Assembly (NCBI GenBank): GCA_001600175.1
Contig: BCJC01000001.1
Span: forward strand, 2,093,652 to 2,157,651
DNA length: 64,000 nucleotides
Reading direction: 5' to 3'
Origin: Erythrobasidium yunnanense
Taxonomy: Eukaryota; Basidiomycota; Cystobasidiomycetes; Erythrobasidiales; Erythrobasidiaceae
A model generated the notes under the pieces. It had not been told where the DNA came from. It worked only from the letters and a program-made list of their open reading frames with translations, and did no database searches. Numbering within the stretch: the first letter of the stretch is position 1; the number at the start of each line of letters is the position of its first letter. Made by a program: the position numbers and the translations under genes. Of the stretch, positions 1 through 64,000 are shown in pieces.

Positions 1-53
1 GGCCAAACTCCGACGATATGCGTACAGCCAAGAAGAGCAGATGAACGAGCTGT

Positions 54-2055
54 TTACATGACGAAGAGAAGATCCGTCTGCAGAGGATGTGAGCAAGAAA
101 GCTGGGGCTTTTGCGAGTCTGCGAACGTATCGTCCAGTCTGTTAGCTGCGATTCCCCAATAGATTAGAAACTGCAGAGCGCTCACACTTCGCTTCAAGCT
201 CGTCTCTGATCGTGTTGAGTAGCTGGACATAGGACTGCAGTAACATGTCAGTATAGTTACCGGTCCGCTGTATTATGGCCGCACCTGCTGAGGGAACTTT
301 GTAAGGGACGTAATGAAAGCGTATGACATAGCGCCTATCAACAATCGGGAAAAATCAGCATGCTGACTCTTTCTTCTCTGAACAAAAACGGCAGATTCGT
401 TGCTCACCCGTCGCTTTGCCCGCCTCTACTGCATCCGCGCTCGTCTGCGAGTCTTTACATCCACTCCACATAATAACATCTGCAGGAGACGTATTCGTCT
501 GTTTCAACCTCTCGTTCGCTCCATTGTTCTGATTCATGATCTTCTTCCCCAATCCCGCGACGGACGAGAATACACCTCCTAGATCGCCTTTTAAGTAGGA
601 AGTGACGGCGACCATGGCGCCTTGTCCGGCATCTTTGAAGAGATTAGGCTCTTTGATCTTGCCTGAAGTGTCGTACATGTAAGGAAGGTCGAGGGCGGAC
701 CCAGAGTGGCAGGCTGTCACACAAACGTTACGCATCGTCAGCTTCCTGCAGGTGTGTGACGTAAGGTGTATAAAGGAGAACAGCGCACAATCGAAGATGG
801 CCGTCATGCGACACCCCGCTGGAAGAGGCTTCACTAGCATAGCGTGCATCTCGTCATCAATGATCATGCCTGCTTGCTTGAAGTCCACAGGGTAGATCGT
901 CTCGTCTGTGTGACCACAAAGATTCAAAATTAATCATCTGCCTTTCCTCGCCAATAGGCATTTTAGCTCACCTGTTCCATCATCTTCATCTCCGTCTACT
1001 CAGCAGATCAGGGCAGGCCAAGCAGTCATCAGCTCCTATGCTAATTTCTATGACACGAAGAATGGGTTTATGACCCACTCAAGTCAGCCGTCTGGCCTCC
1101 ATGTCCTGAATAGTGGAAAAACAAGGAATCGTTCGGTCTAGCACCATTGACCAGCCAGGCCATTGCTTCCAGAATGTTTCTCCTCGTAGGTTGTTGGCGA
1201 GCATTGGTTCGTGCGTCGTCTTTGAGAATCACCATATCTTCCTGCTTGTAGTTGTAACGCTGCATCAGGAAGCGCGCTACGTTGTCTACGTCGTTATGGC
1301 ATCCTCGGAGGGCGTTGCTTGACTACTCCCACATCATACATACACTCGATCAGCTGGAGTCATCTTTCAATTATCATGAACGTCGGCACACCCCAGTATA
1401 GTTTATCCCAATAAGCAAGGCTTTTCGACTTCCATTACATTCTGAATACTTGTAGTAGAAAGGCTCGTTCTGCTGTTGTTGAGGCTGGAATCGCACGGGC
1501 GGAGCTTGTTGCTGATACTGCTGAGGTGGGCCCTGTTGCTGGTATGACTGCGCGTATTCGCTGCCGTAGTGCGTGGGAGGTGGACCGGGAGGTTCTGTGG
1601 AAGAGGATGATGAGAGAGTTAGATGATCGAGTATCGGACTTTGTAGGTTGTTTGGCGGCCAGCTCAGGCTCACGATGATGGATCTGGTTGGGCGGATCTG
1701 CGAAGCGAGGGCATTAGTCTCAGAGCTTGGACAATGTATTGGTATACCGTACATGGCCTGTTCTCATGTCCATATGGCGGGCCGGGCTGTCCATCGCCCG
1801 CGATTTGACCATACTGGTTGTACTGGGGACCTGTCGCAAGCAGGTCAACATCGGCCGACCATGGTCCATAGATTGATGTAAACTACCTGGATAATTCCCT
1901 TGATTCTGAGCATACTGCTGTCCTTGATTCCACTGCTGTCCAGAATTCATAGGGGGCGCCCACCCGCCGAGAGGAGGTGGTGGTGCACCATTGTTACTGT
2001 ATTGGTTATTGTAGTGAGGATGCGACTGCTGATACTGCTGCCCGGGATAGGCCAT
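54..2055 (-). CDS. MCA1: Metacaspase (clan CD cysteine peptidase)
   Basis: Arg/Lys-specific caspase-like peptidase involved in stress response and protein quality control, probably cytosolic. The head (from [10 protein letters not shown]) is a Gln/Pro/Tyr-rich prodomain typical of type I fungal metacaspases. The p20 core follows: [11 protein letters not shown], then [14 protein letters not shown], then the catalytic His in [10 protein letters not shown]. The catalytic Cys lies in [13 protein letters not shown], a motif split by an intron so that the Cys codon sits at a splice junction. The p10 part has [16 protein letters not shown], and the end is [16 protein letters not shown] joined by splicing to [21 protein letters not shown]. 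The last exon (54-118) is preceded by an intron at 119-185, giving the family C terminus. There are at least seven exons; inner boundaries in the prodomain are approximate. The start lies only 82 bp from the divergent MINDY gene. Confidence 0.93.
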
Positions 2056-2137
2056 CTCAAGTCGAGTGTTGAGTGGTTAGAAGGCCAAGAAACGAGATTC
2101 AAAGGTTGATTTCAAGACTATCCCATCCGGCATTGAG
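2056..2137. promoter_or_regulatory. 82-bp shared divergent promoter, metacaspase/MINDY
   Basis: The only sequence between the start codons of two outward-facing genes. It must hold both 5' leaders and core promoters unless transcription starts inside the opposite gene. I see no TATA box. Confidence 0.5.
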
Positions 2138-4126
2138 ATGGACTATACTGACAGCTTACATACATCACATGCTGATGTCTCTACGCCTACAACCCTCAAC
2201 AGCCATCCTGCTGTCCCCCATTCGGACCCTGTGACGATGCCTCCAAGCCATGGTTCCACTCTGAAACGCGAAGACGAGGCAAACAACAACCATGATGCTT
2301 CCCGTATGATGACCTCTATGACTGTGGATCACGCTGACCAGGGTAAGTTCTCGAGATGAACGACGTGACGCGGCTGTGTTGATAGGATTATCGTCACCAC
2401 AGCTGGCAAGTCCCAGCAGCAAGACTCAGCACTCATAGATGCACAGAATCGCGGTATACCTCTCCAGATGCCTGCCGGTGTGGTACAGCATGCACAGGAA
2501 CAAGTCAAGCCCGACTCCCAATTGATAGAGTCAGCCATCCCAGCAGCACTTCAAGACCCAGCAGAGAAAGACCATGAATGGCCTCTCAAATCGATATACT
2601 TCCCTCCTTTCTCAGAAACGCCGACAGAGGTAAAGATCTTGATGCAAGATCAGAATGGGCCTTGCTCCTTCCTGGCGCTGTGTAACGTTCTTCTCGTATG
2701 TCTCTTATTTCACTCAATCACTGCACTCTTCCACTGACTTGCAGTCATGCAGCTTCGAGGCGATATCTCCCTGCCTCTGTCACTCAAATCAGTCAAATAT
2801 TCCACTCTCTCCACTCTTTTAGCCGACCATCTCCTCCGAAGCGCCTCTTCTGACTCCTCGTCCTCTCCTACATCTTCCACTTCCCTCGATTTCGCCCTAA
2901 ACGTCCTGCCCAAGACGCTTTCAGGCCTCGATGTGAATGTAGACTTCATCGACGGGACATTCATCTCTTACAGTGACGCCGGTCAGACCAGTGATGGGGA
3001 ACTAGAACTGTTCAAGCTAGCGAACGTCGATATCAAACATGGGTGGATAGCGTCGAAAGAGGATCAAGAGACGTGGGACGTGCTGAACCGGACTGCAAGG
3101 GATTATGATAGTGCAGTGAGAAAGATGGTGGATGGAGATGTCGTGGCTGGAGCTGCTGGAATGACCGGAGAGACTGGATCTGACGTGCAGATGGAAGATC
3201 TAATGAATAAGCTGGAGAACGAGCCGGAGAAGCAGCAGACGATCTATCAAGGTGCGTATCTCGGTTGATCCAAAGCAGTTTCTTACATTCATGCTGTCAT
3301 TGCTGACAATGTATATTCCTTTTTTTTATGTGCATCTCCCGCTTCACATAGCTACGGTCATTCGGCGCTTTCTCGACACCTCTTCCACCCAACTCACGTA
3401 CGCCGGCCTCTTCCATCTCTCCGAGACGCTTCCCCCTTCCTCCCTCTGTGCTCTCTTCCGAAATTCCCACTTCAGCGTCCTCTACCGCCGACCCTCCTCT
3501 CTTCCCTCTTCCTCCTCTTCTTCCCACAACGCTCTTCTACCAGTACTACCACAAGCTACGCTCTTCCACCTCGTCACTGACCAAGCGCTATTATACGAAC
3601 CCCATGCAGTGTGGGAGAGCTTGGAGGACATAGACGGAGCTGCGTCAAGGTTTTATGATGCGAGTTTGCAGCCCGCGAGGATTGGAGGAGATTATGTGCC
3701 GAGACAAGAAAGGAACGGAAGTAGTGAAAGAAGAAGGGACGAACAGGCGCAGGATGCAGAGTGAGTGCATCAATCTGTGTGTGTAAGGGGAGGCTTACGT
3801 GTGAGAATGACAGTATGGCGCTCGCTGCTCAGATGCAGCAGGACGAATATGATCGCGAGCAATATCATCGAGACCAAGCTGCGGCATCCTCCCAACGTCC
3901 TGTACAATCAGTTAGCAGCAACGCCTCTCCTCCTCAAATACAGCAAACTCCGCCCGCCTCGTCAGTTACAAGCAGTACAGGAGGACACAGACCGGAAGAC
4001 TTGCATTCGAAACAGCTAGCTGGACTAGGTGTGAAAACTAGGAAAGATAGAGAGAAGAGCAGTAGTAATACAACGACGACGAAGGAAGGTGGGAAGAAAA
4101 GTAAGAAGGACTGTATCATTTGCTAG
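2138..4126 (+). CDS. MINDY-family (FAM63) Lys48-type deubiquitinase
   Basis: Cysteine deubiquitinase of the MINDY family, which trims Lys48-linked ubiquitin chains. Exons 2138-2342, 2403-2695, 2753-3251, 3352-3760 and 3814-4126 join in frame to 572 aa. The catalytic Gln and Cys are visible in MQDQNGPCSFLALCNVLL, and the next exon begins LRGDISLPL, as in family members. The catalytic His is in LFRNSHFSVLYR. The conserved block LFHLVTDQALLYEPHAVWE lies downstream. The tail is Gln/Ser-rich, then Lys-rich, and ends KKSKKDCIIC, a CaaX-like prenylation signal behind a polybasic patch. Human MINDY-1 also ends in a CaaX box, so membrane anchoring is a reasonable inference. At exon 3 two AGs eight bases apart compete; only the second keeps the frame. 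Confidence 0.9.
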
Positions 4127-4326
4127 TCTGTGGTTTTGTAATCAAGATTTATCGACGACGGGGAGTGAGGGGAAGAGGAGCGATGATTCTGTTGATGGTA
4201 ATAGTAGGCAGTTGCTTTGGCTTTTGATGTGCGGCAATAGCCTCGAGTTGCGTGCAACGGGCAAGTCTGTAGATACCAGGGTTCTTGAGATGACCTTGCG
4301 GGTACATCGCAGGGAGAGTAGGGGGC

Positions 4327-4774
4327 TCACACGTAGTCTCGACTTTCCTCATTACAGCCTAGCAATGAAGGCAAGTCAGCAAAGGTAATCTTTCCCGTCA
4401 TGTCGCTGAAAGTGTGTGCCTGCCGTACTCATTCTGTCTGCGATGCCTCTGAATTGAGCTGCAACTTGCATAGTGAGTTGATGATATTGGCTCTTTGCTT
4501 CCTCGAGTTCCTTTTCGTTTCTGGCCTTGTCACTCCTGTTGCTGCGCAGAACTTGGTCGATATCTTTTATGCGAGTAGCAATGTCCTCTCGATATTCTCC
4601 GCTCGCTTCTTTGCTGTCAAGGAGAGCGTGTCGTTGTTCCATGACATCCATCGAGGCTGTCACTTTATCCAGCACATTCTCAAGGTTCTTGCTGCCTTCC
4701 TTCCATCGTTCGAATAGCGCATTGACAGCATCGACATCGGATTGTGAGGCCAAGATTGAGATAGAGGCAGACAT
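4327..4774 (-). CDS. Small coiled-coil protein, unknown function
   Basis: Begins MSASISILASQSDVDAVNA. The body is charged and strongly helical with heptad-like spacing (for example EKELEEAKSQYHQLTMQVA), so a coiled-coil adaptor is likely. Two exons are proposed: 4429-4774 and 4327-4358, with a 70-nt intron at 4359-4428 that has a GTACGG donor, a TGCTGAC branch site and a GCTAG acceptor. This gives about 125 aa ending NEESRDYV. Without splicing the frame closes at 4376 (end GKDYLC). I cannot match it to a named family; kinetochore, BLOC/BORC or vesicle-tether small subunits are possible but unsupported. It diverges from the UBXL gene over 210 bp. Confidence 0.6.
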
Positions 4775-4984
4775 TGGAAGGGCAGGGCAGGGAGGATTGT
4801 TTAGCAGAGATGGATGTGGAAGACGAAGAAAGAGAGAGAAAGGTGAAGCCTAAAAATTTGACTTTCAAGTTTGACATGATCGCATGGGTTGCCCTGTCGA
4901 CGCGATTTTCCCTGTTCCTTGAAGTTGTTCCCTTTCGTCTCTTTGCTCTTGACCGACCCAACTTCTTCAGATGGACTAGCAGAT

Positions 4985-5824
4985 ATGGACATGGTCACCC
5001 TGAAGATCAGGTAAATGCAGCATCGCGTAACTTGTGTCAGCTTGTTGACGCGTTGTTTCGACACAGGAAACCAGATGGCACCGACTGCCTTCTGGAACTC
5101 TGCAGTCAGGCCTGCATACAAGAACTGGCAGAAGAGATATGGTCACGTACCGGCCTTAAAGCATCGACTCATCTGCGTGCGCTTGTCCCACATCTGAAGC
5201 TGGGTCCAGGGCTCATGATCCGACAGTCAGATTCGGGTACCCATCCATAGAATTACCGCTCAAGAAGAGCCCTTATGCCACTTTGAGCGACTGTGGAATC
5301 AATGATCGCGATACAATCATCATTCAGAGGGCCATAACCTTAGCCACGTCAAAAAGCAGCAGTGGTAGCAATGGCTTAAAGCAGCAAACCCTGTCCTTCG
5401 GAACATCCACGAAGCGTACTCCATCTTCATCCAGTCTGAAGTCATCCTCGTCGACTTCGACCAAAAAGAGAAAGATCTCGAAAGCAGAGGAGGAGAAGGC
5501 TGATTACACGGATGGAAAGAAAGAGAAAGAGAAGGACAAGCCAAAGAAGAAGAACATCGTGGAAAAGCTTATGGGAAACGAGGTGATGCAGCTGAAGAAG
5601 CCGAGGTGGGTCCGCTCTTTCGAAAGTATCACAGCAGTATTCTGATGGATTGGAATAGGAACGAGGGTCTGACGATAAAGCAAGAAGAAGAATGGCAGCT
5701 TCCTCCCATTTCGTGCGACCCAGAAGTGACGGATCTAGATGCCATTGAAGCCGAGCTTCTTCTTCACGAGTTCCTCGCAGAAGAAGAGCCAGAGAGATTC
5801 GCAGACGTGTTCGCAGAATTCTAG
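4985..5824 (+). CDS. OTU1/YOD1-type UBX-like domain protein without an OTU domain
   Basis: Four exons (4985-5010, 5067-5176, 5227-5605, 5659-5824) join in frame to 226 aa. Residues 1 to about 85 form a ubiquitin-like beta-grasp domain: MDMVTLKIRKPDGTDCLLEL, a helix with IQELAEEIWSRTGL, then LLRFGYPSIELPLKKSPYAT and ATLSDCGINDRDTIIIQ. The RFGYPS turn and the DCGINDRDTIII end match the N-terminal UBX-like domain of OTU1/YOD1, which in known members binds Cdc48/p97. No OTU protease domain or C-terminal zinc finger follows. Instead there is a Ser/Lys-rich disordered stretch and an acidic helical end (EAELLLHEFLAEEEPERFAD). A Cdc48-linked adaptor role is inference. The first exon is only 26 nt. 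Confidence 0.65.
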
Positions 5825-5991
5825 TACATCCACAAGCATATATGTAGCTGATTGTAGCAAGCTAAAAAGAAAGTCTTCTCACTCCGATGAAGTCACGAGG
5901 ATATATCTCCGCCACTAAAGCGCGCCCTAAGTTTGCAATGACGCTTTGTTGACAGCTCCTTCCTCTTCTTCTTTACAACTGACAACGAGCT

Positions 5992-7057
5992 ATGCCGCCT
6001 AAGAAGAAACAACAATCAGCCTCACCTACTAGGCAGCTCAAGCTAGAGCCAGCGACGGCTTCAAAGGCCGTGATAGATATCAGAGATGATGACGATACAC
6101 CGGCATCTTCTCCCGACAAGCAAGACAAGGGCAAACAGCCTGAGATGATGGACAGCAATGCAAGCGATGCAGGCTCCTATGATGGAGAGTTTGCCGACTT
6201 CTTTGATCCGGCTCTCATGGATGAAGAAGAGGTGCCTCATGCTGAAGAACACCTGCCTGGATCATCAACTTCTCACAATGGAGAGAAGCCTAAGTTTGCG
6301 GGCGGTTATAATGCCATGAAGACGTTCAATGGGCAGATGTACTCCGGTGCGTGCCAACTCCGACTTTCGCTGGGTGGGGACTTACACGCTTTGTATCTTT
6401 GATAGGAATGGCTGTGGGAGCGTCACATACGTGGAATTATCAAGAGGGAGTGTGGAAGGAGACGAAGAAAGAGCCAGATCTATGGGAGATCGACTATCAA
6501 ACCAATAAAGTGAGAAACCATAAAGCTCCTCAAGGAAGTGGTGCACCTGTAGGAACGGAGTATCATTGGTATATCGTCGCGCATCAGATGGTCAAGAAGA
6601 TCGATGCGAATACGTATGAGGTGCGTCTCTTCTTCTTCTCAATTGCAGATGGGTGTAGCTGAGATACGATGGTGATGCAGACACATCTTGTTGGATCCAA
6701 ATACAAGCTCACACATAAGAACGTCAATGCAAAGTGCGTCTTTCCCTAACTTTTCCTGTCCAGACCAAGCTAACCTCCGTAAATCGTAGAAACTGGGATA
6801 TACCGACGGTCAAAGGCCAACGCGACCGCGAGATCGCCCTATTAGACGATGCCAAAAGAAGAGTAGAAGGTCTTCCTCCTGTATTATCGAATGAGAAAGT
6901 CAAAGTCGACAAGAAGGAGAAAGGACAGGCTACGCTTGCGAACTTCTTTGGAGCCAGTGGAACAACACCGAAGAAGAGGAAGATGGAAGATGAGGGTAGT
7001 CAGTCTCAGCAGCCGTCGAACAAGAAGAAGGCGAACGGAAGCAATGGGCACAAGTGA
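5992..7057 (+). CDS. PIP-box protein with a conserved fungal domain of unknown function
   Basis: Exons 5992-6346, 6406-6620, 6681-6733 and 6790-7057 give 296 aa. After a basic then acidic disordered head (MPPKKKQQ; DDDDTPASSPD), a compact conserved-looking domain covers about residues 100-210. It contains YNAMKTFNGQMYSGM, SHTWNYQEGVWKETKKEP, GTEYHWYIVAHQMVKKID and THLVGSKYKLTHKN. The C-terminal part carries QATLANFF, an exact match to the PCNA-interacting QxxLxxFF pattern, followed by a Lys/Arg-rich signal (PKKRKM) that could act as an NLS. A nuclear, PCNA-associated role is inferred from the motif. I recognise the middle domain only as something seen in other basidiomycete proteins and can give it no function. 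Confidence 0.8.
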
Positions 7058-7286
7058 GAAGTGAAGGCGGCAAGCCCAAACGTGTATTTTATCTGAGACT
7101 CCTCTAAGTATCGTGTATCTACTATGTATCTCTGAATAACGTTCGATCTAGCTACATGTATAAACAAGCTATGCGGAAAGCCAAGAGAGGAAAGAAGATC
7201 GAAAACCAGGCACTATCGATACAGAAATCCAATCCCTGATTACCCGTGTATCTGCTCTATATTACTCCTATTGTTCCAATCACACC

Positions 7287-9922
7287 TCAGACATCGGCTC
7301 GGAATGGCGTGATGTGATAATCCTCCGGCAAAGGCTGTGATTCGAGGGTGGAATCTTGACTATCTCGTCTTTCACCTCTTCTCCTCCTTCTCGAGCGTTT
7401 ATGCAGGTCCCTGAAAGTACCTCTTATCCTATGTCTCTTCGTCCTCAATCTCTGCATGAGCGATTCGACACGCTTATCTTCATTATCTTTCGCATCGCTG
7501 CTGTTTGTGCACATCTCGATTCCGCGAGCTAGATCTAGCAGGAAAGCATTCGAGGTGAATTGATGCGAGTTGGCAGTGGGTGTCGTGTGATTCTTTGCCG
7601 CAAGAGCGGCTTTGTGCGCGTTGTGTAAGTAGGTGCCGATTGTGCTTAGAGTGAGAGGAAGGGAATGTAGTGGTTTTGGAAAAGCGAAGACTAGATGGCT
7701 AGGCGAAGCGTGTTCTGTCGGGCTCTTGAGGGAGCCAAACGAAGACGAACTAGGAACGTTCTTCTGTGAAGCTTGCGCCTGTGGAACAGGACGACTCGAC
7801 AATGGCTTGCGAGAAAGCGAGACACCCCGCGTCCCAGAAGGTGCGCCTTGTGAATCATCAAGCAGGTGTACCTGCAAGCGGACGAGAGTATATGTTGTTG
7901 GACGAAGCTCTTTCATGAACTCGACTACGAGAGATACTCTTAGAGCAGAGGATCCTGCTTCACGGATATCGAGCGGTGAGGCTTGAAAGAGTGAATTGCC
8001 GTGCCTATCGTAAGATGCGCTCAGCCAAACGTAGATGCCGAGTGCATTATTTAGAGACTCACCACATCAGATAAGCAATGAGTTCTCGCCAAGTAGGTGC
8101 CTCGAATGCGAATGTGGTATAGTCTTGCTTGTTCAGGTCCTGTCTAGAGCTGACGCCTTCTCCAGGCTCGTCCGAGTACTTGCTTAGCACGACTACATCC
8201 GGGAACCTCCCTTGCCAATCAAGGTGCTGTGTCGGACTTGAAAGAGGATTGAAGCCGAAACTGACATTATGATTTATACTTTTGGGCGACTCAGGTGTCT
8301 GGGAGGAATCTTCGCCTTCGGTATCTGAAGCTGCGGACTCAAATGAGCCGCCGCTTTGATCAGTGTCGTAGGACGTCTCTTCTTGCATCGGATGTGGAGA
8401 AACAGCTCGAGGCATACCATCTGAAGCTATGCTGGACCGTGCATAATCATGCCGCCCCACATGTACCTCCGATTCTCCTGCAGCTTCCTCATCTTCAGGA
8501 GCCAAGGAGCTGACTTGATATCTGTAATGCGAGTCATTGTCCTCCTCTTCTGGTGCCGGCGTGTAGAGATGCCTATCGTGGAATGGATCCTCGACTTCTT
8601 GTCCTTCTTGCTCATCATATCTGTTGTCGTCCCCACGATAGCCTGAGTCACTAGTGCCTTCCGTATGTGCTTCCGAAGACGAAGCCTGAGACTGAACAGG
8701 TGGAGGCGGGACTGGTCGATTTGGTCGCAGGGACATGATATCGGCACTAGGCGGAGGAAGATCCGCAGGATCCAGGTCTCTTGAAGTCATTGGCAAATAA
8801 TCATCGCTGGCTTGCCTTGCGCGTGTCGCGAAAAGCATGTGCGGCACCACAACTCTCATAGACTGGGAGGTATCCTCTTAGCATCCTTCTCGAATATACA
8901 GAAGTAAGATGACTTACACCTTCCACCATCTCTGGAGCTACGGGCGGGTAGAAACAAAGCCGCTTGTTATTGTGATCGTCCGCTTGCTTCTGCACCGTCT
9001 CTGTCTGTGTTGCTTCGGCATCGCTATTCTTAGCGCTTGAGACGACTCTCTCATACATTGGAGGTGCATCCGAGAGGTCGCCTTCATCGTCAGAAGTTTG
9101 ATTGACTACGTGAGCGGGAATAGCCAAAGGACTCGTCTCAGGCGCAGGAGGGACTGGTAGTGGCCTTCTTGCCCTTGTAGCTATACGAGGAGGTAGAGGA
9201 GGCTGTGTGGACGTGCTAGGTAGCGGACTGCTATGCGAACTTGGTGATGTCGGTATGGGTGATCGGCCGATAGCTGAAGTCTGCGTCTTCGACATCTCCA
9301 TGACTCGCTGCAGCTCTTCATCGCTGCTATCTCCATCTCCTCGTATCGCAAGAGCACTAGACTTTCCTTTGATCGCCCGAGACGCTTCACGTTCGCTGGC
9401 TTCAATGGCTTTCCGGAGAGCTTCTTGCTCCTCTAGCTCTGCTATCTGACTATGATCCAGTTGGTCTTCATGCAATCGTTTACTTTCTTGGAGTATGGCC
9501 TCTTCAGCTTCGAGTTCTCGTTGCCGGGCAGCATTGGCTTCTTCTTCCTCTAAACGGGACCGGCGTAGCAGTTCCTCTACCTGGCGAATAATGAGATGAA
9601 TACCAATTGGTATATGTAGGGAAGGCGGCAATACCTCAGCTTGTTCCTTCGACGCATGAAGCGCCCGATCAAGCGAATCTCTCTCGGATGCTGCCTCGTT
9701 CAGCTGTACAGGGCGTATTCCAGCGCCAGGAGGAAGCAGCTTGTCATCAAATCGCGGTGCAGACGTCGAAGCTCCATAATCATATCCCGTTTCGCCAGTA
9801 CTGATGCCTTCGCGAATGACGTTGTTCACGTTGAAGCTGCTCGAAGACCCCGCTGCTGATGGAGCTGAACCTGCAGGGCCATGTCCTGGATGCTGCGAAG
9901 ACCCTGCCCAGCGATAGGGCAT
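7287..9922 (-). CDS. Large disordered protein with ubiquitin-interacting motifs
   Basis: Start chosen at MPYRWAGSSQHPGHG (9922) because it is the first ATG of the open frame. A 54-nt intron near 9585-9640 (GTATTG...CGCCAG) splits KEQAE from VEELLRRSRLEEEE. A charged helix (ELEAEEAILQESKRLHED) follows. Then come two UIM-like helices: EEQEALRKAIEASERE and SDEELQRVMEMSK (acidic run, L-x-x-A-I-x-x-S pattern). The rest is mostly Ser/Pro-rich and disordered, but several short conserved-looking islands stand out: RLCFYPPVAPEMVEG, FPDVVVLSKYSDEPG, EAPTWRELIAYLMW and LRPTTYTLVRLQVHLLD. Ubiquitin-dependent trafficking or scaffolding is an inference from the UIMs. The C terminus is an Arg-rich patch, then PLPEDYHITPFRADV. 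No enzymatic motif is visible. Confidence 0.72.
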
Positions 9923-10401
9923 CAAATACTCGTTCAATGAGCAGAGCAAACCGAGTGGAGAATAGAGCAAATGCCGGAGAGCTGCCTATAAATACGATAC
10001 TGGCGATTTGATCCTACAACTCAAAGAGCGGCGTGTATATAGCTGCACTGTATCTCGATGGTCTAGGCTTCTTCCGCCAATCGATACGGGCCCCGAAGAA
10101 CCAAGTTCCTTCCTCTGACTAGGTCATCTCGTCCTGTCAAGCACAATAAAGGCGTACGGAGATTCCAGCTACAGACGATTTGGTCAAGAAGCCCTCAATC
10201 TCGTTCCGGAAGCCTTGTCCATGAACAAGACAAAGCGGCCGGAGCTCAAATTCACGACGGGTTAATCACTCACTCAATGAAACATGAAGGATTCGCATAC
10301 ACCACTCACACATCGCTCATCACACTGTGCACCTGTCCAATCTGGCTTCTACCACTAAGATGGCCGAGACATAGCAATACCTGACCTGCATCGCCCAATT
10401 C
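9923..10401. other. Intergenic region between divergent genes
   Basis: 479 bp upstream of both the UIM-protein gene and the tail-anchored-protein candidate. No ORF with coding character, no repeat or RNA fold that I can support. Presumably leaders and promoters. Confidence 0.5.
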
Positions 10402-11268
10402 ATGCCTGCAGAATTTGCAGAAAAAGACTTCAAGTTCCTGCACTTAGCCGGCTTGACTCCGTATACGACTCCACTACCTCTACTGCCAACGAGGCAACCC
10501 ACAGTTGCAGTCACCATATCGATGCGTCCTCACATTCTTTCGCCAGGCTTCATAGCAAGCTTCAGCTTCGCTCTGATTCGCTCCACCCACGCAACATTCA
10601 ACACCACAGTCTTTCAACCACTAACCACGTCTACACCAGCTTTCCTATCTATCGATACCGTATCCGGTCTTCGTACGTCTCTTCAACCAGACACATCAGA
10701 TGTCTACAGCGCCGGACAGCCTACGCAGCCACCTGAGCCTCCAGACGTAGACAAAAGATGGAATAACATCTGTCGAGAATGCGTTGGCTCGACTGGGACT
10801 ACCCGCTTCAAGGGCGCACGCAAGTCGCTTACGAACGACAACAACGAGTATACAGGGGCGAAGACGACGTAGAGCCCTACTTCACGAGTGTTCGTGGTAT
10901 GAGTACTGATTTACTCTGTCGCAGAATCCTTACTACGAAGAAGAAGAAAGTAAAAACAGTCAGTATTCTCTTTCTTACGACAGAGTGCAGCAAGACTGAC
11001 ACGGAATGTCAACACAGTCCGACGGATGCACTTCTACAGTGACTCGCAAGGCGAAGAAGACAATGGTACGTTTTTCAGCTGCTTCAGATGGGTGATCTGA
11101 CTCGTCCTTGTCTCTGCTTGGATCGCACAGTATGTTGTCTGGGTGAGACCAGACAGCTTTGCAAACAATCAGCCGTATCAGGATACCTCTAACGCAAACA
11201 TCCTGAAAGCATCGTTACTGCTTCTGTCAATCTCGGGGCTTTTGCTGGGGATCGCTTTGATGTTGTAG
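10402..11268 (+). CDS. Candidate tail-anchored membrane protein; exon model unresolved
   Basis: Several protein-like pieces lie in order on the plus strand, but I could not join them with confidence. First comes a frame from MPAEFAEKDFKF or MRPHILSPGFIASFSF, which is hydrophobic and signal-like. Next is MRWLDWDYPLQGRTQV through DDVEPYFTS, then NPYYEEEES or RRMHFYSDSQGEEDN in other frames. The last exon starts YVVWVRPDSFANNQPY and ends in a hydrophobic helix (ASLLLLSISGLLLGIALML) just before TAG at 11266-11268. The final exon is the best supported: it follows a CACAG acceptor and ends in a clear transmembrane tail. At least two introns are needed (about 10951-11016 and about 11065-11130). Function unknown; the WLDWDYP stretch suggests a small organellar membrane protein, but that is a guess. 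Confidence 0.4.
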
Positions 11269-11494
11269 CATAAGTTAGAGCCAAGCATCACATTCTTTCA
11301 TACTCTTCGTAGACGCCGCATTTCTCATCTTCGGCATCTGTTTGTCATGTTGCTCGTGCTCGTCAGCTGACTCATCATCAGACACATCGATGCTCGTCAA
11401 AACAAGATGAGCTGAGCCGCCAGCTTCGCCGCTTCCTTCTTTCCATTCGTCCAACTACTCTGGTTACGAAACTGCTTGAAGGGCCGCGATCACC

Positions 11495-14400
11495 ATGGAC
11501 TTCGCTGGGGATTCATTCACAGAAGTCGATGAACCAGGCATTCAGCAAAGCCAGGCAGCTAGCAGTACCGGTACAGCGAATGGCGTGAATGCACACACGT
11601 CGACATCGAATGGATCGTCATACCAAGGCGCCGCGAGTTCGAGCTCAAATGGTCAACAAACATCCGATGAAATCGTGCAAAAACATAGTAGCGACATGCA
11701 GGCCAATCGGTCTGGTGAAGGGAGCAACAATAACGATGATGATCTGATCTATACGGGACGTCAAGGGCCAATCATGCCGATACAACCAAAACGCGAATTG
11801 CAGCATGTCACAAGCACAGCTTCCAGGCCGCCCGTTGCATCTCCTTCAGCTACGGGTGACTATGCACGCTACGCACAGCATAACTATGGTGCTAGACCTT
11901 ATCCAGCCGCAAATGGACATACACAGCCAATCCTCCCAGCTCCAGGGTATACAAGCAATATGGGCAGGATACCGGTTGTCAACGGCAGCAATGCTCGATA
12001 TCCTACACATGGAGGCTTCTCTGGTTATGCACATCCACATCCTGGCTACGGCCCACCTCTTGGCAGCCCAGTTTATGGACGCGCGCCTCAACCGCAATAT
12101 GGCTACCCTTCTCAACCAGGCTCGGCATCAATATCCAGTCCTCATCCGTCATCCAGTCAGGTGTCCGCTGGTCAGAGCAGTCAGAAGACATCAAGCCAAG
12201 TCATCGATCTTACCGAAGGTGACGATGCAAGCGATTCAGAGGGCTCAGACGAAGTGACAGTAAAGGCAGAGAAGATACCTCCACCGAAGGCAGAAGAAGA
12301 TGAGGACAACGATGATCTTCAGATCGTATCGGAGACGAAGACGGAAGCTACTGCGCCAATATGCATCGGCCAGATTACTGGAGTCGCCCTTATTCTGTAT
12401 CCAATATCGGAACTCACAGCTATACCGCCGGCAAACACTGCAGCAGCTCTTACGCAGCCACCACCTCCGATGCGCATCCTCATGAACCGGTCTGCCCAGC
12501 AGTTTCACAATGGCCTTTCAAACGAAACTGTCAAGCTCTACTCTGCCAATACGAAGGAGAACTTTGGAGTGCTGGAACATCGTCTAGCGAACGTACTTGG
12601 TCCTTTGATGACGCGGGATAATCGGAGAGGCAGAGGTATCTGGATGGAAGCATGGGTGCTTCGCACACGAGAGCGCAATGTGAGTTGATGAACCAAATGC
12701 ATTGTGGTGACAAGCTTATATATTCTTCTACAGCCCATGATGCTTCAGCTACTTATGCTTCTGTTCTGTCATCCGCAAGTTGTCCAGCATGTTTCGGCTC
12801 AGCTAGAGAAGAATACGATATACCTTCAACATCCCGTCTCGTACGAGCCATCAGTGCATGGCGGTTTCAAGTATTACAACCCTCATGGATCGATGTATCA
12901 GTCTGCAGATGCCGAAAGACGGAGGAGAGAGGTTATGAGCGGTCTTGGAGGCACTTACACAGCGCGCTACCCTGCGCAAGCGCCTAAATCTGTGGAAGTT
13001 CAAAGAGAACAAGTGGAAGATATGTTCAAAAGCATGAAAAGTGGTGCAGATCTTGGAGAAGCCGAGCCGGATCAGGCCGTCAGCACACAGATGTATCCTC
13101 ATCAGAAGCAAGCTTTGGCTTTTCTACTGGATCGGGAGAAGTTGCGCGATACCGACAACCTGAAGGTCAAGAAGAAGGAAATGACAGAAGCTATCGATCA
13201 AGAAGACGATACAAACATGATATCGCTGTGGAAGCCAAGACGCGATATGTACGGCCGCTTCGTAGGCTGGCATAACGTCGTTACCGAAGTCGAATGTGGA
13301 AACGACAGACCGCCGCCGCAATGCCGTGGTGCAATACTGGCAGACGATATGGGTCTCGGCAAGACAATCGTAATCATCGCTCTTATAGCCTCCACCAAAT
13401 TCGAGGCTAAACTCTTCTCTGCTGGCACACCTACAAAAGATCGTCTAGGCTCCAGCTTCGACGCCCTAGCTGCGCATCCTGTCGGGAAACAAGCCGGTCA
13501 GGCCATGTCTTTAGCAAATTCTGGCTTCTCGACGCCTATTTTCGGCAAGAGCAACGGCGTTTCTACGCAGGATGTACTGACTGGAATGAAAGCTAACGCC
13601 AAGGGCAAGAAGAAGGGCGAAAGTAAGACACAGAAGAAGCGGGAAGAGCTTGAAGAGGCACGGCTGAAGAAGCTCAAGATACGGAGTCGTGGCACGCTGA
13701 TAGTGTGTCCGCTGTCGACCGTGGTGAATTGGGAATCACAGCTTGATGAGCATATCGGGATAAGCAGCAGTACAGTCACTCGAAAGCGAAGAGGCGATGA
13801 TAGCGGGACTTCCACTCCGACCGCAGGAGCAGGCCTATCGGTCTACATCTATCACGGCAACAATCGAACATCAGACCTGGCGACCCTTGCAGACCATGAT
13901 GTAGTCATTACGACGTTCAGTACGCTTGGAAGCGAGTATTCTCGACAAGCACGAAAAGAAGAGCAGGATGAAGAGGGAAGCTCAAGCTCAGATGGAGGGA
14001 TAGAGGAGCTAGATGCGGACGGTCAACCCGTCAAGCAGAAAGGCAAGAAGCGAAAGAGAAAGAAGATTGAGGGTAATGCGGACAGCGCCCTTCAGCAGAT
14101 CGAATGGTTCAGAGTCGTACTCGACGAAGCTCAGTACGTGCAGCTTATTGCGTCAGCAGGTCTCGACTGACTTAGTCATTCCGCAGCATGATCAAGGAAC
14201 ATACTACCATCCAAGCACGAGCATGCTGTGCTTTAATGGCGGAAAGAAGAGTCTGTCTGACCGGAACACCGGTACAAAATTCCCTGAACGATCTTTTCTC
14301 CTTACTTCGCTTCCTACGCCTCGAGCCTTTTACCGATCGCGGTATATGGTCATCATATGTGGGATCACCTTGCAAAGTTGGCGATCCGCTGGGTGTGTCA

Positions 14401-16020
14401 CGTCTACAGCTTATCATGCGGCATCTGGCCCTCCGACGCACAAAGAACAGCACCGATAAAGAAGGCAAACCTATTTTATCCATCCCACCGAAGAAAGACG
14501 AGATCAAATACTTGCAGCTGGATGAGCAGGAGAAGGCGTTCTACTCTGCGCATCACAGGCGCTATAAGCACAATTTCGAAATGCTTGAACGATCGGATAC
14601 TCTGCTCAAAAATTACTGTAGCATTCTTCAAGAGGTACTTCGACTGCGTCAGATCTGTGCACATATGGGTCTGGTGCGGGATAGCGAAGATCGAGCAGAT
14701 CTTGCGAAAGGAGACGATGCTGGCGATGTAGTTAGCGCAATCAAAGCGCATGGTATATCTAAGAGAAGAGCGCTTCGGCTGCTGGCCCTGATGCGAGACA
14801 CAGGCGCTGCACAATGTGGTGAATGTGGACTCGAGCTGGCGTCAGGCGGGCTGAGCACTACGCAAGATCCCGATGAGGAAGATGGGAGCAAAGATCGCAA
14901 GAAGAAAGCGAGATCAAGTAGAAGGACGGTCAAGGAGGAGAACGATGCGGTCGACAATGCCACCACACAGACACCAATACTTACGAAATGCCAACATTTG
15001 TTTTGCCTAGAATGCTTCAAAACGAACATCTGTCCGAAGTTTCCGAACATCTCAGCGACGGACCGGTCCACTTGTTCGATATGTCGAGAAGAAATTTCTC
15101 CTGTCATCGATGCCGTACAGATATCATCGTCGGATATCGACAGTCTCGGAGCGGGAGACGGCGATGAGGACACGACTACGATACGAGGCAGCAGGACAAT
15201 TGAGCATAGTACCAAGATCCGGTAAGAAGACTTCTTACCGAAATGACCTATAGCTAATGAGTATATGGTAGAGCGCTGGTGTCCGATCTATTCCCGCTTT
15301 CACAAAACAACCCAGCCTCAGCCAACTATGCAGGAGGAACAGTAGACTTGACTATCGTTGACGAAGACGAACAATTCCGGCCACAGCCAAACGAATCCAT
15401 CAAGACTGTCATCTTCTCACAATGGACCGCTTTACTCGATCGGTGCGTCAATTGATTTGCCTTTCCTGTACTCTGCTGACGATTGCATGCGCAGATGCGA
15501 GGATGCTCTACACGAATGTAGAATCAAATTCACTCGCTTAGACGGGGGTATGAGCCGTCCGGAGCGTACAAGAGCCCTAAACAGCTTCAAGAACGATCCT
15601 TCCGTTGAAGTGATGCTTATCTCCTTACGAGCTGGCGGTGTGGGGTAAGCAGCTCCGCCTTCTTCCTTCAGACTGTAGCTGATGAACCGCTTGTAGCCTC
15701 AATCTCACGCACGCCTCGCGTGTATATATACTAGAACCTTCCTGGAACCCCTCTGTGGAGAATCAGGCGGTCGATCGATGTCATCGTTTAGGGCAGGTTC
15801 GACCTGTCAAAGTCTCCAGATTGATCGTCCAAGATTCCATCGAAGCCAATATGCTTCAGATACAAAAGCGGAAGATAGACTTGTGAGTCTTTCCGCATCT
15901 TGCCGAGGGTCCGGCTGACATCGTGCGATTTCCAGAGCCAATCTGTCACTGTCTCAAACACTGTCAAAGGCTCAGCTGGCGGAGCGAAGATTAGAGGATC
16001 TGCGTACATTGTTCAAGTAG
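11495..16020 (+). CDS. SNF2-RING DNA translocase / E3 ligase, HLTF/RAD5-like
   Basis: ATP-driven dsDNA translocase with a RING finger set between the two helicase lobes, the plan of RAD5, HLTF, ULS1 and RAD16. Seven exons (11495-12679, 12734-14133, 14187-15221, 15272-15442, 15495-15644, 15697-15882, 15936-16020) give 1403 aa. The head is Ser/Gly/Gln-rich with a SUMO-interacting motif, SQVIDLTEGDD. A segment with VKLYSANTKENFGVLEHRLA may be a degenerate HIRAN domain (tentative). Motif I is ILADDMGLGKTIVIIAL. Splicing creates the DEAH box: VVLDEAH then MIKEHTTIQARA. Motif III is LTGTPVQNS. The RING is CQHLFCLECF...CSICREE. Lobe 2 has VIFSQWTALL, LISLRAGGVGLNLT and VDRCHRLGQVRPV. DNA-damage tolerance or replication-fork remodelling is likely from the family. 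It converges with RAD16. Confidence 0.92.
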
Positions 16021-16449
16021 TGCAACTAGTATCGCAGCCCTGTATGTTGTTGTTTCTACTTAATGTTACGACAGATCGCTTACAAGGCTAGAAAAGCTGG
16101 AGCAATATCCGGATATATGCAAATGCTGTCTCCAAATCTCCATATCATTCATATAGTACACAGCTCTGTGTCGCTTCCGAGATATAGACTCGATACAGTT
16201 CAGCTGGTTAACGTGTTTACAATTCCGTCTCGAGCACACCCAGATCAGCACTAACAAGCATGAATCGTGTACAGTCTACTTCGGTATTTTGATAGCATTA
16301 ACATGTAGTTCGACCGCACAAGGTACAGTACTAGAAGCGTACAACCGTGAAAACCATGAAACCCACAGCGATACAGAAAGCATGGTAGCAGAGACAGCAG
16401 AGCTTTTAATGGTTTCGTGAATGCATTTAGTTAGTCTGATGAAGCAAGT
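16021..16449. other. Convergent intergenic region
   Basis: 429 bp between the stop codons of two convergent SNF2-RING genes. Only 3' UTR-like AT-richer sequence; nothing else seen. Confidence 0.5.
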
Positions 16450-19400
16450 CTACATCGTGAAGAGGAAAGAAAGGTCTTCGGGTGTAAGTCGTCCCATGGC
16501 CGAGTCGTCGTCTTGAAGGACACTGCCGACCATGTCTGCCTTCTTCTTGCCGAGCTCCACAATCTTGGACTCGATAGAGTTCTCGATAATAAATCGCTTG
16601 ACGATGACCGGGCGGTGCTAGTACAGACAGGCGATCACGTTAGCAGAGCAGCAGCAAGGAGAGTCGAGCAGTGCCTACTTGGCCAATGCGATGAATACTG
16701 TGACGAGATAGTGATCAGCGAATGTCTATAAACCCGTGCGAGGCACACTGACCGATCCATAGCCTGGTATTCTGGAAAGGATGCAGAATTAGTTAGGGAA
16801 CAGAAGGGCGGTTTCGGGGCATTCTCACCGCTCGCTGGATTCCACTACGCAGAGCATCGTTAGCTTGTTATGTGAAGGCCCCGAAGGTCGCTGCTCACCC
16901 AAGGATCCATAATATAGACTCTGGAGGCCTCGGTAAGATTGAGGGCGACACCACCAGCTTTCAAAGACAGAAGGAAGACTGTACAGTCTGTAGTATTCAT
17001 AAAATACTTGACAGTCCTGTCTCTTGCTTCGGGAGTCATGCTGCCTTGCAGTCTAGCGATTTTGAAGCCGGCTAGCTGAAGACGTCGAGCGATAAGGTCG
17101 AGGAAGCTTGTGAACTGCGAGAAGACTAGACTCTTGATTGAATGATCACTTGTCTTAAGCTGACTGAGCTCCTCCACCAGAGCTTCAATCTTCGTGCTGG
17201 TTCGCCACTTTCCAGGATCGATCTTCTCGAGCATGCCTTGTTTGGCTTGCAAGACTTCTTCACTCGTTTCTTGATGTAGGTCAATAGTAAGGGGTAGATG
17301 GCAGACCGGGCATTCGGGCTCCATCTCCATAGCAGTCTCCAGGTATTGTCGGATACAGTCTCGGCAGAAGACATGTCGACACTTGCTGAGAATAGGGTCG
17401 TCTGCTTCATCAAGACATACTCGACATGTCGAGAAGGATACGGCGGCTGAGGTAGCACTCTCGCCAAGCAGGGCTTTGGCGGTTCGACCTTTCAACACTA
17501 GGTCAGGGTGACAAGCGGTTTCTATAGTACCGACTTAGCGATAATTTCTGCATGTATTCATTGACTTACGTCGCATTCGGGTCAATAGCTGAAAGACATT
17601 GGCATAGTTGTTCAGGAGCGAGTCTGCCGCTACGAATGTCGAGAAAGTACGCTTGACGTCCGAGTAAAGTGAAGAGTAGAATTCTTCCTCTTCTTCAGTG
17701 AAGAAGTCTCTTCTGACGGAGACGTCTCGAGGTCTGAAGGTTCGGTCAGCTTTCGTGCAGCCAATAGCAACAGGCCACTCACGGCAGACCCATATCATCT
17801 GCTCGCTCAACCTTTGTCCTTCGCAGCATCATTCTTGCCAATAGTAAAGAAAGCTTCTCGAAAGCACCGCTACCGTGACCTCCGTTGGTCGCACCATACT
17901 TCTGAATAGGCTTTAGAATTTCGTTATTCCAGTAACAAATATGGTGCATCGGTGTATGACCACACTCGTCACAGGTTCTCTTGTTGCTGAAACGCCAGTG
18001 CAAAGCTTTGCAAGGGCATCTCTTGCAGTAATAGTATGCGAAGGGATCGGCTCCCAAGAATCGAATCAGGGAGTATAGCTCTCCGACACTGACTCAGATG
18101 TTAGCCTTGCCCTCGAACCTGACTGCTGCGTACTTACCGATTCTGCAAGGGAGTACCAGACAGACACCACTTGAACTTGGCTTGCAAGGCGAAAGCGCCT
18201 CGTGCCGTGTTGCAGGATCGGTCCTTAATATTATGTGCTTCGTCAAGAATGACACGATGCCAGTCAATTTTGTGCAAGACGCTCTCTTCCTTGATCAATT
18301 CTCCCTTTCGCTTGAAGCCGGTATTCTGCCTTCTAAAACTGCTCTCCAAGACGGCATAACTCGTCATAATGATGTCGTACTTCAACAGTTCCTTCGTATC
18401 TGTTACTCTGTTTCCACCATGCCAGACACAGACTTTCATGCCAGAGGTGAACTTGTTGAACTCGTTTCGCCATTGCATGATAGCTACTGTCGGCGCCAAG
18501 ATAAGAGTATGCTTTCTCTGATTCGGGTTGTAGTCTGATAGGATCAGGGCAATAGTCTGGATGGTCTTGCCCATGCCCATTTCGTCGGCAAGCATTCCAC
18601 CCATCCATGGACCCTTCTCTTGCTGCAACATCCAATAGAGACCTTCTTTTTGGAAAGGTAACAGCTTGAGAGACAGTCCATCAGGCTGCTCCTGCTCGAT
18701 AGGCTTGATAACGGGAAGAAGCTTCAAATCGCTCCATACAGTCGCGAGTTCGGGATGGAATTTCTCGAGAGCTACTTCATTCTTCTCCCACCAAGTGAGC
18801 TTTTTGTCAGTCTTCTTTGCACGTTTCGCTCGAACTTTCTTGAACTTGGCCATGGCTAGAGAAAAGGAGGTGAGCCGCTGAACGAGGATTGTGTCGTGTA
18901 GCATCGCTTACCAGCCTCTGGATTGCCTTCGTTCTCCAGGTCTTTGACGATATCATCGATGTCTGTCAGATCGTCCGAATCTTCCTCATCATTTGCTTTC
19001 TTCTCTTCTTGCGTGAACTCTGCTTCGCTTTCGGTTTCCATTGCATCATCGGAGTCTACTTTGAAATCGCTTCCACTTTCCTCTTCATTGTCCGAGGCGA
19101 CCTTCTTGGCTTTGCCCTTGCCCTTGACATCGGCTCTGCCTTTACCCTTTGCTGCAGATGATGCAACCTTCTTCTTCGTGTCCTCCTTCAACTTTGCGAG
19201 CGTCCTTCTAGCCGAGGTAGCTACTGCAGATGAAGCGCGGCTGCTGATTGTGCTGGGACTTGCGGACGATTCTTTGGCTTTGCCTTTGTCTTTAGCCATA
19301 GCCCGTACCACGATAGCACTAGCAACCTTTTTGGCGGTTGCAGCCATCTCCGAATCACTGTCCAGCTCATCGTCTTCCTCCGCTGAGTCTGAAACTACCG

Positions 19401-20096
19401 TCTTTGACTTCTTGCTCTTCGGCGAAGGTCGAGGAGGTGGAGAGGGCGATCGAGCACGCTTCTTGCCTTTGGTGTCGGCCTTCGCTGGCATCTTTGTGCT
19501 CGAACTGGTAGTGGCGACTGGCTTTCGGACATAGACTACGACTTCAGGCGAACCCTGTTTTCGTCGGATCGCAGAGCTTGAAGTAGAAGCAGAAGCGGGT
19601 CGTGATACACTGCTTGCGACTTTCCCTGTTATCGATGCACTCTTGCTCCTAGAAACACGATAAGATGGGAAGTGGCGAATATGGACGAACGCGTTAATGC
19701 TGTCGAAGAAAATGGTCAAACGCAGGCAGCTTACGCTGGGATAGATGATACAGCCTTTGGAGTAACCTTCTTGACGGTCTCTTCGTCGATGTCGTCGCTC
19801 CCGGCTGAATCTTCTTTATCTTCTTCATCGCTTGACGTTTCTTCGCGTTTCGAGCTCGGTCTCGTTCGCAGAGCACTGCCAGACGATGTCTTGCTGTTGT
19901 TTCGTAGCTGTCTGCTCCTGATCTCTCCTGCTACGCTCGTCGCGGGCGTCGAAGCGTCCGAAGTCTTTCGGCTTCGCGACCTCGAAAGCCGGGAATCATC
20001 GTCTTGATCCAGCGAGCTCGATGCGACCGACGACAGTGATGCGTCGCTGTCAGAATGCGTATCATCGTCGTCCTTTCTGCCAGCTTTTCGCGCCAT
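16450..20096 (-). CDS. RAD16: RAD16 nucleotide-excision-repair translocase
   Basis: SNF2 ATPase with RING finger; in yeast RAD16 pairs with RAD7 in global-genome nucleotide excision repair. Start [13 protein letters not shown] long Ser/Lys/Asp-rich disordered head is followed by the RAD16 signature [19 protein letters not shown]. Motifs: [41 protein letters not shown], and a Cys-rich insertion after [15 protein letters not shown] (CxxC...[11 protein letters not shown]) that is typical of RAD16. Then come the RING ([20 protein letters not shown]) and lobe 2 ([30 protein letters not shown]). Splicing near the end gives [20 protein letters not shown], followed by [19 protein letters not shown] and the family C terminus [12 protein letters not shown]. 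At least nine exons; the intron after DPW puts the second Trp at a junction. It diverges from the next gene over 155 bp. Confidence 0.95.
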
Positions 20097-20251
20097 AATT
20101 TCAAGCTAATTTGTCGTGAAGAATAGAGGCAGCTCTTTGACTTGTACCAAATAAAGACTTGCTTGGAAAGAAGCAAAGAGAGGTAGATCAGATATTAAGA
20201 GTGTCTATACACATTACTTACGCTTGTCAATCAGGATGCCCCGTTGATTTG

Positions 20252-23200
20252 ATGCCCTCACCTTTTCGGTTTGCTGGCGGCTCTGGACGCTCGTTCGCAT
20301 ATACTCGCAGGCCATTCAAGATCTTCAGCTTTGGCTTTGGAAGAGGCGCAACATCAACAAGATACACTACACTGAGTCTGGCCAGCCAGTCGGCCCTGCG
20401 TAATCATGCTTGGTCAAAATCAAGAAAGTCCGCCGGTGAAGGCAAAGCTGCAATGTTCTTGCTTCACCTCTCTATGCTCTCCCTTCTCCCACTCCTTTTC
20501 GATAGTATGCATGGACAGTCGGCGTATGGATATGCCAAGAGAAGCATGTCGACAAATGCTACTTCCGAGGCGGTAGCAGATAGTGCGCTAGAGGCACCAC
20601 CCCAGCATGCATCTCAGATAACACCTCAGACAGAATCTACACCATCCGGTTCGCAGAGGTCATCCGCCCGCGAGGCCGAACCTTCCTCTTCCTCTTCCTC
20701 TTCATCCTCATCTGCGTCTCGCTCTCGTTCTTCCTTTGGCAATAGGCAAAAGACAATAGAGACTCGGTTATCGTCTTTCCCCTCTACTTCAAAACTACCA
20801 TCCTCAACAAAGCTGTCAGCCAAGCAAGCAGGGAAGCTGCCAGCAGGAAATGTAGACCGACCCACGCACTACGATGAACTAGAGACAGCCGTCTTGAAAG
20901 GTATTCCTCATCTTTTCGACTTATCTACTAGCCGGTCTAGCGTAAAGCTGGAGCATTATAAGCGGGCCGTTCATGGCGCCAGCGCGATCCTTCGGCAGCA
21001 GTCATCGACTCATCGCAAATGGGACAATGCGCAGACCGCCCTTATCATAGCGCCTCTGGACGCGCATGTGCGCGTTGACGTGCGCAAAGGGGCTAGCGAC
21101 TCCCGTCCTCCCGATTGCCGTTCTGCTTTCGGACTTAGCGAACTCGCGACTTCCATTATGGCTCTAAAGTCAGATGCAACACCGATAGACATCTGTACGT
21201 CGATGATAGCTACCGGAGTCAGCATCGGCGACGTCTACATCACCACCTTGGGCTGGTATGAGAGCAATAAAGCTTTCGAGCAGCTAAGGAAGCAGGATGG
21301 ACAACCGCAATCGCAATACGTTGAGGATATGCGAAATTATCTCCAGCTCACTCTTGAAGCTATATGCGAGGAGGTTGCACAAGTTTTGCGACTTGGTCAG
21401 CGCCTGACTACGAAGAGTGTCCTTAAGTCTCAAGATTTGGATGTGCTGCAGCGGTACTTGAGTGCCGTCGCATCATACAAGGTCATCCTAATGACTCTAG
21501 AAGAAGGTGGCATATATCAGAACGCGTATCTACAGCCTATCATCAAACTCCTGCTTCTGACACCCAAGTCGCCGACCATTCATCCCTCCGAAACCTCATC
21601 TTCTCTCGCTATGGATGTAGCAGCGGTCAGCGGTAAAGCTGCAACACTCCAAGAGGCTATAAAGACTCACGGAGAGGCTTATAACCGCGCTCATGGGGCT
21701 CTGGAGAGCCTGCTTGAGTTGTTCATCAATCAATCCGAGAAGATCAAGTCTGCCCCATGGCGTTCGGACTTTATCACCGAGCCCCCGCCCGATATATCGT
21801 CTAGCCGCGATGCATCACAAAAAAGCAAGCGCCGGTTACAGGCTGCAGGATCACGTTGGTCACTTAGGCCAGACGTTGCAAATTCTGGTTCTGATAGTCA
21901 AGCCTCGACAGAAGCTCGCGCCATCGGAGAGCCCAGCACGACCCGCATCGCACAAGATATGCCTTCATTGTTGTTGCTCTTGCGCTACGCCTACCAGCAT
22001 CTCGCTTCTTTCAGAGCGGCAAATGCATTCTATGAATGCGTCGTTGCGCCGGCTCTACGGAAAGCTGCAAATAGAAATGATGAGGCTGTCCGTCAAGATA
22101 CTCTAGTACATCAAGAGTATTGCGACATCACGAGACTCCGGGGCGGCTCTCTTCTCCGCCAGAATAAAGAGGTGGACAAGTTGATCTTAACTATAATCAC
22201 GCGCTTGTCAGACGAAGAGGACCGTAATGCGCTGAAGGCCGGTGTAGATACAGATACTTTAAGAGCATGGAGGGAGGAGAAGGTATACGGAGTCTCTATG
22301 TGGCAGCCCCAGACTCTGTTACGATCAGAGAGCGTGTCCAACGCCGTATTGACGGCAATCCTCTCGCACTGGGTCGCGACCAGCAAGTTCGACTGGACAA
22401 GATACTTCATACACCACTTCATGTCTCTACGGGCTCATGTTCGAACGAGAGAAGAAAGCACATTAGACAGTTCTGCATCGAAACATTTAGATCAGGATGC
22501 TCCAGATGTCGCTCAAGGTACGAGCAGCGCTCGCCTAGCAAAATGGGTCAGCTCGTCAGAGTTGCTCGTCGTCATGCTCAACGCCGCAAGTAAGGCTGGG
22601 ATGATTTCTCTGGCTGAACACCTCTGGATAGCTGCCAAAAGAGAAGAAAGCAGAGCAGCATGGATTCTTCCTGTCCAAGCCTATACTATCATGTTCCAGC
22701 TTCAGGAAAGACAGGCAGTAAAGGAGCTCAACGAAGCCCGTTACGGAAAAGTACGCACTTATAGCTGGACATCTACGGGACAGCAGGGTAAGGCGATCGT
22801 CGATAATAGATTAGCAGTTTCTGAGCAGATGGTTCGCCTAGATTCTGGAAACGAAAGCGGGACCGAAAGTGAATCAGGCGATCTTGGGCGCACCAACTCT
22901 CGCTCGGCTTCACAGTACCGCAACGACGCTAGGCCTGCTTGGGCGAAGGCTTGGGATATCTATCAGCAGCTTGCTGAACACACTCAGACTGGCCGCATCT
23001 TACCTGATGCTGTCATGTTCAATAACTTGCTGGATGTCCTGTTGCTCACACACAAACGGTGCTCACTGCGCGGAAACCCTGACCTAGAGTCCGAGGGAGA
23101 AGCGCGAGAGGTTATGCGTCGGCTGGCCTTTCTTCGTCGCGATCTCCTAAACGCAGGACTACCTGTCTCGTCTTCCCTACGCAGCATCGTACATCCGCAC

Positions 23201-23578
23201 CCGACCGGTCTATTGCAGTATCATCGCAGTAGAAGTCCTATGGCCTTCCATTCGAAGCGATATACATTGCGGAATCAGCATGGGCAGCTCAACCCGCGTA
23301 TTGACGGGCAGACAGAATGGACAACTCTTATGGCTAGCAAGAGCCTCAGGGCCTTGCCTTCCCGGGCAGAGCGTATGACAAAACTGCCTACTAGGTACAG
23401 GACGAAACAAGAGGGCTTCGGGAAGTGGGACAGCGTCGTTGAGATTCAAAGAAGGCTCGTCTTTCTTCAAGGCGCAAAGGAGCGAGATAAGCCAACAAGC
23501 CGCCGACACGTTATAAGCTGGAAGAGACATCGCAAAGAGCACGATTTACACTCCAAGAGGCTCGTAGAACTTTCATAG
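20252..23578 (+). CDS. Large, probably mitochondrial helical-repeat (PPR-like) protein
   Basis: Single long frame of 1108 aa if translation begins at MPSPFRFAGGSGRSFAY; an upstream start at 20159 would add 31 residues. The head is rich in Arg, Ser, Tyr and Phe and poor in acids up to about residue 60, which fits a mitochondrial presequence. A Ser-rich linker follows, including a long poly-Ser run near 20690. The rest is helical. Pairs such as LLLLLRYAYQHLASFRAANA, AWDIYQQLAEHTQTGRILPD and VMFNNLLDVLLLTHKR have the spacing of pentatricopeptide or related alpha-solenoid repeats. A role in mitochondrial RNA handling or translation is inferred from that. I cannot name an ortholog. It is almost intronless, unlike its neighbours. 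Confidence 0.75.
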   Translation: MPSPFRFAGGSGRSFAYTRRPFKIFSFGFGRGATSTRYTTLSLASQSALRNHAWSKSRKSAGEGKAAMFLLHLSMLSLLPLLFDSMHGQSAYGYAKRSMSTNATSEAVADSALEAPPQHASQITPQTESTPSGSQRSSAREAEPSSSSSSSSSSASRSRSSFGNRQKTIETRLSSFPSTSKLPSSTKLSAKQAGKLPAGNVDRPTHYDELETAVLKGIPHLFDLSTSRSSVKLEHYKRAVHGASAILRQQSSTHRKWDNAQTALIIAPLDAHVRVDVRKGASDSRPPDCRSAFGLSELATSIMALKSDATPIDICTSMIATGVSIGDVYITTLGWYESNKAFEQLRKQDGQPQSQYVEDMRNYLQLTLEAICEEVAQVLRLGQRLTTKSVLKSQDLDVLQRYLSAVASYKVILMTLEEGGIYQNAYLQPIIKLLLLTPKSPTIHPSETSSSLAMDVAAVSGKAATLQEAIKTHGEAYNRAHGALESLLELFINQSEKIKSAPWRSDFITEPPPDISSSRDASQKSKRRLQAAGSRWSLRPDVANSGSDSQASTEARAIGEPSTTRIAQDMPSLLLLLRYAYQHLASFRAANAFYECVVAPALRKAANRNDEAVRQDTLVHQEYCDITRLRGGSLLRQNKEVDKLILTIITRLSDEEDRNALKAGVDTDTLRAWREEKVYGVSMWQPQTLLRSESVSNAVLTAILSHWVATSKFDWTRYFIHHFMSLRAHVRTREESTLDSSASKHLDQDAPDVAQGTSSARLAKWVSSSELLVVMLNAASKAGMISLAEHLWIAAKREESRAAWILPVQAYTIMFQLQERQAVKELNEARYGKVRTYSWTSTGQQGKAIVDNRLAVSEQMVRLDSGNESGTESESGDLGRTNSRSASQYRNDARPAWAKAWDIYQQLAEHTQTGRILPDAVMFNNLLDVLLLTHKRCSLRGNPDLESEGEAREVMRRLAFLRRDLLNAGLPVSSSLRSIVHPHPTGLLQYHRSRSPMAFHSKRYTLRNQHGQLNPRIDGQTEWTTLMASKSLRALPSRAERMTKLPTRYRTKQEGFGKWDSVVEIQRRLVFLQGAKERDKPTSRRHVISWKRHRKEHDLHSKRLVELS

Positions 23579-23697
23579 TAACCACATCATCAGCAAATCA
23601 GGTAGTAGCAGTAAGGTAAAGTTTCTTGTAAATTAGGCGCAAATAGGTGGAGCTATCGAAGTACATATTATGTCGTTCCGGATTATCGTTAGCTGAA

Positions 23698-25329
23698 CTA
23701 TGACTTAGCCGTCGTAGCATAGTGCTCCTCCACGATCCATCGCAGCTATATTCGAGCATCATTAGCAAGCTTCCGAGAATAACGAAGAGGTGGTTACTGA
23801 CTGTCTGAGCATTACTGAACTTGTTGCGGTACCCTAACAGCTTGCGCGCCCTGGAATCATCGATTGCAACATCCATACCGAAGGTATTCCACTAAAGTCC
23901 TCTTTCAGCTCAGCTCACGATCTGATGGAGCGATAAGCATACCGAAGCTGGCATCAAAGCGTGAAGATTGATCTTTTCCATCCACAATGGGTGCGGTCGT
24001 GGTGGTGCGCCAAATATCGCAATCGAGAATGGCAGGAAAACATAGTAGCGAAGGAGAGCATACAGTTCTACGAAGGCATATAGGCGATTAGCAGTGAAAT
24101 GCCTTGAGCGTTGAGAAATCGGGCCGCTTACCGATGAAATGCGCCAGGACAAACATAGGCAGAGCAGGCATTACGATAAATCGTAAGTTACGGCCGGCGA
24201 AGAGCTGGAGAACGTAACGTAGTTCGTCCCAAGTCCACAGGTTTCGTTCGCCTGTAACTAGAAATGCCTGGCCAGCAACCTCTTCCGGTCGAGAGCGCAA
24301 TGCAGACTCGTAGAGCAGGAAGCAGGCCGCTAGATCTTGTGTGTTGATGAAATGCTGTGCAAAGTTGCGAGTGACTGTGGGGTTGTAGGCGGCTCGGAGG
24401 ACTGCAGTTGTCGCCTCAACATAAATTTCAGAGGTCAAACTACAGGCGTCCACTCACAACGACCGCTAACGAGATCATTTGGGCTAGATACAGCCATGCC
24501 CGGTCTCAGCTATGGACGATACAGGCATTTTCAGTCTAATTCTGCCCGCTCAGAAACGTTTAATACTTACGACGCCGGTACGTAGACCGTCCCTTCCATT
24601 CCACTCACGTACGAGCTTGTCTGCGGCATACTTCGAGCGGGCATACGAATGCGTTGCCCTTCGATGGTCTGGCAGCTCTTTCTCGTCCGAAACCGTGTAC
24701 GATGCGTATTCCCCTCGCCAATTGCGACCTAGACGCATGAACTGAGGTGCAGCAATAGCCACAGCGGCACTTGAACAGTAGATGAGGATCTTCTGCGATG
24801 TCGATGCCAGGCGTGCCAGAGCCTGCAGGACATTGCGTGTGCCATTCACGTTCACGCCAGCGCTATACTTGTGTGAGAAAGCAAGACGCTCCCAAAACCT
24901 GATGACCGCTGCGAGAGCGAACACGACATCTGGCTGGACCTCCTCGAAGACTTTCTGGACTGCTTCTGCTGAAGTAAGGTCGCATTTGTGCCAGATGATG
25001 CCTTCTTTAGGTAGATAGCCAGCCGGAGGATTGGCGATGTCAAGAATATGTATATGGCGTTCGCCTCGACGGTATAGGAGGTCAACAACGCCATGAAGGC
25101 CTAGCTGACCAAATCCGCCTGATATTAGGTAGGTCTTCGACGTCGGCTTTGCAATGGATGGCTCGAGCACATCGATGCTCCTGTAGTCGTCTGACTGTCG
25201 AAGTAGCTCCTCATCCTCGGGAAAAGGTTTTGTTCGAACGTGACGAGACGTGTCGAGACGCTTCCCGAGAAGAAAAGCGTATGATACGACAACCAGAAAG
25301 AGCGCTTGTGCGACCCAGCTGGTCCACAT
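23698..25329 (-). CDS. Membrane-anchored 3-beta-HSD/ERG26-like dehydrogenase, copy 1
   Basis: Extended short-chain dehydrogenase of the sterol-4-alpha-carboxylate 3-dehydrogenase (ERG26)/3-beta-HSD family. The start is set at MWTSWVAQALFLVVVSYAFL by comparison with copy 2 (27705-29491), which also starts MW followed by a membrane helix. RTKPFPEDEELLRQ is shared with RTRPFPSDEQLLRE in copy 2. The Rossmann motif is YLISGGFGQLGLHGV. The catalytic pair lies in SYARSKYAADKLV (YxxxK). Downstream blocks are FINTQDLAACFLLYESAL and GQAFLVTGERNLWTWDEL. The last intron joins NKFSNAQT to LRWIVEEHYATTAKS. Substrate unknown; sterol 4-carboxylate is the family default but other 3-hydroxy or isoprenoid lipids are possible. 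A longer open stretch upstream (to about 25524) looks like leader, not protein. Confidence 0.85.
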
Positions 25330-25698
25330 TGGTGACAGACATGCGAAGAGAAGAGTTTGCACTTGCGTGTACACAAGCACCAACAGATAACTAAGCACTC
25401 GGACTTTAGAGGCCGAGATCACCAGCTTATCGATCTGATCTATATATCGAGAATCGGTAACACTATGATACACCTTGGTCTGTTCATTGGACGTGGATGT
25501 TACACAGCGCAGATAATCAGACATGAAAATCCTGACCGGAGCATACAGATTGACATATTACCAGACAACGGCAACAACTTCCTTTGCGCAAGACAAGTCA
25601 TAAGCTGGGAGTTCTCGGTCGTAGTTCGTATTGTTCCTTGTCTTGAAGACTGTCATAAACTCGTCAAGATGCGATTCTCAATCTGATCTCTACACGGC

Positions 25699-27107
25699 TT
25701 ACCCAGCTTCAAGATGCACAACGTCCGGTCGCTTCTGAGTCGCAATACCGACCGAAGAAATGGTTGCGAGCGTATTCGATTGTGCATTCTGATAGGCTTG
25801 TGTCTTGAGATCGATAGCGAGATGGAGGGTCATCAACATTGAAGCCGCTGACGTAACTTGTCCGGTGAGCGCTTGCTGAGGCGAATTGATCTTTGCAATT
25901 GTCCATATACTGTTGCAGAATCAGCCCAGCTCCAACAATATCGGCAAGACACCTAGACCCACGTGCTGAGGATATTCTGGAGAACGCAAGCCATCAGCTA
26001 CCTAAGGACTATCGGAAGCAGTATACAGTCAAGCTTACTAGGGCAGTGATAATGAAGAAGTAATGGAGGCTGCAGAAGCCAGACCACAGCGAAGGCAGTC
26101 AGTCATGCATCCTCTCGTTGTACAGCCACTCACCATTGAGAGATGATGGTCTGGACCAAGCGCCCAGTCCTTGTCGATTTACCAAGACCTCTTGCTTCCT
26201 TGAAAAGCCCGAGACATTTATACAGTGTAAGAGTGGTTAGGCCAAGATCCATGATCATTTGTGGTACCTGCGATTGCACTTTCAGACGGTCCAGCGTGAG
26301 CTTTGCTGGCCGCCCGCTGGACTCACATAGTACAAGATTGATTTTGCATTGACAGACATTGTCACGCAGGGACCTGTGTCTCCAAGGATGGGCGCCACTG
26401 CGAACGTTCTCAGCCAAGTCTGACAGTCTCGTTGACGAAACTTACTCCCGACATCCCAAGACACCCAACTGACTATGCCAATTTCCAGTAGCAGTAGTGC
26501 TCCGCATACAGCAAGTATAGGTTTGCTCCGGTTCCATACAGTCCATGTTCGGAGGATCATAATGCTATGCGAGAGCACATACTGCACAATCGCCCTCAGT
26601 TCATTTCGGATTTGGAAGTGTGTAAGAAGGAGAAACCGACCTCAAACATCCCTAGGAAAGACACCATGTGAAAGGCAGGCTTGCAAGAGTCGGTCGTCCA
26701 ATTACCAAAGAGCATCCATAACAAAAAGCTCGAATAGAAGGTACAGTAGTACCTGAGACAAAGGTAGAGGACCTGGAGGCATGTTCAATCAGCTCACAAA
26801 CTTTAGCAACTGATTGGCCAGGTACCTTGAGAACACTCCAATCGGCTCGCCAGATATACTTTATCTCTCTAGGCAATGTCATGAGGAGATCTGCATAAAC
26901 GACAGCACTGCGCAATGCTTGGTAAGCTATGCTTCGGCGATCGCTATGTTGGCATACACGCAGCTGGGGACTGAAAGCGTCAATATTGCTCTGAACATAC
27001 GACACGTGTAGAGCTTACGCTGCACCAGTCATACTACTTTGATCAATCGCGACTTGAGCAGCTTGAAGCTGAGAAACCAGAGCTTGCAAAGCTTGTGGAC
27101 TGCTCAT
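25699..27107 (-). CDS. DUF6533-type seven-helix membrane protein
   Basis: Multi-exon integral membrane protein. It begins MSSPQALQALVSQLQAAQVA and splices to the DUF6533-like block SAVVYADLLMTLPREIKY and IWRADWSVLKV. Later exons carry a helix with SHSIMILRTWTVWNRSKPIL and AVCGALLLLEIGIVSWVSW, a usual third/fourth helix pattern in this family. The last exon gives TSAASMLMTLHLAIDLKTQA and ends VVHLEAG at 25699. Such proteins are numerous in basidiomycetes and functionally uncharacterised; a receptor- or sensor-like role is often guessed. It sits between two related dehydrogenase genes on the same strand. Inner exon borders are approximate. Confidence 0.75.
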
Positions 27108-27704
27108 TATGGCACCGATAATCGACGGATCTTTCAACATTGAGGGATCCGTATTGTAGAATGTAGTAGTATTGAACTTTCAAGAGCAAAGATTCTGTTT
27201 CCAGCAGGTGCTCCAAGGAAGCAGACGTCGGCGACCGGAGCACTGCCGCGACTTTCTGGTTCTATGAACAGCCCACCGCCTTCGTTGCAAGCCGAGTCAG
27301 CATGGTGAAGCAGCTGTCAGGATGTTTCGGCAAGTGCGAGCTAGAAGGTGACCGGATTACCAGAGGTTGGCTTCGCATGATTGACAGTGAAAGCGCTCAT
27401 TAGGGTTCACGATCTAGGGAATGTGCAATTGCGTTTGCTCTCCGGCAGTATCTTTCGAGCCAGATTGCGATTTTACGTCGTTGTCGGTGATCGTGGTGAA
27501 AGGCAGACGTGCGTATTTGGTATGGCAAGGAAAAGAAGCGAGAATCGAAAGCTCATACACAGTACTCGAAGGCTCTAGGGTATGCACTGAGGCTGTAGCT
27601 ATCGAGACCAAACGGTGCCGTACTCTGCCTTGCGCCACTACCTGGAAGTCGACTGTGAACTGCACTTCTTCCTTCAACTGACTGCACTTATTGGAATGCA
27701 CGGA
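27108..27704. other. Intergenic region with overlapping small open frames
   Basis: 597 bp between the start of the DUF6533 gene and the stop of dehydrogenase copy 2. Both strands are open across about 27420-27690. The plus-strand frame is 86 aa, Cys-containing (MCNCVCSPAVSFEPDCDF); the minus-strand frame is 95 aa. Neither has a recognisable domain or clear splice partner, so I call no gene. Confidence 0.4.
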
Positions 27705-29491
27705 CTATGCCTTCAGAGACATCGGTGCCGCTAAAGTCGAGGACTCGGCCGGCTTAGCACTTCTCAACTCCTCCTGAATTGTTTCATGGATCCAACGATG
27801 AGTCTGCGCGTTCGTAAAGGCAGGCTTGTAGCCAAGCATCTTGCGAGCGCGAGAATCGTCGATCCTGCTAGCACAGAGGGCGCAGTCCCACTAAGAAACC
27901 TTCAGCATGGGCTCATAGCCTGCAGATATGACTACGCACATATCCCGGCTGCAGCTTGAAGAGATCGCCAGCCATCAAGTATTTCGGATACAGATTTGGC
28001 GTTTCCTTATTCCCAATTACATACAGGTTGATCGCCAACAGGCTATAGTACCGAACGGTGACGAACAGCTCCACTGCGTGACTGAGAAGGTATAGCACGA
28101 AATGAGGCAGATAGACGATGTTGATGCGAGCTCCCAGAACCTGATGCTTTGTCAGCAAAAAAGCTCTTGACAGGCAGGCAACAGGCATACATCATAAGCA
28201 TGGATTAGCTCTCCGTTTGTCCATAGATCTTGATCGCCTGTAACAAGGCTAAGTCGGAACGTAAGCAAAAAAGATAATGAAAACAACGACCTGTATCGCG
28301 CTCACAATGCCTGGCCGCCAACCTCGGATGGTCTGTCCCGCAATGCTTCTTCGTAGAGCAGATGAGCAAGCCCTAGATCTCGAACGTCCATCGATAAAGC
28401 TCCATGAGCGGGGTTGACGCAGGGCAGCTGTTTATGGGGATTTCGCAGATCTGGTAGACTACTTGTCAGCCAGCCGAAGCCTTGAAGGCCGCAGAGACTT
28501 ACAGTCCGACATCATGAGATCTTTGGTGCTGAGTAGAGCCATGCCTGGACGTAACGCTCCTGCCTTGATACCGTCTTTTCCATGCGCTGCACGGACGATG
28601 TTGTCGGCTTCTCGCTTCGTAATCTGATAGCACGCCTTTTGATACTCGTTTTCAGATATAGGGTGCTCGTCTGTCATTGTTCTTGTCTTGTAGAAGGGGC
28701 TAGTAGTTCCTAGCCTCCCGAACCAAAGTCTGGCGAAGTTCATCCGGGGAACTTCTATACCGGCAGAGGAGCTGAGAGTAAAGTCAGCATAGGTCGTTCC
28801 ATGGGAGCAACAATACCCACCAATAGACCAGGATCTTATCGGACGAATCTGGCATCGCTTGCAAGCATTTAATGACGTTTCGCGTGCCAGTGACGTTGGG
28901 ACCCCAAGAATACTTGAGCATGAAGCTCTTCCTTTCTTGCGGTCTAATTATGCTTCCTACGTGAAAAACACTACAAGCAGACTTAGCGGACTGTCCGGTA
29001 ATACCGCAAACAGTTTTGGCAACTTGCACATCCGGTCGAGCTTCATCAAAAGCCCTTTGCACCTCCTCAGCCTTTGATAGATCTGTCTTGACATAGTGGT
29101 AACCGGTCAAATCTCGAATGTTCTGAGGAGGAGCCGCCAAGTCCAGGATGTATACGTTCTTCTCGCTTCTCTGCAGCAGGAGTTTGACCAGCTCGCTACC
29201 AACCGCACCCTACAAGCCCAAGTCAGCTTGCGGATCAACACTGAGCTCTGCCAGAACGCGACTTGCCGAGCCTCCGGTTACAAGGTACCGCTTTCCAGTC
29301 GCATTGCCCACGGAGAGGCCAGACAGAGGGTTCTTGTCCCATCCTTCACTCTCACGGAGAAGTTGCTCGTCAGAAGGGAAGGGTCGTGTCTTCAAGTCCT
29401 TGCCCGGCAGAGTGCGTTGAATGTAGTCGTTCAAGAGGTAGAGATAGACTGCCGTCGAGGAGGTCGCAACCAGCAGGACGGTTGCCCACAT
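27705..29491 (-). CDS. Membrane-anchored 3-beta-HSD/ERG26-like dehydrogenase, copy 2
   Basis: Paralog of the gene at 23698-25329, same strand, diverged but apparently intact. It starts MWATVLLVATSSTAVYLYLL (membrane helix). The Rossmann motif is made by splicing YLVTGGS to GAVGSELVKLLLQ. That intron (29210-29266, 57 nt) has a GC donor, GCAAGT, in place of GT; no GT donor gives the right frame. Then ILDLAAPPQNIRDLTG, NVTGTRNVIKCLQA, and the splice ILVYC/SSAGIEVP. The catalytic YxxxK is in YQITKREADNIVR, then ALRPGMALLSTKD, SMDVRDLGLAHLLYEEAL and GQALSLVTG. The end is LGYKPAFTNAQTHRWIHETI, then APMSLKA. At least seven exons. Substrate unknown. Confidence 0.82.
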
Positions 29492-29697
29492 ATCGCAACT
29501 TGAATGAGAGAAGAGCTTGAAGTGAGTCTGACGGAGGGCTTGAGATACCAGCAATGATCATGTTTGGCTGATATCACCGTGTATCATCGCGCGAGTCCGA
29601 ACGAGTATGTACCAACAACGATATACTGACTTCAGCTACTTACTTATAACATCAAGTCGTTTGATCTAAGTATACAAGCTGCAGTGCCAAAGGAAAG

Positions 29698-31854
29698 CTA
29701 CACCGAAAGAGGTGCGGAATTGATCTGATAACTCTGTATACTCGCTCCGGGCGCTTCAATTGACACATTGTGTAGATCTGAAGGGATCTGGGCTGATGTT
29801 GTAATTCCATTCGGCCCTATAAGAGGCCCGCTTCCTCCCATGAAACTTTCATCTGAAGTCATCGGCGCGATGGGGCTTGCCAACATGGGCATGCACAGCT
29901 CTGCGTACTTCTGCAGCGCGTCTGAGACGGATGTAGTATCAGCAACTTCCTATCAGCCATGCGTGTTTTCTGAACACACCTATCGGTCCTAGCTTCTGTT
30001 TGATTGAGAAGGCTAGCAACTCGCCAAGCTTGTCCATGAGAGATCCAGTCTATCAAAGACTTATAAGTACTGCTTCTTTACGCGTTCGTACTGCTTACCT
30101 CCAAGACTTGAAGTACATCAGGATTCAAGCCGCCCAAGCCTTCGATACTCGGAGGTAGGGAAACTTCCTCATAGTTGGTATCAGCAGCGTAGTCGATAGC
30201 ACGAACAGCATTTGAAGGTTTTTGAGGACTAGCAGACCGCTTTGCTTCGCTACCTTCGTAATCCACTCTCGGTCGCTTACGACTTTGGGAGGAAGCGGTC
30301 GCAAGCGCTCTAATATCTTCCTTCATTGGTGAAGCGCCACTATCGGATTCTAACGGCGAATGATCCTGCTTGAGGTATAACGATGGCGACGAGGCTGAAA
30401 GTGGGCCATTCACCGACCTTTTGTGCTTTATGTAGTCGCGATCGACTAGCTCTCTATGCATCGAAAGGGACCACTCCAGACGCCTCATCTTGATTGCCAC
30501 ACCTCCAGGACCCGCATTTCCAGTAGGTACGTAGATGGCTCGCAATTTTCCTCGTGATATTGCAGTAGATCCGGACGTGTAGCCTACGATCCAAGAGATA
30601 CTCTGACATTGTACCAGCTGCTCGTGTGGTCTGCCGGTGTTCATTCCGCCTACCATGGCTTCTGATGGCGAATCCAGTAGCAATTGGAAGGAACAGGCGC
30701 CAGAGTCTCGGAGCGTGCTGTAGAACCTGGCCAAGGTACAAGATGGGATCTCTGCAGGAAGCAGAATAAGCATGTTGCACACTGCAACCAAGGCCGAGAG
30801 GCGGAAACATACCGTAATCCGCTATGGGTACAGCATTATCGGCAAGCTTGAAGCGTATGTAGGCATCCGGAGTAAAGTAATCATGCACCCAAGATTCGAG
30901 CGCTGCTAAGCCGGGTTGCTGAAGAATCCGGCTTCCAGTCAGTAAGCACAGTGAAAAGCTAGACAGGACACATACGGCAATTGCGGAGGTAAGGGACTGG
31001 CCCATCTGCAGGAGACGCATAATACCAGAGTACGTGGCCTGTTTGATATAGCCAGTAATAGGTGGATGCGGGATTGGATTGCCTGGCTGTGCGTATACAA
31101 GCGATTGCTGCCGTGGTATGCTTCCTCGCACGGCGGCCTGTGGGTGTCCTTGGACTGCATAAGGTGCTGTATATGGAGCGCCCTCTGTGAAGCGACCCAA
31201 TTCAAGGCGATTCCTGGCTTGAAGGGCGTCTGCAGAAGCCGTTTCTGGAAGACCGGAAGCTTGGGATGCAGCATTCGGCATCCCATGATGAAGCGCAGAG
31301 TATGATGGAGAGTTTGTCCTTTGCAGAACGCCTTGCCCATGCTGCTGATGCATTTGTGCATCGGAAGGGTGCGATCGTCTAGGCAGCTGACCCTCCATGC
31401 TATCCCCGCTAGCTCGACGGGCCGGTAGGAGCTTGGGAGACTCGAGGGAAGATTGCGGTAATATGCTGACGGGAGGCCGATATTCGCTTGTCGAGAGCCG
31501 TGCTCCGTTCCCTGCTCGTATTGGGACCAGAGCTTGTGCATGGCCTGCCATTGACCCGCTCGCGTCCTGCCTGTTCTGTGACATATGTGTGTCGGGATAG
31601 CCGTTGCCAGATTTGTAGCCATTCGGTGCGCCTGCTTGGACCTCGGACGGCGGATGGATCGCATTCGGGTGCGAACGCGCACGTAAAGCAGCCGGCATAG
31701 CTTCAGGTCCAGCAGATTGAGGTTGCGACGCTGCTATGACGCTTCTGGCGCCTCCCATAGCTGTCATTCTCGCTGGCTGATCTGCACGCGACGATTGCCC
31801 GTTGATTGCGTTCTGCCGAAGTCCAGGCTGGCCATACTCGTTCGCAGCAGCCAT
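29698..31854 (-). CDS. LIM-binding (LDB1/SEUSS/PtaB-type) transcriptional co-regulator
   Basis: Nuclear adaptor of the LIM_bind family; fungal members (PtaB, Adn1, Mfg1 type) work with LisH/LUFS proteins to control adhesion and filamentous growth. The start MAAANEYGQPGLRQ opens a Gln/Pro/Ala-rich disordered head of about 290 residues. The conserved core begins GLAALESWVHDYFTPDAYIR, then by splicing FKLADNAVPIADYG, then FYSTLRDSGACSFQLLLDSP. It continues with a beta-rich part (SISWIVGYTSGSTAISRGKL, IKMRRLEWSLSMHREL). The tail has a basic stretch, SRKRPRVDYEG, that could serve as NLS, and ends near SYQINSAPLSV. At least five exons. No DNA-binding domain is visible, as expected for a cofactor. 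Confidence 0.82.
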
Positions 31855-32192
31855 TCTACCGCTTGACACTGTTGGGCTGCGTGAGTGGTAGATTCCCTGT
31901 CCTTATCCGTTGATGCATTGATCTGGCTGTGAACTTGGTGTATCGTTTAGGCCGTCCTGGCTGGATCTAAGTGTTGATTTGTTCCGATATTAGAGTTGCA
32001 ATAGAAGTGCTCTCAAGCTGTCATGATCGCCCACAGTGTGAGAGAATCCAAGTGAGGTAGGAGCCGGCGCAAGGACAGCCAAGAATTATCGTTTGATAGT
32101 CTTGATAGAGCGCTTTCCTGTGCGGACGATAATACAAATTATACAGAAGAAGACACTTGCTACTAAAACTACTGCTTTACATGCAGAAACGG
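31855..32192. other. Upstream region of the LIM-binding gene / downstream of the PNUTS-like gene
   Basis: 338 bp holding one gene's 5' leader and promoter and the other's 3' UTR. Nothing else seen. Confidence 0.5.
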
Positions 32193-35100
32193 CTATAATT
32201 TCCTGCCGCCCTTCCGTCTCTTATAGGCGTCTGGAGGTAGGGAACCTACGCTGGTCCAGTCGATGTTGCGAGGGGGACCCGGAGGCGGGCCCCAGTTATT
32301 GCCGTTCTGATAACCCTGAGCCATCTGTGGAGGTTGATATGGTGGCATCGGATTGTGCATGGGCTAGAAAGCGGTCAGCGAGCATAGACAAAGTATAATA
32401 CCGCACGGCTTACTGGTTGCTGATAGCCGTACGGCTGGGAGACAGGTGGGACAGGATTAAGCGCCGCCAGATTAGGGTTCTGGAGCTTGGCTAGTAAAGC
32501 ACCGAGATCTTGCGTTCCATTTACAGAAGGCTCGTTACTTGGCTGGGGAGGTGCGCCCCCAAAACCGTTGGCCAGAGGAGCCTGGAACTGTGCCAGCCCT
32601 TGCAAAGCTGCGAGAGGCGCATCGAAAGCCTGCGCAGGCGGAGGAACGGCGACTCCCCTCGCCCGAGCAATAGCCAGACGGATGTTCTCATCGTTCTCCA
32701 TGCTATAGCTTAACCGCATCTTCTTGACACCATCGCTCTCGTCCGGCTGAGCGGTATCAGCCAAGACAGCCATAGGCTCGTTCGGTGTGATGGGAATATC
32801 AGAGTCTTCGAAGTATGTTGTTGCAAGCACGCTTTGCTCTCTCTCGGTTTGTACCTCCGCTTCTGGCTTCTGCTCGCCCATGAGCTCTGCTAACGGATAC
32901 TCAGCAGGCATAACGCCATCTGGAGGCAGATTGAAGTCGACCACTGACGAACAGAAGTCATCAGCACAGCACATGTAAGCATGGCGATAAGGCTCGCTTA
33001 CGAGGCGGAGCTTCCCATTCCATTTCTTCCGTCAACTGCTTCATCGCGGCACCTTCACCCTCTCCAAGCGTCTCACCCGTCGTGTTGAAGTACTGTTCAG
33101 TGGAGATCTCGTTGCCATACTCATCACCGTACACAAGCACTTCGACTATCTTGATCTTCCTCAAATTGTCATCGCTTTCCCATCTCACACTCTTCTTGGT
33201 CTTCTTGCCCGCTGAAGCTCGAGGAACAGACTCTGTACCTGCTCCATCGACGGCACTATGCAGCATACTGATGGTGTCGCCAAGAGACATGCCAGAGGCA
33301 GACTCCATCGACTTCTTCATATCCTGCATAGCGATAGCAAACGGATTGAAGGCTTCTGGCGCTGGTGCAGGAGCAGCAGGAGCTGGCTTTGGCGGTGGGG
33401 CTTTAGCTACTGGAGCAGGTTTCCTCCTTGCGAAGGCTGGAAGGGCTTTACCAGGCGCGCCCAGCGGCTTTGTGGACGCTGCTGGCTCGAACACTTGTTT
33501 CACAGGCACAGTCTTGACAGCAGGCTTGCTCTCGATCTTGACAGGCGGGCCAGACGGACTGACTTTGCGTTTCTTTCGGGTATCTGCGATCATCAGGGTG
33601 TCAGCACTAGTCAGGTATATAGAGCAGTGAAGACGTACCATCAGAGTCCGCGGAAGTATTGCCAGATGTCGTTTCTGGCCGCTTCTTGTTCGCAAGAGCT
33701 TTGACAGCGTTGGTAGCGTTTGGCGCTGTACCATCTTTCGCCTCGGCCATGCGCTGCCATTTCTTGACAAGCTGCGTCGCGATATCTTTCGTGACTGTAT
33801 AATGCAATAGCAAGCAAGGTTGGAGTCAACGGTCAGCTGGAAGAACCGCCACCTTAGAGGAGGATCGTGCTCACCTTCGTCGAACCTGTCGCTTTGCGAG
33901 ATGATATTGACGTTCCTTCCTACGCCTTTAAGCGTCCGTAGTACTGGCAGCGAGATGGGCAGCTTTCGGAAGACCTGAGAAAAGATTTGGTTCCGAACAG
34001 TCACGTGACCGAACAGGGTGCCAGGCAGAAAAAGAAAGAGAAAGAGAGAAAAGCATACGAGTCAGCTAGTATTCTCATGCTACAGCGGTGTATCCTTGAA
34101 GATCGTGAAGCGAATGTGCGTGGGTTGCCCTCCGGCTTATCACTTTTAAGAGTTTCCAGGCCGTGTCTGACAGGTTTTAGCTGCATTATATGTCTGCCCA
34201 AAGAGCCTGTTTGCATCTGACCCCTAGCATACTCGCAGTGTCCGCTAACACGTTGCGTGTATCGCCTGTACACTTCCCGGAAGCGGGAAGAGCAGTACGA
34301 CAACTTGGTCTTTACGTTTGCAGGAGAGTCCACCCCTTTACCCATACAGACCGCGCACAGCTGGGCATGTCCAAGAACAGAAAGATAACAGGGGCAAAAT
34401 AGCAGGCCAGGATTGGTCGGGCAACGCAGCTGGAGGAAGGATTTTCAGAACAAAGCCAAAATTTACTCACCTCCATTAATGGCCTTGAAGTGCTCTTCAA
34501 AGCTTGATCATCGCAATCCACAACGCTTTTCCCCTTTGCGAATGAAGCCAGGTCTTTGGCCCATTCAGCAAGCAGGACAGTCGCTCTTGGATCAGTTACA
34601 AAGCACTGATCAAATTGGTCTTGCGTCGAGTCTTTCAAGTAGTTCAGTATCGTATTTCGTCCAAAGCAAGGGACGCTCAAGTCTGTTGGCCTGGCATCCC
34701 GCGCTCCGGTCTTCGTGGCGTTCGGAGGTTCGGTGACGTAGAGGCTGAGGAGCTTGAAGAGTTTCTGTACTGTTCCTATGGGGGCCTTGTTGGCTAAGTT
34801 CAGGTTGCGCCGCACTTCAGGCTCGACTTTTTGCCAGACTTTTTCGCTTTCGGTAAGAGGTTTGACTTCGGCTGTAGGCTTCAAGACTGATTTCTGGCTG
34901 CTTGCTGTGGGAGGAGAGGAGGCGAGGACGTTGTCTGAAGAGTTGGTGCGTTGCCGCTTGGCGGGCGATCCTTGAGAAGCGTTGTTGAAGTCGAGAGGAG
35001 GAAGATGGACGTCTATACCTGAAGTAGGCCGCTTGTGCGATGCCATGGCAGGATTGATGAATCCGTTCGTATGTTGCTGTTGTTGCTGTTGCGCAAGCTG

Positions 35101-35820
35101 ATTGGGAGAGACAGTGTGATAGCCGCCATTTTGAACGGAAAGTAAGGCAGGGTTGAGGACGGAAGTTTGTTGGAGGTGATTCTGATTCTGTTGTTGTAGA
35201 GGCTGATGTTGAGAATAGTAGGACTGTTGTTGTGATTGTGCAGCTTGCTGAGGGTTATAGAATGGGAAGGAGGGATTCATCGAGGTGGATTGTTGTGGTT
35301 GATTCGTCGATGCATATGTCATCGAAGGTAGGGGAGAAGGAGATCTGTCCATGAGTAGACTATTGTCGTTTGCAGGAGTGTCTAGGAAGTCATCGAGGCC
35401 AAACTGGTACGTTTCCTCCTCTTCTTCCTGCTGCACAGGTGAGTCCTGCATAACCAGATCCGCGCCTCCATTCTGCTGCTGCTGTACAGGAGGTGTATAT
35501 GTAGATGTAGATGCTACTGGAGCAGGCTGCGGCGCTGCCTGCTGAGCCTGTATCTGCTCAGCAGCAGCCATCCGTTCTTTGACATAGTCGAGGAGTGTCT
35601 TGTGCCGCGGATCGAAAGGTACGGACGTGACTTCGTTGATGAGCCATGACTTGATCCTATCGTTTGAGAGAAACTCGCGATCCCAGTCTGTCTTGACGGC
35701 GAGGTCGATTCTGGGCGGGAAAAGCAAAGAAAGTCAGAAGAGTCCGGACATACAAGCAACATGCTGCAGTGAATCAATGCGTGCTTACATCATTGTAGCC
35801 TGAGCCTGTGTCATGGACAT
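32193..35820 (-). CDS. PNUTS/Ppn1-type protein phosphatase 1 regulator
   Basis: Nuclear PP1-targeting subunit of the type that works with the cleavage/polyadenylation complex to dephosphorylate transcription factors and Pol II. Starts MSMTQAQATM, spliced to IIDLAVKTDWDREFLSN. A Gln-rich middle follows. A TFIIS-N/LW-like helical domain is split by a 496-nt intron (33975-34470): LFKLLSLYVTEPPNATKTGA and ARDLSVPCFGR-like segment, then FRKLPISLPVLRTLKGVGRN. The PP1-docking motif is KKSVRWESDDNLRKIKIVEV (RVxF class, KSVRW), as in PNUTS. The C terminus has LNPVPPVSQPYGYQQP and the end YKRRKGGRKL. The long intron is about eight times the local norm. The head-to-head neighbour is the HMG-box gene, about 1 kb away. 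Confidence 0.82.
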
Positions 35821-36835
35821 GATGGGCAGAATTGTCCCAAATTAGGAAAATAGCCTTGTTTGACGCGGATTTTCTGCCAGAGCAGCGAGCGAGCGGGAGT
35901 CGAGAAAGAGAGGTGAAGACGACGGGCAAAGAGAGACCAGACGTAGTAGCTCCAGACGTGTAGCAGTGTAGGTAGTATTGTGCCGTCACCACGCGACGGC
36001 GTGAAGATGCTCCAGCGAGCTCGTCTGGCTGTCTCTCCCGGGGTTTGAAAAGCAAGTCTTGACGTATACGGCCTTGCGCGACAGCTTTGAACGACTGACG
36101 ATGGGAAAAGCTAATGCTATCGTAACACTCTAACTACTGCTGCGCGAGCGCTCTGAGCTGGGCCCAGCTTCAGGGTTCAGCGGGGATTGTCGAGCAGCAA
36201 ATCACAGACGATGAGCAGGCAGCGCAGCGAACGCAGCGCGCTGGCTCGTAGCTTCGACCTGGATTGTGTAGTTCCCTGCTGTTGCTACGATGTAGCGCAA
36301 TCCGTCAGCTCTGCTCTTTCAACTTGATATCGGTTGGGACGAAAGGGCAAGGGCACGGTCGACTCGAAAGCTTGCCTTTGAAAGCAGCGAGCGATAAAGG
36401 CGAGGTGACATATAAGCGTAAGAGGTAGTGAAGCTCAATATACATGTATTACATGGATGGTAAAATGTCTATATTCTGTCTAGGAGTTGCTTATCTGCCT
36501 TGTAAGCCAGGCTTTACCCGAGTGTTCAGCTGACCTTTGAATTTGCAAGCTAGCCCTAATGTACAGTCTTGAATTTTGTAAGACTCTTTCTATTGCCGAG
36601 TAAGGCAATTCTCAATCCCAGATTTAGATTAGTTTTCCAATTTCAAGGCTCAATTCCAACTTTTAAGCCTCGATCTCCTTTAACCCTCCCTTTCCCAATT
36701 TTTCAAGCCAGGTCTTTCTTCCATTTCCGAATTTTCAAGACTCGCCTTGAAAACTGAAAGACGGCTCTTACCTCTGCTTCAACACTTTTCAAGAGAGACC
36801 CAAAAGAAAAGGTGTACAAACATACATCAACAACA
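35821..36835. promoter_or_regulatory. Long divergent promoter, PNUTS-like / HMG-box
   Basis: 1015 bp, by far the longest divergent spacer among the named genes here. The 300 bp next to the HMG-box gene are unusually pyrimidine- and T-rich on the plus strand (runs such as CAATTTTTC and CTCCCTTTCCC). That is common in leaders of highly expressed fungal genes. No ORF with coding character. Confidence 0.5.
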
Positions 36836-38096
36836 ATGGCAAAAGGTGTACGCAAGAATGAAGGTGAAGAGCGAAACGAGCTCGCTGTCCAGGCAAAGCA
36901 GAACGTACGTCTGTCTTGCACACTCCTCCTCCTCGTCTGCTGTTCGTCGTCTAGCTTTCCCTGCTTCAACATCTTTCCCCTATCCTTGACGCACAGTAAA
37001 CACAATACGCGTCTACACACTCTCCCGTCATTTCTCAATGTCCTTCGTGTATCACATCTGACATTCTCTACTCTCCAGCTCGTCAGCCAGTATCTCCATC
37101 TCGGATCATGCATGAAACGATGTGCCGCTGCAGTCGAAACATTCGCTATGGCAACTAACGACTCTACTTCCATTGAAGAGATTCGTGAGCTACTCAAAGC
37201 TCCCACTGCTGGCGGCGGTCCTTCTGGTATTCCCCTCGATTTCCCTTTCCTCGGTGCAAATGGAAACGCGTCCTCCTCTTCGACCAATAACAAGAAGCGA
37301 GCCAAGTCTTCAGACTCAGAGAGCGAGACTCCAGTAGCCGCTGGCGTGGATGAGAATGGAAAGAAGAGGAAGAAGACGGCTGCTGAGAAGAGAAAGGATA
37401 AAGATCCCAATGCACCCAAGAGACCCATGTCCGCATACCTCATGTTCCAGAATGCTGTCAGACAACAAATCAAAGATCAGCATCCTGATGCTCCGTACAA
37501 GGACATCATGACCCACCTGAGCGAGGCATGGAAGGAGCTGGGAGAAGTTGGCCAGAAGGTGCGTCCAAGCTTGCCATTCATTCTTCAAGGAGCAAGACTG
37601 ATCGTCTATTTGTTACTTGCAGCCCTACAAGGACAATGCCGACAAGATGATGGCTGACTGGAAGGAAGAGCTCGCCGCCTATTCTCGAGCAAAAGGACTC
37701 GACCCAAATGCTGTTCTCGGTGATGACGACGAAGACGCCGAGATTGAAGACCAAGTCATTTCCAAGAAGAAGGAGGGCAAGAAAGGATCAAAGGAGAAAG
37801 AAGAGAAGAAAGCTCCCGTAGCTAAAGACACCAAAGATAAACCCAAGAAGGAGAAAGCCGATAAGAAGGACAAGGAGAAGCCCGCTGCTGCCGCTGCTAA
37901 GAAGGCCGCTGCTCCTGCTGCTGCTCCAGCTAAGAAAGCAGCTCCCGCTGCGGCTACTACTTCCACTCCCGCCGTGAAAGGAATGTCGCCTCCTAAACCC
38001 GCTTCGACAAAGAAGAACGTTCCCGCTACTACTGCAGAGTCGTCGTCCGATGAAGACAGCAGCGAGTCCGAGAGCGGTGAGAGCGACTCCGATTAA
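36836..38096 (+). CDS. HMO1-like HMG-box chromatin protein
   Basis: Abundant non-histone DNA-bending protein; HMO1 family members act at rDNA and ribosomal-protein genes. Exons 36836-36904, 37079-37558 and 37623-38096 give 340 aa. The N-terminal HMO1-type box-A-like region includes LVSQYLHLGSCMKRCAAAVE and IEEIRELLKAP. The HMG box runs from DPNAPKRPMSAYLMFQNAVR through DIMTHLSEAWKELGE. Splicing inside the box joins VGQK to PYKDNADKMMADW, giving the third helix. The tail is a long Lys/Ala/Pro-rich stretch, then acidic (SSDEDSSESESGESDSD). The first intron is 174 nt, long for this locus, a feature often seen in highly expressed fungal genes. Confidence 0.88.
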
Positions 38097-38610
38097 GCAG
38101 GGTGCAGGGCAACGCAGGGCGCGCAAAGGACAAGAAAGTACAACAAGCGCATTGTGGCCTGTTGGCTCTTCTAGCCCAGACTATACTACTGCTCTCTTTA
38201 CCTAAAGCCTCCCGCTATCGAAGCTTCTCTGGGACACACCTCTCTCCTATCTATTCTATCACCGATCCAAATCTATCTTGCCAAGCCGTCCGGGCTGCAG
38301 CACACCGCTACAACCAACCATCACAAAACCGAAAGATCAGAATAAGCAGTACCTAATGGCAGTTCTAACGAAAAATCAGAGTATGTTGTTTGCACACAAT
38401 ACAAATGCCGCCAAAGAGCGCGATCAGTGTAGTTTGTAGACTCTTTTTCACGATAATAATGCTGCAACGAGAATGCTCCTCTCTATCTCTACGGAATACT
38501 GATCTTGCAACTGAAAATAACGAAAAGAGCAGCTACACTTCCTCCTCTACTATATACAATGCATATAACGGCGTGCTAAAGCGAGGCACAGCGGATGCCT
38601 GCATCTCGCT
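38097..38610. other. Convergent 3' region, HMG-box / J-protein
   Basis: 514 bp between two stop codons. AT-richer near 38500 with possible poly(A) contexts (ACGAAAAGAGC, AATAATGC). No gene seen. Confidence 0.5.
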
Positions 38611-40410
38611 CTATCCCCATTGGAACTTGACTCTTGGACCACCTTGCTGCTGCTGTCCCGCGCCCGCAAAGAAGTCGTTGAAGAAGCTTCCCCCACTCTG
38701 TTGAAAGGGATTTCCACCATGGAAGCCTTGGAATGGGTTTCCTTGCTGATAATGCTGCTGCTGCTGGTGATGGTGACCGGACATAGGGTCGTTCGGATCA
38801 TCTCCTTGATCATATCTCGCTTTCAACTCTGCGTTGGAAAGTACTTCCCACGCCTCGTTCAAAGCTGCCATCTTCTCTTCTGATCCACCCGGCTTATCAG
38901 GATGATACAGCCTCACTAGCCTCCTGTATGATTTCTTGATCGTATTCGTATCTGCATCCCTCGATACTTCTAGGACCTTGTAGTAATCCTTCGTCTTGCT
39001 GACTTTGAGCAATCTTTGCGCTTTTTGCAAGCTTTCGAGGATTTTACGATCGCTTCGCCCAGTCTTGTCGAATGCAGTATTCAGATACCGAACAGCTTCT
39101 TCGTACTTCTCTTCTTTGAGTAATGACTCGCCGAGCCCTATCATACCATCGACATTCTCTGGATCCCGCTCGAGCACTTTTGTGCAGAATGGTTTAGCGA
39201 GCCTGAAGGAAGCTGTGCCAGTATATGCTTTGCACGTCCATCCATAGATAGTCGTCAACAGCCTCGAGAACGAATCATCTGGAAGAACGAAGGTCCCGGA
39301 TGACGAGTTCTCCGAAATAAGGTCTGTGATCCGCTTCACGAGTCCATCTTGCTCGCTGCTCGATTTCGGATCAAGGATGTTCAATGCTTTCCGCCATAGT
39401 TCTCCTTCGATGAAATTGCGGACTTGACTAAGATCCTTTTCGAGCTTCTTCAGGCTGCGGAAGAGCTTCTTGCATGTTTTCGAGTCGGGGTCGAAATGCA
39501 GACATTGTCTGAGAGGTGTTAAGGACGCGGAAGTCGTCTCGCCGAGATAGAGGGTGTTGAGGAGGGATAGGCGGGCGAGGTTGTTCGGTGATGAAGGTGA
39601 TATCGATACGGCGCGGCTGGAGAACACATGCAAGATTAGTCTTGTAGAGTGTAAGATGGGTATCAGACCCACGTCAGATCTCCTACAGCTTCTTCAATCC
39701 TCCCTAGCTGACTGGAGCACGTCGCTCTCAATTCCAGCAATCCTGTACTCGCATCCGCCTGTTCAAGCGCCTCTCCTGCACTGTTTACACAAACTTCCCA
39801 CTGCTTCTTCTCAGCTGCTCTCTCAGCCTTCTTGTGCGAAGTCGAAGCTTGTCCTATACTCTTCTTCAAGTCTTGAGCAGTGGTGTCTTTCTTGTTCCGC
39901 GAGATGTATGTGTTGACAGACTCTGCTGCTTCCGTGTATGATCCTTCTCGTAGATGTATCCGTGCTATCTGCATGCGAGCCTGTGTATATAGCTTCTATG
40001 TCAGGTCTTGCCACGTCGGCACGTCGAAATGCTTTGAGCGTACCTGGTCGAATTCAGTGAGCGCCAGGACGGCATTGAAGTCTGCGAGTGCTTTGCGCGT
40101 GTTTATTAGTGCTAGATATGTTGTACCACGCTTGTACAGATTGAGCTGCGAACCAACGCATTAGCTATACTTTGCCAAACCATCGCGAAAAGGTGCAGAG
40201 CAGTCGCAAACATACGTAGAGGGATGGATCTCGTTCCACAGCAGCGTCGTACATCTCCAATGCTTGCTGTATGTGCTGATTCTGGAGGAGCATATCTGCG
40301 CGGCTCACGAGCTGCGACAAAGGGAGGCCATTCCAGGTAGAGCCAGATCCAGCATCACAGAGGCAGCATGTTGAGAGGAGTGGTATGGCCCAGAGAGCGC
40401 GCAGTAGCAT
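38611..40410 (-). CDS. ER-lumenal TPR/J-domain co-chaperone (p58IPK/DNAJC3 type)
   Basis: Hsp70 (BiP) co-chaperone of the endoplasmic reticulum. The signal peptide is MLLRALWAIPLLSTCCLCDA. A series of TPR-like helix pairs follows (LVSRADMLLQNQHIQQALEM, YDAAVERDPSLY; ALEQADASTGLLELRATC; VLERDPENVDGMIGLGESLL; KYEEAVRYLNTAFDK). The J domain lies at the C terminus: DYYKVLEVSRDADTNTIKKS and the catalytic HPD in VRLYHPDKPGG. A His/Gln/Gly/Phe-rich tail ends GGPRVKFQWG. This TPR-then-J order is diagnostic of DNAJC3/P58IPK. No KDEL-like retrieval signal is present, as in known members. At least four exons. It diverges from AROM over 245 bp. Confidence 0.9.
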
Positions 40411-40655
40411 GGGTTATATATTGGGGTTGATGTAAATTCAAGTCGTCTAAGGCTGGGATCGAATGGGATTTAGCTGAAGGCACATTGGACAAGTCGGAGG
40501 ACAAATGCGCCCCTATTTTCGTTTTCTCTCTCCGACTCATCGACATCTTCTTCGCATTCTCATCTATCAGGGCGTTATCCTGATCATCTTATCTGATCAG
40601 ATCTGGATCTAGCCCATCTCAAGCTCTTCCCACTAGGCCATTGATTGTGACTGCG

Positions 40656-43600
40656 ATGGCCGCTTCGATTGAAGAGCTGAGCATCCTCGGGCGACAGTCC
40701 ATCCATCTGGGATTCCACTTAGCAGAGCATATCGTATCCACAGTCACTACTCATCTCCCAGCTTCCACCTATATCCTCGTCACAGATTCAAACATTGCAG
40801 CCAAATTCCTCCCGCAGTTTCAGCAAAGATTCGATGCACTGGAAACAGCAGCACGCTTCCTCAGCTACCAGATACCGCCGGGTGAAGCATCAAAGAACAG
40901 GAAGACAAAAGCAGACATAGAAGATTGGCTCCTCAAGCATAGATGTACGAGAGATACAGTCATCTTAGCGTTAGGAGGAGGAGTGGTGGGAGATTTAACT
41001 GGGTTTGTAGCAGCTACTTTTATGAGAGGTGTGAGGTACTGCCAGATTCCAACAACACTGCTGGCAATGGTGGATTCAGCCGTGGGAGGAAAAGTGAGTG
41101 GCCAGAAGCAAGCGCGTTCGCAACGCGTATACTCGAGGACTCTACTGACACCTTGTTTTGTCGGTTACACTCGCAGACGGCCATCGATACACCCTTGGGC
41201 AAGAACCTCATCGGAGCCTTCCATCAGCCATCCTATATTTTCATAGACGCGGCCTTCTTGACCACCCTACCTGAACGAGAGTTTGTCAATGGTATGGCAG
41301 AAGTCATCAAGGTAAGTCACACCCTGCATTGTAGTACGCTCGAAGCCAATCGAGCTTACTTTCCTTGCTATTCGCAGACCGCTGCCATCTGGAACCAAGA
41401 TGAATTCGTATCCCTCGAACAAGGGGTAGATATCATCCGCTCAGCCGTCCTCTCGTCCCCTTCCACTTCATCTTCTAGCGAGCCCTATCCTGGCCGAACG
41501 CTTTCGACGCGCACAGAAGCGCAGAAGCTCCTTCTCTCCGTTATCAAAGGTAGTATAGCCGTAAAGTCTCACATCGTGACCGTCGACGAGAAAGAGACTG
41601 GCTTACGGAACCTCGTCAATTTCGGGCATACGATAGGACATGCGCTAGAAGCTGTCCTCACTCCTGATATCTTGCATGGAGAATGCGTGAGCGTCGGAAT
41701 GGTGCTGGAAGCAGAAGTCGCGCGGTCTTTGGGCATATTGAGCAACGCTGCCGTAGCGCGGCTAAGCAAGTGCCTAGCAAGCTGCGGCCTACCTATATCA
41801 GTGAAGGACAAGCGTATCGTCAAGTCTCCCAAGAGCAAAGATATTACAGTGGAGAAGCTACTGGATGTCATGAAGGTGGACAAGAAGAACTCTGGTCCTG
41901 CGAAAAAGATCGTCCTCCTATCTTCCATCGGCAAGACTTACGAAGAGAAAGCTACAGATGTTAAAGATGAAGTGATAGCGCGCGTCATTGCGCCAGACAT
42001 GAAAGTCTCGCCTCTGATCTTGGAAGAGCACGAAGCTGCTAAAAGAGGGGAAATCGTCATGTCTACACCTGGAAGCAAGTCCATCTCGAATCGTGCACTC
42101 ATACTAGCTGCTCTGGGCAATGGAACGTGCAAAATCAGGAATCTACTACATTCGGACGATACGCAGGTCATGATGAATGCGCTGAGCGATATGAAGGGCG
42201 CGACTTTCGATTGGGAAGATAATGGAGAGACGCTCGTCGTTACAGGTGGAGGAGGTTCTTTACAGGTCCCGAAGGACGATAAGGAGATCTATCTTGGAAA
42301 TGCGGGAACGGCATCGAGGTTCTTGGCGACTGTATGCACGCTCGTACAGCCTCCTTCTTCCTCATCCTCTACATCAGCTGCTGCAAAAACAGTCATCACG
42401 GGTAACGCACGAATGAAGGAACGTCCCATCGGACCTCTTGTCACTGCACTCCGCTCAAACGGCTGCGATATCGCCTACAATGAGAAAGACGGCTGTCTGC
42501 CGCTGTCCATTCCCGCAACAGGTGGCTTTAAAGGCGGCAAGCTTCAACTCTCAGCTTCTATCTCCTCGCAATACGTCTCGTCAATCCTATTGTCTGCGCC
42601 GTATGCCCAGGAGGAAGTCACACTGGAATTGACGGGCGGAACAGTCATTTCGCAACCTTATATCGATATGACGATCGCTATGATGGCTTCATTCGGAGTG
42701 AATGTGACGAGATTATCAGATAGCGAAGGAAAACTACTTGATACCTACACGATTCCTAAAGCTACTTACACAAACCCTGCGAACTACGATATCGAGTCTG
42801 ACGCATCGAGTGCTACCTACCCCTTGGCTATCGCAGCTATCACAGGCACGACATGCACTATCTCGAACATCGGCTCAGCATCTCTACAAGGCGATGCAAA
42901 GTTCGCTAAACAAGTCCTCGAGCCTATGGGCTGCAAAGTCGTCCAGACAGCTACCACAACCACCGTCACAGGTCCTCCTCCTGGTCATCTTCGCACACTA
43001 GGAGTAGTTGACATGGAAGTCATGACGGATGCCTTCTTGACGGCGTCCGTTCTAGCTGCAGTAGCTACTCTAAACCCGCTCTCATCCCGCAAGCGGGATC
43101 CCGATCAACCACAAAACTCAACGCGGATAATCGGTATTGCGAACCAGCGTGTCAAAGAATGTAATCGGATAAAAGCCATGATGGATGAACTACGGAAATA
43201 CCATGTAGAGACGAAAGAATTGGATGATGGAATAGAAGTCTTCGGAAGGGCGTTAGACGGACTCGTGAGAGATTCGCCGAGGATACATACCTACGACGAT
43301 CATAGAGTGGCCATGGCTTTCAGCGTGCTCGCTACTGTCCCTGGAGGACCTGGCGCGCTGCTTGAAGAGAGAAGATGTGTGGAAAAGACCTGGCCGTCCT
43401 GGTGGGATGATCTACACAGTAAACTTGGTGTTCAATGTCAAGGTATACAGCTACCGACACTCTCACCTGAACAGCGCAAGATCCAGAATCACACAAGACT
43501 GGGTGTTCCCCTTATTCGCTATCAGCCAGACTCTACTATCCTAATTACGGGAATGAGGGGTGCTGGCAAGTCACACATGGGTAGAATAGCAGCTGTGGCC

Positions 43601-45858
43601 CTGGGAAGAGAACTGATAGATGCAGATGCTGCCCTCGCTGCAAAGCTTAAACAGCCGCTAGGAGAGTTTGTAGCTGCGCATGGATGGCCTGCTTTCAGAG
43701 TCGAGGAACTAGCTCTCTTCAAAGAGTTGCTCGAGAGCAAACCTACAGGGCACGTCATATCGCTTGGAGGTGGAATCGTCGAAAATGCAGAAGCTAGAGA
43801 TCTTCTTTTATCTTGGATGAAGGAGAAGGGACCAGTCGTCAATGTGATTCGAGACATCGATGAGATTGTCGATTATCTGGAGAGTGAGAAGACAAGACCC
43901 TCGCTAGGCGAACCTCTCCAGAAGATCTACGAGCGCCGCAAGCCGTTCTACGAAGAATGCTCTAGCTACGAGATCATCACCCACATTCCTGGCCACATTC
44001 CCTTCTCGAAACGACTCACGAACGGAGCGGCCGCAGCAGCAGACGCTCTGCACCCCGCCGACAATGTCGCAGCTAGAAGAGAAGGCAGTCACGCCGATTC
44101 CGCGCGCTTCTTCAGATTCATCACTGGACAGCATCAGCCTACCTTCGACCTCCTGAACGACAGAACATCTTTCCTCGCCCTCACCTTCCCCGATCTTACG
44201 CCTGCTTTCCCGGTCATGGACAAATTGACCGTTGGTGTCGATGCCATCGAACTTCGAGTCGACCTGCTCTCTCCAGATGGCGTCAAGGTTACAAGTCCTG
44301 CAATTCCTCCTCAGAGCTACGTAGCTCTTCAGCTGGCTCAGCTGCGCGAGACTACCTCCCTACCCATCGTCTTTACCGTTCGTACGAGGTCGCAGGGTGG
44401 CATGTTCCCGGACGATGCAGAGGACGCAATGTTCGAACTTCTACAGCTCGGCATCAGACTCGGCTGCGAGTACGTCGATGTAGAATGCGGCTGGGATCAG
44501 ACGAAGACCCAAGGCGTAGTAGATTCGAAAGGCTACACCAAGATCATCGCGTCATGGCATGATTGGTCTGGTCACCTCAAGTGGGACAGCGAAGAAGTCG
44601 TAGACAAGTTTACTCTAGCGAAGAAACATGGGGACATTGTCAAGATCGTCTCGAAGGCTACTTCCCTGCAAGACAACTTTGCCATGATGGCTTTCAGGGA
44701 GCAGATGCCGCAGGATGTACCGCTATTGACGATCAATATGTGAGTATCGTAAAAAAGCGGTCTCCTATCAGTATACTGATTTTTGCATATCACAGGGGCT
44801 CGAAAGGACAACTTTCGCGCATCCTCAATCCAGTCTTCACACCAGTCACGCATCCTCTTCTTCCAGGCATCGCTGCTCCTGGCCAGCTTTCTTATGCTGA
44901 AGTGCAGCAAGGTCTAGCTCTGATGGGCCAAATACCCAAGAAGCGCTTCTTCCTCTTCGGGTCGCCCATCAAGGCATCCCAATCTCCCCTTATTCACAAT
45001 ACCGGCTTCAAGACCCTTGGTCTGCCTCATTTCTACGATAGACACGAGACACCAGTCATCGATGACACAATCAAAGAGCTTATCCGCGCTCCTGACTTCG
45101 GAGGTGCTTCGGTCACCATCCCGCTCAAGCTCGACGTTATTCCTCTGCTAGACCACGTAACGGAGCATGCTAAGCACATTGGAGCTGTCAATACCATCAT
45201 CCCGTCAAGATCCGAAAGAACCGGGCAGACGATCTTAACGGGTGATAATACCGACTGGCTGGCCATCTGCGATCTGGCTGGCAGGAAGCTGCAGCTACCC
45301 GGCGCAGATCTAGCGGGCATCTCAAACAACGGCAAGGTGGCTGTTGATCGGACATCCAGCTCGCTCGTGATTGGCGCAGGAGGTACCTGCCGCGCGGCCG
45401 TTTATGCTCTGCACAAGATGGGCTTCAACATTATCTACGTTTACAATCGCACACCCGCAAACATCGTCAAGATCATCAATTCCTTCCCTAAAGACTTCAA
45501 CATCGTTCCCTTGACATCCTTCGATTCTTTCCCGCTTGGCCCGCCTACAGTCATTGTCTCGACCGTTCCTGCAGCTGCAACTACCACCTCCAAGCTAGAC
45601 TACGCAACCGGGCTGGATGCAATCTTCCTACCGGAGAGTATCCTGCAGAAGGAGCCAGCAGGTGTCGTAGTCGACATGGCTTATAAGCCGAGACGGACAC
45701 CTCTGGTCGAATTGGCCGAGCCGAAGGGTTGGACCTGCGTGACTGGCATCGAGCTGCTCCTCCAACAGGCCTACCACCAGTTCTCTCGATGGACAGGCAA
45801 GCAAGCGCCGGAGAGCACCATTGCAGAGACAGTTATGCCCGTTTACAATTCTTCGTAG
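40656..45858 (+). CDS. ARO1: Pentafunctional AROM polypeptide (shikimate pathway)
   Basis: Cytosolic enzyme doing steps 2-6 of chorismate synthesis. Exons 40656-41093, 41177-41311, 41378-44739 and 44796-45858 give 1665 aa. Domain order: 3-dehydroquinate synthase ([52 protein letters not shown]); EPSP synthase ([49 protein letters not shown]); shikimate kinase (P-loop [23 protein letters not shown]); type I 3-dehydroquinase ([38 protein letters not shown]); shikimate dehydrogenase ([53 protein letters not shown]). All five look intact. Intron 2 (41312-41377) is 66 nt, a multiple of three without a stop. The start is the ATG at 40656 ([14 protein letters not shown]). Confidence 0.97.
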
Positions 45859-45946
45859 TTCTCGCATGCAGTAAAAGTAGACCTTTCAGTCGTCAAGTAT
45901 ACCTTTACGTTCTAGACCACATGGCAGTGCCGTGATATTCTCGATC

Positions 45947-48041
45947 TTACACCGACCTGCGTCCAATTGAATTTCTTGACGATCGATCCTGAATGTCTGC
46001 CTGCCATTGCCCTTCCCTGCGCTCCGGAAAGTACTCTAATAGCTCTTTCCGTCTTCCGGAATCATATGATGTGAATGTACCTCTTTGCAGGACAGATTTG
46101 GCTATTTCTACCTGCATCTGCCTGAGCCTCTGCAGAACTTCCGCTTCTTCGCCCGACACGTCTGATTGCGGACCCTTCAGCGCTGCATTGGAGTCCCCAG
46201 ACGGAACTGATGGCGATTTAGCTGGCTTGTAGAAGAAGTCCACGACTTTAATAGCCCTGTCCAGCCTTCGCCAATCTTTGGTAGCCCTGGCAGTTTCCAC
46301 AAATTCCAGTAATAAGGAAGGCGAAGGAATGACTTTCTTCGTGTGATAGCCCTTCGCCATGCGCTTCGACACATCGGCATCTTCATCCGCCTCGAGCAGT
46401 GTCGCTTCCGACTTGACTAGTAAATTGTCTTCTTTACCAGATATGAAAGCGATGATGCGGAGCGCAAGAGCGAAGTCTGCGCGGAACCGACAGGCGCCTA
46501 AGGCTGTAAGGTATGTAGTATGGTCGGGTCGGAATTGTACGCCTGGCTGTCTCAACAGCCAAATGAGAAGCTCTGCGTTTATGGCAGATCAGCTATTGTC
46601 AGCGGGTAAGCAATACCTTCAGAAGCGGATCCTACCTTCTCTTGTATCTGGCCTCAGCTTCATGAGTACCTCGCAATGTCGTTTATCGATAGGCAGCGGC
46701 GCCCCTCGCTTTTGGGGCAATTCTCCATTGCGCACTTGCTCAAACCAGATCTCCGCCAGCTTTTTCTGCGAGAAGGCAGCTGCGACTTGGAGTACTGTCA
46801 GGAAAGACTCCTGATCTAGCCACACGAGACTATCGTGCTCTTCTTTAGTCATGTCTGCTGTATCTGCTTTAGGAGTTTTGCTGTCTCGAGCCAATCCAAA
46901 AACCTGATGTATACAGTCTAATGCGGCGTTCCTGTATGAGGAGTTGTGCCTGTCTCGAGGCGCCATCTGGCACCAGAAGCGAAGCATGGGGCTGATAGAC
47001 CGCGCATCCATTCGTAGCCTGCGATTCTCGACGTCTTGCAAGTAGCGCTGCCACACTGACAGAATATTCGCCTCGGACATGACAATATCGACATCTGGTG
47101 AGATTGCACCGGTGCCTGGAGAAGTCGAAGTACGCAGGAGCTTGCCATTCTGTCGCACCAGAGCGAACAGTACGGTAGTATAAGTCGTGCGGGTGGGAGC
47201 TGTTGGACCGGTCGCTGGCAACTCGCGGAAAGTCTGTAGCATGCCATCGATATCTGGATCCTGTAAGCGGGAGAGAAGAGTGAGGAAGGCATTGCCAGGT
47301 ATGTCGGATATTGCCTCGGCTCTGTCTTGCCATTGCGTAGGTTGCCTGTCCCGCTCCACTTCCTCTGGCTTGTCTTGTGCGGTCTTCTTGCTGCAGAAGT
47401 CGAGCCACTGCGAATATATGGTCTTGATTCGCTGAAGGAAGGATGCGGTGACGCTCTCCGGTACTATTGACGAGAAGAAGACAGTATAGGAGCGAGGTGT
47501 AGGTACAATTCCCGATCGCTTCATCTGTTAACGTGTGGAGGGGTGAGCGGGCGATACACACGGAATATATGGGTGAGTATCGCACCTCCATCCACAAATC
47601 CCATGCCAGATTGTTCTTCTTGGCTGCCAAAACTTGCTGCAGGAGAATATTGTAGACTGCTGCATTGACAGCCTCCTTCCTTGCAGTGCGGAGCTTCTCT
47701 ACGGCTTCCTCTATCTTCCCAGCTTTGCATAGCTCTTCCAAGCTTGCTGCTAGACTAAAGGGATCTCTTCTCGGAAAGTTGGCTCTCCTGCTCGGTGGAC
47801 TCGCCGGGAAAGCTGGCGGCCCTCGACGTCCTTCGCGAAGTCTTTCGAAGCTTTGCGAACGACCTTGATACCTTGAGGGTCTATACTGACTGTCTTCAGC
47901 TATGGATGGACCATTTCTTCGGGCACGTGCATTTTCAGAAGACGAGGCAGAGGCAGGCGCATAGGTGATTGAGCGGGATGAGGAAGGGCATAGGCACAGG
48001 CAGGGACATAGACTCTTGCTGGTAGAAGCTCGACGAAGCAT
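45947..48041 (-). CDS. Mitochondrial PPR-like protein
   Basis: Start MLRRASTSKSLCPCLCLCP, basic and acid-free for about 35 residues, consistent with a mitochondrial presequence. An Arg/Pro/Ser-rich linker follows. Helical repeats resemble pentatricopeptide units: ASLEELCKAGKIEEAVEKLR, NAAVYNILLQQVLAAKKNNL, GIVPTPRSYTVFFSSIVPES, RTTYTTVLFALVRQNGK, RPDHTTYLTALGACRFRADF. The intron after LAWDLWMEV is followed by MKRSGIVPTPRS; another lies near 46550-46630 before ELLIWLLRQPGV. The C terminus is charged (YFPERREGQWQADIQDRSS). Probable role in mitochondrial RNA maturation or translation, by family. Its start codon is 77 bp from that of RRP15. Confidence 0.8.
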
Positions 48042-48118
48042 TAGCGAAGTTGGCGTAATCTGAAGAAGTCAATTCTGCAAAAACTGCCGTTTCTTTCGCA
48101 TCAACTCCCTATATTACG
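48042..48118. promoter_or_regulatory. 77-bp shared divergent promoter, PPR-like / RRP15
   Basis: The entire spacer between two outward-facing start codons; both genes serve ribosome or organelle-expression functions, so co-regulation is plausible. Confidence 0.5.
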
Positions 48119-49099
48119 ATGAACGGCGTCAAACGACCTCGGGTAGATAGCAAGCAGAAGCCGGACAGGCAGAGACAGTCGCGAGCTGGCCCGAGTACCG
48201 AAAGAGAGGAAGACTCGGACGTCGAATCCAGCCAAGGTAGCGATTTTGGAAGCAGCGACGATGGTGAAGACGACGTAGACGATGCCGAGTCTGCGAATGG
48301 CGAAGAAGATGATTACGAAGCTATCGTACAAGCGAACGAGGATGCCCAGTTAAAACCCAAGAAGAGTCAGCTTGATCTCGCAAACTATCAGATTACCTGT
48401 ATACTAATCCAAGTTGTGCAGAACGCAAGCGTGCACTACCGCAACAGGCATTCGGATCCCTCCTCTCCTCCCTCATTTCTGCTCCTGCTCCTACCAAACC
48501 CTTAAAACCTCTACACCCTGCGCCCGCCGATGAAGCTTTAGAGAAGAAGGCAGTCAAGCTATTACAGGCGCGAAAACACGAACGACTCGAGCGTGGGCAT
48601 ATTCCAGATGTGATAGCAGGATGGACGCCCAGGCCGAATGTACCATTTTCGCAATGGGCAAAGACACCTTCGCAGAGCACAGAGTATGCTGTAGGAGGAG
48701 CAGACAAGGAGAAAGAGCTGCGGCGACTCGCGCAGAAGGGAGCAGTCAGGCTATTCAACGCGATCAAAGCTGCGCAAACGACGGAGCAGGATGCAGAAGC
48801 TGGTACAACGCCATCTCGATCTACAGCTATCAAGGATGAAGCTAGGCGATCTATCAAGGAAGCGAGTCCGGCGGGATCGGTAGCTTCGTCCATCGTGGCT
48901 AGCAAACCTGGTCTCATCACCGCAGACAAAGGCAGAGCCAATATACTGGGCACGCGAGGTAGACAAGAAGCTCGTAAGTATAATATAACGCTGCCCTTGA
49001 TAGCCGACTTGCTGATATCAATCCCTCGCAGTCACGAATCTTTCCAAAGCTTCTTTCCTGGAGCTCTTCAAAGCTTCCAGCAATGGGAAAGCGAGTTGA
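48119..49099 (+). CDS. RRP15: RRP15-like pre-60S ribosome biogenesis factor
   Basis: Nucleolar protein needed for 27S pre-rRNA processing. Exons 48119-48365, 48422-48973 and 49032-49099 give 288 aa. A basic head (MNGVKRPRVDSKQKPDRQRQ) is followed by a strongly acidic stretch (DDGEDDVDDAESANGEEDD). The splice at 48365/48422 makes KPKKKRKRALPQQAFGSLLS, the start of the Rrp15 domain. This continues with EKKAVKLLQARKHERLERGH and the family signature ELRRLAQKGAVRLFNAIKAA. The final exon reads LTNLSKASFLELFKASSNG and KAS, then TGA at 49097-49099. If the last intron is kept, the frame stays open to 49104 with unrelated residues. Confidence 0.87.
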
Positions 49100-49285
49100 G
49101 CTAGTGCTGGCATTGAAACATGGCTTCTACTTGTCCTCATCTCATCTTATGTTCTACTGTTGATGTCAGACGATACCTGCAGGAGATCTCACGCTCTGAA
49201 CACAGACTCGCATTTTCAGACGGCGCTTCGTACCGCATTGGATCTAGCCTGCTGACCAACTCCCTGCCTTCGTTCTGAGCGCATT

Positions 49286-49307
49286 CTAACCCCTTTTAAA
49301 GGGTTAG
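49286..49307. repeat. Inverted repeat of telomere-type heptamers
   Basis: CTAACCC at 49286-49292 and its exact complement GGGTTAG at 49301-49307, separated by 8 nt (CTTTTAAA). The arms equal the fungal telomere repeat unit, but there is only one copy each, so this may be chance or a binding site for a Myb/telobox-type factor. Confidence 0.5.
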
Positions 49308-49989
49308 TTATCCTTGACGTGCTGCTGGAGATTTTGACGACGGGGTGGCAAGCTCTCCCTTTGACTGACCGTGTGAAAGGACAGGGTAAAGCTGCTGTTG
49401 CATCTGCTCCAACTAGATTCAGCGTCCGTATAGAGGTGAGCTTCGAGAAGCTGCGAGTTTTGCTGTCATCTGACGATTAAGTAATTTGTATACAGGGATG
49501 TACTGGCGTGCGATAGCATCAGCATACCGACTTCAAGTGCAGGATTTTGAACGGAATGGCAAGCTCAAGCGTCCCCTCATTGCGGCCAGCTCCAAGCGAC
49601 AACCGTCGATGTACACCAATCACTCAAACATTCCACCGAGGCAGCTCGAAAGCAAGATGCGTGTAGGCATCATTGCCTGTTCCCTTTCTTTCTGATTTCA
49701 GGCATACCTCCTCCGATGACCTGCATGATGGCTTGCAAGGTCGGCTATAGAGAGCTCTCATCCCCCCAGTCCCTTCGACCTATGATGCTGGTGTATGCGC
49801 TCTGCACTTCTGCAAATCAGATATCCCCCCTTCCTTTCCTTTGTTTGTCCTTCCGGAGACTGGCCGCTGCAATATGCACAACCACTCGCTTTTCAGATGC
49901 TACAGCGATGGGGCAAGGCGAGTGCAGTGTTTGAGCCGACGCGCCAGCGGCGGCGATAAACACGCAGCGAGACTGCCAGAGCTCACAAA

Positions 49990-50088
49990 CAAGCAGTGAC
50001 ATCCGCTCTCCGAACTCGTGCCCAAGCAGTGAGACTGCTGCTGGCGCTCATACGCCAAGCAGTGAAGGCTGACAGAGCTGATACCCAA
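49990..50088. repeat. Diverged 33-bp tandem repeat, three copies plus a partial
   Basis: CAAGCAGTGA occurs at 49990, 50023 and 50056, exactly 33 bp apart, with a degenerate CAAGCCGCCG at 50086. The sequence between the anchors has drifted. Read on the minus strand one frame gives repeated LTAW/FTAW steps, but I see no gene. Confidence 0.6.
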
Positions 50089-50774
50089 GCCGCCGATTGC
50101 GTAGCGTATATGCATATGCATACTCTTTTCTGACTCCGCAACTCCGTAACAGGGGCGCCTACACGATGATCGATGACTACCACACCGACATCCCATACTC
50201 CCTATAAATTGTAAAGCAAGAGCTGTGCTGGTAGGTGTGACATTTCCTCCGCTAGATTGTTGAGGCGTCATCGCTGATCTGAGTCTGATTATGACAGAGT
50301 AGGCAAAGCAATGAATAGATGGGGTTGGTCCACTCCGCTCGGCGGAGCCCTCGAATTGGATGACATACTGCTGACCTGACGACTCTCCGAAACGTACCGT
50401 CTCTCGCTCGATCTGCACCTTGCTGCTCAAACTCTGCCCCCTCCTCCAGCGTAAAGACACACCCTTCAGCAGTGATCGATGGAGCAAGGTAACAAGCCTT
50501 TCTTTACAATCTCCCTTGAAACTTGGAAAAAGGACTCCCTGCAGTTGCCTTTATTCAGCTGCCCCTTTCGCTCCCGGCCCACCTGGTGCAGGTATAAAGT
50601 GCGCTCTCACACGCCAGTCTGTCTCTTGGTTTCTCTCTTCACAGAACTAGCAAGCCTGCTTACTTGTGATGTGAGTCTGTAAGGCTGGTGCTTGCTAGGC
50701 AGCTGCGCTGACCTGCTCTACAACCAGTCATCGCCGTTACCAGCAGATTCAACCCGCAAGCACACAGAGTCACC

Positions 50775-52097
50775 ATGAACTCGAAGCCCTCAACTCGCCA
50801 AAACAGTCTCGATCGCACACAGGGTTCCGCCTCAGATCAGGCAAGCTCGATCTCGGGAGTGTCAAATACTTCATCCAAGGGTTCGAAGCCTAGATCCCGA
50901 CAATCCAGCGCCAGCATGTCCAGTCGAGCCTCTTCATTCTCGCAGAAGTCGGCTGCGTCATCGCGTAGAAATTCGACGGACAACCAGAGTATTGTCTCGA
51001 TGAACGAGTCTCTCTTCAGCCGTAAGCGGTTCCCTGCTCACTTGGACATCTACGAAGTGGACTGAGTGATGCATTGTATCTATCTCGCAGGGGCCGGCTC
51101 TGTCGCGTCAGTCAAGACCACCGCTTCTGCCAATTCCGTCAAGTCCGGAGTGATTGCAGACCTGTATGACAAATTCCGAGATCTGGATGCCTTGAACGCC
51201 GACCGCAATCGCAACTTCGAGTCTGCGCCTATAGCTGTTGAAGAAGCTACAGTGCACCGGTCTGGCAGAGCTGGCGTCAGGCAATACGTAAAGCGCAGTA
51301 TCGAGAAAATAGTAGATCCGGCTGCTCTGGATCGCCTAATGGACGGTTACAAGCCTAGCGAGCGTACGTACTCCAAGAGTTACAAACTCCGCTGCAAGCA
51401 CAAGGATGCAGCTCGTGGCACAGATCAGCTGGTTGTTGAGGCTGGCATTCAGTCTGGTCTCTATGTCGGCTCAAGCATGCTCCACCACACATTTGGCAAA
51501 CGCCAGCAAGAAAGACGTGACTTCGCCAAAGTCGCAGACAACCTAGGCCTGCGCCCAGGGACGCTGGACCAATGCGACATCAAGAAAGTCATGAATGGGA
51601 AAGTCGCCGCCAACGATAAGCAGAAAAATGCAGTCTGGAATGCGTTTCATGAGCCCAACACGTTCCATGAAGGCATTGAGGAAGCGGCCTCGAATATGAC
51701 TGGCGGCATCACCGGTCTGAGTGGAGGAGCTCAAGCCAAGCCTATCGACGAATTCACTGAACGACTCCCTAGGACCATTAGGAAGGATGGCGGTGTGGCT
51801 CTGGGCAAGGTACACGGCGAAGTATATCAAGGCCATAAACGTCTTGGTGAAGGCAAGCTTCGCCGTAATTTTACCAGAATGTCCAATAAGATGGCAGATA
51901 TGGATGCAGGCATTGGAGTCGGCATACAGAAAGAAAAAGTCATGATCGATGGTAACGGCAAGGTTACCAGAAAATCGCAAGAAAGGAAAGCTGGACGTCT
52001 CCCAGAGTCGGACGACGTTCTTGAGCAGATGCTGGAAGGTACTTGGCGAAAAGCTACGCCTAGAAAGCCCTCGTCTGTAACTAAGAGCGAGGCTTAA
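50775..52097 (+). CDS. Unknown protein, MNESLFS family, copy 1
   Basis: Exons 50775-51021 and 51091-52097 give 417 aa. The head (MNSKPSTRQNSLDRTQGS...) is almost all Ser, Arg, Gln and Asn and surely disordered. Exon 1 ends in the motif SIVSMNESLFS at a phase-1 intron that is conserved in copy 2. The body has SVKSGVIADLYDKFRDLDAL, IAVEEATVHRSGRAGVRQY, KDAARGTDQLVVEAGIQSGL, DNLGLRPGTLDQCDIKKVM and AVWNAFHEPNTFHEGIEEA. The end is rich in basic residues (KSQERKAGRLPESDDVLEQM, then RKATPRKPSS). No signal peptide, membrane segment or known domain. I do not recognise the family and assign no function. Confidence 0.8.
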
Positions 52098-52974
52098 GGT
52101 CTGACTTCTCGTAGCACGAAGCGTAAGCCCAGATGGCTTCGGATTTGTACTGTGCTACTTGTACCGCAATCTATACACGATCTTGCATTTGCTCTCATGT
52201 ATGAGATCTATCTTACTTTGGCTTCACCGCGACTGCCCCGCTTCTTTGTCGAGTCTACTACGACTTATGCAGGCATAATCTGTCAGACAACCTCATGCAA
52301 GAAGATATACTATAGCGCAAGGGCGCGAGCCTTTACAGTCAACTTGTGCATATCGATATGACGCGATCCAGCATCTACCGACGCACAGGACTCTGCGCCA
52401 AAACGATGACTACCATTCTACGAACGTAGAGTGAAGGGTCAACATGTGCAGGTTGGCTGTCTTGGCTACCATGAGCCTAGACCCGGTTCCGTCGATACAG
52501 GACTTATCTGCCTTACTTTACCGCTACTCTTGGCCATGGGCGAAATGAATGCGTAGCATACTCTGGAAGTCCCACTCACGGCCATGTCTGTTCCGGCTAC
52601 TTGAAGCGGCCGCGAAGCTGTCAAAGCTCTGACAAGGCCATGCATGCTATCTGTCTTTACGAGATGCAAGAAAGGGCAGACGACTCCTTTATACCTTCCC
52701 CTAGTATCTATCATAGTTGGGAAATCAAAGACTCGTCTTCCCAGCTCCCTTTCGTAGCTTACCATTAAGCATCTGCCTTTGAGTCGCAACCTGGATCTGC
52801 ACCATAAAACGCGGCTCGATGTCGCTGTATCCCTCTTGGCTCCGCAAACAAGTAACAGTTGCAGAGGTAGGCCACCGGAAGCAGATGTCTAGCTCGACAG
52901 CCGAGCTGACCTTACCTGTGCCCAGACTCTCATTCTAAAGACAAGCCTCAGTCCGCAGTGAAGTAAAGCCCAAC
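52098..52974. other. Intergenic region between the two MNESLFS paralogs
   Basis: 877 bp. Short open frames on both strands but no coding signal. Holds the 3' UTR of copy 1 and the promoter of copy 2. Confidence 0.5.
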
Positions 52975-54282
52975 ATGTCATCCAAAGCATCCAGTCGCAG
53001 CGTCAGCATCAAGAGGCCATCGATCGGAGCTTCAAGCCAAGCAAGCTCTTCATGCTCATCAAGTTCGTCTGCCCAATCATATGGATCCCATTCCCCTTTG
53101 AAGAAGACTATGACTGGCCATTCGAGCAGAGCTTCCTCAACGTCTGGAGCTTCCTCTAGAGAATCATCGAGACCCTCTCGCAGATCTTCCACTGACAGCG
53201 GCGAAAGCATGGTGTCCATGAATGAGTCTCTATTCAGCCGTACGCATCTGCAAATATGGCTGCTTCCCTTAAGAACTGACCCAATGTTGTTACCTGCAGA
53301 CACCGGCAGCCAACGTAGTGCCGATTCTGTCGAGTCAGGCGTAATCCCAGCTTTATACGATCAAATTAGCAGACTGGACTCACTGCCCGATACCGGTCTG
53401 GACCTTTTCAGTAAGGCCAAGGATACACGCCCTATTGCAATCGAGGAGGCTGTCATCAACCGCTCCGGAAGAGCCGGCGTCAGACAGTATGGACAGCGAC
53501 AGATAGAGAAGCGAGTCGACAACAACAAGCTGCGCTCTATCTTGATCAAGCACCCACCCAGAGAGAGCTGGTTGGGCTTAACGAAAGAATACCGCCTTCG
53601 ACATACGCACAGGGACCCAGCTCTAGGTACAGATCAGCTAGTGGTCAAGCTAGGGGCGGAATATGGAACATATACCGGCGAGTCATCCGTCAAGTATATT
53701 CACGGCAAGCGCTCGAAGGAGACTCGAGGCTTTGTCAAGGTTGCGGATGGCTTGGGCTTGCGGCCTGGAACTCTCGACTCGTGCTCCATCAAAAGAGTGA
53801 GACATGCAACCAAGCCAAGCCATAATAAACAAAGCAACGCTCTGTGGAATGCCTTTGAAGATCCGAAGACTTTCAACAAGCAAATCAATGCAACAGCGTT
53901 GGAAATGACAGGCGGCGTTGTCGGACTCAAAGGCAAGGCGACGATACAAGCTCTGAACACATCGCGAAACACGGAACGCGACATTGCAGACGAAGGGGAT
54001 GTCAACCTCAACAAGATTTGCGAGGAACGTTACCTTGGACCAGAGGGCCTTCCTGACAGCAAGTTGAGCAGGACATTCATGAAGATGCCTAACAAGCTTC
54101 GGGACTTGGAAGCGATGAGAGGCTTTGGGATGCAGAAGGACAAGGTTAAGACAGTCAATGGCGACATCATCCGGAAGTCGCAGGAGATGGTTCGCGGTCG
54201 ACTTCCAAAGTCAGATGGACCCCTGGAGAGCATTCTGCAGGACACATGGAAGAAGATGACTCCTTCCCGACCATCAAAGTGA
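52975..54282 (+). CDS. Unknown protein, MNESLFS family, copy 2
   Basis: Exons 52975-53239 and 53300-54282 give 415 aa. Same build as copy 1 at 50775-52097: a Ser-rich head (MSSKASSRSVSIKRPSIGAS), then SMVSMNESLFS right at a phase-1 intron. The body has SVESGVIPALYDQISRLDSL, IAIEEAVINRSGRAGVRQYG, RDPALGTDQLVVKLGAEYGT, DGLGLRPGTLDSCSIKRVR, ALWNAFEDPKTFNKQINATA, and the end IRKSQEMVRGRLPKSDGPLE, then KKMTPSRPSK. By eye, the two copies share perhaps 40-50 percent of residues in the body, so the duplication is not recent. The conserved head motif in an otherwise free-running Ser-rich region suggests a binding or modification site. Confidence 0.8.
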   Translation: MSSKASSRSVSIKRPSIGASSQASSSCSSSSSAQSYGSHSPLKKTMTGHSSRASSTSGASSRESSRPSRRSSTDSGESMVSMNESLFSRTHLQIWLLPLRTDPMLLPADTGSQRSADSVESGVIPALYDQISRLDSLPDTGLDLFSKAKDTRPIAIEEAVINRSGRAGVRQYGQRQIEKRVDNNKLRSILIKHPPRESWLGLTKEYRLRHTHRDPALGTDQLVVKLGAEYGTYTGESSVKYIHGKRSKETRGFVKVADGLGLRPGTLDSCSIKRVRHATKPSHNKQSNALWNAFEDPKTFNKQINATALEMTGGVVGLKGKATIQALNTSRNTERDIADEGDVNLNKICEERYLGPEGLPDSKLSRTFMKMPNKLRDLEAMRGFGMQKDKVKTVNGDIIRKSQEMVRGRLPKSDGPLESILQDTWKKMTPSRPSK

Positions 54283-54654
54283 GAATATGAAAATGCAAAC
54301 AATGAGGCTTGGCCTGCTATTCTTTAGCGAGTAGGAGTTGTCCCTTTCGCTCTCTCTTTCATGAATTACTACCATCGACGTTGTTTCCACTTCCACTGTC
54401 TTCAGATTCTGTCTGTTCGAAAAGCATATTTGCATTGCATTCGAAAGCAACATGCGTCGCACCGTAGCGGACTGAGCAGCATTGAGTAGAAAAAGGGAGT
54501 GATACATCACTGAATGATCTATATGAATCGGGCAATTCAGAAATAGCTAGCGAATCTTGATACAACAACTTATTAAAGCATGCATTTGAAGGTGGTGAGA
54601 GGAGTCGTGACCACGAGCTGCAATTCCTTGCATGTATGATCCTTCGCTGAGTCT
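54283..54654. other. Convergent intergenic region
   Basis: 372 bp between the stop codons of MNESLFS copy 2 and the RING gene. Nothing recognised. Confidence 0.5.
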
Positions 54655-56592
54655 TCACGCCTGTCCTCCCAGAAGTATCCGTCTCAACTGATCGGCCGGC
54701 ATCTGCATCTCTTGGGCCATACGTTGTATATCAGCGTCCCGGAGAATATGTGGAGCTGGTGGCTGCACTGGAGCAGGCCTTCTAACCGCTTGCACTCGAT
54801 GTTGAGGTAGCACGCCAGGATAGGCAAAGCCTTGCTGCTGCGCGGCCTGTGCCCTAGCGTTGGCCTGCTGAAGCGCAGCCAATCTTGCAGCTTCTACCGC
54901 TTCCCGCGCGATTCTTAGTTCCTTCTGCCTTGCATCGTCAATTCTCTTCTGTACTGCTGCAGCTTCCACCTTTGCTCTCTCTGTCCTAGCTGTCTTGGCA
55001 GCTTCCACCTGACCCTGTTCTTCCAGAGCAGTATACACGACCTCCAGGTGTTTCTTGATGATTGCGTCGATGGGATAAGAACGGAAGGGTTTGCCGCTCG
55101 TCTCTCGACAATTTGGGCACTCGTTGTCATTCTGGTCGAGCCAGGGCTCGACACAGGCTTGACAGAAGACATGGCCACACGTCAAGTTGACAGGTGCGAC
55201 CATGATTTCATAGCACACAGCGCATTCAAGCTCGGCATCGATGTCGTATGGCTTGACAACGACCTTAATGACTGAAGTAGGGATTGGAGCTGGCGAAGAC
55301 AGGAGAACAGCTTCGGCAGCTTTCTCCAGTGCGATGGCAGCTGCTGCCGGCCTGTTGATGAGAGGCTGGTCCGGCGGAAGGAAGTCATCTTCCATCAAGA
55401 GCGAGTCTCTCCTTTCCATCAATGCTGTTCCTTCGAAGCCTCTCTCCCTAGCACGAACCGGCTTGGGCTGCTTCTTGGTGAGCTTAACTGGTCTTGTAGA
55501 ATCATCGTCCTCATCCTCGTCCTCTTCAGGAGTTGCTCGAGTCTTGCCCTTCTTGGTCTGAGCGGTATCGCGGGTATTGGTGCGTGATCGTGTTGATCGA
55601 ACCGAGGCGATGCTCGCATCATCGTCGCTATCGATGATGCGACTGGATTTACGAAGAATAGACGGTACAGCTTGCGTACGTGTCTGGCGCGAGGTAGGTC
55701 GAGAGGAGGTGGAGGATGCTGATGGTTTGGGAGGGGCTGATGCGGTGGAAGAGCTGCTCTTGCTCGTCTTTGAGCTGGTCTTTCCAGTCTCGTTTACTCT
55801 GGTGGATGCAGATGCCCGCTTGTTGCCTGCAGTAGCAGCTAGAGGCGGTCTGACTTGCTCGACTTCATCGTCTGAAGGTGGCTCCTCTTGCTCTTCGTCG
55901 TCGCTGTCTTCGTCGAGGAACGTACGAGCAGCAGCAGCGCCTCTGCCTGCTATGTCCCGTGCGCGATTGGGATTGAGGTGAGTTACGCCTGCGATCCGCG
56001 ATAAAGAAGAGAGTTGGCACATGATGGATATGTTGAGAAGAAAAGTGAGAAGAAACATACCTCGTGCGTCCCCTGAGCTGGGAGGTGTACTTGGGAGGCT
56101 GGGATCCGGTCGAGAAGCCACTTTTCTAGTTGTAGTCGCAATTGCTCTAGGCTTTGTATGCCCGGGCCGAGCTACTCCTTCGTTGCTCCTACGGCGTTTT
56201 GAGCGGTCTTCCTCCTCTGCATCGTTGCCGTCATCGTCCAATTCGTCCTCCTCCGAAGAATCAACGATACGATGCTTATTCTTGATTGGGCTCTTTCGCA
56301 CGACTACCGGTTCCGGGAGCTCTTCATCTTCCTCCTCTTCGCTGCTAGAGTCTATCTCTATGATCTCTGCAGGTCGAGTGTTGGGTCTAGCAGGTGGCGC
56401 CGCTGGTCGTGAATTGACAGTCGCAGGAGCTCTCCGAGCTGTGTTGAGCGAAGGAGTGGGACGAGGATGACTGCCAGAAGCTACTCGACCCGAGCTGCTT
56501 GCTCGTGACGAGGTAGCGGACGGAAGTCGACTCCTGTTGACAGTTGATCTACTACCGGCCAAACCGCGCTCAGAGGCTGTCTGAGGAGGCAT
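54655..56592 (-). CDS. RING E3 ligase with several SUMO-interacting motifs (STUbL candidate)
   Basis: Exons 56061-56592 and 54655-55988 give 621 aa; the 72-nt intron (55989-56060) is a multiple of three and free of stops. The N-terminal 380 residues are disordered and Ser/Arg/Asp-rich. They contain three hydrophobic-core-plus-acid motifs that fit SUMO-interacting motifs: AEIIEIDSSSEEEEDEE, HRIVDSSEEDELDDD and SRIIDSDDDAS. The C3HC4 RING is ELECAVCYEIMVAPVNLTCG, HVFCQACVEPWL and ECPNC. A long charged helix follows (KTARTERAKVEAAAVQKRID), then a C-terminal helical segment, DADIQRMAQEMQMPADQLRR, that may be protein-binding. RING plus multiple SIMs is the plan of SUMO-targeted ubiquitin ligases (Slx5/8, RNF4). 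That role is inferred; no direct ortholog is claimed. Confidence 0.8.
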   Translation of the reverse strand: MPPQTASERGLAGSRSTVNRSRLPSATSSRASSSGRVASGSHPRPTPSLNTARRAPATVNSRPAAPPARPNTRPAEIIEIDSSSEEEEDEELPEPVVVRKSPIKNKHRIVDSSEEDELDDDGNDAEEEDRSKRRRSNEGVARPGHTKPRAIATTTRKVASRPDPSLPSTPPSSGDARGMFLLTFLLNISIMCQLSSLSRIAGVTHLNPNRARDIAGRGAAAARTFLDEDSDDEEQEEPPSDDEVEQVRPPLAATAGNKRASASTRVNETGKTSSKTSKSSSSTASAPPKPSASSTSSRPTSRQTRTQAVPSILRKSSRIIDSDDDASIASVRSTRSRTNTRDTAQTKKGKTRATPEEDEDEDDDSTRPVKLTKKQPKPVRARERGFEGTALMERRDSLLMEDDFLPPDQPLINRPAAAAIALEKAAEAVLLSSPAPIPTSVIKVVVKPYDIDAELECAVCYEIMVAPVNLTCGHVFCQACVEPWLDQNDNECPNCRETSGKPFRSYPIDAIIKKHLEVVYTALEEQGQVEAAKTARTERAKVEAAAVQKRIDDARQKELRIAREAVEAARLAALQQANARAQAAQQQGFAYPGVLPQHRVQAVRRPAPVQPPAPHILRDADIQRMAQEMQMPADQLRRILLGGQA

Positions 56593-56935
56593 CTTGTATA
56601 GCAGAGATGTTTAAACGTATGCTTGAATTGCTATTACGCGCGTTTCTTGCTCAGATAGGGCCTAAGGGAGGGGAGTTGGCGAGCGGGATAGGAGCTCGGA
56701 GATGTCGTTTGGCAGGAAGGGTAGGGATATAGGGAGTAGAATGCGCTTGATATCGCGACAATATGTGCTCTTCTCGCCGGTTGTGGATCCAGCTACCGTA
56801 TTGAGCTCGGATTTCTTGACAGCAACGCCTTTCCTTCGCTTAAACCGTCACTTTGATATCTTGATTTGACTTGACGTTTGCTATCTCCCTGCCGTCTGTC
56901 TGCGTTCTACCTCCTTCCGTTCTGCTGGCGCGACG
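56593..56935. promoter_or_regulatory. Divergent promoter, RING gene / GRC3
   Basis: 343 bp between outward-facing starts; no ORF with coding character and no motif I can defend. Confidence 0.4.
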
Positions 56936-59619
56936 ATGGCGATGGCCGCAGCTCAGCGTCTGGCTGCTGCTGATGGCAAGAAGAAGAGAAGTAGAAGTCG
57001 GCGAAACAGCGACAACGACGGTGATGGCCCGTCAAAGTCGCAAAAACAGCAAAGAAAGCCTATCAAAACCGCTGCTACTCCTCCCGCTATGTCTGCCGTA
57101 GCTGCAAGAAAGCTAGCCCTGATGAAAGAGCAAGAAGAAGCAAGCAAGAACGGTCAAAGAGACAAGCAAGAAGAAGAACAAGATGCTGCAGATGTAGCCC
57201 GTATTTATACTGAAACGGCATCGAGTCAAGACGATGTTGCTGGCCCTACCGAGTCTGAGGACAAGCAAGAAATCTCTGCTTTGAATGACATCCTAGATGA
57301 CGAGGAAGTTGATGGAGACGATGGGAATGACTCGGATAATATGCTAGCTGTGCCATCTACGTCCAAGAAGCCAGCCGGGAAACGATCTAAACGATACTTT
57401 TCTGCAAATGCTCAAGCTTCCGCTGAAGCGACCGAGACTGGCAGCGATCCAGAGACAGAGACAGTCGATGATCTAACTGGTCCGAATGCCTCCTACTCTG
57501 AGCCTACAACACCCTTGCGACCGAGAAAGAGAGCGAAACGCCGGAGGAGAGGCGATGATCACAGAAAGTAGGTTGTCATTTGCTTCCTAAGTGGCCGTCA
57601 AAGACTGACAAGATAATTTTCGCAGTGCGTACTTTGATCCAGAGTGCGTATCAAGCTGGAAGCCGGTGTACGAGCAGAACTGCTTCTCAGTCAAGCATCC
57701 GCATGATTCGGCTCAGAAAGGCTATATAATCGCCATGCAGCCAGGAGAGGTGCATCAATAGCTATGGTAATATTCTGCCTCAGAGCTGACCCTGTGGTCT
57801 CTGCAGACTCTCATGATCAAGGGAATAGCGAGTCTTCGCATTCTTCGAGGAAGCGTCACCATCGACTGCAGAGTCCTAGACACTACATCCCAGCCATTCA
57901 CCCTTTTCGCACCTACCACACACCCTCTACCCGTTCTACGAGCTAGTTATGCTCAAGCTAGTTCTTCTGCACCTTCGACCAAGCTACACCTGCCTGACGG
58001 CCTGGCGTTCTCCGAAGTACTGGAAGCTTATCCTGTCGTCATCCTCATACAAGATCTTCAAACTGGCATCGAGGGCGTCGAAGTAGTCGCCAAAGTCGCT
58101 GGAATGCCTATACCCATCAACGGCTTCTGGACGTCGCAATTTACAGGGCCGCAGATGATATCAGGCAGTACATTCGAATTGGTAAGGATATAGTGCGAGG
58201 TATTGCCTATCGGCAAGCTGACTTAACGATCTTTGACCAGATTACCCAACCAGAGCGCGACATTACGGCTACTTTACTGCCGGATAATTGGATGGAAGCG
58301 CTTTCTGCGATCGGTACCGATACCCCTGAAGAGATTAATGACATAGACGAAGGCGATACATATCTCGTCCAAGGACCAAAAGGCGTTGGCAAGAGTACTT
58401 TTGCGAAATTGCTGGTCAACAGGTTGCTCTCTACGTAAGTGTCTGTCAACGTTGGATGATCATAAGCTGATCAAGCTATTCCGGTGTATTCAGACATGAC
58501 ACTATTGCATATCTCGAATGTGACATTGGGCAGACAGAGCTTACTCCGCCAGGTCTCGTCAGCCTGCAGTTGCTATCGCAGCCTATCATCGGTATGGACA
58601 GCAAGCGTAGCTACAACTCATTGACTAAGCCTCAACCCGCAGGTCCGGCCTTTACGCAGACATATCGCTTACATACTGCTGCACGGTCGCACTACCTTGG
58701 GAGTGTGTCTCCGAAGAACAACCCTAGCTACTATCTTGACTCGATTCAAGATCTTCTCGCTCACTATAACCAGCGGCGTGATACTGCCGACGCTGCTCTA
58801 CCGCTTGTTATCAACACCCAAGGCTGGGTCAAAGGTCTAGGAGCAGATCTGCTTGGCGAGATCCACCGCATGGCAACTCCATCAAGGATATTCGACTTCT
58901 CCCCTCCTTCAGCAGATTTGTCCTTTGCTTCTTACGATGTCGAACCCTCGTCGATGCCGACGACATTCTTACAGCCAATGTCACAACCGGCAGAGTATGG
59001 TCCGACTCGTCTGAACCCTTCCGATCTACGCACTTTGAGCCTTATATCCTATTTGCATCTTGAAGGCCAGCAAGATACGGCTTCTACGCCGCGCTGGAAC
59101 TTCGATCGCTCACTCGTCGCTCAAAGCCCTTTCGCGGTCTCTTGGTCGACTTTCAAGCAGATTCGATTGCTAAGCAGCGAGCATATCGTGTATGAAGAGC
59201 TGCTCAATGCGCTCGATGTCAGCATCGTCTCGCTCGAAAGCTTGGAAGACCCGCAGATATCAAATCCTGAGCAAGCCCTCGCTTATGACCCACAATCTTC
59301 CGGGCAAACGCCTGCCGGAACCTGCTTAGGACTTGGCGTGATCCGAGCAATCGACAAATCGGCTTCGGCTTTTCACATTCTGTCGAATCTGCCCGGTCAA
59401 TTGCTAGATAAAGTGAACTCCATCAGCAAAGGCGACATAGAGCTCCCTACGGCGCTTATGATAGACTACATCGACGCTCCGGACGATCAAGAGGGAGTCT
59501 GTGAAGTACCTTGGAAGAACCTGCCATACCTCGAAAGTCGCGAAGATCAGCAAGCTGGAGTAGGCTATAGCAAACGTAGAGTCAGGCGGAACGTTATGAG
59601 AAGGAGTCAGTTCCGATAA
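56936..59619 (+). CDS. GRC3: Polynucleotide 5'-hydroxyl kinase GRC3
   Basis: CLP1/NOL9-family kinase that phosphorylates the 5' end of pre-rRNA at ITS2 together with the Las1 nuclease; nucleolar. Exons 56936-57567, 57626-57749, 57807-58181, 58241-58434, 58494-58591 and 58643-59619 give 799 aa. The head is Lys/Arg then acidic. The N-terminal beta domain has CFSVKHPHD, TLMIKGIASLRILRGSVTID and YPVVILIQDLQTGIEGV. The Walker A is YLVQGPKGVGKSTFAKLLVN and Walker B YLECDIGQTELTPPGLVSL. Then LVINTQGWVKGLGADLLGEI (lid/clasp motif), and a C-terminal domain with GLGVIRAIDKSASAFHIL. The last intron (58592-58642) is 51 nt, a multiple of three without stops; splicing gives QPIIGPAFTQT, which fits the family. 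Confidence 0.93.
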
Positions 59620-59745
59620 CAAATGTCAGCTATGCAGTGCCGGTCATGACTTAGGCAATAAACCGGAAAGCAATGTGGCGTTAAAGTAAGCCGCATGAAG
59701 AACGCGCGGTGGTCGAAGAAATGAGCACAAAGTTGAGCGCGTATC

Positions 59746-60387
59746 TCAAAACCCCTGCTTGCGCCAGTATCCATGCCTACGCGTCACGAATTGGCCACCG
59801 TCGAGCCGGCGAAAGACTCTGTCTGTTGCCTTCAGATGCGAGGCCTCCTTCTCAAACCATCCTATACCGTATATCCCCTCTCTACCTCCAGTAAGCTGAA
59901 TGTGGATTGGACCGATACGTCCTGCATGCTTTTCGACTTCGCAGATCATGCCGACATATTCCAGGTGCTCTTCGTTTCGGGATCGATCTTGTTTAGTAAT
60001 GCGATGCTTCATGAGGGCGTATGCTCTGTCCTTCACCGTCTTCTTGGATACCAGAAGGGACGTCGTCGGATCACTATAGTAGACCTGGCCTACCTGAGCC
60101 TCCTCTCCCGGTCCCAGCCGGCCATCGTTGCTCACAAGATGAGTCTCACTGGGATAAGCGTCAAAGTAAAGGCAGCTTGAACCTTCGTTTGACGTTTCGA
60201 TGCCCTTGAGAGTGCCAAATCGCCTGTAGCGAGTGATAGGGAGGCGGCCTTTGCCAATGGTCTGAATGGCATCTTCATCCCGGACATATCCACTCCTAGC
60301 CGATGGTACTGAAGAGGCAGAGGAAGCAGAGGAGTGGACTGAGCAGCTGCTGCGCGGTCTGCTGCTGATGCTGCGTGGTTGGGGCAT
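59746..60387 (-). CDS. Array unit A: unknown two-module protein
   Basis: Intact frame of 213 aa from MPQPRSISSRPRSSCS. The Ser-rich head ends SSASSVPSARSGYVRDEDA. Module 1: ITRYRRFGTLKGIETSNEG through AQVGQVYYSDPTTS and KKTVKDRAYALMKHR. Linker: ITKQDRSRNEEH. Module 2: LEYVGMICEVEKHAGRIGP, with a later basic end, VFRRLDGGQFVTRRHGYWRK. The heads, the ring of Gly and Tyr positions and the TVK/TMK-x-R box are shared with units B-D, so this is one gene family in head-to-tail order. No signal peptide, no membrane helix, no catalytic motif. Function unknown; the alternating hydrophobic pattern and short size of each module suggest small beta-barrels. Confidence 0.7.
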   Translation of the reverse strand: MPQPRSISSRPRSSCSVHSSASSASSVPSARSGYVRDEDAIQTIGKGRLPITRYRRFGTLKGIETSNEGSSCLYFDAYPSETHLVSNDGRLGPGEEAQVGQVYYSDPTTSLLVSKKTVKDRAYALMKHRITKQDRSRNEEHLEYVGMICEVEKHAGRIGPIHIQLTGGREGIYGIGWFEKEASHLKATDRVFRRLDGGQFVTRRHGYWRKQGF

Positions 60388-60512
60388 CCCTGCGATCGTG
60401 CTTGACGTTGCGTGTGCAGAGAACAGAGGCAAGGCCTCAATCTGCTCCACCTCCCTCCTCCCTGAACACTCCCTTCTGTGATTTCCCCTGAAAGGTCAAG
60501 CTTGTGCGTTGC

Positions 60513-60537
60513 TGACCGGTCCTTTCAACACCGGTCA
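60513..60537. promoter_or_regulatory. Inverted repeat and GGTCAAG sites upstream of unit A
   Basis: TGACCGGT (60513-60520) and its perfect complement ACCGGTCA (60530-60537) flank a 9-nt loop, 126-150 bp upstream of the unit A start. GGTCAAG occurs three times around it (60494, 60533, 60553). Likely operator for a dimeric factor, by inference. Confidence 0.45.
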
Positions 60538-60661
60538 AGGGGACTTTAGAGAGGTCAAGCTAATAGTACTTGCATTGAAGCACTGATTGCTCGATCGAAA
60601 GACAAGAGAGGTCCGAATGCATCAGAGAACAACATCCTCCTTGTGTGCCCTCCAAAGGCTT

Positions 60662-61315
60662 TTAAGCCTTTCTGGCGATGTAAAGACCGCCCCTCGAATT
60701 TCTATCGACTAGCAGTCCAGTCTTGAGCATCGAGGCATCCTCAAAGCAGTCGGCGCTGATGGAGAGGTGATGTCCCGCTGCAGTACAGACGATGACTTTG
60801 TGGATAGCGACGTTAGGCGAGCTCTTGATCTTCGTGATGCATCCAACATATGTAGACTATACGGCAGCATTGTCGCTTGCGATTGCCTTCCTGAGAGCTC
60901 GCAGAGCCGGAGGGTTTGTACTGTTGCATTTGACATCTCTTTGGAGGATGCGAGCCGCCCTATCGATAACGAGAGCTTCTGTCCGATCCTTCATCGTGCT
61001 TCGAGGCACCCATCCATTTCTGCTATTGTAGTAGATCTCCCCGACTTTGCGTACTTGTCCAGCTTCGAGGATGCCCAGAGAGCCACCCGACATAAAGCCA
61101 AGGGGATAGGTATCGAATTTGACGATGTGTTCTCGCCCTGTCCAATGCGGTTCGGCCGACGCAAGCGTGCCTGCACGGGTATACCGCACTGTTCTTGCAG
61201 ACTCCCTGATGCCGTTCGCATTGGCATCGTGCTCGTAGCCACTCCTTGCTGAGACTACGGAAGAGGCACTCGAGCTGCCGGAGATAGACCCTCTGTTGCT
61301 CCGTGGAGATGCCAT
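60662..61315 (-). pseudogene. Array unit B: two-module paralog interrupted by an in-frame TAG
   Basis: The frame from MASPRSNRGSISGSSSASSV runs 152 aa to TAG at 60857-60859. In the same frame, immediately after it, the second module follows (STYVGCITKIKSSPNVAIHK ... FEDASMLKTGLLVDRNSRGG, then LYIARKA) to TAA at 60662-60664. Head and module 1 match the family: SARSGYEHDANANG, RTVRYTRAGTLASAEPHW, RKVGEIYYNSRNGWVP, STMKDRTEALVIDRAA. The stop sits in the linker one codon before the expected start of module 2. Splicing out a 78-nt stretch with a weak GTCAAA donor would restore the frame, but it would also remove linker residues that look conserved. So this is a recent pseudogene, a deliberately short protein, or a read-through case. 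Confidence 0.55.
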
Positions 61316-61802
61316 GGATGAACGATAAGCGCTGGTTGTTCTGCGTACAGGCGAGGTGGAAGAGCTCGGCGTTTGAAGAACACGGTTGGGGCAGTGTGGC
61401 TCTTGGTTTGGCTCACAATGACTAAATGCGATTGCCGAATCTGTGCCTACGCTTCGCTTGGAAAGCAAGCAGAGGCTGCAAAGAGACTGATGTAGTCGAT
61501 GTCCTGGAAAGGGAATAATGACAATGGACTGTCGCTGGGAGATGCTGAAAGGAGGCTTTCAAAAAGAAAAAGGGAGTGCTTTAGTCTGATTTCGAAGTGT
61601 GAAAAGTGAAGGTTTAGCAACGGGAGCGAGGGGCGTTTGAGGCTATAGAGGATGGCTTGCCATCTCCACCTGTCATCGGGCCACGGAAGAAGGGCTCAAA
61701 CAAGCAGCTTATGTCGAGCTTTGATTGACGCACAGGTGTCAATCGTGATAAGCCTGACAAGGTTCTTTAACAGATACGAAAGCTTACCCCTCGCTTGAGA
61801 CC
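61316..61802. other. Spacer between array units B and C
   Basis: 487 bp upstream of unit B's start and downstream of unit C's end. An open frame extends upstream of unit B's ATG but lacks an ATG and is poor in conserved residues. No other feature seen. Confidence 0.4.
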
Positions 61803-62725
61803 TCATTGGCCCTCCGTGGCCATGTATACCATGCCACACGCGGTTTTGCATACCAAAGCACCGACCTTGAGATCATTCGGGTTTCCAAATTGACCGGATC
61901 GCAAGTCAAACCTCACCGCCGGAAACTTTACCTTACCCGAAGGCTTTACGACTTTGACAATCTTACGATCCGCATGGTGTCCGTGGATTTGTCCGAATTC
62001 GACGTCGTTACGTACTTCGACAATGCAGCCAAAGTAGTCCGGATCTTCTTTGGCCACAAGACCGCTACACCGTGGCGTTCCCGAACGATGGTACACAACC
62101 ATACCAACTTTAGGCAGCGTCGAGTCTCGGTAGTGTTTTGTCGTATTTGGCTGAAGTATGCCTGCAGAGGTAGCAACCTGTGCTGTCCAACCGAAGATGT
62201 CTGTCTTGATTATGTCTACGACGTAGCCGAAGTACTCAAGCTTGTCATTGGACTTGCATCGGACTTTTTCGTAGCGGCTGTAGTCTGCCTATCTCGATTC
62301 CTCGCTGCTGCGATTGCAGCTCTTTTGTGAGCTTTCTTGGCTCTGTCGATGGCCAGATCATCGCTTCTGCGCTGCATCGTACCTTTCGACACCCATCCCC
62401 TACTGTCGCCGGTATAATAGACTCTGTCCCAGATAGCTTCTTCACCAGGTGCTAGGGCATCATTACCGCAAGATAGGAATACATTACCCTCCGGGTAGCG
62501 GGATATTTCGACAAGGGCGCGACCTTTTCCAAGAGGCTTAGTGCAAGCAAGTTTGCCTAGGCGTTCATAGCGAGTCGTCCTCAAAGAAGGTCTCACGCCG
62601 TTGACGTCGGGGTCTTCGAGGTAACCGCTTCTGGACGAAGGGACAGAGGAGGCTACCGAAGCTTGAGAGCTTGATGACATAGACCCGGACGATATCGGAG
62701 ATCGTTTGCTGGCTGGCTTTGACAT
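61803..62725 (-). pseudogene. Array unit C: three-module paralog with a frame change in the linker
   Basis: The frame from MSKPASKRSPISSGSMSSSS runs 169 aa and closes at 62216. Head and module 1 are typical: SSVPSSRSGYLEDPDVNG, TTRYERLGKLACTKPLG, RVYYTGDSRGWVSKG, TMQRRSDDLAIDRAKK. Modules 2 and 3 lie in another frame: KLEYFGYVVDIIKTDIFGW (from 62234) and DPDYFGCIVEVRNDVEFGQI (from 62036), to TGA at 61803-61805 (end YMATEGQ). The two frames overlap for about 50 nt around an A5 run (T5 at 62265-62269 on the plus strand). No intron with usual signals resolves it. A one-base indel (real or assembly error) or a ribosomal frameshift are the options. The downstream part keeps family residues, so any disablement is recent. 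Confidence 0.55.
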
Positions 62726-63168
62726 TGTTGTAGACTGAACTTTGTGATCGTTGCTGAGAGCAGAGGGAAAGCAGGGTCAGAGCACGTCTGGAACTTGTTA
62801 CGTCGAGTCGACCTACTCGATGACTTCGCACACCTGCTAGCTTGCTGTTCCTCGCTGCCTTTGCGTGAAGAGCCAAGAGAGAGCGGAGCGTCAGTGCGGG
62901 GCTTTTGTGTGCGAGCCATTGAAAGGGGGCCCTCGAGTGTAAGGGACGAAAAGAGAGGGAGCACGCAGGAGAGAGTCAAGGGAGGAACATACTAGAGGGG
63001 TGCAGAGGTATGCCTTTCGTCGGTCTAAAGGCACACGGAGGTCTGGCCATAATGCAATTAATTTATCGAGCGACAGTAAGCTCTTACTAAAGCAGCTCGT
63101 GATCATCGTATTCCTAAAACCTAAAAGATGCTCTGATAGACACGGTGGGTGAACGGGTGCTTGAAGCC
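62726..63168. other. Spacer between array units C and D
   Basis: 443 bp with no conserved coding sequence. It serves as promoter of unit C and 3' region of unit D. Confidence 0.4.
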
Positions 63169-64000
63169 TCATTTGCCATGGGTGGCCGTGTATCCCTTTT
63201 CATCCCGGCATTTCCGAACCAGGGTACCGATCTTAAGCGCACTCGGGTTCTTGAATTCAGAGGCGTCCAGCCAAGCTCTCCAGCCTTCGCAACTCAGGAC
63301 TTGGACATGCTTGGTTTCTGTGCGGCGGTCGAAGTTTTGTCCGAGAGTGATACTATGACGCTTCTCAACGATGCAGCCGAAGTAGGTAGGGTCTCGCTTG
63401 GCCTTAAAAGACCCCCACCACGGTCCTCCCGGGCGCTTGCACCGGTATACGAGCATGCCGTTCTCAGGCAGCGTCGAACCTCGGTAATGCTTGATCGTAG
63501 TAGGCTTGAGTACGTCTGTAGATGTAACGACTTGTGCTGTCATACTAGGGACATCTGTCGTGGTGATGTGTACGATGTATCCGAAGTATTCGAGCTTGTC
63601 TTTTTCTAGGTCAACGCTTGCAGCAAGGACTGACTCATCAGATACCGCCGCGGTACGGATATCTCGTTCTTTGATTGCTGCTTCGGCTCTGATTCGCGCT
63701 TCGTCTGCTCTTGCCGTCGCAAGAGCGCCGGCCCTGCTTTTCATCGTTTCCCTCGAGGCGTAGCCATCCTTGCTATTGGTGTAGAGGACTTGACCCACGT
63801 CCGGCCTTTGTCCACGCTCAAGAGCACTTTCAGCAAAGCCCACCTTGCCGCCTCGAGAGCGGGCTACCGTCAACCACTTAGGTTCACCCTCTTCAAATTG
63901 TTGAATGCTTTCAAGACGGCCCAGGCGCTCGTAGCGGACTGTTTCCTTGGAGGGCAATCTTCCTTTAATGTCAGGGTCGCGCAAGTAGCCACTCCTAGTT
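63169..64000 (-). CDS. Array unit D: three-module paralog, 5' end outside the window
   Basis: Open from the window edge (TRSGYLRDPDIKGRLP) to the stop at 63169-63171; at least 276 aa visible. It is the most complete member seen. Module 1: YERLGRLESIQQFEEGEP ... DVGQVLYTNSKDGYASRETM. A Lys/Glu/Ala helix-like linker follows (RADEARIRAEAAIKERDIRT). Module 2: YFGYIVHITTTDVPSMTAQV ... ENGMLVYRCKRPGGPWWGS. Module 3: YFGCIVEKRHSITLGQNFDR ... LKIGTLVRKCRDEKGYTATH. The linker is uninterrupted here, unlike in units B and C. The Ser-rich head and start codon must lie beyond 64000. No known domain recognised. Confidence 0.75.
   Translation of the reverse strand, partial: TRSGYLRDPDIKGRLPSKETVRYERLGRLESIQQFEEGEPKWLTVARSRGGKVGFAESALERGQRPDVGQVLYTNSKDGYASRETMKSRAGALATARADEARIRAEAAIKERDIRTAAVSDESVLAASVDLEKDKLEYFGYIVHITTTDVPSMTAQVVTSTDVLKPTTIKHYRGSTLPENGMLVYRCKRPGGPWWGSFKAKRDPTYFGCIVEKRHSITLGQNFDRRTETKHVQVLSCEGWRAWLDASEFKNPSALKIGTLVRKCRDEKGYTATHGK
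63172..63933 (-). repeat. Three internal protein modules of unit D
   Basis: Coding repeats at about 63742-63933 (module 1), 63397-63588 (module 2) and 63172-63384 (module 3). Each is about 64-71 codons. Shared marks are Y-x-(R)-x-G or Y-F-G at the start, a hydrophobic beta-like strand after it, a central (L/S)-x(2-6)-G-x-(L/V)-(V/L)-(Y/R) strand and an aromatic or Gly-rich end (GYAS, WWGS, GYTA). Modules 2 and 3 are closer to each other than to module 1. Confidence 0.6.

What the first reader, a model, noticed from the sequence alone, without database searches (positions are those of the whole stretch)
59746..64000. Undescribed head-to-tail array of at least four paralogs with modular Y-x-G repeats
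Units A-D are consecutive, same-strand, share a Ser-rich head ending SGY, a TVRYxRxGxL opening, a VGxVYY strand and a T(V/M)K-x-R box, and match no family I know. Module number differs between units (two or three). This is the pattern of a fast-evolving lineage-specific family made by local duplication. Cytoplasmic or nuclear location is likely because no signal peptide is seen.
Basis: partly seen in the sequence, partly recalled or inferred. Interest (0 to 1): 0.8.

Follow-up and report, generated by a model that had tools for sequence, protein, structure and literature searches.

The report
Tandem fungal genes encoding OB-like repeats
Four neighbouring copies of a fungal gene family that matched nothing in the libraries searched seem to encode proteins made of small barrel-shaped modules of a kind that often binds RNA; two of the four copies have interrupted reading frames.

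Summary
Four paralogous units lie head to tail on the minus strand (D runs off the window). They share a Ser-rich head ending RSGY and a first module with 13 of 88 alignment columns invariant. D and C have three modules, B and A two, but only D and A are single open frames: in B a TAG separates module 1 from the last module; in C, module 1 and modules 2-3 lie in different frames. Library, PDB-sequence, phage, viral-contig and prokaryote searches gave no significant match. No fungal collection was available, so "lineage-specific" is untested. AlphaFold2 shows five strands in each module of D (module 1 alone: pLDDT 86.9). Weak leads (Unr cold-shock, PAN/Rpt and DHX8 chains) suggest an OB-like barrel; none is significant. 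All six ORFs are basic (pI 9.1-10.3). Best reading: an orphan family of OB-like repeat proteins, probably in RNA or RNP binding, spread by local duplication, with two copies decayed or spliced in an unproven way. Cold-shock-family membership is not met. A second orphan tandem pair lies about 5.5 kb away. Moderate interest.

The parts
59746..60387 (-). Unit A, continuous ORF of 213 aa: Ser-rich head, module 1 (60025-60234), last module of type 3 (59749-59961)
60857..61315 (-). Unit B, first ORF, 152 aa: Ser-rich head and module 1 (60983-61189), ending at TAG 60859-60857
60665..60856 (-). Unit B, type-3 module in the same frame after the TAG, 64 codons open
62216..62725 (-). Unit C, first ORF, 169 aa: Ser-rich head and module 1 (62366-62575)
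61803..62285 (-). Unit C, modules 2 (62043-62240) and 3 (61806-62039) in another frame than module 1, 160 codons open
63169..63999 (-). Unit D, ORF open at the window's end, 276 aa: module 1 (63733-63939), predicted helical linker, module 2 (63391-63594), module 3 (63172-63387)
60283..60387 (-). Ser-rich, acid-free head of A ending RSGY (one more codon included); heads of B and C at 61229-61315 (two more codons included) and 62619-62725

Best explanation
A small tandem array of an orphan fungal gene family. Each protein is a short, probably disordered Ser-rich head followed by two or three OB-like five-stranded barrel modules; in D, module 1 is joined to modules 2-3 by a predicted long helix. 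The basic barrels most likely bind RNA or other nucleic acid, or dock on RNP proteins as the non-canonical cold-shock domains of Unr do, with the Ser-rich head as a regulatory tail. Copies arise by local duplication; A and D are continuous, B and C have lost the continuous frame between module 1 and what follows, most simply by decay. Shown: paralogy, order, module count, breaks. Predicted: the strands. Inferred: OB fold, RNA or RNP role, location, decay.
For: Paralogy. AlphaFold2 of D with 6 rows: five strands in each of three modules and helix 83-126; module 1 alone pLDDT 86.9, pTM 0.70, five strands plus helix. Foldseek of D: first of 678 hits is Drosophila Unr CSD456 at E 0.027; RPA70, DUF35 proteins and the PAN N-domain also among the 50 rows shown. 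Foldseek of module 1: a 26S proteasome chain (Rpt, by recall) with probability 0.92, TMq 0.48, rmsd 3.0, E 0.52; Unr and Csp chains also listed; 27 of the 50 rows shown (of 726) are OB-fold chains by my recall of the chain names, many redundant. Profile searches of PDB sequences: the only hit of module 1 is the DHX8 chain (its S1 domain, by recall; E 0.14), the only hits of modules 2-3 are three PAN chains (E 0.27-1.3), aligned over about beta2 to beta4. pI 9.1-10.3 in 6 of 6 ORFs.
Against: No fold match reaches E 0.001. The Unr match has probability 0.41, TMq 0.16 and rmsd 28, so it is not a good superposition; ranks 2-4 after it are exomer and LGI1-ADAM22 chains. For module 1 the highest TMq shown is 0.48 in PDB and 0.55 in the viral library; the highest TMt is 0.62 for the 50-residue chimera 8jvs, whose fold I did not check; of the 23 PDB rows not counted as OB, 11 are RNA polymerase chains and 4 cytochrome f. 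The profile of whole D (A1) also lists isopropylmalate dehydrogenase, NUP145N and restin below PAN. No family above cut-off in Pfam or NCBIfam and none better than E 0.12 in PHROGs. Module A1 has pI 6.5. Canonical RNA-binding residues are absent in 10 of 10 modules. D's module 2 is modelled poorly (pLDDT 57-70 by block), the end of the helix lies below 50, and the five models range from 70.5 to 52.1. Module 1 is not shown to be homologous to modules 2-3.
Confidence: 0.45

Rival explanations
1. The barrels bind protein or ligand, not nucleic acid: an OB- or SH3-like scaffold family, for example in self/non-self recognition or interaction with other organisms, whose divergence follows its partners.
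For: No canonical RNA-binding residues in 10 of 10 modules; low identity between neighbours (21-56% by module); PAN/Rpt chains, whose OB domain is protein-facing (recalled), are among the leads.
Against: Basic pI in 6 of 6 ORFs; dN below dS in the 5 of 13 pairs where dS is defined, so no sign of diversifying selection there.
Confidence: 0.27
2. B and C are whole genes whose parts are joined by splicing, frameshifting or stop read-through, giving short (one-module) and long forms.
For: Both breaks lie between module 1 and the next module, not inside a module; the parts behind them stay open for 64 and 160 codons. GT-AG pairs of 35-160 nt that would bridge the break in a compatible frame exist: 3 in B and 9 in C, one of them in C (98 nt, from 62382) with a donor beginning GTACG like that of the E/F gene F.
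Against: The 3 donors in B (GTGCCT, GTTATC, GTCAAA) are unlike those of the nearby introns I read by eye; the C candidate would remove most of the T-M-x-x-R box and the stretch after it that the other units keep; A and D need no such step; no control for chance GT-AG pairs was made; assembly error is as simple.
Confidence: 0.15
3. A decaying cluster: the family has little present function in this species and the copies are on the way to loss.
For: 2 of 4 copies interrupted.
Against: A and D are continuous (D as far as seen); the parts behind the breaks stay open, against chance values of 0.061 (64 codons) and 0.0009 (160 codons) from base composition, and keep family similarity.
Confidence: 0.12

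Closest known systems
Unr/CSDE1 cold-shock-domain proteins, above all their non-canonical domains (Hollmann et al. 2020, PMC7383231; abstract and seven passages seen)
   Same: Several five-stranded barrels in a row; no FGF and (F/Y)FH residues; first Foldseek hit of unit D (E 0.027).
   Different: No significant sequence or fold match (rmsd 28, TMq 0.16); Ser-rich head; no canonical cold-shock motif in 10 of 10 modules; short proteins encoded by a tandem gene family.
OB domain of the PAN/Rpt proteasomal ATPases (3h43, 2wg5, 2wg6, 5l4g_H; domain assignment partly recalled)
   Same: Only PDB profile hits of modules 2-3 (E 0.27-1.3); proteasome chains in the fold search of module 1.
   Different: No AAA+ domain in the units (no Pfam match); not significant.
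S1 domain of DHX8 (2eqs; S1 recalled)
   Same: Only PDB profile hit of module 1, over profile positions 10-80 of 85 (E 0.14).
   Different: No helicase; no Pfam match at all for 10 modules; not significant.

Membership tests
Cold-shock domain family (Csp, Unr) | RNA-binding residues FGF/YGF and (F/Y)FH of canonical domains | tested here: not met
   0 of 10 modules by pattern; residues taken from PMC7383231
Cold-shock domain family (Csp, Unr) | Match to the curated Pfam profile | tested here: not met
   0 families for 10 of 10 modules at E up to 10, subject to HMMER's filters
Cold-shock domain family (Csp, Unr) | Five-stranded antiparallel beta barrel | tested here: inconclusive
   five strands predicted per module; best fold match E 0.027 with rmsd 28; no coordinates at hand for a topology check
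S1 RNA-binding domain | Match to a Pfam profile or significant similarity to a solved S1 domain | tested here: not met
   no family; DHX8 at E 0.14 only
Secreted effector | N-terminal hydrophobic signal peptide | tested here: not met
   A, B, C: best 12-residue mean hydropathy within about the first 40 residues 0.27, 0.72, 0.24; no predictor run; D's start is not in the window
Lineage-specific fungal family | Relatives restricted to one lineage | not testable with these tools
   no genome held; no fungal collection; viral and prokaryote scans empty

The most novel reading that the evidence does not exclude
A new fungal family of OB-repeat RNP proteins, not descended from cold-shock or S1 proteins, in which B and C make both one-module and multi-module forms through splicing or recoding between module 1 and the next module.
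Probability: 0.08. Interest if true: 0.6.

Novelty: new variant of a known kind. Interest (0 to 1): 0.35.

Why it matters
It turns four anonymous units into a testable hypothesis (basic OB-like repeat proteins with a conserved Ser-rich RSGY head) and gives a compact case of local duplication and interruption in an orphan family next to conserved housekeeping genes. It would matter more if a fungal search showed wide relatives or a link to RNA control.

Tried and rejected
Whole-genome search for more copies: no genome held. Relatives in viral contigs (D, C part 2, F), prokaryote contigs (D), phages (D): none. PDB sequences with D alone: five antibody chains at E 0.22-1.1, taken as chance. Pfam Fn1_2 for D (E 0.086, 13.5 bits against a cut-off of 27), four weak PHROGs results (E 0.12-0.37, one of them a terminase family) and MapZ at E 0.86: taken as chance. 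Searches were given 5 of the 6 pieces (not B's second part). PADLOC was not searched. Viral structure library with module 1: best an unnamed entry at E 0.038, probability 1.00, TMq 0.50, not followed. hhalign of module 1 against modules 2 and 3: nothing; of 32 cross-type module pairs, 5 fell below 5% of shuffles (22-79 of 2000). A-D heads against E/F heads: 50-174 of 1000 shuffles for A and B, 12 and 17 of 1000 for C, so a common origin is not claimed. AROM against plasmids: none. Profile of E/F bodies against PDB: nothing better than E 0.81. Rfam and tRNA scans of the window: none. Literature: four searches for such a family (the last two found no paper) and two on Unr; listings only, apart from PMC7383231.

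Full report
What is there. The window's right end holds four same-strand units on the minus strand, in transcription order D (63999, cut by the window edge, to 63169), C (62725 to 61803), B (61315 to 60665) and A (60387 to 59746). A Grc3/NOL9-type gene (CLP1_P and NOL9_C domains) ends convergently at 59619. The window is eukaryotic and most likely fungal: it holds a pentafunctional AROM gene and genes with GT-AG introns (introns read by eye). No genome is held and I could not name the species.

Is it more than chance. Yes. tblastn within the window links 5 of 6 unit pairs, from 6e-45 (D-C) to 9e-12 (D-B), with D-A missing at E up to 1; its low-complexity filter and composition correction were off. 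Filtered blastp among 349 ORFs also links 5 of 6, with D-A at 2e-5 and B-A missing at 1e-4. By module, all 6 module-1 pairs and the one module-2 pair exceed each of 2000 shuffles; of 6 module-3 pairs, 2 do, 2 are reached by 2 and 6 shuffles, and 2 (D3-A3, C3-A3) do not pass 5%.

Modules. I distinguish three types. Modules 2 and 3 are probably related to each other (hhalign E 0.0016, though with a probability of only 6.5), module 1 to neither (E 0.3 and 0.81). D and C have types 1, 2, 3; B and A have types 1 and 3. A 20-nt stretch recurs at 75-100% identity in modules 2 and 3 of both C and D, so module 2 may have arisen by copying module 3 in the C/D ancestor, or was lost from A and B (inference). 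C and D agree better in modules 2 and 3 (56% and 40% identity) than in module 1 (32%); different constraint or gene conversion could explain this.

Interruptions. B's frame meets TAG after module 1; the last module follows in the same frame, open for 64 codons. C's module 1 lies in one frame and modules 2-3 in another, open for 160 codons. D and A cross the same linker without a break. Pseudogene, assembly error, intron, frameshift and read-through cannot be separated here. A scan for GT-AG pairs of 35-160 nt that would bridge the break in a compatible frame gives 3 in B, with donors unlike the nearby introns, and 9 in C, one with a GTACG donor (98 nt); no control for chance was made. The C candidate would remove part of a box that the other units keep. 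That both breaks fall in the linker rests on two cases.

Selection. In 13 module pairs NG86 dS was defined for 5; dN/dS was about 0.37 (D1-C1), 0.28 (C1-B1), 0.32 (D2-C2), 0.59 (D3-C3) and 0.67 (B3-A3), with dS from 0.93 to 2.5; in the other 8 dS could not be computed. The family is diverged and constrained; fast evolution is not shown.

Fold. AlphaFold2 of D with six rows gives mean pLDDT 70.5 and pTM 0.40, with five strands in each of three modules and a helix 83-126 after module 1 whose end is below 50. Module 1 alone, four rows, gives pLDDT 86.9 and pTM 0.70. Foldseek finds no match at E 0.001 or better for either in PDB or for module 1 among viral models. The leads still lean one way. Unr CSD456 is first of 678 for D at E 0.027, but with probability 0.41, TMq 0.16 and rmsd 28, and the next three rows are exomer and LGI1-ADAM22 chains. 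For module 1 a 26S proteasome chain has probability 0.92 and rmsd 3.0 at E 0.52, and 27 of the 50 rows printed are OB-fold chains by my recall of what those chains are, with heavy redundancy; 11 are RNA polymerase and 4 cytochrome f chains. The only PDB profile hit of module 1 is the DHX8 chain at E 0.14, and the only ones of modules 2-3 are PAN chains at E 0.27 to 1.3; whole D lists PAN first (E 0.49) with three unlike proteins below. PAN N-domains, S1 and cold-shock domains are OB folds (established knowledge). Several weak searches by two methods leaning to one fold are suggestive together; no single one is significant.

Function. pI is 9.1 to 10.3 for 6 of 6 ORFs; of 10 modules, 9 lie at 8.1-9.9 and A1 at 6.5. 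Canonical cold-shock RNA-binding residues are absent in 10 of 10 modules. Hollmann et al. 2020 (PMC7383231; abstract and seven passages seen) describe non-canonical cold-shock domains that lack these residues, have an extended beta1-beta2 loop, do not bind RNA by themselves, and influence RNA target specificity through contacts between domains. That is the closest working model: basic OB-like repeats in RNA or RNP binding, perhaps tuned by a Ser-rich tail. I give it 0.45. A protein- or ligand-binding scaffold is the chief rival.

Known or new. No match above cut-off in Pfam or NCBIfam, none better than E 0.12 in PHROGs, no significant one in PDB sequences, none in phages, viral contigs or prokaryote contigs. 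None of these is a fungal proteome set, so relatives may be common and even described. Four literature searches for such a family listed nothing that fits by title or the start of the abstract. By the tests made it is not a canonical cold-shock or S1 member.

Noticed in passing
50775-52097 (+) and 52975-54282 (+): A second orphan tandem pair (E, F): bodies 47-48% identical, no Pfam match above cut-off, Ser-rich heads sharing SMNESLFSR right before an intron inferred by eye (donors GTAAGC and GTACGC). Similar architecture to A-D, but no shown homology to them.
   Followed up: partly
62090-62249 and 63444-63603: 160 nt around module 2 of C and D are 73% identical without gaps, the longest direct repeat reported in 59600-64000; possible gene conversion or stronger constraint.
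   Followed up: no
62653-62991 (-): An ORF upstream of and overlapping the start of unit C, in another frame, with an ATG near 62920; it could hold an extra 5' exon or be a chance frame.
   Followed up: no
12692-15225 (+) and 18134-18907 (-): Two SNF2-family genes about 3 kb apart in opposite orientation; the first also has weak RING matches below Pfam's cut-off.
   Followed up: no
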